64,000 nt of DNA, from assembly GCF_021134715.1 (NCBI RefSeq), contig NC_060022.1, positions 191,001-255,000 of the forward strand, given 5' to 3'. The DNA is from Daphnia pulex. Its lineage: Eukaryota > Arthropoda > Branchiopoda > Diplostraca > Daphniidae. This document shows positions 1-64,000 of the stretch, piece after piece; the first letter of the stretch is position 1; each line of letters starts with the position of its first letter. Both the position numbers and the translations under genes were made by a program. The notes under the pieces were generated by a model. The model was not told the DNA's origin. It did no database searches and saw only the letters and a program-made list of their open reading frames with translations.

Positions 1-115
1 TTAATACGATCTACCGTTATTATCGGAGATATCCTACTACCCCACAGCTACCAGCAAAGCATCGGTGCCGATCGTATATCGGTGCATTTGGCAATAATAA
101 ACACAGTTATACGTA

Positions 116-329
116 GGGGAGACCGGGGCTGTGTGGGACATGGGGCTACATGGGACATCGCAGTTTTGAGCATGTTCCCGTAATTTTTTTTAAATAATTT
201 TTTTACTATATTTGAGTATTTACCATGCCCCATGTTGGGTAAAAAAATTATTTAAAAAAAATTAAGGAAACATGCTCAAAACTGCGATGTCCCATGTAGC
301 CCCATGTCCCACACAGCCCCGGTCTCCCC
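116..329. mobile_element. 214-bp foldback MITE
   Basis: Two near-perfect inverted arms of about 95-100 bp (116-219 and 238-329) start GGGGAGACCGGGGC and end GCCCCGGTCTCCCC, with an 18-bp loop. The flanks read TATACGTA (108-115) and TATTACGTA (330-338), which look like a target-site duplication with one indel. No coding capacity is present; the short frames running through it only read the arms. The element is seen directly. Assignment to a DNA-transposon superfamily is not possible by eye. Confidence 0.8.
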
Positions 330-338
330 TATTACGTA

Positions 339-2780
339 TCGAAACGTATAAGGACGAAACTGTCTCCTACTCTCTGGGTTCTTGTTCACTCAGCGGAACA
401 ATTAGCGGAGTTCCGATAGGCGAGGGAAAACCTTGTTACAACGAGGATATACTGCTCGTTATAAAAAAAGAGAAACGTCAGGCAAAGAAATGAACAATAA
501 TGCCAATTTCGGTATTATTAGATAAAAGATTAGAAAATTTCTTTACAAATTGTCCGTCACACCTTCGGAAATGTTGTCTAGCGGATCTCTACGTACGTAT
601 TTGTTGCTTTTATTCTTGTCTTGCGCACTGTTGCGTGACAAGGCATGAGAATGTAACACAGCTCGTCTCACCTTTTCATCTACAAACCACTACTTTTCTT
701 TTTTTTTCTGGTATAGCCTAAAAGCAAAACCTTTTACTATTTTGTTTTATCGGATTTACGTTGTGGTAAATTCGGTAAACGGCAACGAATAAAGTCGGAA
801 AGCCTGCTGTGGTCGGTTTGATGAATAAGCCGAAAAATATTGTTGGGCTATATCAAATTATACAATATAGACCTAACCTTATTCTGGTACGTTCCTCGTC
901 TTTTTTTTAATTGATACTTTCTCGTTTTTTGATTGATAAGAATAAAAATGAAGAAATTTTTTATCAAAATGGCCAGACGACTTTCACCCATCAGTTGTCA
1001 ACTGACAAGACTGGCAACGTGTGCGAGGAATGATGGACGACACCGCAGAATGGCCGTCCACGCGCGATGATGCCAATGGTGTCAATGGCCAACTAAACTT
1101 TATGTTCGTATCGTGCCATGCCATCATTCATTCCTTTTTTTTTTTTTGTGCTACGAAATTTGCTATTTGACGATGACCGCGATAGGACGTAACCGTGGAA
1201 TCTAGCAACCTGACCCAAAGTCTTGAATTTCCATCGAGTCTACACCGAGTAGTAGGATGCCACCACTGACTTACATATTTAATATATATATATCGCCAAT
1301 ACAGATCCCAAATGATGAGGGTCGGCCAGCACCAGTATAAATAAATGATGGGGCATATATAACAGATGGCTCGGACACTCCTATACAGTGTTTAAATATT
1401 CTATACTCAGCAGAGTCTATAACGGTACACACCATCACCATGATGTTACATTACCATAGAGGCCGTGGTGGAATGTTGCCCATATATAACAGTTTGGCTT
1501 TCGATGACGGTCGACGTACACATGTACAGACGCAGGCGGAAAAATCAAGGCACAACTCAGCCGTCAGCAGTTTGACTATAATCAGCAGCTTTACTATTAC
1601 GTGGGCTAGTGATTTTTTCTAACGACCTAAGGCTACGTATAGTATTTTAGTTTGATGGCTGGAAGCTCGATCCATATGTAATCACATATCTCTCCTTGGC
1701 GTTCCGCATTTGAATCGCCCGCGTTACAACCAAATGTCAAACCATAAATCGGAGAAAAACGCAGCAGAAAACTAATTCTAAAATTATATGTGCATTGCGC
1801 AAATGCGCATTGTTCCATTTGTTTTGCCTTTCCGGTGATTGAGCTAAATAAAAACTGGTGTTTCGGTTTCCGGATATAGTCTATACCCGCAAAAATTTAC
1901 AAGAAAACAAAAATTGGCTGAATGATGTTAAACGGAAAAGTTTAGAATTTAAAAGGTATTGTTGTTCAACCGGCCGTTCAATTAGCAATGACAAACAGCC
2001 GATAAATGTTGGGAACCGAATGCGACAATTTTGTGGCTAGGATTTAAATAGAACAAAGTATAGTATAGGTAATAAGCCAACCGATACTATGTCTACCTGT
2101 TGATTTATTATACACCCGGAGAAAGTATACCGACGGGGTGGGTCCGACAATACAACAAATCTAAGACGCGTATACTTAACACACACAACACTCGACTCCG
2201 GTGGTCATTAAGAGAAAAAACTGGGACACTGTGGGTCCAGTTAAAAATAAAAATAAAAATCCTTTTGAACGCCAATTCCTAAATTATCTTTCAAAAATTG
2301 AATAACAAGAGAAAACGCGTCTTCCTTCTTCGTTTCGCAATAGGTGAACAAATTTTCGATTGTCATTATTATTCGTTTGATAGTGTCCGAACGACGCTCT
2401 CTCCGAAAATATAGGCTAGAACACAAACGAGAAGACGCATCGATTTCCTCATTGTTTCTTTTCGTTTTAAGAAGAAAAATAAGTTGATGTATAGCAGCAG
2501 CTATACAAGACTCTCAAAAGGAATTGCGCTGGAAGCCAAGACGCCCTGAAGCGCATCGTCATGCAAGTGAGCGCAGCAGGGCCGCGGTTCACGGCCACCC
2601 CGGCTTAAATTTTTCTCGGTTGCCTTATTTTTGTTTCGATTGTCGTGCTCTGTTGTCTGCGGTGCGCTCCTCTGTGTGCTGTGTACACGTTATTGTGTGC
2701 ATCAGATATCTAACTTTGGCTCCACCTACAAAGGAAAAATAGAGGCCTCTCCCGTCTCTATTTGGAGTCTCCCGCTGTCA
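339..2780. other. intergenic, nothing recognised
   Basis: AT-rich sequence with homopolymer runs. Short open frames (up to 73 codons) show no domain, signal peptide or splice context. No RNA gene is seen. Confidence 0.5.
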
Positions 2781-2789
2781 ATCTCGAGC

Positions 2790-3023
2790 TCAGTAGTTGA
2801 ATTCGATCCCGTCCGATCGGATCGACAAGAATCTTTACGGTGTGTCGAGAGAGACCCTCGTCTGTTGTTCTGTTGCGAAACAAATCAAAAACAAGAAAGA
2901 GAAACTGCAAAAGACCGTGAAGTTTTGAGTCCGTTTTGATTTTCTTCTTCTTTAGGGGACCGTTTTATTTATTTACTTTGACATCCGACGCTTATTTCAT
3001 CTCAAGCCGGTTACCTGCATACG
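2790..3023 (+). other. candidate non-coding first exon with strong donor
   Basis: An initiator-like TCAGT lies at about 2789-2793. The exon candidate ends at 3023 in a consensus donor (ACG then GTAAGT at 3024-3029). No long open frame is present, so this would be 5' UTR. The acceptor is unknown. It could serve an alternative transcript of the first paralogue gene downstream (acceptor at 10472) or an unseen gene. The donor is the only firm evidence. Confidence 0.3.
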
Positions 3024-5689
3024 GTAAGTCATTATATCCTAATTCTGTTTTTTGTTTCGCAGAGTTATACGCAAGGTTAGAATTAAAAACAACATCATGT
3101 TGCGCTTCACGCGTTACTGATGCCATCGTCGTATTAGCCGTGGTCATCCTTTCTCTCGATTCTGTAGCTAATATAACGACCGGTTGAGGTTTTTACACTT
3201 GACGTTTCTATTCAAACAAGTCGCTCAAGGGATTTTCCCTTTTCGGTAAAAGAAAAAAGAACTCAAAAGATTTATTCCGGCTGCTCAACTTGTCTCTTTT
3301 TTCTTCTGTGTGAAAAGTCATTCACACGGCTGAAACCGAAAGGCTAAAAACCTGCGCGTACCATTTAATACCATTTTGATGGCATGTGGGTATGTGTACG
3401 TGTTGTATGTCCACATTATACGATTGCGTTCTAACTGTACCTTCCCTCGACTGCCACCGTAGAGAAAGGGAAAACATGTCGGATGGACACATGATGGAAA
3501 ATGGCTGGTCTGGGATTCCTGTCAGAATTTGTAATTTGTTGGCTACTCGCCCAACTGCTAATGTTGTGTCGATCGCAACCAACGGTGACGACGACTAAAA
3601 ACCAAATGAAAGGGAACGCATTTAACTGCAAACGAAAAAGATAAACCAAATCAAATTAACCGCATGCCGCGCTTAAAAAAAAATAAACCGTTTATGCAGT
3701 GTACGGCATAAGCGGCTGCTGCGCGTTGTCCAAAAGACCATAATAATAATAACTCTCGATTCGAGTGGAAAAGATGAACGAAAAAAAGGAAAACTAAGCA
3801 GCGTGAATGACAAAACAAACCCCTGCAATTTGTTTCGTTGTACCTGTTTTTAAAGAAAAAGCTAGCGCGTCGATCTAACGGCACGCGGGAAAAAGTAAGA
3901 AAATGATCAGCGATTTGCTGACAGGAGAACGCGTGAAGGGACGCGGAAAACTGAAAATAAACTCGAATTTATTTGCGTACTCTAATACGGAGTAGCCGCT
4001 TTCCTAATCTAGGTATCCAACTGTTAAAAATTCTCCCGTTCACTTTTATTTCGTTTATCATTGTAGAGAGAGAGAGAGAGACAAGTTCAAACAGTCGCTA
4101 CTGTTGTAATTTCAGTTATACGATCCGCTGTCAAGTTGGCAATTTAAAAGAAAGGTTTAGAACGGACATTATGTCATGACGGCGGGGGCCTACCTGCTGC
4201 TGAGACGTTGGCGGATATTGAAAAACCTCAGCGGGGTCATCACGACATTGGCTGCGGCTGAGCTGGTAATTATTGCACACCGGGAAATGCCTCGCAGTTG
4301 TTGTTGCTTTCCTGATCGTAATGATGATGATGATGATTGCATTCTAAAAAAAAGAGTTTAGCCCAGATTTTCGCCGACTATTATAAGAGCACACAAAGCG
4401 TTTTAGCTCTTTTATTCCATGGGTCCGTCCTTTCTATAGACATAAAATAATAACTCGCTGCCTCGGACGATTGTTTCATTGTTTGAAATCGAGCCCGACA
4501 AATTGTCACCATTGCGCCGCCTATCGTCGTATTGTTATGCGGAGAAAATCAGCAAAAGAGACCGCCGTCGTCTAATTTAGTTGCCTGAATTTGTTATCAA
4601 TTGGGACAACGCACAGTCCGAGTGATAACAATCAATCAGCCTGAAGGACTATTATGTAAGGCACATTGGCATAAATGTCTGGACTGCCCAAAATATTAGA
4701 AAATAACAAATCCAGCATGTGCGTATGGTAATAATGGTTTAGAATCTCACGAGTTGTATATGCCCTTTTAAATCCATATGCACGCGCTTATGTGTGCGTT
4801 GAACAGGTGGTGGCCACAAGTTATGCGGCTTTGTCTTTCGCTCCGCGGCTGTTTACCATGTCAGATGGTGGCTCACAAGTATAAACATTGCCTGTTCGTG
4901 TCTTGTATCTTGTGGGTTGTCCCTTTTCCGAGTTTCTTTTTCCCTTTCTCTGCCTTTCTAGACGGAAGCGCTGGGGGAATATACCGGATGGGACTTAATG
5001 ACTGTGTGTTCCTGTATATATGCTGTGTACGTAACAGTCTGATTCCCTCCCTAATCTCGACCGCGGAAAAAAGAAAAAGAAAGCAAGAAAAATTCTGGGA
5101 ATATCGAACAACATTTGTGGAAAAAATATAACCAGGGCAGTTCAATTTTTTTTTTCTTTCAAGGGTATACACACACGTCTGCGTATTATATACATCCCAG
5201 TGTTATTTCGAGCTGGGTCGTCGTATATTTCGCACTTTAAAGTATTCATTATTGGCGTACACACACACACGCGGGGGAACAGCAGGAAACTGTCAGTTTT
5301 GACGTTTCCACCTATTTCCGGTTTGAATGTACTTAGCCTAAATATTACGTAAACAGGACCCAGCACAGTACACCTAAACTACATGGACGTGCCATTTTCG
5401 TGAACGTCCATAACCGTCACGAACTATGCCGGCAATGGCAGCGGTTTGATCGATTAACAGAATTATATTGTCATCCATTAGAGAACGAATAAGTGGCTCA
5501 TATCACTTTTGGTTAGGCTTTTGTATTCCGGCCCAGCACGAGCCGCAAAAAGAAAAAAAAGAAAGACAGAATTGCGGGCCCACCAACTAGTAAAGATGCT
5601 CGCAATTATCACGCTCTACTAGTACCGAATTTCGAGAATGAAATTTCTTTATCCGCTTGATGAAGAGACGAGAAGTAATACACTCTTAA
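3024..5689. other. intergenic or intronic, nothing recognised
   Basis: Contains simple repeats (GA run near 4065-4080, AC run near 5260-5275) and no convincing exon. If the donor at 3024 is used, this would be intron. Confidence 0.45.
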
Positions 5690-6960
5690 TTTCTATTTAA
5701 TGAACCCTAACTGAGAAAAACAAAAACCGGCAAGAGAAAACAGTTGCAGTCAACCGCTTAGCTCAGGAATAATTGTACGTCGTCAAAGAGGAAGAATAGA
5801 GATAGATTTGTCCTACCTTGAAGCCTGGGAAATCCACAGCCAGGCATCCACAAGGGCTCCATCCGTTGAAAAGTCGAATCCAGTACCAGGCAGGACAGGG
5901 AAAAGGGGGTCCTCGTGAATACCCCCACACTCTCATGGGTGTACACGAGAACATTCAAAGATAGAGGAAGAAGAGATAGGTAAATCGGCCGACATCGGTA
6001 TAAATCCTCCGGATCTGTTTCTCCAATCAGGATGTTGTTTATCTAAGTAAAAATGTAGAAATGGGTTACGGAAAATATTTGCAAACAACAAGTAAGGAGA
6101 AGTTGAAAATGAGACAGTAAATAAACCCCAAGTTTTGAGAAATGGGAGAATCTCACGTAATACAGCTGCATTTATACAAGTCATGCATCATGAAAATGTC
6201 TAGAAGGTCGCAGGAATGAAAGTCACACAAATCATCATCCCAGCGTACTGAGATTGACAGGTCAATACCTGCAAAACTTGCACAATTATCTTGTTGTTAC
6301 TACAGCTGGCTCAGACCTCAAGTGTACAGAAACGAGAAGGTTACACGTTGCAGACAAACTGCCATGCATCAACAGGGGGCTTACATGATAAATGCCAGTC
6401 AGGAAATAATAACATTTCACTAATTTGGAACAGGTTTCTCTTCTATTAACCCTCCCATAGTCATTCCATTTGTATTCTTAGTTTTATTTTTACCTGCCAA
6501 ACAGCAGGAAGTGGAGAGGAAATGGAGAGCCCCAACACCAGAGTTCATACACACGTCTAGTACATTTATGTAGTTTTATCTGTTGACCGATTTTTCGTGC
6601 AGCCACATTCGTTTCCAAAAATTTCATCGTTCACTTTTCTTTATTAATCTAATTTTGTCTCCATTTCGAAACCACGTCGAAACTTTCAAACTAAACGAAA
6701 TGCAGACGACACTAATATTCTAATTAGCTAAGATATCGATATAATATTGACTCCACTACCACAGTCAAGATAAAAGTAAAATATTTTCGACCAAAACCAC
6801 CAGAAAAAGACCCTCTTGAAAGCCAGAAAAATAACATGGGAGAGAGTCTATTAGAAAAGAAAAAATTTATTCGAAACCAATGAGAAACATTATTATCGAT
6901 ATGGTATATTACTTTTGTGTGAATCATTTTCACCACGAGCTATATCGATTAATGATTTCT
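5690..6960 (-). repeat. dispersed gene-start repeat, copy A
   Basis: One of four related copies in the window. On the minus strand it reads, in order: exact TATCGATA boxes at 6894-6901 and 6734-6741, a first exon ending at a GTAAAA-type donor near 6500, an intron, then an exon starting with ATG at about 5997. That exon would encode a Cys/His-rich peptide, but here the frame stops early because the CCATGCGAG of copy D reads CCATGAGAG. A donor (AAG then GTAGGA) lies near 5816. The GC-rich end shared by copies B, C and D is not recognisable here, so this copy is truncated at its downstream end. Confidence 0.7.
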
Positions 6961-8786
6961 ATTAACGAATGGTCATCGTACCGATTAGGCACTTTCTTAT
7001 TTATGAAGTCTCTTTTTTTTTATTAGTTTGTCCTTTATAGGTACATGTCAGGGAATGTCGCCTTGTTAAAGATTCAAAGAGGCTGAGTGAGTAGTACCGT
7101 GTAGCATACTATACTATCAAAGTAAAAAGAAGAAAAAAGATCTAAGGATGATGGCCGTAACGGTACAAAAACAACCATCAAGTTGATCGGCCATGATGAC
7201 TCTGGGGCCGGAGTCAAGTAAAGGAGAATGCAGAGGCGTTGATCAATGGGGCGCCGAATTTAATCCATTGCCGGAAGCAGCAGCAGAAGAGCCCCTTCCG
7301 CATGTTGTTTTCCAAAGTGCGTGTTTGGAAATCGTTCGTTATAGAACTACACACACTCTCCTTTCCAGCTTTATATACCATCGCTCATATTTTCAAGGAA
7401 ATCCGAAACACATTTATACAAACGGGACTTGAAAGATCTAACGACATTAAGTCAAAGGTCGCGCGCTCGTTAACGGATATATATCTTTAGTTCTTTTAGA
7501 CGTCTATCGCTCTTTGTCAATTCACGTGCGACCTACATATTCGTTCGAGGTTTTTCTCTTATTGCGCTTTTCTTCATTTAAAAACGTACAATGCTGGGCC
7601 ACTGTGTACACATTTTTGGCGAGGAAAGATTTCATGGAGCGTAACGCGAATTGACCGTGGCGCCGCGGCGCATATGGGATATGCCACGCATGACTGCCAT
7701 AGCTCTACATGTCAGATCGAGTGTATAGAGTTTGTGTGTGTGTATGTATACAGTCTACTATATAGCCTCTATATGCTACGGAGGGCTGCTGCTGTCGTCG
7801 CCGCCGTGATAAATATGAGATGCTCTGGCTCCGATAAGTTATATAAGAAAAACGCACACAAACCCATACGGTATATTTTTTGGTTTGGCGATATAAATCA
7901 GCTTTCTCGTTATACATGGCGACTCAGCTGTATATATAGATGGAAAACGAAATTACTGGTGAGGATTAAACGAGAGCCAAACCGAAATAATAATACAAAG
8001 GGGAATTAATATTCCGCGCAGACTGTATTACCTATAGTACGAAATCATTGAACTAATGTTATATACTGTTCCGATTCCCATCACAATGAGGCGCATCACA
8101 TAGTGATGAGTGATAATAAAGAAACAGAATCTGAGAAACAATATCTGACCAAAGGTTTTCTCTTACATCAGTTCGCATACAAGAGAGTCGAACGTAAAAT
8201 AGTCAAAGGACAATGGAGACTTTTGCCACTTTTTCTTTTTTCTTTCCCCGTGTCATTTTCCCCAATTAAAAGGCCGAAAAACCCGAACGATATCTCAGTA
8301 ATACACTGGGATTGTATATGAGGTACATTGTTTTGCATTGGTTTCTATATGTACACATAAAGCGACTTCTCCCTTTTTATTTAGTTTTTCCTTCCGCTTA
8401 TTCCCACTTTCTTTCTCTCGTCGCTTTCTTTAGTTTTCTCTCCTGGGCTCACAAACATTTTCACTGGGCCAAAGAAAGAAGAAGGAAAAAAAAAAGGGAA
8501 AAAATATAAAACAAGAAGGGAAAACCGATGGACCACATCGTCGTTGTGTATAGTTTATGTAAACGTGTAATATGATGTGTGTTCAATATCCTATACGTGT
8601 AGTTACAATGTTATAGACCCCCTGCTCGCGAAAATGTTTCGCGGTCTGGTTATCATTTACACTAAGTGGATGAGAGCTTCATCATCATACGTGTGTATAC
8701 ATCTAGCAGCCACTTCCCTGTACAGCCATCGGGAGTGGAACAGTATACAACAAGCTAGTCTCATTTTAAAACAGCTGACTGGTACG
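6961..8786. other. intergenic, nothing recognised
   Basis: No exon with splice context, RNA gene or repeat was recognised. Open frames here lack start or splice support. Confidence 0.45.
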
Positions 8787-8863
8787 CTTTCATCTTCTTC
8801 TTCCACGTCGTTAAGAACAAAAACGGCTGATGTCGTTTTTTGGTTTCCGCGCGTGGACAATAG
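8787..8863 (+). promoter_or_regulatory. duplicated upstream block, paralogue gene 1
   Basis: This stretch, starting CTTTCATCTTCTTC, aligns by eye with 18003-18075 upstream of the second paralogue. Shared pieces include the pyrimidine-rich start, a GATGxC core, a T run followed by GTTTC-GCG, and TGGACA(C)AAT. It lies about 170-240 bp upstream of the TSS. Retention in two otherwise diverged flanks suggests a regulatory module copied with the gene. The function is inferred. Confidence 0.5.
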
Positions 8864-8997
8864 CAGAGCACCTGAGACGAGCACCACAGTGGGCGGACTC
8901 TCTTTTTTTTTCTCTGAAGAGAAAACCGCCCAGCTGCTGCAACGTATAGAGAGACTGGTAATGTGGGCAGCGTGTTTGGTGGGCGAGCAAGAGTATC

Positions 8998-9031
8998 TAT
9001 ATAAGTGGCGGGCCGCTGGACGGCCATTTCA
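8998..9031 (+). promoter_or_regulatory. core promoter, paralogue gene 1
   Basis: TATATAAG at 8998-9005 lies 33 bp before the A of an arthropod initiator (TTTCAGTCTT, A at 9031). The same TATA plus TTTCAGTCT pairing occurs in front of the two downstream paralogues. Confidence 0.7.
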
Positions 9032-9386
9032 GTCTTTCGTCTCGGAGCTTCCCTCGCTCATTTCGGCTCTGTATAGTCTCCGATTCCAATTCAATCCGCT
9101 TCTAGTTTGAAATCAAGTGTTATATACTGGGCCTGTGTTAGCCCTTGGCAGAAAATCGCTCGAGTTTATTCCTGAAATTTTGTCGACACGAATTGAACAA
9201 GTGTCGAAATCAAAGCGCGAAATTGACTGGTTTGAATTGGTTTCTTCGTTTGTATTTTCCCGCCAAGTGCCGCTATCAAGGAAGACAATTAAAAGGCGCT
9301 GAAATTAAGACATTCACGGCGTCGTTGGCGGCAGATTTTATTCAACTGCTGGAGAGGAGTCACGGCAACGGATCCGAAAGTGTCGG
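9031..9386 (+). other. 5' UTR exon 1, paralogue gene 1
   Basis: Runs from the predicted TSS to a consensus donor (GTAAGT at 9387). The first ~85 nt of the following intron match the first intron of the third paralogue (24713 onward), including ACAGTTATATC and GGGACAAATCATTC, which supports both donor calls. The intron ends at the acceptor TTTCGCAG (10472). Confidence 0.6.
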
Positions 9387-10480
9387 GTAAGTTTTCTGTA
9401 TAGTCAAACTGAACAGTTATATCCTTAACGGGACAAAGCGGGACAAATCATTCATTTAAAAAATAGAAAAGGGAAATAAGACGCTCAATAGCTAACAATG
9501 TACATATATAACGCCACTCTCTCTTTATGGTGGCCAAACTGCTGCCTTCTATATACTTTGAGATCTATCTGCATCAACGCGCACTGTGTATACATCCTGG
9601 AAAGAAATAGGGCTGTGATTGCAGACTGTATTTATGGTATATCCAAAAGTCCGCCCTGCTGGGCACACACACAACCCACCAGGAAATGAGAATCAACAGT
9701 TTGTTACATTCTTTCGAGATTCGGGAGTTTGTGGCCAACGAGAGGGTCATCATCATCTTTATCCTTTCCCTTCTAAAAACTTTAACAATTGAGAGTTAAG
9801 AGCGTGCGAGCCCGCCAGCATCAGCAGCCTTTTTTCCCCCCTTGTTTTATATTTATATATTTTTTAGAACCGAATTTGTTATAGTCGGCTTGATGTTTTG
9901 TGTGTGCCGTTGTACTCGCCCCGCAGTCATCATCATCTCCTCTCAATGCTGCACACAGCCGAGCGTTTGTTGTTATATAGACGCTATATAGAGACTTTCA
10001 ATGACGGTCGTTGATTTTCTTTTCCCTATCCGGAATGACGATGATGATGCTCAGATTTTTATTGGTAAACTATACTGCGCAGAGCCGTTATAGTAGCAGG
10101 CAAAAGGACCTTCATCCTTTTTCTTTTTTACAACGGTAGTTGCGCAATGTTCCGCACTCGTTTCCTCCTCCCTCTTAAATAATCTACACTGGATAAGATG
10201 GAACATTCCGATGTCTTAGTACAATATCCGGTTCGGTATTATTCACAAAAAATTTGTTAATATGTTGCGATCATTATACTTTGTTCCTATATTTGTAAAG
10301 AGCAGCTGCTTATCTTTTTTGATTGTTGTGATGAGCTCCAGCTGGGTTCTACAAAATATCAAGTCAAAGATATTCCCGCGTTCAGTGCCTGTGTCTATTC
10401 TTCTCCGCTATTTGCGGTTCTAACAATACAATACAGCGAAATTTAATGTTGTACATAATTTTCGTTTCGCAGAATCACCA

Positions 10481-13400
10481 ATGATGTCGCGGTCCCTGGA
10501 AAAGCCAAGACAAACAGCCATGAGAGAAGGACAGCTGTCAACACGGGCGACCGCAACAAGACGAATGTCGACGCTTGCGCTGGCCTTGATGTTATTCCTC
10601 CTAGTGTCGTCCGGACTCTCCTGGCAGCCGCAGATGGTCTCCTCGGCACCGACACCTCAACACAACGACGGTATATACAAGCTGGAATTTAATTTGTTCG
10701 CTCGACATTCAAAAAAAACTAAATTACAACAGTTAAGCTCTACATATACTCCCACCAGTGGGTATTAGCTATTATACACACCAAATATTCACCGGTTTTG
10801 TGACCATCAAGATGAAAGATTCTTATCGGACAATTTTTGGCCGGCAGCATCGCCAAGGCGTTGAGGGGTGACGTAACAAAATTACTTTCATCGCTCAACG
10901 TCGTTTACCGTTTTCCTTTAATTTTTATAAACCATCAACATCCTTTTAAGTCTGCTGTAGGGCGGTGATATTTATTTTGGAGGGGAAATTTATATAACAC
11001 GACTTATTTTATACATCACTTTGCTGTTGGTCATGCCAAATTGTTTTGAGCTTTTTAGCAAAGATAATTATTAACGACGCCGTATTTCATGATTTGCATT
11101 TGGTCGTTGACAAGTTAATTGATTCCATTATATATCTCGTTTGAAATTCTAGTCGTCGCATCTGCTGGACGGAAGGACGACGGGTCGCTCATATTAAACG
11201 GGACGCATCAGCTGAGCGATGGAGAACCTGCGGAGCCGGCCAACATAAGTGATCGCCATCAACGTCAAATTCCGATTGGCTACAATCAGCCATTAGCCAT
11301 GATGGACGATATCAATGACATGTTCTCCACACTGTTGGACGACAGCAGCAGCTCAACCGGCTCGAGAACGATAACGTCACGAAGCGACGACCCAGTGATG
11401 GAAGATGAACGCAATTTGGTTTTCAACATGGTCATCCAAAAGGAGCGGACGGAAAAGTCGGCCTTTATCGCCCCGGACGTCAACTGGCTGAGAGATTTGG
11501 TGCCCAAAGTGGTGGACGTCGTCGACAAACCCGAGACGACCATCAAGGAAATCATTTCCAACGCCGTGAACGAGGACGTTCAAGCCGAGCCGATGAGAGA
11601 TCGGCAATTGTTCGTCAACGTCGTCAAGTCTCAAATCGGATCGGAGAACGACGTACCGAAAATTCTGGCCAGTCTGGCCAACCTGATGAAGACGGGCGGT
11701 CCGGACGTCGAGTCCAAACTCCTGGAAAGTCGAGACATTGGTGAACCGCAGACCCGCGTCTACGTCATCAACATCATCATTTTCAACTTGGTCGTTTTAG
11801 AAGCGCCGGTAGACAGGCCGGTCCTCGTCACCGATAAGGTCAGCCACATCGAGGCCGACATCACCGAAGACTCTTACATAATCGCTCTCAAAGAGTCGCA
11901 GAAGAATCGCTTCGGTTCTCCAGGTTCCGTTTCATCCGGCCGCATCAATCAAAGTCCAGTTTCAGTTTCCAGCCAGCAGCATCCCAGGACTCCCGACAAG
12001 GATCTAGAAGAAGATTCCTACATTGTGGCATTGAAAGAGTCGCAAAAGGATCGATTTAAAGGATCGCCTCCGGTATCAGCTGGCCATCACCATCATCACC
12101 ACCACGCAATCGATAAGGTCGCAACTAATCAGCAACAATTGGGCGGGCAATTCTTCACCGCGGTGCCGACGTACGAATATGTTTCGACGGCCAGGCCGTT
12201 GATGGCTATGGAGAAAGATTATTTGAGACGGCAGACACTGAAGCCGGCCCAGCAGCAATTGGCGGAAGCGGTGGATGAACAAGAGCCATTGGCGGATGAA
12301 GAGGAGCAATTGTACGACGAACAACAATCGGCCAGCGAACAACAACAACAAACGACGCAATCAACGGTAGTTGATCCTTACGGCAGTTTGGAATTTGTCA
12401 ATCTGCCAACGGGTCCGTATTTCACCAAACCGAATTATGCGCAAATTGTTAACGCCGAAACGACGACGTCATCCATCGAGAAACCACCAGAGATCGAGGC
12501 CTTCGTTGCTGATGTGTCGGTGACGGGCGGAGTGGGCAGCCATCTAGTGGTGACGACTACGACTACGACTAGGAAACCTGTCGTGAATAAGAAGCCGCTA
12601 ATAGTCAGAGTGCCGGAGGCGATGGGAGTGATGACTAACAAGGCCACTAATGTTGTCCGAAATCGAATCAGGACAGTGGGCATGCTAGGGATTCCCATGA
12701 TGGTAGGTCTGGCCGGCACGGTCAACTCGTGGTTGCCGGCCGTGGCGGCCTTGGGTCGCCGCAGAAGGAGGCGTTCCATTACGGAGGAAGAGGATTGGAG
12801 TAACCGCGAAATGTCCAGCGACGACGACGACCGGAGCCGGACACTTGGCAACGCCCAGATACTGGCCAAGTTGATGGGCAAAGGTGCAGAATCGTTGCTC
12901 AACAACTGGAAGAATCGAGAGCAAAGTACAAGGAATTCCGCCATTGAATCACCTGGAAGTCAATCGACCGCGGATGCAAACAAATCGGCCAAAAAGAGAC
13001 GACCGCTGTGGTTCCGTCGGCCAACCGTCAAAAAGTCGCGTACCTCCAAGAAAATGCGGAATTTCTTATCGACCAGCCGGAAGTACGTGACACCCTTGAT
13101 CTACGCGACATTATTTGGAAACGAGAAACCGGATGCGGATAACCGAAATTCAGCCGCCGACGACGACGACGTCATGGAACACAGAGAGGATCCGGAAACC
13201 AGGCAAGAGGCCGTGGTGGAATACGATTTGGAACAGCAGGAAGCCTTGGAGAATGAGACCGTCGATCCAGCACCAATCGACGACGAGAGACCGGAAGAAA
13301 AAGAAATGGAAGAGGAAATTCCCGACTCCGCCGGCGGCCCTTCATTCCTCTCGCAATCCGGCTCGGATTTCGACATTGTCTCCAATTTCGTCAGGGCTAT

Positions 13401-15525
13401 GATGATGAACCATAAGAAGGAAAACGAAGACGACGATTTGGCTGAAAATCGCGAGGAAATCTTCTGGGTCAAAGAGGCTTCCATCGTCAACACAACGCAA
13501 ACTGTCAATCACAAGCCCAACAAACCCGGACACAGCGGCTCCAGTTTGTTGCTTTTAAAGCCCGGCGTGTGGGTGCCATCTAGCGGATTAAATCACAAAA
13601 ACGTCAGCCTTTTCTCCGCCACGAATCCTGCTGTCAAAAAACCCAGCAGCTGGAGTAATAACAATAATCACGAGAATGTTACCAACAGTCCAATCACTTA
13701 CGTGTCCATCAAGTCACCGACTAAAGTCACTTGGCTGGGCGTTGGCCCAGCAGACCTCATAACGTCAACATCGCCGTCCTCCTCATCTGCCGAAGACGAC
13801 GATCCTGTCGAGGTGATGGACACCATCGACTTGCCTCCCAGTGAAATTGTCGGAGCTCCGCTGGAATTCTACGACGAGGAAACGGACAATTACGTGTCCA
13901 AAGAGGTGCCCAGCCTTCCTGGCCAGCCCACCGTTCCCTATTACATCACGGATCGGACCCCTCCTAGCACTGCCGAGCCTCCAGCGCTACCCCTTGACGA
14001 TCCTGCCGATATGCCCAAACCGGTTCGACCGATCGTGATGCGCCCAACTGACCTCCGTCCGGGTCTTTCCTCTTTGCTGCTGACCATCGCCAGTTTCAAC
14101 CGGCCCAAATTGCCTCCGCCCATCGACGTGTCCAGCAGTGTCTCGTCACAGGATCAGGAAATGGTGACCCCGCCCAACGAAGAATTCAGAGACGACACGA
14201 CCAACAAATACACTCACGGCCACGGGATCGTGACGCCATCGGACGACACTTTGAAATACACCCACGGTCACGGGATTATCGTGACAAATCCTCCATCGTA
14301 TGACTTGAACCAGTTGACGGCCGAGTCGTCGCTATTGGACAGCAATTCATTCCTGAATCTGAATCCACTGGCCAACTTGATCAAAGTAACTACCGGCAGC
14401 AGTCAATTTGATGACGAGTGGGACGAGTCGGCCGAGTCGCCCAGTTTGCTGGGCGACACCAGCATCCAGTTCGTCGGCATGTACGGCGGCACTGTGGTCA
14501 ACAGCACCAACGGTCCACTTCCAATGATTGAAATTCCGGAGAGCGACGGAATGGAGTCGAGTTTAGACGATCTGATCACTCAATTAAAGGCCAACTTGAC
14601 GACCGGATTAATGACAGATCGGCCGGCCGGAGGACTTCATTTTGTCAACACGTCGACCGACATTGTCATCATCAATCCATTTGTGACGCCCAGTTCCATG
14701 TTCCCCCCTCCGCCTCAGGTGGAGGCCGTCGAAGCGGAAGAAGGTGACACTTTTGGTGCCATTGCAGAAGACGAAGATAATAACGCCATCGTTGTCGATG
14801 GCGTCGCTGGGGATCAACCGGACTCGGTGCCCGTCGTATCCAATTTGGCCAATCTCTTTTTCGGCTCTTCCGGCGGCGGATCCTCGTCATCATCCGGGTC
14901 TTTGGTAACCAACGGAGGAATCAGCAGCGGAGGCATTACCGGCGGAACTGTTTCTTCGACGACCACCAATCCATTGGCGTTGCTCTACACTTACGGATTG
15001 GCTGCCATCGGCATTTTCGCTCTGACGTTGCCCCTTTGGGTTCCGTTTGTCGTTGGCAAGAAGAGGCGACGGACGTACGCGCCATCCAAAACTTATCCGG
15101 CCAGCAAGAAGAAGACGCCGACGTCGCCGAAAAAGACGTACGGTGAGCCGCCGCCCAATCATTACAAAGATCTGAGCGAAGAGGAAATTTACGGCAACGA
15201 TGCTGACTATTTCGATCAACACCAGCAATTGGCCACCGCTGCCCATCAACAGATCCAGCCTCAATATCCGACCACGACCATTGACGATTATTTCCGTCCT
15301 AGCGAGGAACTGAGGCATTCCGATTATTCGCTACCAAAGTCGGACGATCACTACATGTTCCGAGATTCGATTGCACTCAACCCGCAGGACGACATGTTTA
15401 ATAATCCAGGGCCACTTAGTTCGGAAGCCCTTTACGGATCTCCGGCCAGGATCTTTTTGAAGGCGAGGCGACGACGCTCCACGCGCCGATTCCGGCCATC
15501 CAATAACAAGAGATCCAATGATTGA
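10481..15525 (+). CDS. paralogue gene 1: 1520-aa secreted/type I membrane protein, family unknown
   Basis: Coding exons are 10481-10670 and 11153-15525. The junction is in frame (G + TC). The exon holding the start begins at 10473. A later ATG at 10565 fits better with the third paralogue, whose signal peptide starts at the equivalent place. Layout by residue: hydrophobic leader 31-46; two copies of EDSY(I)xALKESQKxRF near 302 and 350; a seven-His tract near 375; VSTARPLMAMEKDYLRR near 407; a furin-like basic run (RRRRRRS) near 600; two YTHGHGI motifs near 1083 and 1099; an acidic middle; Ser/Gly-rich stretch 1302-1333; one transmembrane helix about 1338-1366 followed by KKRRR; TIDDYF and an NPGPLSSEALYG tail near 1482. 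The protein is probably cut at the basic site, leaving a membrane-anchored part. I do not recognise the family. Poly-A signal AATAAA lies at 15577. Confidence 0.85.
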
Positions 15526-15576
15526 AGATAATTATGATGTGATGAACAATTTGATATATAAGATAATTTTATGCAA

Positions 15577-15582
15577 AATAAA
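15577..15582 (+). terminator. poly-A signal, paralogue gene 1
   Basis: AATAAA lies 52 nt after the stop codon. Confidence 0.6.
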
Positions 15583-15599
15583 TAAGCTTCTGGTTTGAC

Positions 15600-18002
15600 G
15601 TGACACCAAGTCTCACGCTCTACGACGCTGTCATGTAATCCAAACCCCCACATTGTTAATCAATTGCCTTTAGGCCTTAATAATGCTTACGCATCATGTG
15701 TTTCATACCTAAATCTTCCTCAAACAAATACTGTACAAAGACCTTAAAACCGTTCAGAAAAGGCAAAGTTACCAAGTCTTCAATGTCGAAATACCTTTTA
15801 TTTAAAAAACAATCGAGCTCCAATCACTATGGCAACATCAGGTAACTAATCTAATCATCTTATATTTGTAAAAATTAAAGATACAAATTTTTATTTCATT
15901 GCACCTTGGTAGCCGATGTTCCTGTACCGGACATACTTTCTACCAATCGTTCATCAACGTATAGGTGTAGTCTACATCATTATAATTCCCTCCTGTAAAG
16001 CCATAATTTATTGAATTACAACAGCAATCAGAAGAGCAAAGAAATAGGTAAATAAAAATTTCGTCAATTATTTTTGTGGATAGTAGTCATGTTTTTTTTT
16101 GGAATTTACAGGCTTATATTATTGAGGACGCGTGAATATACGTGAATATCAACAGAGGGATAAGAAAACTGGAATTATCTTTGAACTCGTCGGTAGCCTA
16201 CTATATAATTCACCAAGTGGCTGCCAAATCGTGCGATGACGATGGAAATGCTGAAAACTTTGGCAGGTTTGGCAACGGCAACAAGCTCTGTGGTTGTTTG
16301 ATAAGCGAATAAGCCATAGTCGAGCAAGCGCATAACTGGTTGCCAAGCCTGAAAAGTTGCTCAAAAAATTACCATTTGAAAAATCTGTACAGAGTATCCC
16401 GATTTCCGAAGACTTAATAATAGCTTTTGCCTTTTCGATTTTCAATCGACGGCTTACCGGTATAATTTCTTTGTTGATGTTTTAAACTTAAAATATGGAT
16501 GGTGCATTTTAAACTAATTTATCTAATTAGTTTTGTTAAAGTTTGACCTGTATTGTTAAGTTTTGCTTCTTTGTGACTACTTCATTATGCGTACTTCATT
16601 TTTGTACAAAAGTTTCAGTGTAAAGCGATTCATCTGATACAGATCCTGACTTATGTATTTGACGCTCTTGTATCATATTTTGTTATTATTATATATTTTG
16701 CGTTATGTCAGATACTGTACTTATTGAGTGTTATTTGTTATTGGTTTCATGGCCTTGACTATTATCACCTCATCCTTATACCCATCATATTTGTTGTAGA
16801 TTTTCATCATGAGACACTGTCAGTCAGACCAATTCCCCTAACCATATTTAGTTGTCAAATTATATCCACGTAAAATAAACGCAAATAATTTAACTATAAA
16901 ATAAGCAACAACACAAATTTATTTTCCGAAGAACTCAATATGTCTCAGTAGGCCTATGTATTTAACAATTTCTATACATGATGCGCAATAAGTGTTTGAG
17001 AGTTGCAAATTATTTTTACCGCCAGCTGATGAGATTTCATCCAGAATTTGCCTTTTCATCTTGATATTATAACTCAACAGGCCAGTAAAAAAATAGTAAC
17101 AACATAACTCATATCTATTGAGTCGATCATATACTGATGACAATTTGGTCCCTATATAATAAGGCATTCTAAAAGTAGACCCTATAACAGTATAACCCAT
17201 ATCGCACACTAATGAAATGTTTCAATTAATTCGATAATAAAAGTCCAGCTGAGTGAAAAAGACAGCAGCAGAAAGTAGGACGACAAAGTCCATTATTATT
17301 GTTATAAATAATGTTGCTGCCCGGTGTGTGTATACTGGGTCACATACTGTGAAATCGCCTTCGATGAAAATTTCTCGAAATGAAACGAAAAGAATAACGT
17401 TTAGTTCTCATCTCGGTGTCTGAAAGTGTTTATTATATCGAAAGGGATGTCTTTTATATCTGGCTTTTTGTTTCATCCGCGTTTTCTTTTTTCGCTTTGA
17501 TGCTGTTCAACTACACAATTTTTGCCTTAAATCGCTTTCCTTATCATTAGCTCTCAACTGCTCTTGAAAGATATAAACCTCTTTTGCATATATATGATAT
17601 ATGACCTGATTTGCATATAGCATCGCTCTTACGCCTCTTATATTAATTGTCTTGGATTATCCAAGCAGTGTACAAGTCAAACAATCCAAGATGTATGAAT
17701 ATTATAGGAGCTGTGATTCCATAATAAAACAAAATAATAATAGACCTGCTGAATGGTGTTGTTGTGACAAAAGTGTGTATATACTTCACAAGACGTCAGT
17801 TTAGATCCCCCCCCACTTCGTGGTCTGTTTATAATAAGTATAACATAACAGCCATCACCCATTTCCCCCTTTTCCCTCCCAACTTTCTTTCTTTAAAGAG
17901 GACACCGGAATTACTATATACGCAACAAGTAACGAGCAGCGCGCGGTAAATAGCCTATATGCTGGATAACAAGTACAGCAAGCAAGCGATAACAGGTGAT
18001 TG
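15600..18002. other. intergenic between paralogues 1 and 2, nothing recognised
   Basis: AT-rich. A 98-codon minus-strand frame at 16149-16445 has no leader, domain or splice context. Nothing else could be supported. Confidence 0.45.
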
Positions 18003-18075
18003 TCCGCTTTCATCTTCTTTCACGTTATAAAAAATAAAAAAGATGACATCTTTTTGTTTCGCGGCTGGACACAAT
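18003..18075 (+). promoter_or_regulatory. duplicated upstream block, paralogue gene 2
   Basis: Counterpart of 8787-8863: pyrimidine-rich CTTTCATCTTCTTTCACG, then AGATGACATC, a T run, GTTTCGCGG and TGGACACAAT. It ends about 220 bp upstream of the predicted TSS. Confidence 0.5.
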
Positions 18076-18260
18076 GGTGTGCGCTGCGGCAATTTTTGGT
18101 TTGCACTTATACACGGAACATCCCGCTCAGTGGGGGTGCCTGGATTTCGTATTGGGGGGGAAGAGAAACCAACCATCTTCTTCATTGTACACAAGTGACG
18201 ACATGTGCGCTACCCAAAATCGCGGCCATATCGAACAAAAAAGAAACAAAAAAATATTTG

Positions 18261-18296
18261 TATAAAAGTGGCAAGTTGGTGGTTGCAAGTCTTTCA
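18261..18296 (+). promoter_or_regulatory. core promoter, paralogue gene 2
   Basis: TATAAAAG (18261-18268) is followed 35 bp later by the initiator CTTTCAGTCTC (A at 18296). This is the same arrangement as in paralogues 1 and 3. Confidence 0.7.
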
Positions 18297-18461
18297 GTCT
18301 CATCTTTGCTCTCTTCGTTCATCGAACTACCAAAATCCGCAGTTGTTGCTGAGAATTCGCGGTCGCATCAATTTAAAATATATTTCATCCCCCAAAGAAG
18401 CGTTTATATTCACATATTGTTATAGACACCAGTGTCATCCATAGAAAAGAGGCGGACGAGG

Positions 18462-20951
18462 ATGACGTCGTCATTATGGACGGTTGTGCTCATGGCTCTC
18501 TTACTTCCGCTGTCGGAAATGGCTTCCGTATCACAGATGTTCCGGCAGAACGACAATCGTGTATTCATTTTTCAAATACCACTGCAACAACTTGACCCCA
18601 AAATATCTCCAAGGATTCCCGATACAACTGCAACGGAAGATTCTTACCTAGTGGCTCTGAGAGAATCGCAAATCAATCGCAATAAAGTCCCTGCTGTCGC
18701 TGCAGTCGGCCAACATCATCAGCACCACCATCACGAAAAGGGACATCATCACGTAGAAGACGCAAATAACCAATTCAAAGGACAGCATCATCATTCAACT
18801 CAAGTCCTACCAGCAACGTACGGACATGTTTCGACAACCAGACCGTTGACAGCCATGGAGAAGAACTATTTGCGGCCCCATAAACCTCATCAGCTATACA
18901 AGAAAGATGCAGCAGTGCCTAATTCACATATCGGAGAGGTCCATCACCAATCGGAAGAAGATGAAGAAACATCGGAGGAAGTGATGGAAACAAGTGCTAG
19001 CGATAAGGTTGCCACCTTGGCTACGAGGCCGCTTTCCAGTGTCTCAGATGTGAACTCAATATATTCAACCTATTCATCTAATCCGGCTCGTTTTGTTGCC
19101 AACAAGCCACCATCGATTAGGAAAAGCTTTGAGATAATAACTGGGACCTCGGTGATTAAAGCAAGTGAAAATGGTAGCGAAAAGCCACAACCAATCAAAA
19201 AGACGCTCCGAATCAGAGTACCTGAGATGGTAAGTCTCATGTCTAACAGGGCCGCTAACGTCGTCAGGAATGGAATGAAAACCGTCGGCTCTACGATTGG
19301 CATTCCCGTGAGAAACAGTTTGGTAGGCAAGGTTAACTCTTTGTTGCCAGTCGTTGCTGCTCTCAATGTTGGACGAAAGGAGCGATCCATTCCGGAAGCG
19401 AAAGATTGGAAGGACAACATCCATAAATCCAGCATCAGGACATTGGGTTACATAAATTTTTTGGCAAAATTGATGAACAAACCCTGGCAATCGGCAACAG
19501 CAACCAGCATAAACAAATTCTCCAGCGCCGGCAAAAGGCCGCCGCTGTGGTTACAGTTTACTAGCAGACCGGTCGATTCTATCAGGAATGGCGTCGCCAG
19601 CAATAAAGCGCATTCGGTCGTTAAACGATCGACGAATTTAAAGATGAAAAACTTTCGCGCCACCGCTTTGAAACGTGTGATGCCGTGGTTCCATTCCGCA
19701 TTTTCCAGGAACAAAAACAGAAGAAAGGAGAGCCAAGTGACACATGCTGATGCTGGTATTACGGATGAAGGAAATTTTGTGGAAGAAAATGAAGTAAACG
19801 TCGAACGTTTAATGTACAGCCCATCATCAGCACCACAAACTAGCGCATATCAATCAGGAGAAAACGAGACCAGAATGGAACAAAATGTAGAAATGAACGT
19901 CCTGCTCGGCGACAAAGACAATAAGATAAGTAGCACTTTGATGTCAGAGCTTAAAGAAGACGAACTTGAAACTGTCGAGAAGTACACTCACGGCCCCGTT
20001 ATCATCGTATTACCTCCCGAAGAAGTGTCCGACAGTGACGAAACACATAAGGATGCTCACAGCCACGAAGCTGTCATACCGCCAGAAAATGAAATTGATG
20101 CTAATCATGACGAGGATGATGTATTCAAGTACACTCACGGTCACGGAATTATTGTAGCAAATCCGTTAGAAGTTTCAAATCCAGCAGGAGACTCGTCCAA
20201 TGAAACCGCAAACAGTGAATCGAATAATATTGAAAACAACAATGTTTCTCCAGTAATTGCCAGCAGCCCTGGCGACCAGTTTATAGCAACGGGAATCTTT
20301 GGAGATGAGGTGGACTCGGAGTTGGATGACTTGGGATCATTGATGGCGGACATCGTCATTGCCCCACTTCCAGTGGAAGCCGTCGTAGCTGAAGAAAGTG
20401 TCACCGAGTCTTCACTCGATCCGTTTGATGCGGTCATTATCGAATCTGCAGAAGAAGGAAATAAACCAAGTTCAGTAGTATCTGCTGGGCCAACAATAGG
20501 CCTACCCGCTCCATCAAATTTGGCCAACATCTTCATTGCGGCTTCTTCCACCAACAGCCAGACTTCATCAAGCTCATCGTCGTCCAGCGGTTCGTTAAGC
20601 AGCAGCGGAGGGATCACTGGCTCAACTATATCTGCGGCGTCATTCGACCCCTTCGCTTCACTCTACACATTCGGATTGGCTGCGATTGGCATCTTTGTTC
20701 TGTCTTTGCCCATTTGGGTTCCGTTTGTCGCTACTAGAATGAAGAGACGCCGGAATAAGTTTGAACGTAATCGGAGTCAATCCGATTTCTCATCATTCTA
20801 CACCAACATCATGGAATTCAATCCCTATTCCATTTTAATGCGCAATTTAATGCCGTCCAATTTAGAAGAACCGTTTAGCGATCCCGGTCCGCTCAAGTCG
20901 GAAGAAATTTACGGACCTGCCACCTCTAACCGACGTTGGCGACGTCGTTAA
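18462..20951 (+). CDS. paralogue gene 2: 829-aa secreted/type I membrane protein
   Basis: Uninterrupted reading frame from ATG 18462, the first ATG in frame. An acceptor-like TAG/CAG just upstream (near 18421-18431) leaves open whether the 5' UTR is spliced. Layout by residue: leader 5-20; TEDSYLVALRESQINR near 58 (only one copy, where gene 1 has two); His-rich 83-115; VSTTRPLTAMEKNYLR near 123; a basic site GRKERS near 304 at the place of gene 1's furin site; YTHG motifs near 507 and 557; Ser-rich stretch; transmembrane helix about 735-757 followed by KRRR; SDPGPLKSEEIYGP tail. Unlike its relatives it has no intron after the leader: the sequence at RQND reads straight through. The family is unknown. 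A poly-A signal lies at 21119. Confidence 0.85.
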   Translation: MTSSLWTVVLMALLLPLSEMASVSQMFRQNDNRVFIFQIPLQQLDPKISPRIPDTTATEDSYLVALRESQINRNKVPAVAAVGQHHQHHHHEKGHHHVEDANNQFKGQHHHSTQVLPATYGHVSTTRPLTAMEKNYLRPHKPHQLYKKDAAVPNSHIGEVHHQSEEDEETSEEVMETSASDKVATLATRPLSSVSDVNSIYSTYSSNPARFVANKPPSIRKSFEIITGTSVIKASENGSEKPQPIKKTLRIRVPEMVSLMSNRAANVVRNGMKTVGSTIGIPVRNSLVGKVNSLLPVVAALNVGRKERSIPEAKDWKDNIHKSSIRTLGYINFLAKLMNKPWQSATATSINKFSSAGKRPPLWLQFTSRPVDSIRNGVASNKAHSVVKRSTNLKMKNFRATALKRVMPWFHSAFSRNKNRRKESQVTHADAGITDEGNFVEENEVNVERLMYSPSSAPQTSAYQSGENETRMEQNVEMNVLLGDKDNKISSTLMSELKEDELETVEKYTHGPVIIVLPPEEVSDSDETHKDAHSHEAVIPPENEIDANHDEDDVFKYTHGHGIIVANPLEVSNPAGDSSNETANSESNNIENNNVSPVIASSPGDQFIATGIFGDEVDSELDDLGSLMADIVIAPLPVEAVVAEESVTESSLDPFDAVIIESAEEGNKPSSVVSAGPTIGLPAPSNLANIFIAASSTNSQTSSSSSSSSGSLSSSGGITGSTISAASFDPFASLYTFGLAAIGIFVLSLPIWVPFVATRMKRRRNKFERNRSQSDFSSFYTNIMEFNPYSILMRNLMPSNLEEPFSDPGPLKSEEIYGPATSNRRWRRR

Positions 20952-21118
20952 GTGGAAATCAAACGTAGATAATCAACAGCAGCTTCTGGATGAACGACCC
21001 CACCTAAATTCTTTTCATGTCTTATCTCTTCAATCCTCACTGTTAACAGCTAGTATATTTATTGCTGACTATTTAATCTTCATCACATTTCATGCGCTCA
21101 TGTCGGAAAAATGGACAT

Positions 21119-21124
21119 AATAAA
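21119..21124 (+). terminator. poly-A signal, paralogue gene 2
   Basis: AATAAA lies 168 nt after the stop codon. Confidence 0.5.
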
Positions 21125-21299
21125 GAAATATTAATTCAACAGAGCATCATGATTACAGACACAAATTATATAATAATGAATCAGTTCATATTTAGCTGTA
21201 CAGTTGATTCCCTCTGGAGGATCTTATTGTGGTGGTTTTGGTCTAGAGTAATTATCTGCGGCCTTCGTGCACATTTCTAATTTAATCTCGACTGTGGTA

Positions 21300-22655
21300 G
21301 ACTCAGTGTACTTGATGAAACGAACTATTAAAAATACTAAAATAATCCCGATCCGTTCAGCGGATGTCGAGCGCAAAACCGCTTTTTATCGTCGTAGGGG
21401 GTCGATTTATAATTGATATCGATAGTTAATGATGGCGAAGATTAGTGTCGTCTGCTCCCGTTTAGTTACCAGTTTGGGAAACGAGAAGTTTTCAAGATTT
21501 CAATGATAACGTAAAGATCGTTTATTAGGAAACGTAAAGTAGCTGCACGAAAAAGTAGCACAACAAATAAATTGCAAAAATGTGGTCGTCGTTTGAACTC
21601 TGGTGTCGCGTCTCTTTAAAGAATCGCTTAATACAGGCGTCATGCTGTTTAGCAGGTAAATAAAAGAACATGAGAAAAAATAAGAATACAAATAGATTAA
21701 TAGAATGATTATGGGAGCTTAAATAGAAAGGTTAAACCTGTCCCAAATTTCTGAAATTTTAGTTCCTCACTAGCATTTATCATGCAAGCCCCATGTCAAT
21801 GTGTGGCAGTTTGTTTGCAACGGTTTGTACTAACCTTTTCATTTGTTCAGATTTGAGGCCAGATCTAGCCACAATAACCACAAGTTATGCAAGTTTTGCT
21901 TGTGCTGCACCTGACATTAATGTATCATCACTTATTGGGTAATGATTTTCGTTAATTTTACTAACCTGTCACCCTGCTAGATATTATAATGATGCAATGT
22001 ACAAGTGTGGTGTATTACATAACCTTAAATTCTCCTGATTATTAACATAATTTGCCACTGTCTCATTTTCAACTTTCCTTACTTGTTGTCTCTGTCAATA
22101 TTTGTTCGTAACCCATTTCTTATTTTTATTTAGATAGGCAGCATCCCGTTTGTTTGGAGAAACTAATGTCGGTGCAAATTACGTCTTTATTCTTCCCCTT
22201 TAAATGTCCTCGTGAACATCCATGCGAGTGTGGGGGTATTCACGAGGACTCCCCCTTTTTCCTATCCTGCCTGGTGAATTCAATTTTTCTAAGGACGGAG
22301 CACTTTTGGAAGCCTGGCCGTATATCCCAGGCTTAAAAGGTAGAACAAATTAATATTTTTACCTCCTCTTTGAATTTTTGGTGGCGTTGATTATAAATCG
22401 TTAAATAATAAGGGGTATGACTATTCCAGAGCTAGGCGATCATTGTTTGCTCTTGCCGTTTTTGTTTATTACTCAGTAAGGATAGAATCCATTCAATAAC
22501 TCATTTGTAGAAAGACTGCACATCAGGCCCGATTCAAAACATTCAAATTAAAAAATATATATTTACTTTAAATACTTCAAGCAAAGTGCGACTAGAAATT
22601 TTTATGACCAAAAGAGGAACCTCTGCCGCCTCACCGGCACCTGCTTGTTTCTTTA
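21300..22655 (+). repeat. dispersed gene-start repeat, copy B
   Basis: Inverted relative to copies A, C and D. In plus orientation: a 5' block shared with copy C (GAACTATTAAA ... ATGTCGAGCGC), TATCGATA at 21417-21424, GTGTCGTCTGCTC, a first exon with donor CAG/GTAAAT near 21655, an acceptor TTTATTTAG at about 22134, and an ATG exon (22169 in the copy's own frame) with FKCPREHPCECGGIHED. The frame is then broken and ends before the donor (AAAG/GTAGAA near 22340). The downstream GC-rich end (AGGTGCCGGTG in reverse) lies at 22615-22655. Confidence 0.7.
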
Positions 22656-24343
22656 TCACTACACCGACTGTGTTCACTGCTGTGAGTTGTGGCAATACTT
22701 TTTAAAAAGCTTAGCGGTTTTTTATGGTAGTTTGTGAAGCGTTTTTCACACGAAGGCAGTGATTCAGAAGCTTTCACGCGGTCTAATAACATATCGGAAT
22801 CGTTTCACTGATTGACGCACGGTTCCAGTGCATTTGAGAATGCACCGAGGCGAATAAGATCCGCTTTTCTTTTCAGATATCTTCTTAATTATCATATTCC
22901 ACATGAACTAAATAAGCCCATACATTTTTATGCAGAAATACCGAGATGCTTTTCTAATATTTTTACAAATAAATTTTCTCCGGGTCCTAATGTACTTATT
23001 TTGGGGCCTTCAGTTGCAATTCTTTATTTTTAACCATTTTTACTATACAGCGTCAAAAAAAAACTCGGTGAAATCGACTCAAATTCGCGGTAAACATTTT
23101 GTAATGATTTTTCATCCGGGTACGAAATCAAGTAAAAAATAGCCTATTAATAGTTTTACCTGTAGAAGAAAGTATAGTCGCAAAAAAAAAAGAATAGTTA
23201 TCGATGTGGTCTCTTATTCGTTATAGATTGTTAACTAAGCCCAATTTATGGCTCTGCTGGCAAAAGAGGGTATCTTTTAAAATTAGGCCCATATAATTAC
23301 ACCACCTGCGATATCGCACGTTAATCAAATGTTAGTAAAGGTATCGTCCTCCTCGTATTTGGCGGTAAAAGCGAGAGAAATGGAGAAGAAAAGTCAAAGA
23401 AGTGGGGCAAGTCAGTTATCATTAATTTCGAAATTGTGGGAGTGAAAATGTTTAATACTGAGCCGTACTTTGTGATATCAATTTAAAAAAAGAAACTTGT
23501 TTTATTGAATTAGGTCAACATCTGCAATAATCCAATAATGCGGGACCGTTTATTTAGAGGTATTTTTAGACTAGCAGTCTGATACAAATATGCCTCATCT
23601 TTTCTCTTGCCTCGTCTTTTACGCTCATACAATGTGGTGGGAGAAACGTGTTTTAACGGCCGAATGATACAACACTATATCACGTCGCCTTTCTCTCATC
23701 GGCGAACAATAGTTCCACGGTAACAATTCTATTTATATGTCTGCTGTTGCACTGCTGCTGCTGCTCAGCAACAACCACAGGTATTCATTCTTACAAATCT
23801 TGTAACAAGTCATCCATAAAATAGGCTACAGTTCGCTAATGAGTCGGAGAGGTGTTGATTTATTATGCCTGGGATAAGGTCTCGATTTCCCTTTTTCCCC
23901 TTTTTTTCCCGAATTTTTAACAAATTTTACTTTTTTTTTCTGTAGTGTACATTTTCTTCGAACTCATATCTTCATGTTGTTTCATGCGGCATGATTAGCA
24001 TAGGCTCCAGTTCTCACGGAAAGCTGCGACTCCTCCTCGTTCACTCTTTCCACATTAAAAGATAGTTCCGATTGAGTCACGGCACGTTTAACAGAAGCAA
24101 CCGCTGGGTACCATAGTAGTTATGTTCTTGACTTGTAATATATTATTATACATGGACATATATTACATCTATTGCATTATAGGTAGGCCTAATGGTGGAG
24201 CGTTTTGCTGACCTAGAAACCCACAACATCTTCACGTGCATTCGACAGAACTGGTCAATCGCCAATGTTGGACTCGACTTGGGACTGTAATATTGTCCTC
24301 TCGAGGCAAGAAGAGGAGAACAGACTTTCACCCGTAAATAGAC
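22656..24343. other. intergenic, nothing recognised
   Basis: No supported exon or RNA gene. Contains T-rich runs near 23900-23940 and a TATCGATG box near 23198. Confidence 0.45.
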
Positions 24344-24380
24344 TATATATAGGTGATGGTCCGTGCCGCTGATCATTTCA
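24344..24380 (+). promoter_or_regulatory. core promoter, paralogue gene 3
   Basis: TATATATAG at 24344-24352 and the initiator ATTTCAGTCTC with A at 24380. This is the third instance of the same promoter layout. Confidence 0.7.
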
Positions 24381-24712
24381 GTCTCTCGCTGTCTCATCTC
24401 AGCGCTAATCGTTCGTTCGTCCGGTACGGCTCTTTTTTATTTTTCCCTCTGTTTTCCTTTTTTTTGGATTGAACCTCTCTTCTCCGCTCGATTGTAAAAC
24501 GGAATCAAGTGCCTTACAACATTATTCGAGATATTAAGTTTTCTATTTTCCTATCGCCTGCAAAAATTCAAAAAAATACTGGCGCGAAAAGTGACATCAA
24601 GAAAAAAGTTAAAAAGAAAAAATTCTATCAAACACAACAGACATATTCGTGCCTGATTTAGGATTTTCTGTTGGAAATTTGGAATTCAAATTACAACCGC
24701 AGCAAACAGTGG
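24380..24712 (+). other. 5' UTR exon 1, paralogue gene 3
   Basis: Runs from the predicted TSS to GTAAGT at 24713. The intron start matches paralogue 1. The next exon starts at 25122 after TTGTGTGTTTAG. It contains a six-codon upstream reading frame (25138-25158) before the main start. Confidence 0.6.
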
Positions 24713-25224
24713 GTAAGTTTCGCAACAAGTAGAAACAGTTATATCACTTAACGGGATAAATTGAGACAAATCATTCGTGAAAAAAAAAGGAAACATCGAT
24801 TCCACTTGGCTGCCTATGCTATACTGGTATTCGGAACACCAGCGTACAATACCCTAAAATGCTACCGTGTTTGTTCCATTACATAATAGTTGAACTATAA
24901 CAGGAAATGTCAAAGAAGAATGGCATCAATGCATCATCGTCTATTAGATATCGCCATCCGCGGGGTTACTAAGTAGCTTTTATCTGGGACAATTTGTAGA
25001 AATTAACCATCCTTATCATTGGTTATTGACGACTATCCTATTTGTTAGTTCAATTACCGATGTGACGCGATCAAGACTTACCACTCCGGCTGATTTCCTT
25101 TTTCTTGATTTGTGTGTTTAGGTTCTACTTGGAAATAATGCCACCGTGCTTTGTGTAAAAAGGACATAAGGAGAGACGTCACAAAAAAATCTGCTAACAT
25201 TGCCGAAGAATTAGACGAAATAAG

Positions 25225-26562
25225 ATGCGGTGGTCAGTCGTGAAAGTTTTGCTGGCTCTGTTTATTTTGGTGTCAGGTTTTGGTATGCAGATGGTCTCCT
25301 CAGCATCACTACCCCAACAAAACGATGGTATACCATAATATTTATAAATATTTTCTTTATTTTTTGATTAATTGTCTTATTTATTCTCACGTCTAGCCCC
25401 CACTGAATTCGACAACGAAAACTCGCAATTAGTTGAAGAGAGTGACATGGACTATAATGGAGTAGAATCAAAACTTCCGCTGTCCGTTGGTGTTTCCGAT
25501 AGCGGCGCGACGCGCAAGTACACTCATGGTCACGGACTCGTAGTCTATCCCTCGTTGGAATCTTCATTTGGATCCAATAACCATTATGTCGGCCATCACA
25601 ATGGTTTGCCGAATTTAATCAAAGGAAGTTCTGACTGTCCGATACTGTCTGATGGACAGCAGCATGCGACAATTACTCCAAGTATCACATCATCGCCCGC
25701 TTTGATTGGAGAAACCAGCGTCCCAGTTGTCCTGTTCCCGACGGCTGACCAAGGAGAACTGGATTCAACGTTCAGTGACGTGTTGTCCCAATTGCAGACC
25801 AACATCGGCTTAGTGTCAACTGGCGGATTGATCGACGATTTGAATTTCGTCGACAAGGACACGGACGTTGTCATCGTCAAACCTCCACCCCAAGTTGAAG
25901 CTGTTGAAGCGGAACCTGAAGTCCTTGTTGATTCGCCTGTCGTCTCAAACTTGGCCAACATTCTTTTCACTTCTCCTTCCTCATCATCCAGTTCCACATC
26001 ATCCAGTTCTTCGTCGTCTAGCGACTCTATCAGTAGCGGTGGCATAACTGGTGGCGATATATCCTCAACGTCGATTGCGAACCCGTTCGCTTTATTTCTC
26101 AGTTTCGCATTGGTCGTCGTCGGCATTTTCGTCCTAAGTCTTCCCATTTGGATCCCATTTGTCATCGCCAAGAGACGCCGGTCACACGGACCATTCAGGA
26201 AGAAGACATTGGCTTTGGCGGGGATCAAAACACATGGAAATTCAGTACCCCATTATCTCCCGAATCAAGTAAAATTACCATACCGCAAATACAAAGCCGG
26301 TCCAGCGTTGCCTCAGCCAGAATACCATAGTACAACTATTGAGGACTATTATCGCCTTAGCGGCAATCCCAATTATTCGTACAACATGGACCTGAATGTC
26401 AAACCCTATTCCGCTCTATTTGGCAATTTATTTCCTTCGTATTCAAATCAATTCAGTGATCCCGGACCAATGAAATCAAAGGACCTCTACGGACCTCTAA
26501 GCAATTTCTTTTTGAAAGCCCGACGTCGAAATTCCTACGTCAAGATCGAGAAGAAACGTTAA
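25225..26562 (+). CDS. paralogue gene 3: 422-aa secreted/type I membrane protein
   Basis: Coding exons are 25225-25327 and 25397-26562, split by a 69-nt intron at the same place and phase (one base before, two after) as paralogue 1. Leader 1-27 ends in MVSSA, as in gene 1. The protein then goes almost directly to YTHGHGLVV near residue 76, so the long N-terminal half of genes 1 and 2 (ESQ repeats, His tract, basic cleavage site) is absent. Retained parts: PPPQVEAVEAE, VVSNLANI, a long Ser run, transmembrane helix about 267-291 followed by KRRR, TIEDYYR, and the SDPGPMKSKDLYGP tail. It is probably the membrane-proximal half of the family alone. No clear AATAAA was seen. Confidence 0.85.
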
Positions 26563-27012
26563 CTTGTTATGTATATAGCCACGCTTCTCTAAAGTGACCT
26601 TATTCTGGCATCGTTTATTGTACGTGTAGATGCTATTTTCCGTTAACATCCATATTTTTGTACTTGAAACTGAATGTATTTAATATATCATTAATGGTGT
26701 GTTCCCACAAATCAGATTTCATCAGGCAGGCCAATATTCTTATTATTTTATTTTTTGAAAGATTTACAGGAACTATATACTTCAATTCTATATATTCATT
26801 CAATTCTACATCGAACATCGGTCAACAACAGGTATGATTTGTTCTCAATTTCTCTGGCTCTCTGACGGTACAAGTCCATATTCTTTTTATATCTTATGTC
26901 TTAGTCTTAATCTTATAAGATTAAAAAGTCAGCATTAACTATTTATTTATTTGTTTTACACTGTTGAATTGAAGATTTATTATGCAATGCATGCATTAAT
27001 TTTTCTTATAAA

Positions 27013-27477
27013 ATGCCTGCTCCACCAGTCCACCCTAGATGGCGAAGGATGAAGAACTTAGAAGTCGCTATTGGTCAGTGGCTCAGTGCCCATCTCGCGG
27101 CAGTCATAGAAAACTGTTGTCTGATTTGGAATTTGGACCTTCTTGTTCTTGATCTTTGGAACAACAAATATGGCGAACACGTTGCCGTTGCGAGGGTCGG
27201 GTCGTCGGATAACATGAGAATAATGAGACTTATTAATAGCATGATAGCATCTAATAAGAAGGCTAACGTCAACAAATCGTGCCCGTACTTAAACACAAAA
27301 CAGCAGTGCAAGTGCAAAGCACCGTGGATTGTGGATGGAGAGAAGAAAACAGTTTCCCACAGTAGTTTGCTAATAAGTAAAAATGGTAGAATTTCAGCAG
27401 AGAGTGTAGTAAAAGTTCAAGTGTGTAAATTAAAATCTTTCAATGAGACCGAGAGTATAGATTTTGCAGTAAAGTAA
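27013..27477 (+). CDS. hypothetical 154-aa frame, doubtful
   Basis: An unbroken frame from ATG 27013 with a TATAAA only a few bases before the ATG, too close to serve as a promoter. No signal peptide; the Cys residues (CPYLNTKQQCKCK) fit no pattern I know. It is longer than most chance frames here, but codon content and context do not clearly support a gene. Its start overlaps an 18-bp sequence found again inverted at 41309-41326. Confidence 0.2.
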   Translation: MPAPPVHPRWRRMKNLEVAIGQWLSAHLAAVIENCCLIWNLDLLVLDLWNNKYGEHVAVARVGSSDNMRIMRLINSMIASNKKANVNKSCPYLNTKQQCKCKAPWIVDGEKKTVSHSSLLISKNGRISAESVVKVQVCKLKSFNETESIDFAVK

Positions 27478-27687
27478 CGATTGCAGAGAAATGAAAGAAA
27501 ATGTTGGGATCAATTGATTTTTTTAAAATCTTCATTCAGAATTGTTACTGGAGTTACTACTTACAATAGCCTAGCTTTACAACATATTTTCTAATTCTCT
27601 GTCCATCTTGTATCTGGCAGGAGAATGAGAATGAGGAAACTGCAAGAACCTGTGCCATACTTACCATATCCAAAGTGTCAAAGTTAG

Positions 27688-28000
27688 TATCGGTATCATT
27701 TTGTAATAACCCAAAATGTTGCTTGTTAATGTGTTGGTACGAAATGTTTATTTATCTTAAAATGTTTTTGTTTCTTCTTCCTACTGTGAAACAGGACTTA
27801 ATTTACTGAAAAACTCTGAAACTGCATGAATATGTAGGCTACTTATCAGATCCTACATGAACATCAATATCCTTTTGTAATAGTCCAAAAAGTTGCTCAA
27901 CAATGTGATAACAATTGATTATTTCTTCTTATAATATTTATTGTTTCATCTTCCTAATGTAAAACAGGGAATAGTTTACTGGTTTAGAAACTCGGAAATC
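27688..28000 (+). repeat. degenerate tandem duplication
   Basis: About 27688-27820 and 27868-28000 align by eye. Both contain TTTTGTAATA(AC/GT)CCAAAA, GTTGCT, a T-rich stretch, CTTCCTA(C/A)TGT, and (G)AAACAGG(G/A) then TTTACTG. The unit is about 180 bp. It ends in something like a splice acceptor, but no exon could be supported. Confidence 0.55.
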
Positions 28001-28213
28001 ATCGGCTACCTGCATCCTCTCTGCTGCTCCGCAAGTTTTAGATCGCAATTTTTCGTGAACTACCAGTTTGACCTAAAATGCAAAACTGCAGTTGATGAAC
28101 GATCATAAAGGTGTAAAACAATTAAATTGCCTAGTTATTGTCTTAAATACGCTGAATGATTCCTTACATTTTATGCAGCAACAAATCCTATCTGAAACAT
28201 GACGAAGACATTG

Positions 28214-28860
28214 CTAGAGATGACTTCTGGTTTCACTTTGGTGATGGAAACCGACTGGAGAAAGATATTCAAGAGACAACTCTTCAACTGCGGCTGGCTT
28301 CTTGGTTTCTACTACTTGTTCAACGACGGGTTCCGCTTCTGGAAGTATGACTACTTGTTCGATGACCTTAGGTTTCACAGGAACGACGGCGATTTCTTCG
28401 ATGACCTCTGGTTTCACTTCAACGATGGTAACGACTTCTACAACTGGAGCGACTGCAGGTGCGGTGGGAGTCAGAAGTGGTGGAAGATCTTCAATCGATG
28501 GTAAATCTGGGTTTGGTTTGTTTTCAATAACAAATTTATTTATTTTTTTTTTTTTTTGCAATAGCGATGGTGGTACAGCATAGGCGACTGAGGCTGGGGC
28601 AGCGTAGGCAATTGGAGCTGGAGCGGGAAAATCGTAAGTGTTTTGGGGTTGAACAGCACCCTGGACGGGCGAGTTGACCAAGTTAGTCGGTGCGGCCGAT
28701 ACGGTGGCAACCAAATGAGTGACCAAAATCTGCCAAAAGGAAATCAAATGGCACGAGTCTTTTTAAATTAAAACAATATTTTTAAGAGCGCCCATCAATT
28801 TTAAGTATTAAAGTTGAAGATGTTTGTATCGAAGTTGTTGTCTCTTACCAAAGGATTCAT
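28214..28860 (-). CDS. secreted Ala/Pro-rich cuticle-like protein, 175 aa
   Basis: Coding exons on the minus strand are 28860-28849 (MNPL, four codons) and 28729-28214, joined in phase 0. The leader MNPLILVTHLVATVSAAP is a clear signal peptide. The mature part starts with APAPIAYAAPASVAYAVPP, resembling the AAPA-type repeats of arthropod cuticular proteins, followed by a Lys run and VKPxVIE(E/Q) repeats (VEVKPEVIEE, VPVKPKVIEQ). There is no RR-type chitin-binding consensus. The repeat DNA continues past the apparent end in another frame (KVKPEVISS, about 28225-28245), so the present C-terminus may follow a frameshift. An extracellular matrix role is inferred. Confidence 0.7.
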
Positions 28861-28897
28861 TTTCGACTTGAGACTGAATCGAGAACTTGTCGGGAAC

Positions 28898-28959
28898 TGA
28901 CGATTAAACTAATAGGAGTTGCGATTCATTTTTATGTCACATACGGCAATTTTTATATA
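28898..28959 (-). promoter_or_regulatory. putative promoter of the cuticle-like gene
   Basis: TATATAAAA (28959-28951) lies upstream and a TCAGTT initiator at about 28898. The spacing (about 60 nt) is longer than usual, so one of the two may be wrong. Confidence 0.35.
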
Positions 28960-29669
28960 CCGGTACTTTTTATTGAACTGAGTATTAGTAGTCAATTATA
29001 CAACATTAAGTTGTTGCCCCGTGCACAAGTGCCACGTAAATTGTAACGAGAACACAGATGTTGGTTACCCTGATTTCAGAACTGGTTAAAACTGGGGACA
29101 TTGCGAGTTCAACGACACATTCTGTGCAACATTCTAGGTTTACTCCCATTTACGGATTTGTGTAGTTGTCTTACTCTTTTCAAACATTACTGAAAGTAAC
29201 TAATGTAACACCTGCAGTCGAATGATTAAAATGTCTCACTTGCACACGGGCTTGCGCAAAGAAGAGCAAAAATATAATTATGCAGTAACCTGATTTACTT
29301 GAGAATTCAAGCGCGATTAGATGATGTTTTTTTTGTTTTTTTTTCTGTTGTTTTTTTGTTGTTTTCGTTTATAACCGCATCCCTTGCAAAATCTTCTAAA
29401 GGTAACCTTTCTCCTTAACTTTTAATTCATTTCCTGTTTGACCAAGCGCCGTCTTCCGCTCCGTGGATAATATTTAATGACGAAATACGCTATCACGCCC
29501 AAGAGATAAATGGAGAAATGGAACGAAGAACCGTTTTCAGCGTCTCACCTGCATGGATGGTATTAACCATTGTATTTTTCGCCTAATTTCTTTAATTCCA
29601 TACATATATTATGAATACAGACTTGGCAGACGAGAAGACGACTTGGCAATCGAGACAGAAATATTTCGG

Positions 29670-29846
29670 TTTTGGTGATCGACACTACCAAGTACCAACA
29701 AACCTGACGCCTTAGATCCTGCCTTAAGAGGAGCTAGCCGCCTCGACCGAGAAATATCACTTGGAATACCAGACCTCACCGCAAAAGAGAAGATTCTCAA
29801 AGTGGTCTGCAAGAACCTCAGTTTAGCTTTGGATATGGACTTTTAA
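29670..29846 (+). pseudogene. fragment of an NVL/CDC48-type AAA ATPase
   Basis: One plus-strand frame reads NKPDALDPALRGASRLDRE, then ISLGIPDLTAKEKIL, and stops after DMDF. NxPDxLDPALRRxGRxDREI is the segment after Walker B (sensor 1 to arginine finger) of the AAA family. The GIPD and leucine-rich continuation are closest to nuclear VCP-like protein (NVL). Only this piece is present. Upstream the frame breaks (expected VLVIGxTN becomes VLVIDTT then shifts), and downstream a stop interrupts the domain. It is followed by a 3'-UTR-like tail with AATAAAG and (GATTAT)n, suggesting a retroposed or rearranged fragment. Confidence 0.7.
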
Positions 29847-29979
29847 GTTCATGTCTTAGAATGCAATGTAGGAGGGGATTGCTTGGCTTAGTGTCGAGGC
29901 TGGAGGCTGGCATGATAGCAGTGAATAGCTGAAATAAAGATTATGATTATGATTATAACTTTTTGTCACTATATTTGCG

Positions 29980-31676
29980 ACTTATTTTTCTTTTTTTATT
30001 TACAGGTTCTAAACTCCTGGTTTCTAAATTTTCAGATTGGCAGACTTTATGAGAAGTCATGTCCTTTCAAGACAGTCAACAAGGTCCCTTGTTTACTAAC
30101 CTGTTGGCTGCTACCCTTGAATCTCCTTTTTTTTTTACTTTCTTAAGCAGGTCATCTTTATTTGAGGTATTGCTTATTCTGTCGCTACAATCTTGTTTGA
30201 ATATTATTGCCATCCAAATAAATGTTCATTATGCTTACAGGGTAATCCTCCGCTCATGATCATGGACTTCATCCACTGGTGAAACACAAGTGAATGCTGT
30301 AATTCAAGACTGATAAATTGTGTAGTTAGATTCAATTACAAGTGCATATCTGGGCTCCCTTCATTTCTGTGGCCCCGTTTCCCTAACTAACCACTAATCA
30401 ACGCCCGCCGGTGGTCACTCACCCGCTGTGAAACCAGGAGGAGGGGAGGGCTCTGGTCGAACGGGGACTTGGAAGGCGCATGATCCGATGAAAACTTTTG
30501 GAGGGTCATGAGTCTAACCCGGAAGCCTAGTATGACTACATCTCCCCGGAAAAAACTTGCCTCGTACTTCTCTCTTCTTCTCGGTCCAGATAAATATCTC
30601 TGGGGGCCGTAGACATATCCTATAACAGCATGTGCGAGTTAAACAAAGCAACCCACTACCCAATGAAACAAAAAGCCATGGTTTATTATTTGCGCAAATC
30701 TCCGTCAGTCAAGTTACAAATTTTTCTAATTCAACAACTCGCGTAAAATTTTGCATCTAGTCTATTAGTGCAAATCGCGATTCCATCATGTGTTTGGTAG
30801 TTAAGAAAATGGTTGTTTAAAAAACAAACAATGGGGTGTTCTGTGTAGCCAAAAAACTCACCATTGTTTGTTTTTTAAACAACCATCTTCTTAACTACCA
30901 ATCACATAGGATCGCTATTTGCACTAATAGACTAGTGTAAAATTCCACCGAAATTGTTGAATTTGAAAAATTTGTAACTTGACTGACGCAGATTTCCGCA
31001 AAACTAAACCATCGCTTTTTGTCTCATTGCCGCAGCGGTGGTGGCGGGTTGCGTTTAACTCGTACAGAAGAAAAACATCTTGAACCGGACGCTCTGTTTA
31101 TTGAATTTTTTGAACATTTTAATAAAAAAATGGGTTCATATAATATATTTACTTTTATTTATTACAGATATTACATGGTTAAGGTTTAACATTGGTTTAT
31201 AGGGTTAAGGTTATAAATTTAAGGGTTAATGGTGTATGTTTTCGGGGTTTGAAGGATTGGAAGGTATATGTTTGTGGGGTTTGGAGATTAATTGGTAGGG
31301 CAACATTTGTAGGGTTATAGATTAACAGATTTTGTATCCAAACATGAAATATCCTCCCCCTCTCCAACATCCTCCACTTTCCTTTCCCAATCCCGAAAAC
31401 ATGTTTATTATTTGACATAAATATCCCATATTTGCTTTTGTTGCTTCTTAACTTCTTAACGGTAAACTGCAATCACGATGACAATTTAACAAAATAATGA
31501 TACAATTTCGGTAACACGACACCAGCAGTCCAGCACCAAGGAACGGCTAATTGAATTTGATGCAGAAAGATCTATCACCAGCAGAGGCTGAAACAACGTA
31601 CCACAGCGGACAGCAACAACGCGAACAAACACGATAAACCTGTAACCATAATGAAATGAATTAATTTTCAGTATCA
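29980..31676 (+). repeat. left arm of a 5.5-kb palindrome
   Basis: About 1.70 kb whose reverse complement is found at 33817-35528. Inner sections are nearly identical: a 63-codon frame reading HYGYRFIVFVRVVAVRCG is the same in both arms. The outer sections near 30060-30260 are more diverged. No transposase or reverse transcriptase frame is visible in the arm. Confidence 0.85.
30630..31070. mobile_element. nested 440-bp foldback element, left copy
   Basis: Terminal inverted repeats run from GAGTTAAACAAAGCAACCC (about 30637) to GGGTTGCGTTTAACTC (ends near 31063). The core is a long hairpin with GGTAGTTAAGAA, TTGTTTGTTTTTTAAACAAC and their complements around 30830-30895. It is probably a non-autonomous element that was inside the larger unit before the inversion. 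Confidence 0.7.
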
Positions 31677-33816
31677 ATCCATGTGTGAATTAGACTGGAA
31701 CGGAGAAGAAGGTGAAGACAAGACTTCAACTAGCTGTTAATCCTGCTTGTAAAAACTAATTACTATCGAGGAATTAATTCTGATGTGATTCTCACAAAAA
31801 TGACAAGTATAGCTTAACTACACATGCTCTCAGAACTATTCTTAGAACTGTAACAAAAGAATCTACAGTTGACTAGCTTTAATGAGAAATACAATTAAAA
31901 AATTTATTAAAATAATTACTTCAATATTTCTTAAGTGTTTCTTCAAGGGACTGAGCACACAGCAGCACAGGAAGCAAGAGAAAAACCTTTACCTGCCGCT
32001 TATGTCAAATCCATGTGAACATTGGGCAGCAACAAAGATGCTCATACTTCACCAGGCTGTTAATCCTATTAAGAAAAAAAATACCAACAGAAAACAGTAA
32101 GTGACAGCATAGTTACAGAAGATAAGTTTTTTTCATTGTTCTGAAGTGTGTCATACAAAAACACTTAACAGAATGAATGATATTACCATCATAAAAAGCA
32201 AACATCAGCAAAGAACTATTCATCAACTAATAATATCAGTAGCATTCAAGTTAGAAAGCTGTTCAACATAATTACCTTCATTGTTCTGAAGTTCAGTTCA
32301 TTCTGTTCAGTGTTTTTTACAATATGAAACATACAGCTGGTACAGGTAGCAAGAAGAGCACCTATCACCGGCTGGCTGCAACAAACCCATCTGCACATAG
32401 CACATATTGGACTGACACAAAGAAGCTCAGAATCCACCAGCCTGTTCTAAGAAATATATGAAAAAAAAACGATTCAATGAGTTAAATGCTCATCACAACA
32501 GTTAACTGAATTACCTCAGGTGCGAGTGACAATTTGTCAGCGTCCAGCTATTAATGTGCATTACTTGACATTGAAAACATCACGAAAGGGAATGGCAGCA
32601 AATTAGCACCAACTCCACATCAACAGTTAGGGCTAAATTCTTCATCGTAAGTGTTGTCATATCTGCAAAAGTCAATAAAATTTCAATTGGATATGGATTT
32701 GGAAAGAGATGAAAATGTTTCCTCTTAACTTGATATATATGATTTTTTATGTTGTAGAACCCTCTTCAGGATAGTCCTGGGCTATTTCAAACATTTAGAA
32801 GATTGCCTGCTTTGTTTTAACCACATTGTTGAAGGACGGGAGGATCCTACGAGGCTACGATTGAGCAATCGATAAAACTGAGAGCTCTTCTTCTTTAGCA
32901 GACTAAAATACAAAATTCATCGCCATCTATGATTCACATTTACAACTACTGATATGGAACAATAAGTCTTAGTTACGAAAGACAGCCGCCATTTTTATTC
33001 GAGCACTGATTGAAAGCGTATCGTTATCCGTATCCGTATGGCGTATTTTCCTTCCTCACATTTTTCTTCATAAAAATGGTATTTCCCGTTTTGATTATTA
33101 GATGTTACTGAATCATAATTATTTGTGTGTGAATTTAGTAATTTGTGTGGTAACCTAGCCTATAATTTCTACTTGGAAATTCCAGCTGATCATGTGGCCT
33201 GAGCAGAACCTGAGCATCTGTACATTTTGCCAAGATGTCGTCTCTTTTTCCTGTACCGGCTGTTTGTAAGAATCACTTCAGAACAAATCAGGTAAATATG
33301 TTCAACTTTCTAACTGTGAGACTTAGTTAGTTGGTGACTACTGACTATGTCTTAACTTGCCTGTCATAGAACTTTAGTTGTCTACCTTGGAAAAGCTTGC
33401 TAGCTGTAGGTTCCTTTGCAACGTTTTTTCTGAAGGATTGTGTAGTTGACTTTAACTTCTGTCATTTTTGTTTTTGTCATTTGAGATGCTGTGTCCTTGA
33501 TAGTAATTGAGTTTTTTTTGTGATTAACAGTCTGGGAAAGTCTGAGCTTCGTCGTTGCTGCCAATGTACACATGGACTGCTGTGTGTTTGGTCAAATGAA
33601 GAAATATGAACAACTGAAGTAATTATTTCAATCAACCTTCTTATTGTCTGGTGGTTTCAAAAAGCTCGCTAACTGACAATGAGAGATGTTTAGCTGTACT
33701 TGTGTCATTAAGCTAATTTTAGGTTTAGGCTTGTTAGGTAAGCTAATGATTTGTGTTAACTCTTGTAAATAACATAAAGTGACATTTATTCATCTTTCCA
33801 TTGACAGCATTTCCAT
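31677..33816. other. 2.1-kb spacer of the large palindrome
   Basis: Holds two diverged copies of a dispersed unit (about 31960-32080 and 32325-32465, sharing CACCAG(G/C)CTGTTAATCCTATT-like ends) related to 38160-38300. No transposase-like gene is seen. A weak two-exon frame is listed separately. Confidence 0.5.
33235..33510 (+). CDS. weak two-exon candidate, 65 aa
   Basis: ATG 33235 to donor CAG/GTAAAT (exon ends 33291), a 78-nt intron ending TGTCATAG, then 33370-33510 to TGA, in phase 0. The intron length is typical for the window. The product is Phe/Cys-rich with no recognisable domain. There is no clear promoter, so this may be chance. Confidence 0.2.
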
Positions 33817-35528
33817 TGATACTGAAAATTAATTCATTTCATTATGGTTACAGGTTTATCGTGTTTGTTCGCGTTGTTGCTGTCCGCTGTGGTACGTTGT
33901 TTCAGCCTCTGCTGGTGATAGATCTTTCTGCATCAAATTCAATTAGCCGTTCCTTGGTGCTGGACTGCTGGTGTCGTGTTACCGAAATTGTATCATTATT
34001 TTGTTAAATTGTCATCGTGATTGCAGTTTACCGTTAAGAAGTTAAGAAGCAACAAAAACAAATATGGGATGTTTATGTCAACAAATAATAAACATGTTTC
34101 CGGGATTGGGAAAGGAAAGTGGAGGATGTTGGAGAGGTGAGGGAGGATATTTCAAGTTTGGATAAAAAATCTGTTAATCTATAACCCTACAAATGTTGCC
34201 CTACCAATTAATCTCCAAACCCCACAAACATATACCTTCCAATCCTTCAAACCCCGAAAACATACACCATTAACCCTTAAATTTATACCCTTAAGGCCTT
34301 AACCCTATAAACCAATGTTAAACCTTAACCATGTAATATCTGTAATTAATAAAAATAAATATATTATATGAACTCATTTTTTTATTTTCTTGTTAAAATG
34401 TTCAAAAAATTCAATAAACAGAGCGTCCGGTTCAAGATGTTTTTCTTCTGTACGAGTTAAACGCAACCCGCCACCACCGCTGCGGCAATGAGACAAAAAG
34501 CGATGGTTTAGTTTTGCGGAAATCTGCGTCAGTCAAGTTACAAATTTTTCAAACTCAACAACTTCTGTCGAATTTTGCATCTAATCTATTGGTGCAAATA
34601 GCGATCCTATGTGATTGGTAGTTAAGAAGATGGTTGTTTAAAAAACAAACAATGGTGAGTTTTTTGGCTACACAGAACACCCCATTGTTTGTTTTTTAAA
34701 CAACCATTTTCTTAACTACCAAACACATGATGGAATCGCGATTTGCACTAATAGACTAGATGCAAAATTTTACGAGTTGTTGAATTAGAAAAATTTGTAA
34801 CTTGACTGACGGAGATTTGCGCAAATAATAAACCATGGCTTTTTGTTTCATTGGGTAGTGGGTTGCTTTGTTTAACTCGCACATGCTGTTATAGGATATG
34901 TCTACGGCCCCCAGAGATATTTATCTGGACCGAGAAGAAGAGAGAAGTACGAGGCAAGTTTTACTGGGGAGATGTAGTCATACTAGGCTTCCGGGTTAGA
35001 CTCATGACCCTCCAAAAGTTTTCATCGGATCATGCGCCTTCCAAGTCCCCGTTCGACCAGAGCCCTCCCCTCCTCCTGGTTTCACAGCGGGTGAGTGACC
35101 ACCGGCGGGCGTTGGTTAGTGGTTAGTTAGGGAAACGGGGCCACAGAAAAGGAGGGAGCCCAGATATGCACTGATAATTTTATCTAATTAACTACACAAT
35201 TTATCAGTCTTGAATTACAGCATTCACTTGTCGGTTTTCACCAGTGGATGAAGTCCATGATCAGTAGCGAAGGATTACCCTGTAAGCATAATGAACATTT
35301 ATTTGGATGGCAATAATATTCAAACAAGATTGTAGCGACAGAAAGCAATACCTCAAGTAAAGATGCCCGTTTTAGAAAGTAAAAAGGGAGATTCAAGGGT
35401 AGCAGCCAACAGGTTAGTAAACAAGGGACCTTGTTGACTTTCTTGAAAGGAGGACTTTTCATAAAGTCTGCCATGCAAATTTAGAAACCTGGAGTTTAGA
35501 ACCTGTAAATAAAAAAAGAAAATAAGTC
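33817..35528 (-). repeat. right arm of the 5.5-kb palindrome
   Basis: Reverse complement of 29980-31676. It includes the second copy of the nested foldback (about 34440-34880) and the block with GCCCCCAGAGATATTTATCT through the TTAGTTAGGGAAACGGGGCC region. A diverged piece of the latter recurs at 37785-38060. Confidence 0.85.
34440..34880. mobile_element. nested 440-bp foldback element, right copy
   Basis: Same inverted-repeat element as at 30630-31070, carried in the right arm in the opposite order, with GAGTTAAACGCAACCC at about 34456 and GGGTTGC ... GTTTAACTC at about 34860-34880. Confidence 0.7.
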
Positions 35529-35815
35529 ACATTGTTTATAATTTGTGTCATCAATGTGATCTAAAAGAATAAACAATTATCAGTATACACTCAAAAGTGT
35601 CTCTTAAACATTAGACGATAGACGTAAGTGGAGATCAATACTTTAAATACATATTAGACTGCAATGGAAATAGTTCAGTGACATGATAAGTGAACTTACA
35701 CATAAAACCACCAATCAGTTATCCAATCTTCTCTCGAGAAGATGAAATGAGAGATTGGTCTATGCTGGGGGCCTGGGGTTGGTGATCTAGCAAGTCCAAT
35801 ACAAACAGCAGATAA

Positions 35816-36249
35816 TTATGACTCCTAATAAAAGACGAGAAGAATATATGTTTCAGCAATACATGAAATGCATAAAGCTAGAGTTGGTTATTACCTGTAT
35901 CATTTCAATGGCACATTCAGTAGAATACAATGATTTTGAACAAAATAGTTGACGGTAGGCTGCACGACGGCCACGACCTTTCACATTTCCTCCTGTAAGT
36001 TGATGAGAAACATTAAGGTTATCCAACATATACACGGAATAGAACACATCACCGACAAGTTAGAGACGAAATCACTTGAATTTACCTATGAATTCATTGG
36101 TAATTTTCGAAGAAACTTTTGACAGCAAATGAGCAAAGCAAACGCCATTCCATAACTGACACAATCAACACGCCATCTATTTAACACGTCTCAAAACTCA
36201 ATATTTGAAGGACTGGTCTTAAGATACTCACAAAACTTGAAAAGTTCAT
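35816..36249 (-). CDS. candidate four-exon microprotein gene, 64 aa
   Basis: Minus-strand exons 36249-36232 (MNFSSF), 36155-36086, 35992-35895 and 35824-35816 join in frame with phases 0, 1 and 0. Donors are GTGAGT, GTAAAT and GTAATA; acceptors are TGTCAG, CTTACAG and TTATTAG. Introns are 76, 93 and 70 nt. The product includes ITNEFIGGNVKGRGRRAA and ends ...IEMIQES. No domain or signal peptide was recognised. Four consistent exons make chance less likely but do not exclude it. Four ETS boxes lie upstream (36330-36639), as expected of a housekeeping-type promoter. Confidence 0.4.
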
Positions 36250-36329
36250 ATTTGTTTGCTAAAACCTAGCATTCAATCCTTAGAACTGTACAGAAAACAG
36301 AGCTCACTTGCTAGTTTTATGCAAATTTT

Positions 36330-36639
36330 CCGGAAGTATACCGGAAGTAAGCCACAGCACCTTAACCATTGAGCTGCCATCAAATTAAACCATATATTTG
36401 TGATCTCCATGAAATTTGGGGTCGATTAAGTGTGATTTAAACGAAATCCAAAATTTGGCCAAAATCGAGAATTTTCCTGAACTATAGTTCAGGAAAATTT
36501 TCGAAACCGGAAGTACGCGTACGTACAAATAAAAACATGAACTTTACTATAAATTTGACGAGGATCACGAATATGTGGTTTTTTTGTGCGTCAGATTAAT
36601 ATTTACTAAACTACTGACAGAAATGAGAAAACCGGAAGT
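36330..36639. promoter_or_regulatory. cluster of four CCGGAAGT (ETS) boxes with a hairpin
   Basis: Exact CCGGAAGT occurs at 36330, 36341, 36507 and 36632, all on the plus strand. This is the GABP/ETS consensus. Between them is a perfect 30-bp palindrome (36470-36499, centre AACTATAGTT) that extends further with one mismatch. The block lies 80-390 bp upstream of the candidate microprotein gene's ATG. A promoter role is inferred. Confidence 0.45.
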
Positions 36640-37784
36640 AGAAAAAAACCCACTTTATTAAAAATATAACAAGTGAGCTTTGTTGCTGAAAGAGAAACTG
36701 ACAGCTATCACCCAAAATTTCCTTGTAGTAGCAGCGAGAAATTTCTCCAGACATGTGCAAAGTAAACGTAACTAAACTGAGTGGAAAATTATCAAAGGCT
36801 AAGCCGTCTAGCGTCAGAAAAAAGAAACGTTTACATGAAAACAATGTCCGCTCTAGCTCGTTGACAGTTGAAAGAAAGAACTAACAAACGAAGGCAAATA
36901 ACTTTGATACTCACGTAATATTCTCCCCTCCAAAGTTACATCTCGTCTTCACCCAAAAGCCCCCACCGCAGCATAACACATCACAACAGACGAAATCCCC
37001 TAAGGTATAATGAGAAGTCGCCTTTACAGTTGACATTCTTCTGAATCTGTGCCTTCTATGGCATCTCTTAGTGATTCGTCCAGATTGTTGACGAAATATC
37101 GTATACTGTTACCTTTACGTATCACCTTTTTAACTTTATTCTTCTCATTCTGCACTTATCCTTACTTGTGATAAATCTTTCTTGTTCTCTATAGGTTTCG
37201 ATGGCCATTGATGTTCGGTCTGTTGATGGAGATGGTGAAAGGTGTGCTTAAAGCTGATGCTGCTGCTGTCCTTGGTGTCACAATTCAATGTGTTGTTCGT
37301 TAATTTGCCTTTCATGTCAAATCTTTTCCACCTCCGCCACTCTAATCTCTTCCATGCAGTGATGCAGTATACAATTGAGGCAACCTGATCTAACATGATC
37401 TAGGAGTGATTCAATTGACAACTGCTAGATCAAAAAACTTTCTGCGCCAAACAAATAAGGGCGTTGTTATAATCGCGGTTGAGAAAGCAACAGGCCCTCT
37501 GCCATCTAATAAAATTGTGGGTCTTGTGTTTATTTTGATTGATTAGTGCAGTATGTTACGAAATTGGAAAAAAAAAATGAAGAAAGCAACAGATCATGTG
37601 TTGGGATATTTCGATATTTATACACTACACAGCACTGTAAAGAAAAATAACTGTTTACAATCTTATTGACATTTTTTTGTACATATGTTTATCATCCCTC
37701 ATCGTACACATTTATATTTTACCATCATTGCATTAATTTTATCAATATGAAATTTCCTTGCCCAATTTAGTCAATCAAGACAGG
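36640..37784. other. intergenic, nothing recognised
   Basis: No supported exon, RNA gene or repeat seen. Confidence 0.4.
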
Positions 37785-38060
37785 GGAGACTATGCCTTGT
37801 TTAATTGTGCTCAGGGAGATTACCTGAACAAGGAAGAAGAGTGCGAGGCCAGTTTTACTAGGGAGCAATTAGATATAGTAGACTTCCGGGTTACACTCAT
37901 AACTCTACAAAAGTTTTCATCAGATCACGCGCTATCCTAGTCCCCGTTTCACCAGAGCCCTTCTCCTAGTTTCACAGCAGGTGAGTGACAACCGGCTGGC
38001 GTTGGTTAATGGTTAGTTAAGTAAACGGGGCCACAGAAGGAAGCCCAGATATGCACGTGT
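37785..38060 (+). repeat. diverged fragment of the palindrome arm
   Basis: Aligns by eye with about 34900-35170 of the right arm in the same orientation: ACTTCCGGGTTA, CAAAAGTTTTCATC(A/G)GATCA, AGCGGGTGAGTGAC-like, GTTAGTTA and AACGGGGCCACAGAA. It is clearly older and more diverged than the two arms are from each other. Confidence 0.65.
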
Positions 38061-38159
38061 CTACATCATAGTCTACATCATAGACTACATCAAACAATAC
38101 ACTAACCACAAACAAGCAGAACAATATTTGTCAGAACACCAACCCACTCCAGGATAATA

Positions 38160-38300
38160 CCAGTATCACAGACTCCATGCAACAGCTGAACTTTTGACGA
38201 CACCTTTCACCGGCTAGCCGCAACCAAAAACCGCCAAAAACCATATGTTGTGTTGGACAGTAATGAAGAAGAGATTTCACCTGGCTGTTAACCCTATTTA
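38160..38300 (+). repeat. copy of the spacer repeat
   Basis: Shares CACCGGCT(A/G)GC(C/T)GCAAC, GTTGGACxG and TTCACCTGGCTGTTAA(C/T)CCTATT with 31960-32080 and 32325-32465. It sits just after the arm fragment, as if it derives from the same composite element. Confidence 0.5.
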
Positions 38301-39329
38301 ACAAACCAAAATTAGTCAATACTATTTAGGAACAGATTTCTGATGGTGAAACACAGGAGTGAAGTTGAATTGAGCAGTCCCTCAAAATTACTTGCTACAA
38401 AAAATTTTACAAATAAGTCTACAGTAAACAAGATTTCCCAATTTAAAAAAAAAATGTAAATGATAAATAAAAAATCAAATAAAATCACATCTAAACAGAC
38501 TTCACTTAAAATACCACAAAATTGAAACAAAGGGATTTACTCTCTCTCGTCTCCAACCACTAAATCTATGGCTTTCTTTTAGGGATCATGGATAGATCAG
38601 CCAATAAAATCTGCTACCTGAACACAACCTAACGAATTCGGAGATGGTCACAGCGTCTCATTCATCCAGCAACATCTGATTATCATCCGGACGTGCTTAG
38701 CCGCCGTTTAGTTGACCAAACCACCGCCAGTCTACCCGCTGAGAATTGGGATCAAAATTCTACAGGTAAAAATGCTGAATGAGATAACACCTTTTCATAG
38801 TAATTCATGAAACAATGTAACATGTGCAATAGATACCTTCAAACTGCGGAGGTAACGTTAATATTTCTTTGTCCTGTGAACGAATCACAACGTTCGAATC
38901 GTCACATTTCCCTTCAAGTTTGCCATTGGAATGTCAAAGTATATACATCTCAGTGAAGCGATACGGTATTCTCCAGAAGACATTGATCTGTGTAAGGAAA
39001 TGAATAAAAATTTTTGCGGTCTGGCACGCGAGAGATTTTAATTTTAATAATTACTGGAGTTGCGGAGGCAAGGAGAGCAATTACTCCAATTAGTACAGCT
39101 AGGGAGGAGTCCCGAAGCTGAACTTATTATTGCGCGATCAACCTAAAATATGTTTTACCATTTATGGTGGTGAATGAATGGTGATGAATACGCCGACCCA
39201 TGGGAATTCCAGTTGTTCCGGCTGCGTAAACACCAATCGAGTTGAACAACATTAGTTTGTTGCAGGAGTGGTGTTGCAGGAGTGGTGTTCTTTAGTGATG
39301 GGTTAGAGAATTACGTAGTGAGCGCAATT

Positions 39330-40280
39330 GCTATTAGGAATGAGCATTGAGTTTCTTCATGGTCTTAGATTTCGGTTTACCTCCAGTCCCAACGTATCTA
39401 GTGGCCCTCAAGTCGAGAAAGATGAGGTGGTCGTATTAGCAGGAGCTTTTTCGTTCGTCTTGTTGTAATGCTAATAGTAACTTGCGTTTACGCAATCGTG
39501 GACGAGATGGGGTGAATTCCTTGTCCGATTAGACTGTCTATGCCTAGGTTGCCGGCTTTGGTCACCATTTCTTCTCAGCGAGACATGCACAGAGGGTTCA
39601 AACTTTCAAAGATAATTCACTCAACGATTTGATGTCGTTTGCGCGGAAATCCGAGACATTCTGAACAGAGGTCTGGCCAATGGGAAGTCTTAAACGACAT
39701 CGTGCTAGATGCTTTTCGTTGTGATACTGTAGAACTCAATTAATCCTAGAGACAAATTTCATCAACTTTGGGTTTCTAGATCTGCTGTTGAAAAGATTAA
39801 ATTGTTCTTTAGACATGGATTCGAAAAGAAATAAAATTATCTCTCATTACCTGGTATTTTGGGCCATTGCTCTGGGTCTGGGATATGGAAGTAATAAAGG
39901 TTTGCTAAAGTGAACTTGAAAAAGTAACATTTGCGATGTCTCTTCTCTGACGCCATGCTCTTACAGACCGCAAACATATGTCGGCCTCTCATGCCAAACT
40001 TGAAAATGATGTCGGTTGGTGAAGGATTTTGATTTGGTGAGGGTTACCACTGCTTTCCTCCTTGATGACTCCACCAGAACCGTCGTAAGTCATTGTCATG
40101 AGTCTGCAAGAGCACGCCATAATAATGCCGTCTTGGAGTGCATGGAATAAGTTCCGTTGGTTATTGGTATATCGGTAGTAGATGGTTCTTCAAGCTTTAC
40201 TTTGGGTTCAGATTCTTCTCCTTTCTTAACATTGACGATCATTTGAAAGACGTCCATAGCAAAATTCCAGAAAGGATTGG
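39330..40280 (-). pseudogene. degenerate multi-exon gene, identity unknown
   Basis: A minus-strand exon candidate runs from acceptor CACCAG (40281) to donor CCAG/GTAATG (39850). It is readable only with two frameshifts: NPFWNFAMDVFQMIVNVKKG and EPKVKLEEPSTT, then TYDGSGGVIKEESSGN, then FKFGMRGRHMFAVCKSMA and FHIPDPEQWPKIP. After a short intron another readable stretch has one internal stop (HLARCRLRLPIGQ, VSDFRANDIKSLSEL). Later pieces read AGNLGIDSLIGQGIHP and LDLRATRYVGTGGKP. I cannot name the parent. A further piece near 39145-39260 (GVYAAGTTGIPMGRRIHHHS) may belong to it. Confidence 0.45.
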
Positions 40281-40289
40281 CTGGTGCCT

Positions 40290-41290
40290 AAAGTATAACA
40301 TACTATTAGCATGTTTAAGACAAATAGCCTACTAAGTAGTTTTATTGTATGCACTTCACATTATTTTATCAACTATATTGGTGGAGTTACCTGTCTCAAT
40401 TTCTTGTTTTAGATTGGATTTTTCTCTTGACAAAGGGCCTTTTCAAATTCAGTAGTGGAAAAACTGCAATCAACTGTTCAAACTGATGAGCAGCACAGCT
40501 TGTCGATGTGTAGTACCACATCTTACAGTACTCAACGGCAATAGTTTTTTCACAACAATCACCACCACCAACAATTTATTCCAGACTGTGCAATCCAAAT
40601 ATTACAGTCTGAGAAATTAAATGGAGAATTTCATTAAAATATTCAGTAAATATTAAAAAAAAGGTTAAACACATACACATACAACCTAATGGAATAACTA
40701 TCTTTTTTGTAAATCTAATTATTCTTGTGTATGTTAAAATGTAATGGAGGTGGGAGAAGTAAAACACAGTTCTACCTGTTCTACCACTTAATATCTTTAA
40801 TTAAATTGTACTTCCTTTTCTTTATATTCAGCTTACCATTTCTTAATTACCTCTTTCTTACCCTACATCTTTCAGAAATGACTTAGTATGTAAAAAGGCC
40901 TTAGGCAAAATCAAATGCCATTAAGAGCCAATAATGCACTAACCACTAGTTATTCAATTTAAGAGAAATTTCTTCAGGAGATAAATTTGAGATTGGCAGC
41001 ATGGTGTTGGCAGTCCAAACACTTTATCAATAAATTACAACACAATATTAAAAAATTCTTACTTAACTGTGGAAAACTGTTCTTCTCCCCGACCACAATC
41101 CACATTTCACGGGGCTTTGTACTGCTGTTTTGATACAGCATTAATTGTAAACCGGTAAATCGCCTCTCGTTAGTCGTTACCCGACACCTCGTAACGTGGT
41201 CGCCATATCTTTTTCCAACGTAATGATGAAATCATGAAGATGAAGGTCCACATCGTCTACATGAACAACCTCTCATGACTGACGTGAGAT
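40290..41290. other. intergenic, nothing recognised
   Basis: AT-rich. No supported exon or repeat. Confidence 0.4.
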
Positions 41291-41699
41291 GGAGTACAAG
41301 CTCGACGACTTCGCCATCTAGGGTGGGGCATTTGAGTAAAAAGTCAATCGTTAACGATTTAACGGACAGTTATAAACCGTTAGGTTAGATCTATTGTCAC
41401 GACATATGTCGTGGCGCGACGGTCAAAACTGTCTATTGTCACGACATCTGTCGTGGCAATAAAGAGAAAATTGTCTATTGCCACGATACGCCTATACTTC
41501 CTCTCTAGTCCCTCATGTCGTGGCAATAACACGAATTTTGTCTATTGCCACGACATGCGTTTTCGTACTAAGTTCCACAGAAGATGTTTAGGAAAACTAC
41601 TAAATAGGGTAAAACTAAATGTGAATAATTCCCGCATCATTTTTCTTGTCAATTATCCCGTGAAACTCAACCTTTGTTGTAATCTCCAAATAAAAAATT

Positions 41700-41775
41700 A
41701 CCCTCTCGACGGAGAATCGAACGCCATGCTATCGCATGGTGGCATTCATCGCTGACCATTCGGCTACCACTACTG
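41700..41775 (-). other. tRNA-like relic with A-box and B-box resemblance
   Basis: On the minus strand GTAGCCGAATGGTCAGCG resembles a D-arm/A box and GCGTTCGATTC a T-loop/B box, whose 5-bp T stem pairs at four of five positions. CCATGC-GATA-GCATGG forms a hairpin like a long variable arm. The anticodon region is too short and the acceptor strands do not pair, so this is not a working tRNA gene. Confidence 0.35.
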
Positions 41776-41805
41776 AAATATTCGTGTAAAAATTTTGACA
41801 TATAT

Positions 41806-41958
41806 AACCTAACCTAACCTAACCTAACCTAACCTAACCTAACCTAACCTAACCTAACCTAACCTAACCTAACCTAACCTAACCTAACCTAACCTAACCT
41901 AACCTAACCTAACCCAACCTAACCCAACCTAACCTAACCTAACCTAACCTAACCTAAC
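41806..41958. repeat. interstitial (AACCT)n = (TTAGG)n telomere-type tract
   Basis: About 30 consecutive AACCT units with two AACCC variants near 41911-41930. TTAGG is the ancestral arthropod telomere repeat. Here it lies inside a foldback element, not at a chromosome end. Confidence 0.97.
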
Positions 41959-42260
41959 ATGCGTGAATGTCGAATTTAAAAAAAAATTATGTCGTGGCAA
42001 TAGACAATTTTCGTGTTATTGCCACGACATGAGGGACTAGAGAGGAAGTATAGGCGTATCGTGGCGTGTCGTGGCAATAGACAATTTTCTCTTTATTGCC
42101 ACGACAGATGTCGTGGCAATAGACAGTTTCGACCGTCGCGCCACGACATCATGTCGTGGCAATAGATTTAACCAAACCGTTAACAATTTAACGGACAGTC
42201 AGACAATAACAACACATTTTTTCCTCGAATACCCCCCACCCTAAGTCGTCGAGCTAATAC

Positions 42261-43240
42261 TGGTTCAATTAATTAAAAACAGGGCATTAGAAATTCTGAT
42301 TGAATGACCCATTAATTGTGGCATTGAATAAATCTAAATAATGATCAACTCCTGCATAAAAAAAAAAAAAAAAAAAACAATTGGCAAACAAAATCTTAAT
42401 TTTACTGTTGCTAAAAAGCGTAGTGCTTTTAAAGTCATTATATATTTAACAATACCAGTCCTTTGTAGGGTGCGCATTACTGGGTTGTTATTTGCAATTG
42501 GAATTAGTATTTTACAATATGCGTTACTGTTTACATTTTCCGTGATTTTGGCACGAACGGCTTGCTACCGTGGTATGATTGGTAAGTTGTTACGTTCACC
42601 AAGGTTCTGTTTATTGAGCGAGTTAACACAAAAGTGAATTCTAGATGGAAAACGAAAAAGCATATGTATTGTGCCAGGTTGTTGATCTGGACTAAAAAAA
42701 CAACAACAAAAAAACTCGACAAACTGGTTAAAGGAATTCAATACTTGAGTTCAGTCACTAGTCTCAGTTCATGCTCTTTTTTTGGTAGATTTTTGGTAGA
42801 TGAAACTTGAAAGTAAAATATTTAATTTGTGTCTGCTCATCGCGTGCTGATCGCGATGGTCTGCCATTATAACCAATTTTTCAAAACCTGGTGAGCAAGT
42901 TTTAGGAATATCATTATAATCCCAAAAAAATGTATTGTCTTTGTTTCACCGCGTAGTCTAGTTCCTACCGCTATTCCATTCATGTTTCCCCAATTAATAG
43001 TCTATTAAATTCTTCGGAATATAAGCTTAAAAAAGAAATGTGCATTCCAAAATCCAAATGTTACAAAGCGCTGTATTAGAAGATTAATACAAATATTTAA
43101 AAAAAAAAGGATTTGTAAAATTTCATATGTCTTGTGCAGCATATTTTAAATTTGACATGGCCCCTGAAAACACCTGAGTAACACTACTACAAGGGCTTGA
43201 TAACGATATGGGGGTTGTGGAGGCAAAGATACTGGAAATA
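42261..43240. other. intergenic, nothing recognised
   Basis: Holds a 19-base A run near 42357 and one 98-codon plus-strand frame (42341-42637) with no start context or domain. Confidence 0.4.
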
Positions 43241-44074
43241 TCATTTGGGTAATTCATACTGATTCAAAGGTTTCACTAAAATTTGCCTTGCATCAAATAG
43301 CAACGAAGGATAACCGCTGAGAGTTTTCCCGGTGGTCGACGGAATTGTGACATTGGGGCACGAAGGATTGACAAGACAAAGGATGATGTTCCATCTCCAA
43401 ATCCATTGCGCCATTTGAAAATTGGCGGCTGATGTTAGGATACTCGTGGATTTTGCTTCAGCGACATCTGTATTATAAACTGTTGGAGCATTTATTTCAG
43501 GAATAAAAACTGTTCCGTCCGGAACACCTGGATAAGCAAGAGTTTCAGCGTCTTTTCGAGAGAAAGGTTCGGGAACAAATATTTCTGGTGGGTACTCTGC
43601 TGCCCAGTTCTTCCACATATCGAATTGGTGCGGATCATGACGGAAGGCGGTAAAGAAATTCTTCGGGAATGGCAAATCTACGAAGGAACATTTCGATTTT
43701 TTGTCTGGCTTTTTGTCTGGCTTTTTGTCTCGCTTTTTGTCTGGCTTGGAGGATTTAGGAGTGAAAAGGCAAATAATATAAATCCATTTTTACGCAACTT
43801 TGACAACTGCCAGCCAGCAATTGCCTGAGTGGTATCCGTTAAGGTACCTGAAATCACTGGTAAATCTCGATTGTGTGCGCTGTACCCGACTGGAACGGAA
43901 TAATCGTCCAGGTAGATTTTGTCGGGATTTTCAGAACCCAGAGGAGCTGCCCTTACAGTGATAAAGACAAGCAGAAGAAGGCCAGGAACCTTAATCAAAC
44001 CAAAGTAAAATGTATTTCAATGAATAGAGTCGAAACTAAAATTATGAAAGGAAAATACTGACCACCAACTTCAT
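43241..44074 (-). pseudogene. secreted Cys-module protein, frameshifted copy
   Basis: Exon 1 is 44074-44063 (MKLV, donor GTCAGT). Exon 2 starts at 43989 and continues VPGLLLLVFITVRAAPLG, a signal peptide. The sequence tracks the 44.8-kb neighbour (RDLPVISGTLTDTTQAIAGW) until a run of five T (43787-43791). There the paralogue's LRRKW reading is lost by one base and the current frame stops at 43678. The other frame continues open to 43241 and restores the second module (AQWIWRWNIILCLVNPSCP). An expanded 12-nt repeat (43690-43745) would add Lys/Asp-rich PDKK units and removes the second Cys of module 1. It is either a recent pseudogene or a homopolymer error in the sequence. Confidence 0.7.
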
Positions 44075-44798
44075 GTTTAGTCTTCTTGAATTCAGAACTA
44101 GCTGAGACAAATCCTAGTTTGATTCTGAAGATGGTGTTCTAGCGTTGTTGTTCTATTATCGACGAAGATCATGTTAACGGTTTAAAAAGGGTATCGGGTA
44201 ACACCCACATAACCTATCCACCAACTAGAGTTGAAATTCCTGTTTTGTTTTTGTTTTTAAGTGAGAAAGTCCGAATCTGTCACGTATGAAAAAATTTCAT
44301 AAGTGAAAAAAATATCAAATTGCTTCCAAAACATGTCTAAGTAAGTTTCCGTATATGGAAATAGGACGAACAGTCATTGTCCGAAAGTAAACTATCGACC
44401 TTTTTTTTCTTTTTACAGAATGTACTCCATATTAAAAAATTTGTAGCAAATCAACTTTACTTATGTGGTATTTTTATTTATGCTAAGATGTGCATATGAT
44501 TTATTTCCATGCATAAAAAACTCATGTGTAATTAATTAAAAAATAAAATAGCGTCAATACCATAATCCGAAAACGGACCATGATCATTTTTCATATTATT
44601 TTGCCAGTCAAGTATGTTTTTAGTGATAGGGTTTCTCGTGTATTAAAAGAAGAAAGTATTAAAAATAGTACATGAAATTGAAAAATAAATATACGCATAA
44701 TTAAAACAGGATTGACTATTTGAGTGTAAGTCGAAATGGTGTAACATAGCAAACAAAAGAGGGAAAAGTTCCACAATTGGCATTCAGATTATCTTGGC

Positions 44799-45605
44799 TC
44801 ACTGCGGAGCAAAGGAAACCGGAATTACCACACCACGTCGTGGGTCTTGGTTCATAGCTCTGAGGGTCTCCATGTCAACTCGAAACGAAGGATAACCCGG
44901 ATAACCGTTGCGAGTTCTCTTCACGGTGGTCGACGGAATTGTGACATTGGGGCACGAAGGATTGACAAGGCAAAGAATGATGTTCCACCTCCAGATCCAT
45001 TGCGACATTTGAAAATTGGCGGCGGATGTTAGCATACTCGTGGACTTTGCCTCTGCGTCATCCTCAGTAACCGGAATAGTTCTGTAGGGAATACCGGGAT
45101 AAAAAGGATTTTGAACGTCATTTCGGGTGATTGGTCCAGGCGCCAACATGTCGGAGTATTGTGATGCCCATTTGTCAAAATCGCTATTGAACTGGAGCGG
45201 ATAATTACGAGCAGGCGCCCACGGATGCTTCGTTGGGAATTCTAGTGAAGGGCATGTAGGATCCATTAGGCAAATAACCATGATCCATTTTCTACGCAGC
45301 TGTAATAATTGCCAGGAAGCGATTGACTGAGTCATATCCGTTAGCGTACCGGTAATCGCTGGTAAACTTCGGGTGTGAGAGTTGTCCCCAACTGAAACCG
45401 GATATTCCATCGAATAATAACTAGCGGGGAATTGGGGATTTGCAGCGGGAGCTGCCATAACGCAGGCGACAAGCAGAGAAAAAATAACCTTTGATAAAGA
45501 ATCAAATGAAATGAGTTAAAGATTAATTTTTTTCCCGATTATTCTTAAAGGTAACTTCTTAAAAAAGAAAAAAAAAATATGCAATTAACTGACCGCGATA
45601 TTCAT
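44799..45605 (-). CDS. secreted protein with two Cys-x5-Cys modules, 233 aa
   Basis: Exons are 45605-45594 (MNIA; donor GTCAGT) and 45488-44799, joined in phase 0. The signal peptide is MNIAVIFSLLVACVMAAPA. The mature chain has the same module twice: LTDMTQSIASWQLLQL...W..VICLMDPTCP and SAANFQMSQWIWRW...LCLVNPSCP. Each is a Trp/Arg-rich helix-like stretch followed by C-x5-C and P. A short disulphide loop in each is inferred. I recognise no named domain. Close relatives lie at 43.2 and 48.2 kb in the same orientation, a tandem family with intervening repeat insertions. The function is unknown. Confidence 0.8.
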
Positions 45606-45686
45606 GTTGATTCTTGTGATTTTGAAACTGCGCTGTCTTGGGCACTGACTGGTTTGATTCTGGAGATCTTGTGATGGCCGCTTTGT

Positions 45687-45695
45687 TATTTTATA
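45687..45695 (-). promoter_or_regulatory. TATA box of the 44.8-kb gene
   Basis: TATAAAATA reading on the minus strand, 90 nt upstream of the ATG. A TCAGT initiator candidate lies at about 45646, somewhat farther than ideal. Confidence 0.5.
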
Positions 45696-45699
45696 CGCT

Positions 45700-46889
45700 G
45701 GAGTTCGGGTCACTGATCTGGACAAACAAGTTTTAAAGAATGCCCTCCCCTTTCAACTCAAAAGACGAGCAAGTGAACGACAACGGAATTTGTTTTTGCT
45801 ATTGAAAAAATATTACAACAAAATTGTTCGGTCCGAAAAATTTTTTTTTTTTGTTTTTTTCTTGACGTTTTAACGATTTCTTCGTTACGGACATGGCGAC
45901 GTTATATCCAACAACAACAAAAATAAAAAAAAAAAAAAAAAGAATAGGAATGCCACTATACAAGTGATAAAGGTGATGTCTTTTTTAAAAAAAGCGTACA
46001 GTGTAACACACAATCCCGAAATGTCAATTTGAATTCGTCTGAGGTCTGACATTACTTTTTGATTGCCAATGCCATATACATAATACGAACTCATTTAAAT
46101 TCAGTCTGGTTTTTTTAATATTCATCTTCACACCTGTTGCATACAATTTTGTTAATGCGCAGTACAGTTAGCAACAGACACTGAGTAGCCAACTTGCATG
46201 TCATTACGTGATTATATTTTTATTAGCATACATTTCTTTTATTTCTTTTGTGAGCCCGAAGCCGAATTTTGATTTAAATGGGCGTTGCTGGAGCATTTGA
46301 TTTATGCATCCGGATCAAATCCGTTCGAATCCGACGTCAAAACCCCCTATTTTATTTTGTTTGCAGAAAATGTAAGATTGGAAACAGGTTCAAGGTTCTG
46401 TTCATCGCAGATATTATTCTCGGAATTGAAAAACTCCCTTTCTGGCATTGCCTTGCGCCAACAGCTCGAGTGCAGTAGCACTGATTGCAGAGAAATTTGA
46501 ATTTGTTTTTAACCGGTTCGAGTTAGAGTAATTTTTTTTAAAAGTTTTGTTGTGATTGCCATTTGAGTTTATTCAACTCGCAAACATTTTTTTCGTTATT
46601 CACTTGTAGCAAACGGCAAGACGTGTTTTTTTGCATTGTTGACGACGAATAAAATTACTGGCATTTTTGACGGCACATCACGTCTGGCACATTCCATCAG
46701 CTTTTCTATCTCACACAACCACAGCAGGGGAAACGATTTAAAAATCAGTGCAGCAGCTGCAACAAATTGTTGGCAACATGTTACAAATTTATGTCATTGG
46801 AATGTTCCGTTATTCGCAAGTGTTTTCGTAGCAGATGGGTTTGATTTTGACTTTTGAAACCATTGGTCAAACCCCTTTTTAATATCAAG
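45700..46889. other. intergenic, nothing recognised
   Basis: A/T homopolymers near 45840-45940. No supported exon. Confidence 0.4.
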
Positions 46890-48090
46890 ATAATGACGAG
46901 GTGCCGGTTTGGTGGCACCGTGGCAGGTCCCCCTTGGTCATAAAATTTCCAGTTGCACTTTGCTTGAAGTACATCAGTTAAATGTTTTTGAATTTTGATT
47001 GTTCACCCACACACAAAGTTCTATGATTTTATAAATGACTTATTTAATGATCCCTAACTGAGTAAACAAAAACGCCAAGAGAAAACAGTTCCAGTCAATC
47101 ACTTTAGCTCAGGAATAATCGTACTCCATACTATCAAACGATTCATAATCAACGCCATCAAACAGTCAAAAAAGAAGAAGATAAATTTGCCCTACCTTTA
47201 TTAAGACTGCGAAATACGGCCAGGCATCCAGCACAAGTGCTCCATCCGCAGTGAAGTTGAATCCACCAGGCAGGATAGGAAAAAGAGGCACGTATGTAAT
47301 GTGGGTACATTCACATGGGCGTAGGCCTACATGAGGACACTATAGAGGAAGAAGAGAGACGTATAACTCGGCCGACATTGGTAGTTTCTTCAATGGGATG
47401 CTGTATATCTAAATAAAAAATAGAAAATGTTATGAAAAATATTTAAAGAAACAACAACTCAACAAGTAAGGAAAAGTTGAAAATGAGACCCTAATTTTAA
47501 CCCTAAATTTAATAAAAGTAACAAAAATCAATATCTTAGCGATGATACTGATATTTGTTGCTAATGGCAGGTCAATACCAGCACAATCAAAATATTGTTA
47601 CGATGGCTGGATCAGGCCTCAAATCTGCACACATGAGAAAGTTACATAGTGAAAACAAACTGTCGTGTTTACATGATAAATGCTAGTCAGAAACTAGCAT
47701 TTCACAAATTTGGAATAGGTTTACTCTTCTGTTTAGGCTGGCCAATATCATCCCATTTGTAATTTTAGTTGCATTTACCTGCCAAATAGCTTGAAGTGGA
47801 GAGCCGTGACACCAAAGTTCACACGACGATCACATTTTATAATTTTATTTGTTGCCTTATTTTTCGTGATAGTCAATGTACGTTTCCAAAAAAAGTGATC
47901 GTTCCGTGAACTTCTCGTTTTCAAAACTGGTAAACAAAACGAGAGCAGACGACACTAGCATTCGATCGATATCTAATGCTAAACATATCGATAGAAATTT
48001 CCAAACCGCTCACGATCAAAGCGGTTTTCTCATTCGCGCTCGACATCTGCTGGACGGATCGGGACTATTTTAGTATTTAATAGTTCTTAG
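46890..48090 (-). repeat. dispersed gene-start repeat, copy C
   Basis: Minus orientation. The upstream block is shared with copy B (GATGTCGAGCGC, 48030-48050), followed by TATCGATA at 47986-47993, GTGTCGTCTGCTC, and a first exon ending at GCAG/GTAAAT near 47780. The second exon contains ATGTCGGCCGAG near 47378, but its frame is broken after a dozen codons. The GC-rich end AGGTGCCGGT lies at 46898. It abuts the 3' end of the 48.2-kb gene. Confidence 0.7.
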
Positions 48091-48137
48091 GAAATATTAG
48101 AATTCTATCAAATTCAGAAGACGTGCGTACTGCATAT

Positions 48138-48143
48138 TTTATT
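48138..48143 (-). terminator. poly-A signal of the 48.2-kb gene
   Basis: AATAAA on the minus strand, about 100 nt after the stop codon. Confidence 0.55.
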
Positions 48144-48243
48144 CATTTTTAAGTAGGATTTAGCCAAATTCGCCGTATAATCAGAAGCAGTTCATAAATA
48201 GAAACATTATTAAATGTTATTGAGGTACAATATGGAACGTCAA

Positions 48244-48742
48244 TTATGCGAGCTGGTCGGATACGAGAAGTGGATAAGCCTGCTCCCTGCCAAAAGGAGG
48301 TGTAGGCGGCAGTACTACTTCGGGACAGGTGGAATCCAAATAGCATAGAATTGTATTCCACTTTTTAACGGTGTAATACAACTGCAAATTCGAGAGTGAA
48401 GCTGCAATTTGCTGGGCCAGTACTGTAAATCCGGGTACATTCTGACGAGTCAAATCCTGTCCTTCATACACACCCCGGAACGGATATCCATACTGGATTG
48501 GATAATTGACGTCCATCAGATAAGTATTTGCTGGAGTATTTTGATTGAGTGGAGCTGCCAATACAGCAGCTGCGAACAGAGGAAGCAGAATCTAAAAAAA
48601 TAGAAACAAAATCATATAATTAGTTAACTACAGTATGTACTAGGTTTATAACTAGGAATTTTCGCAAATCATACAACACGGATTTACAACTCTATACGCG
48701 GAACAAGTTATACATATAGCATATACTCACAAGACAATTCAT
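48244..48742 (-). CDS. secreted protein with a single Cys-x5-Cys module, 119 aa
   Basis: Exons are 48742-48731 (MNCL, donor GTGAGT) and 48591-48244, joined in phase 0. The leader MNCLILLPLFAAAVLAAP is a signal peptide. The body has MDVNYPIQYGYP (compare YPVSVG in the 44.8-kb gene) and one module: AQQIAASLSNLQLYYTVKKW then ILCYLDSTCP. It is a one-module member of the family at 43-45 kb. Promoter: TATAAATAG at 48823-48815 and CATCAGTG with A at 48799. The function is unknown. Confidence 0.75.
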
Positions 48743-48798
48743 TATGATGGAACGAGCTTGGACTCCGACTCTTTCGATTCTGGACACTTTAACGACAC

Positions 48799-48823
48799 TG
48801 ATGCTGGCTTAACTCTATTTATA
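48799..48823 (-). promoter_or_regulatory. core promoter of the 48.2-kb gene
   Basis: TATAAATAG followed 24 nt later by a TCAGTG initiator, then a 57-nt 5' UTR. Confidence 0.6.
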
Positions 48824-48829
48824 CGGTCG

Positions 48830-50724
48830 TATACAGGGTCAGAATAGTGCGTTGATCTTCCGGCTAAAAAACTTGTTTTTTTAAAGTACACCCAAAACTT
48901 CTTAGCTTTCCCAAATACGGATCGCGGCCTCTGATGCGTACCTACATATGCAATCCTTCTAAAAAATTGTCATGTGATAATGTCAAAAGTCTTTCGTTTG
49001 GGTATTTGAGAGCAGAGCACGCCTCCTTGAACGCAAAGTTTTTTTACACGCTGCGTGTTTTCGTCTCCTGATTTAATTCTTCTCCTACATTCTGTTGTGG
49101 TTGCGAGATTGAAAAGCTAGATTCATTCCACAAGTTGGCAGTTCTTTGAGGTTTTTTTTTTAATTCAGGAGCGACTTTGAGCAGTGACTCGTGTAATGAA
49201 TAAATACGCATGAGCGTGTTACTTTACCAACGTGAAGGAGAAGTCTCGTCTAGTCGAAGCTACACTGTAATTACGATTAACATCAGAGCGAGACGCTCTT
49301 CTAAACCAGTCAAGAAGCAATCAAAACCAGAAGAGTTCGATCAAATGGGTAACTCATTCAGAGTTAGAGGCAATTATAGCGTACTCTTAATTTGGGTAGT
49401 AGAAGGTGTATACACAACTTTAACGCCCAAATATTGTTTAAATATGTTCATGCGGCGGAAATGAAATCAAATGTTTAATACTAGTTTTTCTATTCAATAC
49501 TAATGATGGAAACCTGTTTTCTAAATATCGTTTACACAGCGAATAAAATCGAATGCTGAATATCAAGTCATATACTGATCAACCCCAAAAAAGGTACCGG
49601 CAAGATTTTTAATCACTACACATACCGTTATCCGCTCCTAAAATACTATCAACGTACATGTTAAACTCGATCGTTGGTCCAACTTGCTATAAGGAGGTAA
49701 TAGCAACGAAACCTTTTCCCGTTTTCCTTACTGACAAATTTATAGGTAAAAATTTGGCAAACATGTCCATAAATCAGGGTCACGGTGTACCCCCCATATT
49801 ACGATGCATAGTCGTCGTTAAGTCTATTCTCTCAACGCGCAACGGGGATAAAAAGTAAAACTGGAAATCGGCAATGTTGTCACCACGTCCTTGTCGTCGC
49901 CTCATTTGCCAGCAACTGAAATTGGTTGGGGATAATTGACTTTACATGAAAAAGGCGCGAGGACGAGTAGACTTGTGTTACATCTGCCGGAGCACATTCT
50001 CAAAGCTTAATCGTCTATGGAGAGTCACGGTGAAATTTTTGCACCGTACGAATGCGCTTATAGTTTTCAGTTTCTATGACATCTAGACAAGCGTGTAGCT
50101 GCATATGCTTAGCGAGACCGCAGAGTTTCACCCAACTGGCTTTTGTCTACGTATAATAATAAGACGCAAATTGTCACTCCAATGACGGGCGGTGCAGCAT
50201 TATATACCGAAAAAAGAACTTGAAGCATCACGAAGTTGTTATTATTGTCTGTCTGTTCCTCCGAGAGCTTCCGTTTTCTCCTGCGCATCATATCCGCACC
50301 GCTGCGTATTTATTTTTTAAGAGGCGACTTTTTACAATTATAAATGCGCATCTTTTAACCGCTTACGTTTCGGCAGGTACTATACATGTATAGGCCGCGC
50401 GGTGTTGTCGCCCGCAACGCGATCTGCTGGCGTGACTAGAAGAGTCTCACAATCTTTTTCGAGAGTGAGAGAAAGTGTCATATTATTATTACATGCTAAA
50501 CAGGGAGAGGTAAATGGAAAAGAAAAGGGTTTGGCGTGTGATATAGGAGCTCCTCTTCGTCGTATGCCAAATGGTTGGCATCAAGTGAAAGGGGCTGACG
50601 AAATGACATCGACAGTGAATCCTCCCCAGTGTCCATGAACTAAATTCGACATCGTTTGACTCGGAATGCTCAAACGAAAGAGAAAATTTTCAGATGACGA
50701 TTATTATGTATAGCGATGAATAAC
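48830..50724. other. intergenic, nothing recognised
   Basis: Short frames at 49210-49464, 50109-50291 (minus, one hydrophobic stretch) and 50402-50638 have no promoter or splice support. Confidence 0.4.
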
Positions 50725-52120
50725 AAGGAGGTGCCGGTGTGGCGGCAGGTCCCTCTTGCTGGTCATAAAATTTTCGTAAGCTAAAATATTTATGAATTAC
50801 ACTGACAAAATTTGGAGGAACAAAAACAGGGCCTGATCTCCAGTCATTCTAAAAATGAGTTAAACCTTACTGGAGAAAACAAAAATGGCAAGAGAAAACA
50901 GTACCAGTTAACCGATAGCTCACTCTGGAACAATCGTACACCCGTACGTAACGATTTACAATTAACGCCACCAAATAGCCAAACAGGAAGAATAAACGTA
51001 GATAAATGTTCCCTACCTTTAAGCCTGGGAAATACGGCCAGGCATCCACAAGGGCTCCATCGGTAGAAGAGTTGAATACGCCAGGCAAGATAGGAAAAAG
51101 GGGGCCCTCGTGAATACCCCCACACTCGCATGGGTGTACACGAGGACATTTAAAGAAAGGGGAAGAAGAGATAGGTAACTCGGCCGACATCGGTAATTAC
51201 TCCAATCAAATGGGATGCTGTTTAGTTAAATACAAAAAAATAATTGCAGAAACGAAAATTAAGATAAAGTTGGGAATGAGACAGTGGGTAATTTGGTTAA
51301 ATTTGTTAATCAATAGGAGAATTAAAGGTTTACATGTAACACAAGTTGCAGTCAAATGGAAGTCATGCTTCATTAAAATGTCTAGCAGATCACAGGAATA
51401 AAAGTAATGAAAATCATTACCCAAGCCATGTTATACTTGTGAGATTGAGATGAGATTGTTGTGATGACAGGTCAATACGAGCTCAGGAAACACTTGCAAA
51501 TCATCTTGTTACGATGGTTAGCTCAGGCCTAAAATCTGCATAGAGAAAAGGGTTACATAGTGCATCAAACAAATAATTGCCATGCATCGACAGGAGGCTT
51601 ACATGATAAATGCCAGACAAGAAGTAAAATTGCACAAATTTTGAACAGTTTTAACTCTATACCTGCTATTAAACAGCATGAAACGGAGAGCATGGAGAGT
51701 CGAGACAACAGATTTCACACAACCCAGACACGACGACCACATTTTTGTAATTTTATTTGTTCTGCTATTTTTCGTGCAGACTGCAGACACGTACAAGTAT
51801 ACGTGCGTACGTTTCCAAAAAAAGTTATCGTTCCATTTTCTTTGGAATCTTAATTCTTAAACCTTAAACTTTGCCTCTTTTTCCAAACTGGTTCTGCTGG
51901 TAAACTAAAAAAGCAGACGACACTCAACATAAAATATCGATACAAATTAAATCGAATCGGAAACCGTCATAATACCCTCTTGGAAGTTGGAAGCCAAGAA
52001 AGGGAACAAGATTTATAATATAGGATACTTACATAAACATAAATATTTTACAACAGTCCGCTATTGCTGTGAACCAAAGAAAGTTTATAGTTATCGATAG
52101 TTATGTAAAAGAAGAGTTCC
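50725..52120 (-). repeat. dispersed gene-start repeat, copy D
   Basis: The best preserved copy, in minus orientation. TATCGATA at 52093-52100 and 51935-51942, GTGTCGTCTGC, first exon ending at 51663 (GCAG/GTATAG), a ~470-nt intron, the ATG exon (next entry), a 147-nt intron, then a third exon whose first bases are TAA. The GC-rich end is AGGTGCCGGTGTGGCGGCAG at 50731. Confidence 0.75.
50867..51190 (-). CDS. candidate 58-aa Cys/His-rich peptide in repeat copy D
   Basis: Coding exon 51190-51017 starts at ATG 51190 (MSAELPISSSPFFK) and contains CPRVHPCECGGIHE, a C-x5-C-x-C-x3-H pattern that could bind a metal. It ends at AAAG/GTAGGG. The next exon (from 50869) begins with TAA, so the stop sits exactly at the splice junction. 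The frame is broken in copies A, B and C, so either only this copy is coding or the repeat is non-coding. No homologue is known to me. Confidence 0.3.
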   Translation of the reverse strand: MSAELPISSSPFFKCPRVHPCECGGIHEGPLFPILPGVFNSSTDGALVDAWPYFPGLKVGNIYLRLFFLFGYLVALIVNRYVRVYDCSRVSYRLTGTVFSCHFCFLQ

Positions 52121-54042
52121 CGCGAGAAATCGAAGCGCGCTGCTGGGAACGTGAGCTGGCGGTCGTCTCCCGATAGATTCATGTAATTGCGCATGTTATT
52201 ATTACCTATCGAGCCCATATCAGTCACAGGCACGACAAAGGGATTGCATTACCATATGTGTTGAACATATTTCTTGGGAACAAAGTATACAGACGATGTA
52301 TGTATTTGCTCCGGCAATCCATCATTTATTTCGGATCGTGTTGAAAAATCAGTCACGATTTCAAATCCCATCGTTCACCATCAATTCCCACCTAATAATT
52401 CGAAATGTCACACATCATTATCAGATTTTTTTTTATTGTCGACATTTTTTTTTTACTCACCCGAAAATCAGACCGAATTTAAATTTATATTGAATAATGT
52501 TTTGTTCCTGTAATAACTTTCCGACCGCTTTTTTTTTCTATTCGTTTTTTTGAGTTTTACAGCAGCTCGTGTACACCGTTCACGATAAAGCTATAGCTTT
52601 CCCGGTCGCTCGAAAGAAAAGGGAAAAGACGGCGGAGAAAACTATTACGATGAAACGGGAGGAAAAGTCATAAAACAAAACAAAACGCAAATGCTAAATA
52701 AGGCAGTGTGTGTAATATAACACAGAAACAAAAAAAAAAGGAAAACAAAACGTGATTATACGTATGCAAACCCCCCCTCCTATACGTTACGTATACATAC
52801 AGCTGCGGTAGTTCTGTAGCGTTGTGCACGTTTCGATATCATTAGAGAGATTGCCGGAATTCGTTGCTGCGTGACCGGAGCGTTAATGATGAAGACGACA
52901 CAGCGGCGTAGAAGAGTTTTCGTTTGTTGTTTGGAGTTCGTGTGTGGAATTATTCTTCCCCCACAAATCGCTTGTGGGTTTGTACATTTCGGGGGGCATT
53001 AAAAAGATAACAAGAACTTTCTCTGCGAGCTGCGCTCTTCTGAAACTGCCAGCACATGGAGATATTAAGTCATGACGGTTTAGTGTTTCATCCTCCACTC
53101 GATCGTCCCATCGGAAAAACAAACAAAACGAAAATGTTGAAAGCTGAGAGCATCTTCGCTGTTAAAAAGGAGAAACAACAAGCAAAAGGGAAAGGATGAG
53201 CTTTGTGTGTGGGTGTGTAGCATAAATAGGTGAAGACCGTAAAGCTATTGCCTATTGGCATATCTTTTCTGTTTAATAACATAAATGCAATGTGGGTGGG
53301 AATCAGAGCAATGATCGTCATAATTATGTAGGGCAAATGTTATTATTCTGATTCAGAAAAAAAAATTGAATAGTTCCCATGAATGGTGATAATAATAAAA
53401 AACAAAAGGGGCAGATTGGCTCCCGTGATGCGCCACTGTTTTACGACTTATTCTTTCTTTTGAATTTTTAATCGGTATGGCGAATCTCTGGGGCGGATGT
53501 TGAACAAATTTACTTGTTGGATAATTACTGGAATTTCTCACCGTTATATGTACAAATTTGTCGCCATAGATTCCCAGTTCAGGAGGTGTAGGTCGGGAAA
53601 ATATAATGAAACAGATGCATTGGGTCAAGTTCTAATTAGCGAATCACGCTCGTATATTTTTTATACATTTTCTTTTTCCATTATTCAGTGTATATTCATA
53701 CTATTTACTCTAACTATAAGAAATAATAAAATATACTATATACTTCATTAGCGAAAAAAAAAGTGATTTTGAGCCGGAAATAAAAGGAAAGGAGGGAACA
53801 AAAAAATTCCATTTATCAACGCTCGAAACTTTTTCTTTCTTTTTCGTTCAAGTTGAGCCGATTGAATCATTCAATTATAACAGAAAAGGAGGTATAAAAT
53901 TACTGGTTAAAGAAACTGACGAAAACAAAATTCTCGTGTTAGTGAAAAAGAGCGTCAAAAGCCAATGCTGTTATTTCAATTTGTTGTTTCTATCAGAATT
54001 GTATTTGCATCGAAGGAAGGTTGAAAGAATACGCAAAAAGTT
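52121..54042. other. intergenic, nothing recognised
   Basis: No supported gene. AT-rich with long T runs near 52425-52455. Confidence 0.4.
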
Positions 54043-54048
54043 TTTATT
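54043..54048 (-). terminator. poly-A signal of the mucin-like gene
   Basis: AATAAA on the minus strand, about 235 nt after the stop at 54280. Confidence 0.55.
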
Positions 54049-54279
54049 ACACACCCATATGTACAGCCGACAAATCACTTGAAGATAATTAGAGCTTTAC
54101 ATCGTCATCATCATCAATCATAATAATCACACTCTGATGGTACTGTTGGTTTTGTTTTTGTTGTTTTCCCATCTACCACGTTTTCCCTTTTCTCTCTCCT
54201 GGTTTTTTTTTTGGTTCACGTTCTGCATATCTTAAGTATGTGCCACCAGTCCGACCATCAGTACCACCAGAATTAACCA

Positions 54280-57200
54280 TCATTCCGACGTGTTATTACT
54301 ATTACTACTACTGCTGCTGCTGCCGTTGCTGACGTTACGTGACGAGCGCGGTGGCAATTCTCCAACGATCTGGATGACCTCGCTGATTTCCGTCGACGAA
54401 GAGAAACCCAGCACGATGGCGCCCTCTGGGAAGAGCGTGATGGAAGAGTCATCCGTGATCTCCACCGCGGCCGGGCTGGTGGTTTCGATTAAAGAGGCCG
54501 ATACACCTGCTGGTTGCTCAGCCTGTAACACGATGACAGCATCCGCTTCCGTCTTGACGGTGGTGGTGGTGGTCGGCGGAGCGCTGGTGCTAGTTGTGGA
54601 AGTGATTGGTACCTCTGTTGTTGTTGTTGTTGTTGTAGCGTCCGTGACCGTTGAGACTGTGCTACTGGAAGCGGTCGTGCTGCTCGTGGTGGTGGATGTG
54701 TTGACGGCGAGGCCCGAGCTGACGCTTCTGCCTCTCGATCGGATTCTCTCGCCGATTTGCTGGGCTTGGATGGAAACGCTGTTGACTTCCGGCGTATTCG
54801 ACGTCCGGTTTCTGTTGCCAATGAACCAATGCGTCAATTCAGTTATTATTTCAGAAATGGATAGGAAATGCATACCTCAAGAGTCGAGTAGTACGGGCTG
54901 GAAGAGTAGGGACTTCGCCTTCCGCCAAAGTTTCCGGCGTTGTAGATGAGACTCCTGGACGGAATCGGCTGGCAGTGGTCCTGGTAGGAGTCAAACGGAT
55001 TGTTGTTGTCTCTTCAACGGGCCTCGACGTGGTAGTTGTTGTGGTGGTCGGTCTGGCAGGTCGCCGGGCCAATAATCCAGCCAATCCGTTGGTGGATGCG
55101 ACGTTGGCTTCAGTCGACGACGTTGTATTCGAGGCCGGCTGGTTGTCTTCCACTTCGGCGCTGCTGTTGGTCGACTCACTGGTGGCCGTTCGGGCAGTTG
55201 TAGTCCTCACTCCTGGCCGTCGCCCGCTAATGATGCTGGCCACAGCTGCTGATCCAGCATTGCTTTCAGTTCTAGCGGGAGTTTCTGTGGTTGTCGTGGT
55301 CGTTCGGACTGACGGACGACGAGCCAAAAGGCCAGCCAATCCACCGGGAGTGGACGGGGCTTCAGTGGCTTCAGTGAGGCTGTCGACGGTCGTTGGGGCT
55401 TCCTCTTCGGATTCATCGTTCGTTTCCAGCGCCACAATAGGTGAGGCAGTAGTAGTTGTCGTAGGACGGACGCCTGGTCGACGACCACTCACGAGACTAG
55501 CCAACGCATTAGTGCTGCTGTTGGCTGCTGCGGTTGCCGGAATAACGGCTTCAGTTTCAACGGCGACATCTGTGAGGGTTCTCGCAGTCGTCGTTCGTCC
55601 GGCTCCAGGTCTTCGCCCGCCGAATAGGTTGGCAATTCCGGTTGTTCCATTATTATTAGCAGCTAGGGTATCATTGGATGCTGAGCTTTGATCGTCAGAT
55701 GAAATTGCTCTTGGAGTGGTTGTTGTTGTTGTCGTTGTTGGTCTAGTTCCAGAGCCTGGCCGTCGCCCGCTAATGATGCTGGCAACTGCAGCTGATCCGA
55801 TTCCGGCATTCGTTTCAACTAGAGCTGGTCCCTCGGTGGTTGTAGTTGTCGGTCTCGCAACAGGTCGTCGGGCTAAAAGACTGGCCAGTCCACCAACAGC
55901 CGGGGCTTCAGTTGGTGCCTGAGTGACTTCGAGACTCTGAACGATGGGAATGCTAGTGTCGATCCTGCGTCCTGCTCCTGGCCGTCTTCCGCTCAACAAA
56001 CCCGTCAATCCAGTCGTCGAGACTGGGGCGCTAGTAGTGCTGGAAGGTCTCCGCCTACCACCGAAAGAATCCACCGAAATGCCGAACGATTCAACAGAGA
56101 AATTCTCTTCATCGTCTAGAAGTTCTTCGTCGTCGACGACACCGAAATCATCCTCGACATTGTCGTCCAAAAGCTCTTCAGTCGAATCGACGAAAGGACT
56201 TTGAGTGGTGGTAGTTGTCGTTCGGGCGGTAGGTCGTCCTGGCCGGCGTCCGCTAATAATGTTAGCCACTGCAGCGGAATTGGTATCCGCCGATTGAACT
56301 GGAGCTTCGCTGACCACTTGAGGGGTAGCCGTTGTTCTTCTTCGTCCGCCGAAAAGTGAAGCTATCCCACCACCGGCATTATTGGCAGCAACACGGGCCG
56401 TAGTTGAGCTGGATGCATCACTGGATGCAGTGGTGGTGCTACTCGGTGAAACAGTCGTGGTGGCAACAGACGGCCTTCGCCGAATTCCAAGACGGGCAGT
56501 GACCGAAATAGCAGCAGGAGCTGCTGTCGAAGTCGATTCACTGACTTCAGCTGTGACGGCGGCGGTGGTTGTGACAGGACTTTGGGTCGTTCTCCTCCGG
56601 CCAGCAAAAAGTGAAACGACTCCTCCTCGCGGAGTTTCAGTTGATTGGGATTCCGCCGCTGCTACGGTCACACTGTCCTCCACGGCTAATTGGCCGACGG
56701 TTGCGCTGGTAGACGAACTTTCAATTGGAGCGGCAGATTCGGTTGTTGTACTACTAACGACCGGGGTTGTAGAGACGGTCGTTATTTCCACTGTGGTTGC
56801 GGCTTGGGTGGTGGTTGTTGTTGTTGATGGCTTGGTTACTCGAACGCTCTCAATCACTTCAGTTGGCGTTTCTTCTTGCGGATTGGAGGTAGTTGCGACG
56901 GATTCTTCTACCTTAACCGGCTCGATCGTTGTCGTTTGGCCAACAGTAGTTGTGGTTTCGGTTGTTGTTGTTGTGGTCGTCGTTGTTGTTGGCCTTCGTC
57001 GGTTATTGATTGGTGAAACTGACGGCGAGACGGAGGGAACTTGATTCTCGACTGGGCTTGCGTCCACTGATCGTGCTGTGCTTGACTGCGGTCGCCTGCG
57101 TAGACCTCCTGGCCGTCTGCCACCAAACGACTGGGCTCCTTCGTTAGCGGCCGGAATGTCGTTTGTTTCAACAGCGACGGATGCAACTGTTGTTGTTGTT

Positions 57201-60200
57201 GTTGCTGGTGAGGGTCTGCGTCCTCCTCCGATCCTTCGATTACCTCCACGAGCGGCAGTGACAGTGGAAGAAGGTGCAGCTGTTGAAGTTGTTGCTGGCG
57301 ACGTCTCGGGCACAGTTGTCGTTGTTGAAGGTTCAACTGTGGTAGAACTGTTCATTTTTAACATTAAAAAGGGAGAATGTTAATCGTCTTGTTTAACTAT
57401 AATTCATTAAATATCAATGCAATTTTACCTTTTGGGTAGTTCAGTTGTGGTGGTTGGCTGTGCAGTTGTGACGTCCGCTACTTTCAATTCCACTTGGAAC
57501 GTAGTCGCAATGACGCTGTCCGTGCTGGTCGATTCGGATGAAACGTCGGAATCGACTGTCGTCGTGAAAAACGAGTCGAAAATCGATTCTGTGGTTGATC
57601 GAATAGCCGAGGGTCTGGTCCTTGGTGTTCCGGTTGTCGTTGGTCGAGTCTCAGTGACAGATTCGACTGTCGTCTGGGCAGCTTCGGTGGTTGTTGTTGT
57701 GGTAGTTGTCGGGTTGGTGACAGTGTTGAAAAGGTTCCTGTTGATGGGTCGAACTCGTTTGTTGACTATCGAATCGGCGTCAATGCTGATAATATCGTCA
57801 AGCGATTCACCGGAAGTGTCACTTTTGACCGACTCGGTTGTCGTAGTGGTGACAGCAGAGCTTTCCGTTGTTGTCGTCGAGATGGGCCTTCTTCGGTTGT
57901 TGGTAAACGACGGGGTGGTAACCGAGAGCTGATTGTCTACTTCTTCGACTGATTTCACTGTCGTTGTTGTTGTTGTTGGCTCAGTAGTGACCTGATTGTT
58001 GGGCCTAGTACGCCGGGAGTTGTTGATGACGGTCTCAGCTCTAATGGTAATGGGTTCACTGGTTGTTGTGATCGACTCCGTGGTAGTTGTCGACGCCGCT
58101 GTGGCGTCGGTGGCAGTGTTGAAAATGTTGCGATTGATGGGCCGAGTCCGACGCGAGGAAGAATTGGTGTTGGTTCCAGCGGCGTTGTTGGCGTTGGCAT
58201 TTTGGCTACCGAAAACGCTACCGATCGTGCGAATAATTTGCTCGGCTCGGTTGCCAGTCACTGGACGGACTCGGCTTCTGCTGTTGACTGGAGCTGTTTT
58301 GACAACCGGAGGAGTTGCAGTGGTGGTCGATCCTCCTCCGTTGATGGAAGCCGAAACGGCGGCCGCAAAGGCCTCAGCGGTGACACTCGGAGTCGATTTC
58401 GAAGAACTGGATAGCGGCGGCGGAGTCCTGGTGATGGTCACGGTCGTCTTCTCCGGAGTGACGATAGTGAAAGTGAATGGCTTGGTAAGATCGACGGTGG
58501 AATCGGTCACAACGACCGAGGCGGTGGCAGGGACTTGTGTTGAACTAACGACCAAAGTTTCGGTTGTCGATGGAACTTCCGTCGTCGTCTCGGAGGGTGT
58601 CACTTCCGACCGGATGCTCACAACTGGATCCGATGCCGATGTTGTTGTTGTAGTTGTCGGCGCCGCTGTTGTGGTGGAACGGACTCTGCCTGAACCAAAC
58701 AACCTGGATCCAGTCTCTTTGACACGTCCAGTGCCTCCCTCTCGGCTCGATTCGAAACTGTTGACGATGGTCGCCTCTGAAATGGTTTCCGGATCTTCCG
58801 GCCCATCAGTTTCGTCGTCATCATCACTATCCACAGTGGTCGGGGCTAAAGTTGTTGTTGTTGTTCCCGCCTCGGTTGTTACAGACTCGACAGTCGTCAA
58901 CGGCACGGTGGTGCCTTCCGTCGTCAAGGCAAAAGCGATGGGTGAGAATGAGCTACGAGCGAAAACGGACGGACTCATTGGAGTGCTGCTGCGAGGTGGG
59001 AACCGGGTGGTGGACGTCACAGGCTCGGTGACTACCGAGAAAGTGGTTGTTGGCACGGATTCGGCTGTCGTCGTCTCGGCAGCAGCTTCTTCCGCAACAC
59101 TCGGGGCATCTGTACGGATTTCCACAGTCGTTGGTGAAATTGTTGTTGTTGTTGTTGTTGTTGGTGTTGTCGTTCTGACTCGGTTACGAGGGAAAGTCGG
59201 GAACAAAGTGGATGGATTTTCAGTTGTAGTTGTTGTTGTTGTTGTGACGTCATCTGAGCCGAGGAACTTGGTAAATTCGCTGGAATCATCCTTGTCTTGT
59301 ACAACAACAACCGTGGGCTTGATGCTCTCGGTCTCGACGGCCTTCAATTCGTTGACTGCGGCCGTGTTGGATCCTCCGTCGTTGATTTTGCGTAGGAATT
59401 GCGGCTGGCGGATGACGGCCGTCTCTTCCAAGAGTCCGGCCTCCGTGATGTTGAGCTTAGCCTTGGGTTTAGTGCGAATGATAGTCTTGACTTGATCCTT
59501 GAAATTGCTCGGCTTCACTTGTGATCCGGGCGGATTGAAAAAGTTGCCCTTTCGCTTTTTGGTGTTGTCCGTTCTCTTGCCGAATTCCAGTTGGAATTGG
59601 CTGAGCTCCTCAAACGAGATGCCAATGTCGTTCTCCTCGTCCAGCACTTTCTTAATCTCAGCTCCATCGACCAAGGCCAGTCCCCAATTAGTGACGAGGA
59701 CGGGCGGGATGCTAATCAGCTGCTCATCTTCGCCGGACGACAACAACACCCTTTGGCTCTTTTGCGAAGAGCCGCCGCGGCCGCCGGTAGACAGCCGCCT
59801 GTTGGACGCCGTCGAAGCTTCTTCGACGCTGCCCTTCAGGGCCTCCGAGATGAGCAGCTCCTCCTCGTCGTAGTCGTCGTCGAGCGTCGGCAGGGCCCGT
59901 GCGCCCAGCGCCAACAAGGTGAACGCAATCACCACCTGGGCGAATCGAAAGTGGATGAGCTCACCATCACATCATCAAAAACGGCAGAGGACGCCAGAAA
60001 TGTTACACGTTCCGACGCCTGATTGAGAGAGTTCGCTTGCCCGCAAAACCGCCATCAAAATCTCATTATGTCGAACAAGTTCCCACGAGGGAGAAAAAGA
60101 AAGAGACTCAAAAGAGTTTGAAAACTGAGGGGGGAAAAACTCGCGGATAAAGCAATTATCAATAAATGTCGCTGGAGAGCTGTTGTTCTATAGTGCGCCA

Positions 60201-62390
60201 CTGCCACGCAAAAGATTTATATGTGGAAAGGAAAAAAGAAAAAAAAGTGAAAGCAGAAACCCTGGCTAAATAAAAAGCGACGCCATCAAACATCACCACC
60301 TGCAGAATCTTTTCTTCACGTTTTTTCCCAAACTTGGCGCATTTTCTAATGTTTCCCCTTTTTTTCCTTTTATAAAATGTTGAATATTTTTCAGTAGAAA
60401 AGGACCCGGCTGGATTTTGCGATTTGCATCTGTGAATAACAAAACCGGCTGTTTCTTTTTTGGGGGGTTTAGGCAGGGCCGTTTGGACTTGGTGACTTTA
60501 ATCGATGGTATAGAACTATATACGATCTGGCGCGCGCACGATTGATTGATTAGATTCTTCTTCGCCTGAAAGAACATCACCTTCCTAAATAAGAAAAAAA
60601 GAGGAATACCGTTGTGTGGTGTGTGTGTGCCTTTCACTTTTGTTTAAGGGCAACTGCGGGAATGATTGTGTACGTCTTATCGGCCCCGGAATTTTAAAAA
60701 CAAAAGTGATGGGAAATTTTATCGACCGGATTGCGGCCGAGTTAAATTAGAGGTGAAGAAGAACAAGACGGATCTATAACGCAATGATTAATAAACCCCA
60801 AACACACAAACACACAAAAAAACTCGAAAAATTCCCAAGTCCTTGGCCTAGTGAAACCGAAATGAAAACATTTCTCTTTCGCCTATAACCATATACGAAT
60901 CTCTGTTGGGTTCATTAAATTATTTTAACCGTTTCGCTCTTGAGCCGGCGGATGATGGAGGATTACCATCTCATTTCCACGCAGTTTCGCGCCATCATTA
61001 AAAGATAGAAAAGTTTGAAAGCGAAGGTGATGACGATGAGTTAAGTGTCAGATGAGCCCCGCCACAGGGAAAAGAATCTTTCCAAAATGTTTTAACTTTT
61101 TTTTGTTTTATGACATCGCCTATAACCGGCACTGATTTTTCTCAAAAAGAAGAAGAAGAAATCTCAGGGGGGGTGTGTGTGAAAAATCTAAAAAGGCACT
61201 CGCATCTTTTATCGCAACTTTTTTCGCTCAAAAAAACTATTCCCAACCGGTTCTCTGCCTCATACTGGGCGTGTGAGAGAGTCCCGAACTCTCTTTCTCT
61301 CTGATGCGGCGCTCTCTTGTCTACATCTTACCGTGTCTTATGTGATGGGACCCGCGCTTCTCGGCGGCTCGTCCTCAAAACTTTCTAAACACAGTTTTGA
61401 GGAGGAGGAGGAGAGAAACCCCATCCCGGGAGTGTGTGTGTGCACACGAGACTCTTCTTGGCACATTGCCCGAACTTCTTGTTTTTTTTTCCAAACGCGC
61501 GCAACTTTTTATTATATTCTACGCGCACAGTTTGGCAAGACAAACGCCAGGCGTCGAGTCTGACTGGCGGGGGGAGAGCGAGAGCCGCCGAAGTCAGCGG
61601 TAAAATAGCCTCAGGCTTTGTGTGTGTGGGAAGAACCTCTCGGATCGCTCTGCGTGTCACTTTCGTTCGTGAACATGTTTCTTCTTCTTCTTTTTTTTCG
61701 TCCCGTTATTTTGTTTTGAAGCTTCGTGAGTTCCATCGCCGGGATGATGACACCGACGACGGCGGCCGCTAAAATAAGAAGAGAGAGTCACGCCTGGCCT
61801 ACTCACCTCTCCCTTTTAGCTGCTGGCGAACAAGTTCGTTTTTCTTCTTTTTTCTTATATAACGCTCCGGGGTGGGTTAGACCGTGCATTTTGGGATATT
61901 TCAAACCTTTTCCAACCCCCTTTTTTTTGTTTGGGGTTCGTGATGTGCCTGTTCCCCCTTTCCACCGAGTCGCAAAAGTCACAACTAAAAGAGCTACCCC
62001 GTCATCATCGGTAAATAAGATGTGTGTTATTCCTTTCGGTTTTGTATAAGTCTATGATTTCGAGGAGAGAGAAAACACACACACAGCGCAGACGTCCAAA
62101 AGAAGAAGAACTCTCACTCTCTCTTTCGATCCAATCATTTTTTTCTGTTTTTATAATATCCTGACCCATCCCCAGTACCCCCCTCGTCCTTCCTCACGAC
62201 CATCTGAACGCTCTCTCTCTCTCTCCGCCATCAATCGATGTCTTAATTCTCTTCTGCCAAAAAATTCTCAATCATCGACAGTGATGGTGATCGAGAGATT
62301 TCCTACTCCCTCCCACACACGCACACATACAAAATTGAACGGAAAAATAAAAATTTCGGGACTTACCGTGAGGCGCAGTGTCGACTTCAT
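54280..62390 (-). CDS. large secreted Thr-rich mucin-like protein, 1844 aa
   Basis: Four minus-strand coding exons: 62390-62367 (MKSTLRLT), 59935-57429, 57347-54876 and 54811-54280. All junctions keep frame (phases 0, 2, 2) with GT-AG sites (GTAAGT, GTAAAA, GTATGC). The signal peptide is completed by VVIAFTLLALGARALP, then comes an acidic stretch (LDDDYDEEELL). A non-repetitive N-terminal part has WGLALVDGAEIKKVLDEEND and a Lys/Arg-rich segment. The rest is Thr/Ser tracts, likely O-glycosylated. Exon 2 has RRxRP(I)N and INRN(L/I)FNT repeats; exon 3 has about twelve units of a short hydrophobic stretch plus GRRP or ARRP (e.g. VASIISGRRPG, GLASLLARRP). No chitin-binding Cys domain is seen, so peritrophin is unsupported. 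An extracellular matrix or mucus role is inferred. Confidence 0.85.
59936..62366 (-). other. 2.4-kb intron 1 of the mucin-like gene
   Basis: By far the longest intron in the window. It contains CT/GA runs (e.g. 62213-62226) that resemble GAGA-factor sites. No internal gene was seen. Confidence 0.6.
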
Positions 62391-62627
62391 AATTGTCCTC
62401 CGAATCGGAATTGGCACCACCGGATCTTAAATAAAAACCTGCTCCCTCCTTCCCTCAATAGAAGAATCACTTGGGAGGGAATGTGAACCGCGTTGAAACC
62501 CAATACAGAAATGATGTACCAGGGAAAACTGTGGAGGGAATATAAGAGAGAGTTGTTGTTGTTTTAAGTGTACGACGACTGGAGGAGGACGACGATGCAA
62601 CACACTAGACAGACTCGGATGGAGTGA

Positions 62628-62660
62628 ACGTACGTCTTTGATGACCAACTGAGCTTTATA
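62628..62660 (-). promoter_or_regulatory. promoter of the mucin-like gene
   Basis: TATAAAG on the minus strand (62660-62654), with a TTCACT initiator-like site around 62628, giving a 5' UTR of about 240 nt. CT/GA runs at 62766-62785 and 62846-62865 lie just upstream. Confidence 0.5.
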
Positions 62661-64000
62661 CACAACCGGCGGGACGTATAGTGCGTCTATAAAAACCTAT
62701 ACACCTTGGGTGCTGCTGCTGCTGTAGCGACGTCATAAGACTTATGTCTCTATGCTAGAAAGGCAGAGCTAGAGAGAGAGGGGGGATAGACATACACTGT
62801 GCAGCACAGAATGCACATTGGTGCAGATCGTGTGGGCGGCTCTCTTCACTCTCTCTCTCTCTTTCTCCGGTGGATGGATAAGTCACTCCCACCAAACGAC
62901 TACTGCAGCACTATCAAGCAAAGTTTCTGCTGGTTCTCTTTTTCGCCTTGGTGCTGTTTTGTTTTGCAACATTCCCAGAAGAGATGGAATGACGGGGGGA
63001 GGGGGGATATATGTCATCCCATTATGTTCTTTTGTTTGATACACACACCCGGATTTTTTCCATCCATCCAACCAAGGGCTACACCGCTAATTACAGTCTT
63101 AGATCTTTTTGTTTTTTTTTGAAGTAGGATATACTACCTTCTTCTCATCATCATCGTTGTGGCTTCTGGGTATTTTTAGGTCCTCGCCGGTTATAACTAT
63201 CAAAGAAGAATTGCAGTCTGAGTAGAAAGAAATGCGACGACAAATCCGGAAGTGTGCTGCAAAGTACTGCGCTGTTGGTTTTTTGGCTGGCGCTTGCATC
63301 CGCTTTCTGTCTCTTTATTCCGAGAGAGAGGATAGGAAGACGAACAACTTCCCACACCGTCTGAATAAAACAAGAGATTGTTAGATTTGATGACGAAGAA
63401 AAAACCAAAAAAATTCCGAGAAAATTGAAACAAAACAAATAAATATTATGATTGTCTTCCGGCTCTGATGGAAATCAACTCAAAGTCAACATCTTTTTTT
63501 ATATAAACTAAACTAAAAAACGACTGGCTACCGGCTATACAAATAAAGAAGTAAAATAAATAATAATAATCATAATTCTCGGTCACTTTTCCCTGTTGGA
63601 TTTATTTTTATTTGACCGATTTCACTTATAGGCAACTTAGATATTTTCTCTCCCCGGAGCTTTTCATTTCCTTTCTTGCATGTCATTCAGGCAGAAAAAT
63701 ATAAAAGAATCTTTTTTGACATTTTCGGTTGAAAAAAAGGGAAAAAAGATTTCTCCTCTCGTAACGTGAAAGAAAAACACGTCCGGACTCGATTCGGATG
63801 ACACATTCTTCTCCGGCGAACAAACACAATGTCTAATATTTTGTTAGGTATGTATAATACTCTCCCAAGTATAGACGCACCCAGCAGCAGCAACCATATA
63901 GGCTACACTTTAGTGTCACTCACGTCACGTTGCAACGGAGCAGTCCGTCTCCAGCACTGCAATATTATGCAAAAAAAGAGCTGCTGGTGCCTGCGGACTG
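62661..64000. other. upstream flank of the mucin-like gene, nothing else recognised
   Basis: CT/GA-rich stretches and short frames without support. Confidence 0.4.

Follow-up and report, generated by a model that had tools for sequence, protein, structure and literature searches.

The telomere-type (TTAGG)n tract of the window, by which we mean the whole 64,000-nucleotide stretch analyzed here (C6:191001-255000), is part of a 791-bp repeat element, referred to as family A, that recurs with its tract elsewhere in the 133,188,837 bp (13 contigs) of genome searched. The full-length copies hold the tract at a common position, are flanked by target-site duplications (TSDs), are dispersed, include near-identical members, and vary in tract length. 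We consider it very probable that family A is a non-autonomous foldback/Mutator-like element that acquired the tract once and was then spread by a MULE transposase acting in trans. Interstitial telomeric repeats are often interpreted as marks left by the fusion of chromosomes or the repair of breaks; here, their spread by a mobile element is seen at the sequence level in one genome, in a family with clear ends, TSDs and a related empty site.

Structure of the element and its insertion site

Comparison of copies set the edges of the element in the window at 41383-42173, between two copies of AAACCGTTA, and the 970-bp element at 41294-42260 proposed in a preliminary description was therefore too wide. 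The ~85 bp at each edge of that interval belong to a different dispersed inverted repeat, referred to here as the outer repeat. The parts of the element and its surroundings are as follows.

41242..41382, no strand: left outer-repeat flank, 141 bp, 93% identical to locus L104; holds the left edge proposed earlier
41374..41382, no strand: left TSD (9 bp), AAACCGTTA, a perfect match to the right one
41383..41564, plus strand: left inverted arm, with terminus GGTTAGATCTATTG and, inside, TGTCGTGGCAATA-type units in both directions
41546..41804, no strand: core, ~250 bp, common to a second family, B (~72-81% identical)
41805..41958, minus strand: (TTAGG)n tract, AACCT on the plus strand, 154 bp
41959..41981, no strand: family A-specific segment from the tract to the right arm, without counterpart in the family B loci
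41982..42173, minus strand: right inverted arm, with terminus CAATAGATTTAACC
42174..42182, no strand: right TSD (9 bp), AAACCGTTA
42175..42405, no strand: right outer-repeat flank, 231 bp, 87% identical to L104; holds the right edge proposed earlier

The arms consist of TGTCGTGGCAATA-type units running both ways, just as first described, and are highly complementary to one another (97% for the pair 41406-41492/42063-42149 and 94% for the pair 41480-41563/41982-42065). Folding of the 791-base strand gave -225 kcal/mol, compared to -63.7 +/- 5.2 kcal/mol for 20 shuffles. The long, internally repeated inverted arms and the capacity to fold back are those of an FB-type foldback element. The window copy has a single ORF of at least 60 aa (114 aa, with a GTG start, spanning arm and core), and the element is apparently non-coding. 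It also has the properties of a miniature inverted-repeat transposable element (MITE), being short, non-coding, multi-copy and bounded by terminal inverted repeats (TIRs) and TSDs, although ten full copies is a low number for a MITE.

Analysis of the tract with TRF returned 41805-41958, with 30.8 copies of TAACC and 97% matches. Daphnia telomerase is reported to add TTAGG (PMC4427308). The original estimate of about 150 bp of AACCT repeat was accurate as to length, whereas the repeat is not uninterrupted, since the window copy contains 28 perfect units together with two AACCC variants and its longest perfect run is 110 bp. Similarly, the tract is enclosed by an inverted-repeat element, as had been stated, but sits slightly to the right of the midpoint of the element and not at its exact center.

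On its minus strand, the core contains strings resembling the A and B boxes of tRNAs. A tRNA or SINE reading of the core was dropped, as ARAGORN reported none in the window and 14 cores, and no Rfam tRNA match was obtained at E<=1. The matches to miRNAs and snoRNAs were all far under the gathering scores and are expected of strong hairpins. About four 12-bp TTTTTGTCTGGC units, arranged in tandem and unrelated to the element, occupy positions 43698-43747 of the window.

A related empty site was found at L104 (C6:319529), which is paralogous and not orthologous to the window locus and consists of the outer repeat without the element. There, TAACCGTTA occurs once, at the place where, in the window, AAACCGTTA stands on either side of the element. 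The presence of the outer repeat on its own at L104, and the fact that most full copies end at the positions equivalent to 41383 and 42173, led us to reject the whole 970 bp as a single element. Nonetheless, the window copy and the full-length copy L008, both of which have outer-repeat flanks, could conceivably represent a longer form. More probably, L008 arose by a separate insertion into another copy of the outer repeat. Of the three occurrences of this repeat seen (L104, L008 and the window), two contain family A, inserted at different points, which could reflect either a preferred target or chance.

Family A copies across the genome

We compared 39 loci, comprising 34 of family A, four with the core only (the family B kind) and L104 with the outer repeat alone. 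Because 40 of the 90 candidates were scored, the family is larger than the set compared. Ten copies are full-length (629-1029 bp), and in all of them the tract occupies one and the same junction, with 12-28 perfect units (12-20 units in the nine besides the window copy). The right tract junction, AACCTAACATGCG, is at an identical position in 10/10 copies and the left junction is recognizably alike in 9/10, the exception being L091 (C3:5590950-5592250). Perfect 9-bp TSDs flank seven of the ten, while the two duplications agree at eight of nine bases in L091 and at seven of nine in L008. In L088 (C3:9721800-9722700) the TSD is offset by 5 bp from the right end, with the extra bases AAACC. The imperfect TSD of L008 and the five extra bases of L088 mark these two as less than clean insertions. 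Even so, the common junction in all ten full-length copies, their 9-bp TSDs and their differing flanks bear out the earlier proposal that the tract belongs to a discrete element and moves along with it. Two further observations concern individual copies: L091 has ~290 bp of extra DNA at the left tract edge, and the AAACC of L088 also flanks the right end of the window copy, as if donor flank had been co-carried.

Outside the tract, identity between copies was 98.3-99.5% for L001-L005, 99.7-99.8% for L006-L008, and 92.8-99.8% over all pairs. L001-L008 are spread over C1, C5, C6, C7 and C8, so that different chromosomes carry copies with as much as 99.8% identity. The tracts of these eight, measured by regular expression, range in length from 71 to 156 bp; the tract of L005 is 71 bp compared to 156 bp in the window copy, yet the two are 99.5% identical elsewhere.

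A tract of at least three units was present at 15 of the 34 family A places, namely the ten full copies and five damaged or diverged ones (L089, L090, L092, L095 and L103) with perfect runs of 15-25 bp. A genome search with the arms, which had been suggested as a check, came out in favor of the proposal: the nine other full-length copies all have the tract, although 19 of the 34 places with family A sequence do not. These 19 look for the most part like fragments or middle-deleted copies. One of them, L106 (C1:1247650-1248050), consists of arms only, is 89 bp long and is bounded by a perfect 9-bp duplication, TTTGCATTC; another, L093, is a 165-bp candidate with an A-rich duplication containing one mismatch, and a simple scan found no partner duplication in the remaining tractless copies. 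Since L106 moved without a tract, the arms apparently suffice for movement and can be moved alone, the tract being cargo.

Mobility class and putative transposase

The TSD length of family A fits that of the Mutator superfamily and its Phantom subclass (8-10 bp, mostly 9 bp). The exact 14-base termini of family A occur 53 times in the genome, 20 of them with surroundings outside the regions read, and the ten convergent pairs within 10 kb are the ten known full copies. Accordingly, no autonomous copy was found between convergent exact 14-base termini up to 10 kb apart, a search that diverged copies could escape. The genome contains 55 MULE-domain matches, 48 of them above the curated cut-off, which indicates that Mutator-type transposases are present. 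None of the 55 falls between paired family A termini when exact ends are considered, and the nearest match, which itself scores under the cut-off, lies beyond the end of an intact copy, at a distance of 2.9 kb. The TSD length and the foldback arms, by analogy with the Tm1 and Tetris elements, lead us to infer that a MULE transposase was the mover.

Drosophila FB elements share with family A the long, internally repetitive inverted arms, the 9-bp TSDs and a variable middle, and we know of no telomeric tract in them. Tm1 of Meloidogyne, which is assigned to Mutator/Foldback and the Phantom subclass, resembles family A in its mostly 9-bp TSDs and composite foldback TIRs (PMC3169594), and one outer terminal motif reported for it, CGGTTAA, is comparable to the GGTTARATC of family A. 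Tm1 is described as having histone-hairpin, MITE-like and transposase-bearing members, whereas none of the last kind was found for family A, and the main text of the Tm1 paper has no word beginning with "telomer" (PMC3169594). Tetris of Drosophila virilis is likewise described as a foldback element with internal tandem repeats and 8-10 bp TSDs for which, as for family A, an autonomous copy was not found, and its authors placed it in Mutator on the basis of the TSD (PMC4079207). However, the tandem repeats of Tetris are its own TIR-220 units (PMC4079207), while those of family A are telomere repeats.

Family B and the entry of the tract

Family B elements are ~600-635 bp long with 140-bp TIRs ending in CATGGCC, and are found at L024-L035, L037, L038 and L084-L087. 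In the 12 copies with duplications recorded, these were of 7 bp in seven, of 8 bp in four and imperfect in one (L032). The P superfamily, for which TSDs of 7-8 bp are typical, is a candidate class for family B. Families A and B thus have a common core with differing ends and TSD lengths, as if the core had been exchanged between transposon types.

The core aligns to the left of the tract, and A/B homology stops at the tract. At the corresponding position family B has CTACCTAACC in 8/12 copies and CCTAACC in 9/12. The A-specific right segment has no match in the B loci beyond short A-rich strings (a match at L036 is to a family A locus). The end of homology, together with the CCTAACC of family B, places the tract at the joint of B-like core and A-specific sequence, beside a 7-bp telomere-like seed.

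It is quite possible, if somewhat short of an even chance, that a double-strand break within the transposon, arising for instance when a gap was incompletely repaired after excision, was filled by telomerase or with captured telomeric DNA, and that a B-like core was thereby joined to a new right-hand end through its short GGTTAGG. The short interstitial telomeric sequences of primates and rodents are described as sudden insertions at breaks (PMC7215372). The loss of A/B homology at the tract, and an A-specific segment that is unmatched in B, are consistent with such an event; on the other hand, the seed is already present in most B copies, and slippage could suffice. Microsatellite slippage from this CCTAACC seed, with the likeness to telomeres being secondary, is a possibility that we hold more tentatively. 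It would agree with the presence of the seed in family B, with the strong length variation among copies that are otherwise ~99% alike, and with the damaged copies holding only 15-25 bp perfect runs. However, families C and D and locus L117, described below, are unlike family A outside the tract yet have the same telomere unit, a recurrence that is unlikely by chance, and the only control pentamer tested, (GGATT)n, gave no 30-base matches in the genome. Capture is thus favored by the A/B joint and by the recurrence of the motif in other families, and slippage by the seed and by the drift in length.

In the history that we favor, the tract entered the ancestor of family A once, at the joint between the B-shared core and the A-specific right segment. 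Transposition, with MULE transposase supplied in trans, would then have taken it to other places in the genome, its length drifting meanwhile by 5-bp steps. Both the single entry and slippage as the cause of the length change are inferences.

Position along contigs

Full family A copies (6/10) and family D copies (6/11) are often found no more than 1.1 Mb from a contig end, where a fraction of 0.198 is expected, compared to 2/18 for family B, 2/19 for tractless family A, 2/16 for family C and 0/5 for damaged tract-bearing family A. The positions of tract-bearing (42) and tractless (37) places differed (Mann-Whitney P = 0.0014, with copies that are non-independent), while family C compared to family B alone gave P = 0.12 (Mann-Whitney). 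Enrichment of full copies near contig ends, the mapping of which had been suggested as a check, is seen for family A, as it is for intact D, but with cut-offs chosen post hoc and with age confounded it is suggestive only; better survival of young copies in these regions might be enough to explain it. The idea that the element formed at a telomere was not substantiated: the full copies are nearer contig ends than the tractless ones, but the damaged tract-bearing copies are not.

An unlikely extension of these findings is that telomeric tracts are useful cargo, gained independently by several families and acting as portable telomere seeds; for example, binding of telomere proteins might bring excised elements to chromosome ends, and the seeds might template lost telomeres. 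In nematodes, TALT tracts are reported to serve as templates upon telomere loss (PMC9071541). The movement of L106 indicates that the tract is not needed for transposition, which makes the useful-cargo reading less likely.

It is very improbable that segmental duplication, rather than transposition, spread the full copies. Four of the ten lie within 250 kb of contig ends, and on C6 some diverged flank (70-72%) beyond the outer repeat is common to L008 and the window copy. However, when flanks of up to 1000 bases per side were compared (shorter ones for L088 and L091), matches at E<=1e-5 among the ten full copies were found only for L001/L008, whose duplications differ; no long and well-conserved common flanks were seen, and seven copies have a perfect 9-bp duplication of their own. 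Finally, a fusion or break-repair relic at this locus unrelated to the element, although a usual reading of interstitial telomeric sequences (PMC9693754), can hardly be entertained and is refuted by the multi-copy context, since the tract occurs in the same setting at 15 places, its full copies are TSD-flanked, and the window tract is neither confined to a single locus nor without element ends.

Internal TTAGG tracts in the genome

For each of the five phases, we recorded the starts of perfect TTAGG tracts 25 bp or more in length, and considered those more than 70 kb from a contig end as internal. The phases yielded 8, 25, 28, 21 and 12 starts, or 94 in all, which form 73 clusters; 27/73 are within 70 kb of a contig end and 46 are internal. 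The reversed tract pattern, used as a control, had no matches in any of the six tract searches, indicating that the tract is not due to chance. At least the upstream flank was read for all 46 internal tracts, 17 of which were judged from ~80 upstream bases only. Family A accounts for 13, family C for 16 and family D for 10 (39/46), and inclusion of L117 brings this to 40/46. Spread in repeat elements is thus, as far as the sequences tell, the main route of internal TTAGG tracts here. The tracts placed in none of these are L121, which has a D-like match ~230 bp off, and L122, L123, L133, L135 and L137.

In family C the tract lies beside repeated CACGGCGAAGCCGTGA palindromes wherever that side was read, and the family forms two sub-types (10 and 6 loci) that differ in upstream sequence and have a common downstream side where read. 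In family D the tract follows GATAAAGTAAAGTATAGTAGG, with 11 full matches including one near a contig end (C2:27176). Both are dispersed repeats.

Family C, 16 internal loci: L108, L109, L112-L114, L118-L120, L124-L127, L132, L134, L140, L141
Family D loci: L110, L111, L116, L128-L131, L136, L138, L139, C2:27176

The remaining element, L117 (C2:8780600-8781050), is a 317-bp foldback with CTAAAATGCGCG arms that ends in GGGT and has a 9-bp TSD, AGTATCCTT. Its middle consists of ~150 bp of TTAGG repeat with a few variant units, and outside the tract it is unlike family A. The phase in which tracts end was tried as evidence and set aside: on the G strand, the tracts of families A, C and D and of L123 finish in GGTTA, in contrast to those of L117, L121 and L122, but the independent cases are too few.

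The abundance of interstitial telomeric repeats on chromosome arms has been called a mystery in a recent review (PMC9071541), and their spread by mobile elements is named as a possibility in others (PMC6410037, PMC9693754). In the titles and abstract openings of open-licence papers among the matches listed, we found neither a foldback element or MITE with a central telomeric tract, which may exist elsewhere, nor such elements as the chief source of interstitial tracts. Mammalian short interstitial telomeric sequences are, like the family A tract, short and variable in unit number, but are described as single-site insertions at breaks (PMC7215372), whereas the family A tract was spread by a transposon. 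Element-borne tracts would mislead the inference of fusions by TTAGG hybridization, and would place possible starting points for new telomeres, recombination or breakage around the genome. TRAS/SART and Athena are telomere-repeat-associated retroelements that become inserted in telomeres or attached to them, and MoTeR is also described as a telomere-linked retroelement. In contrast to these, family A is a TIR-type DNA element that has the repeats in its middle.
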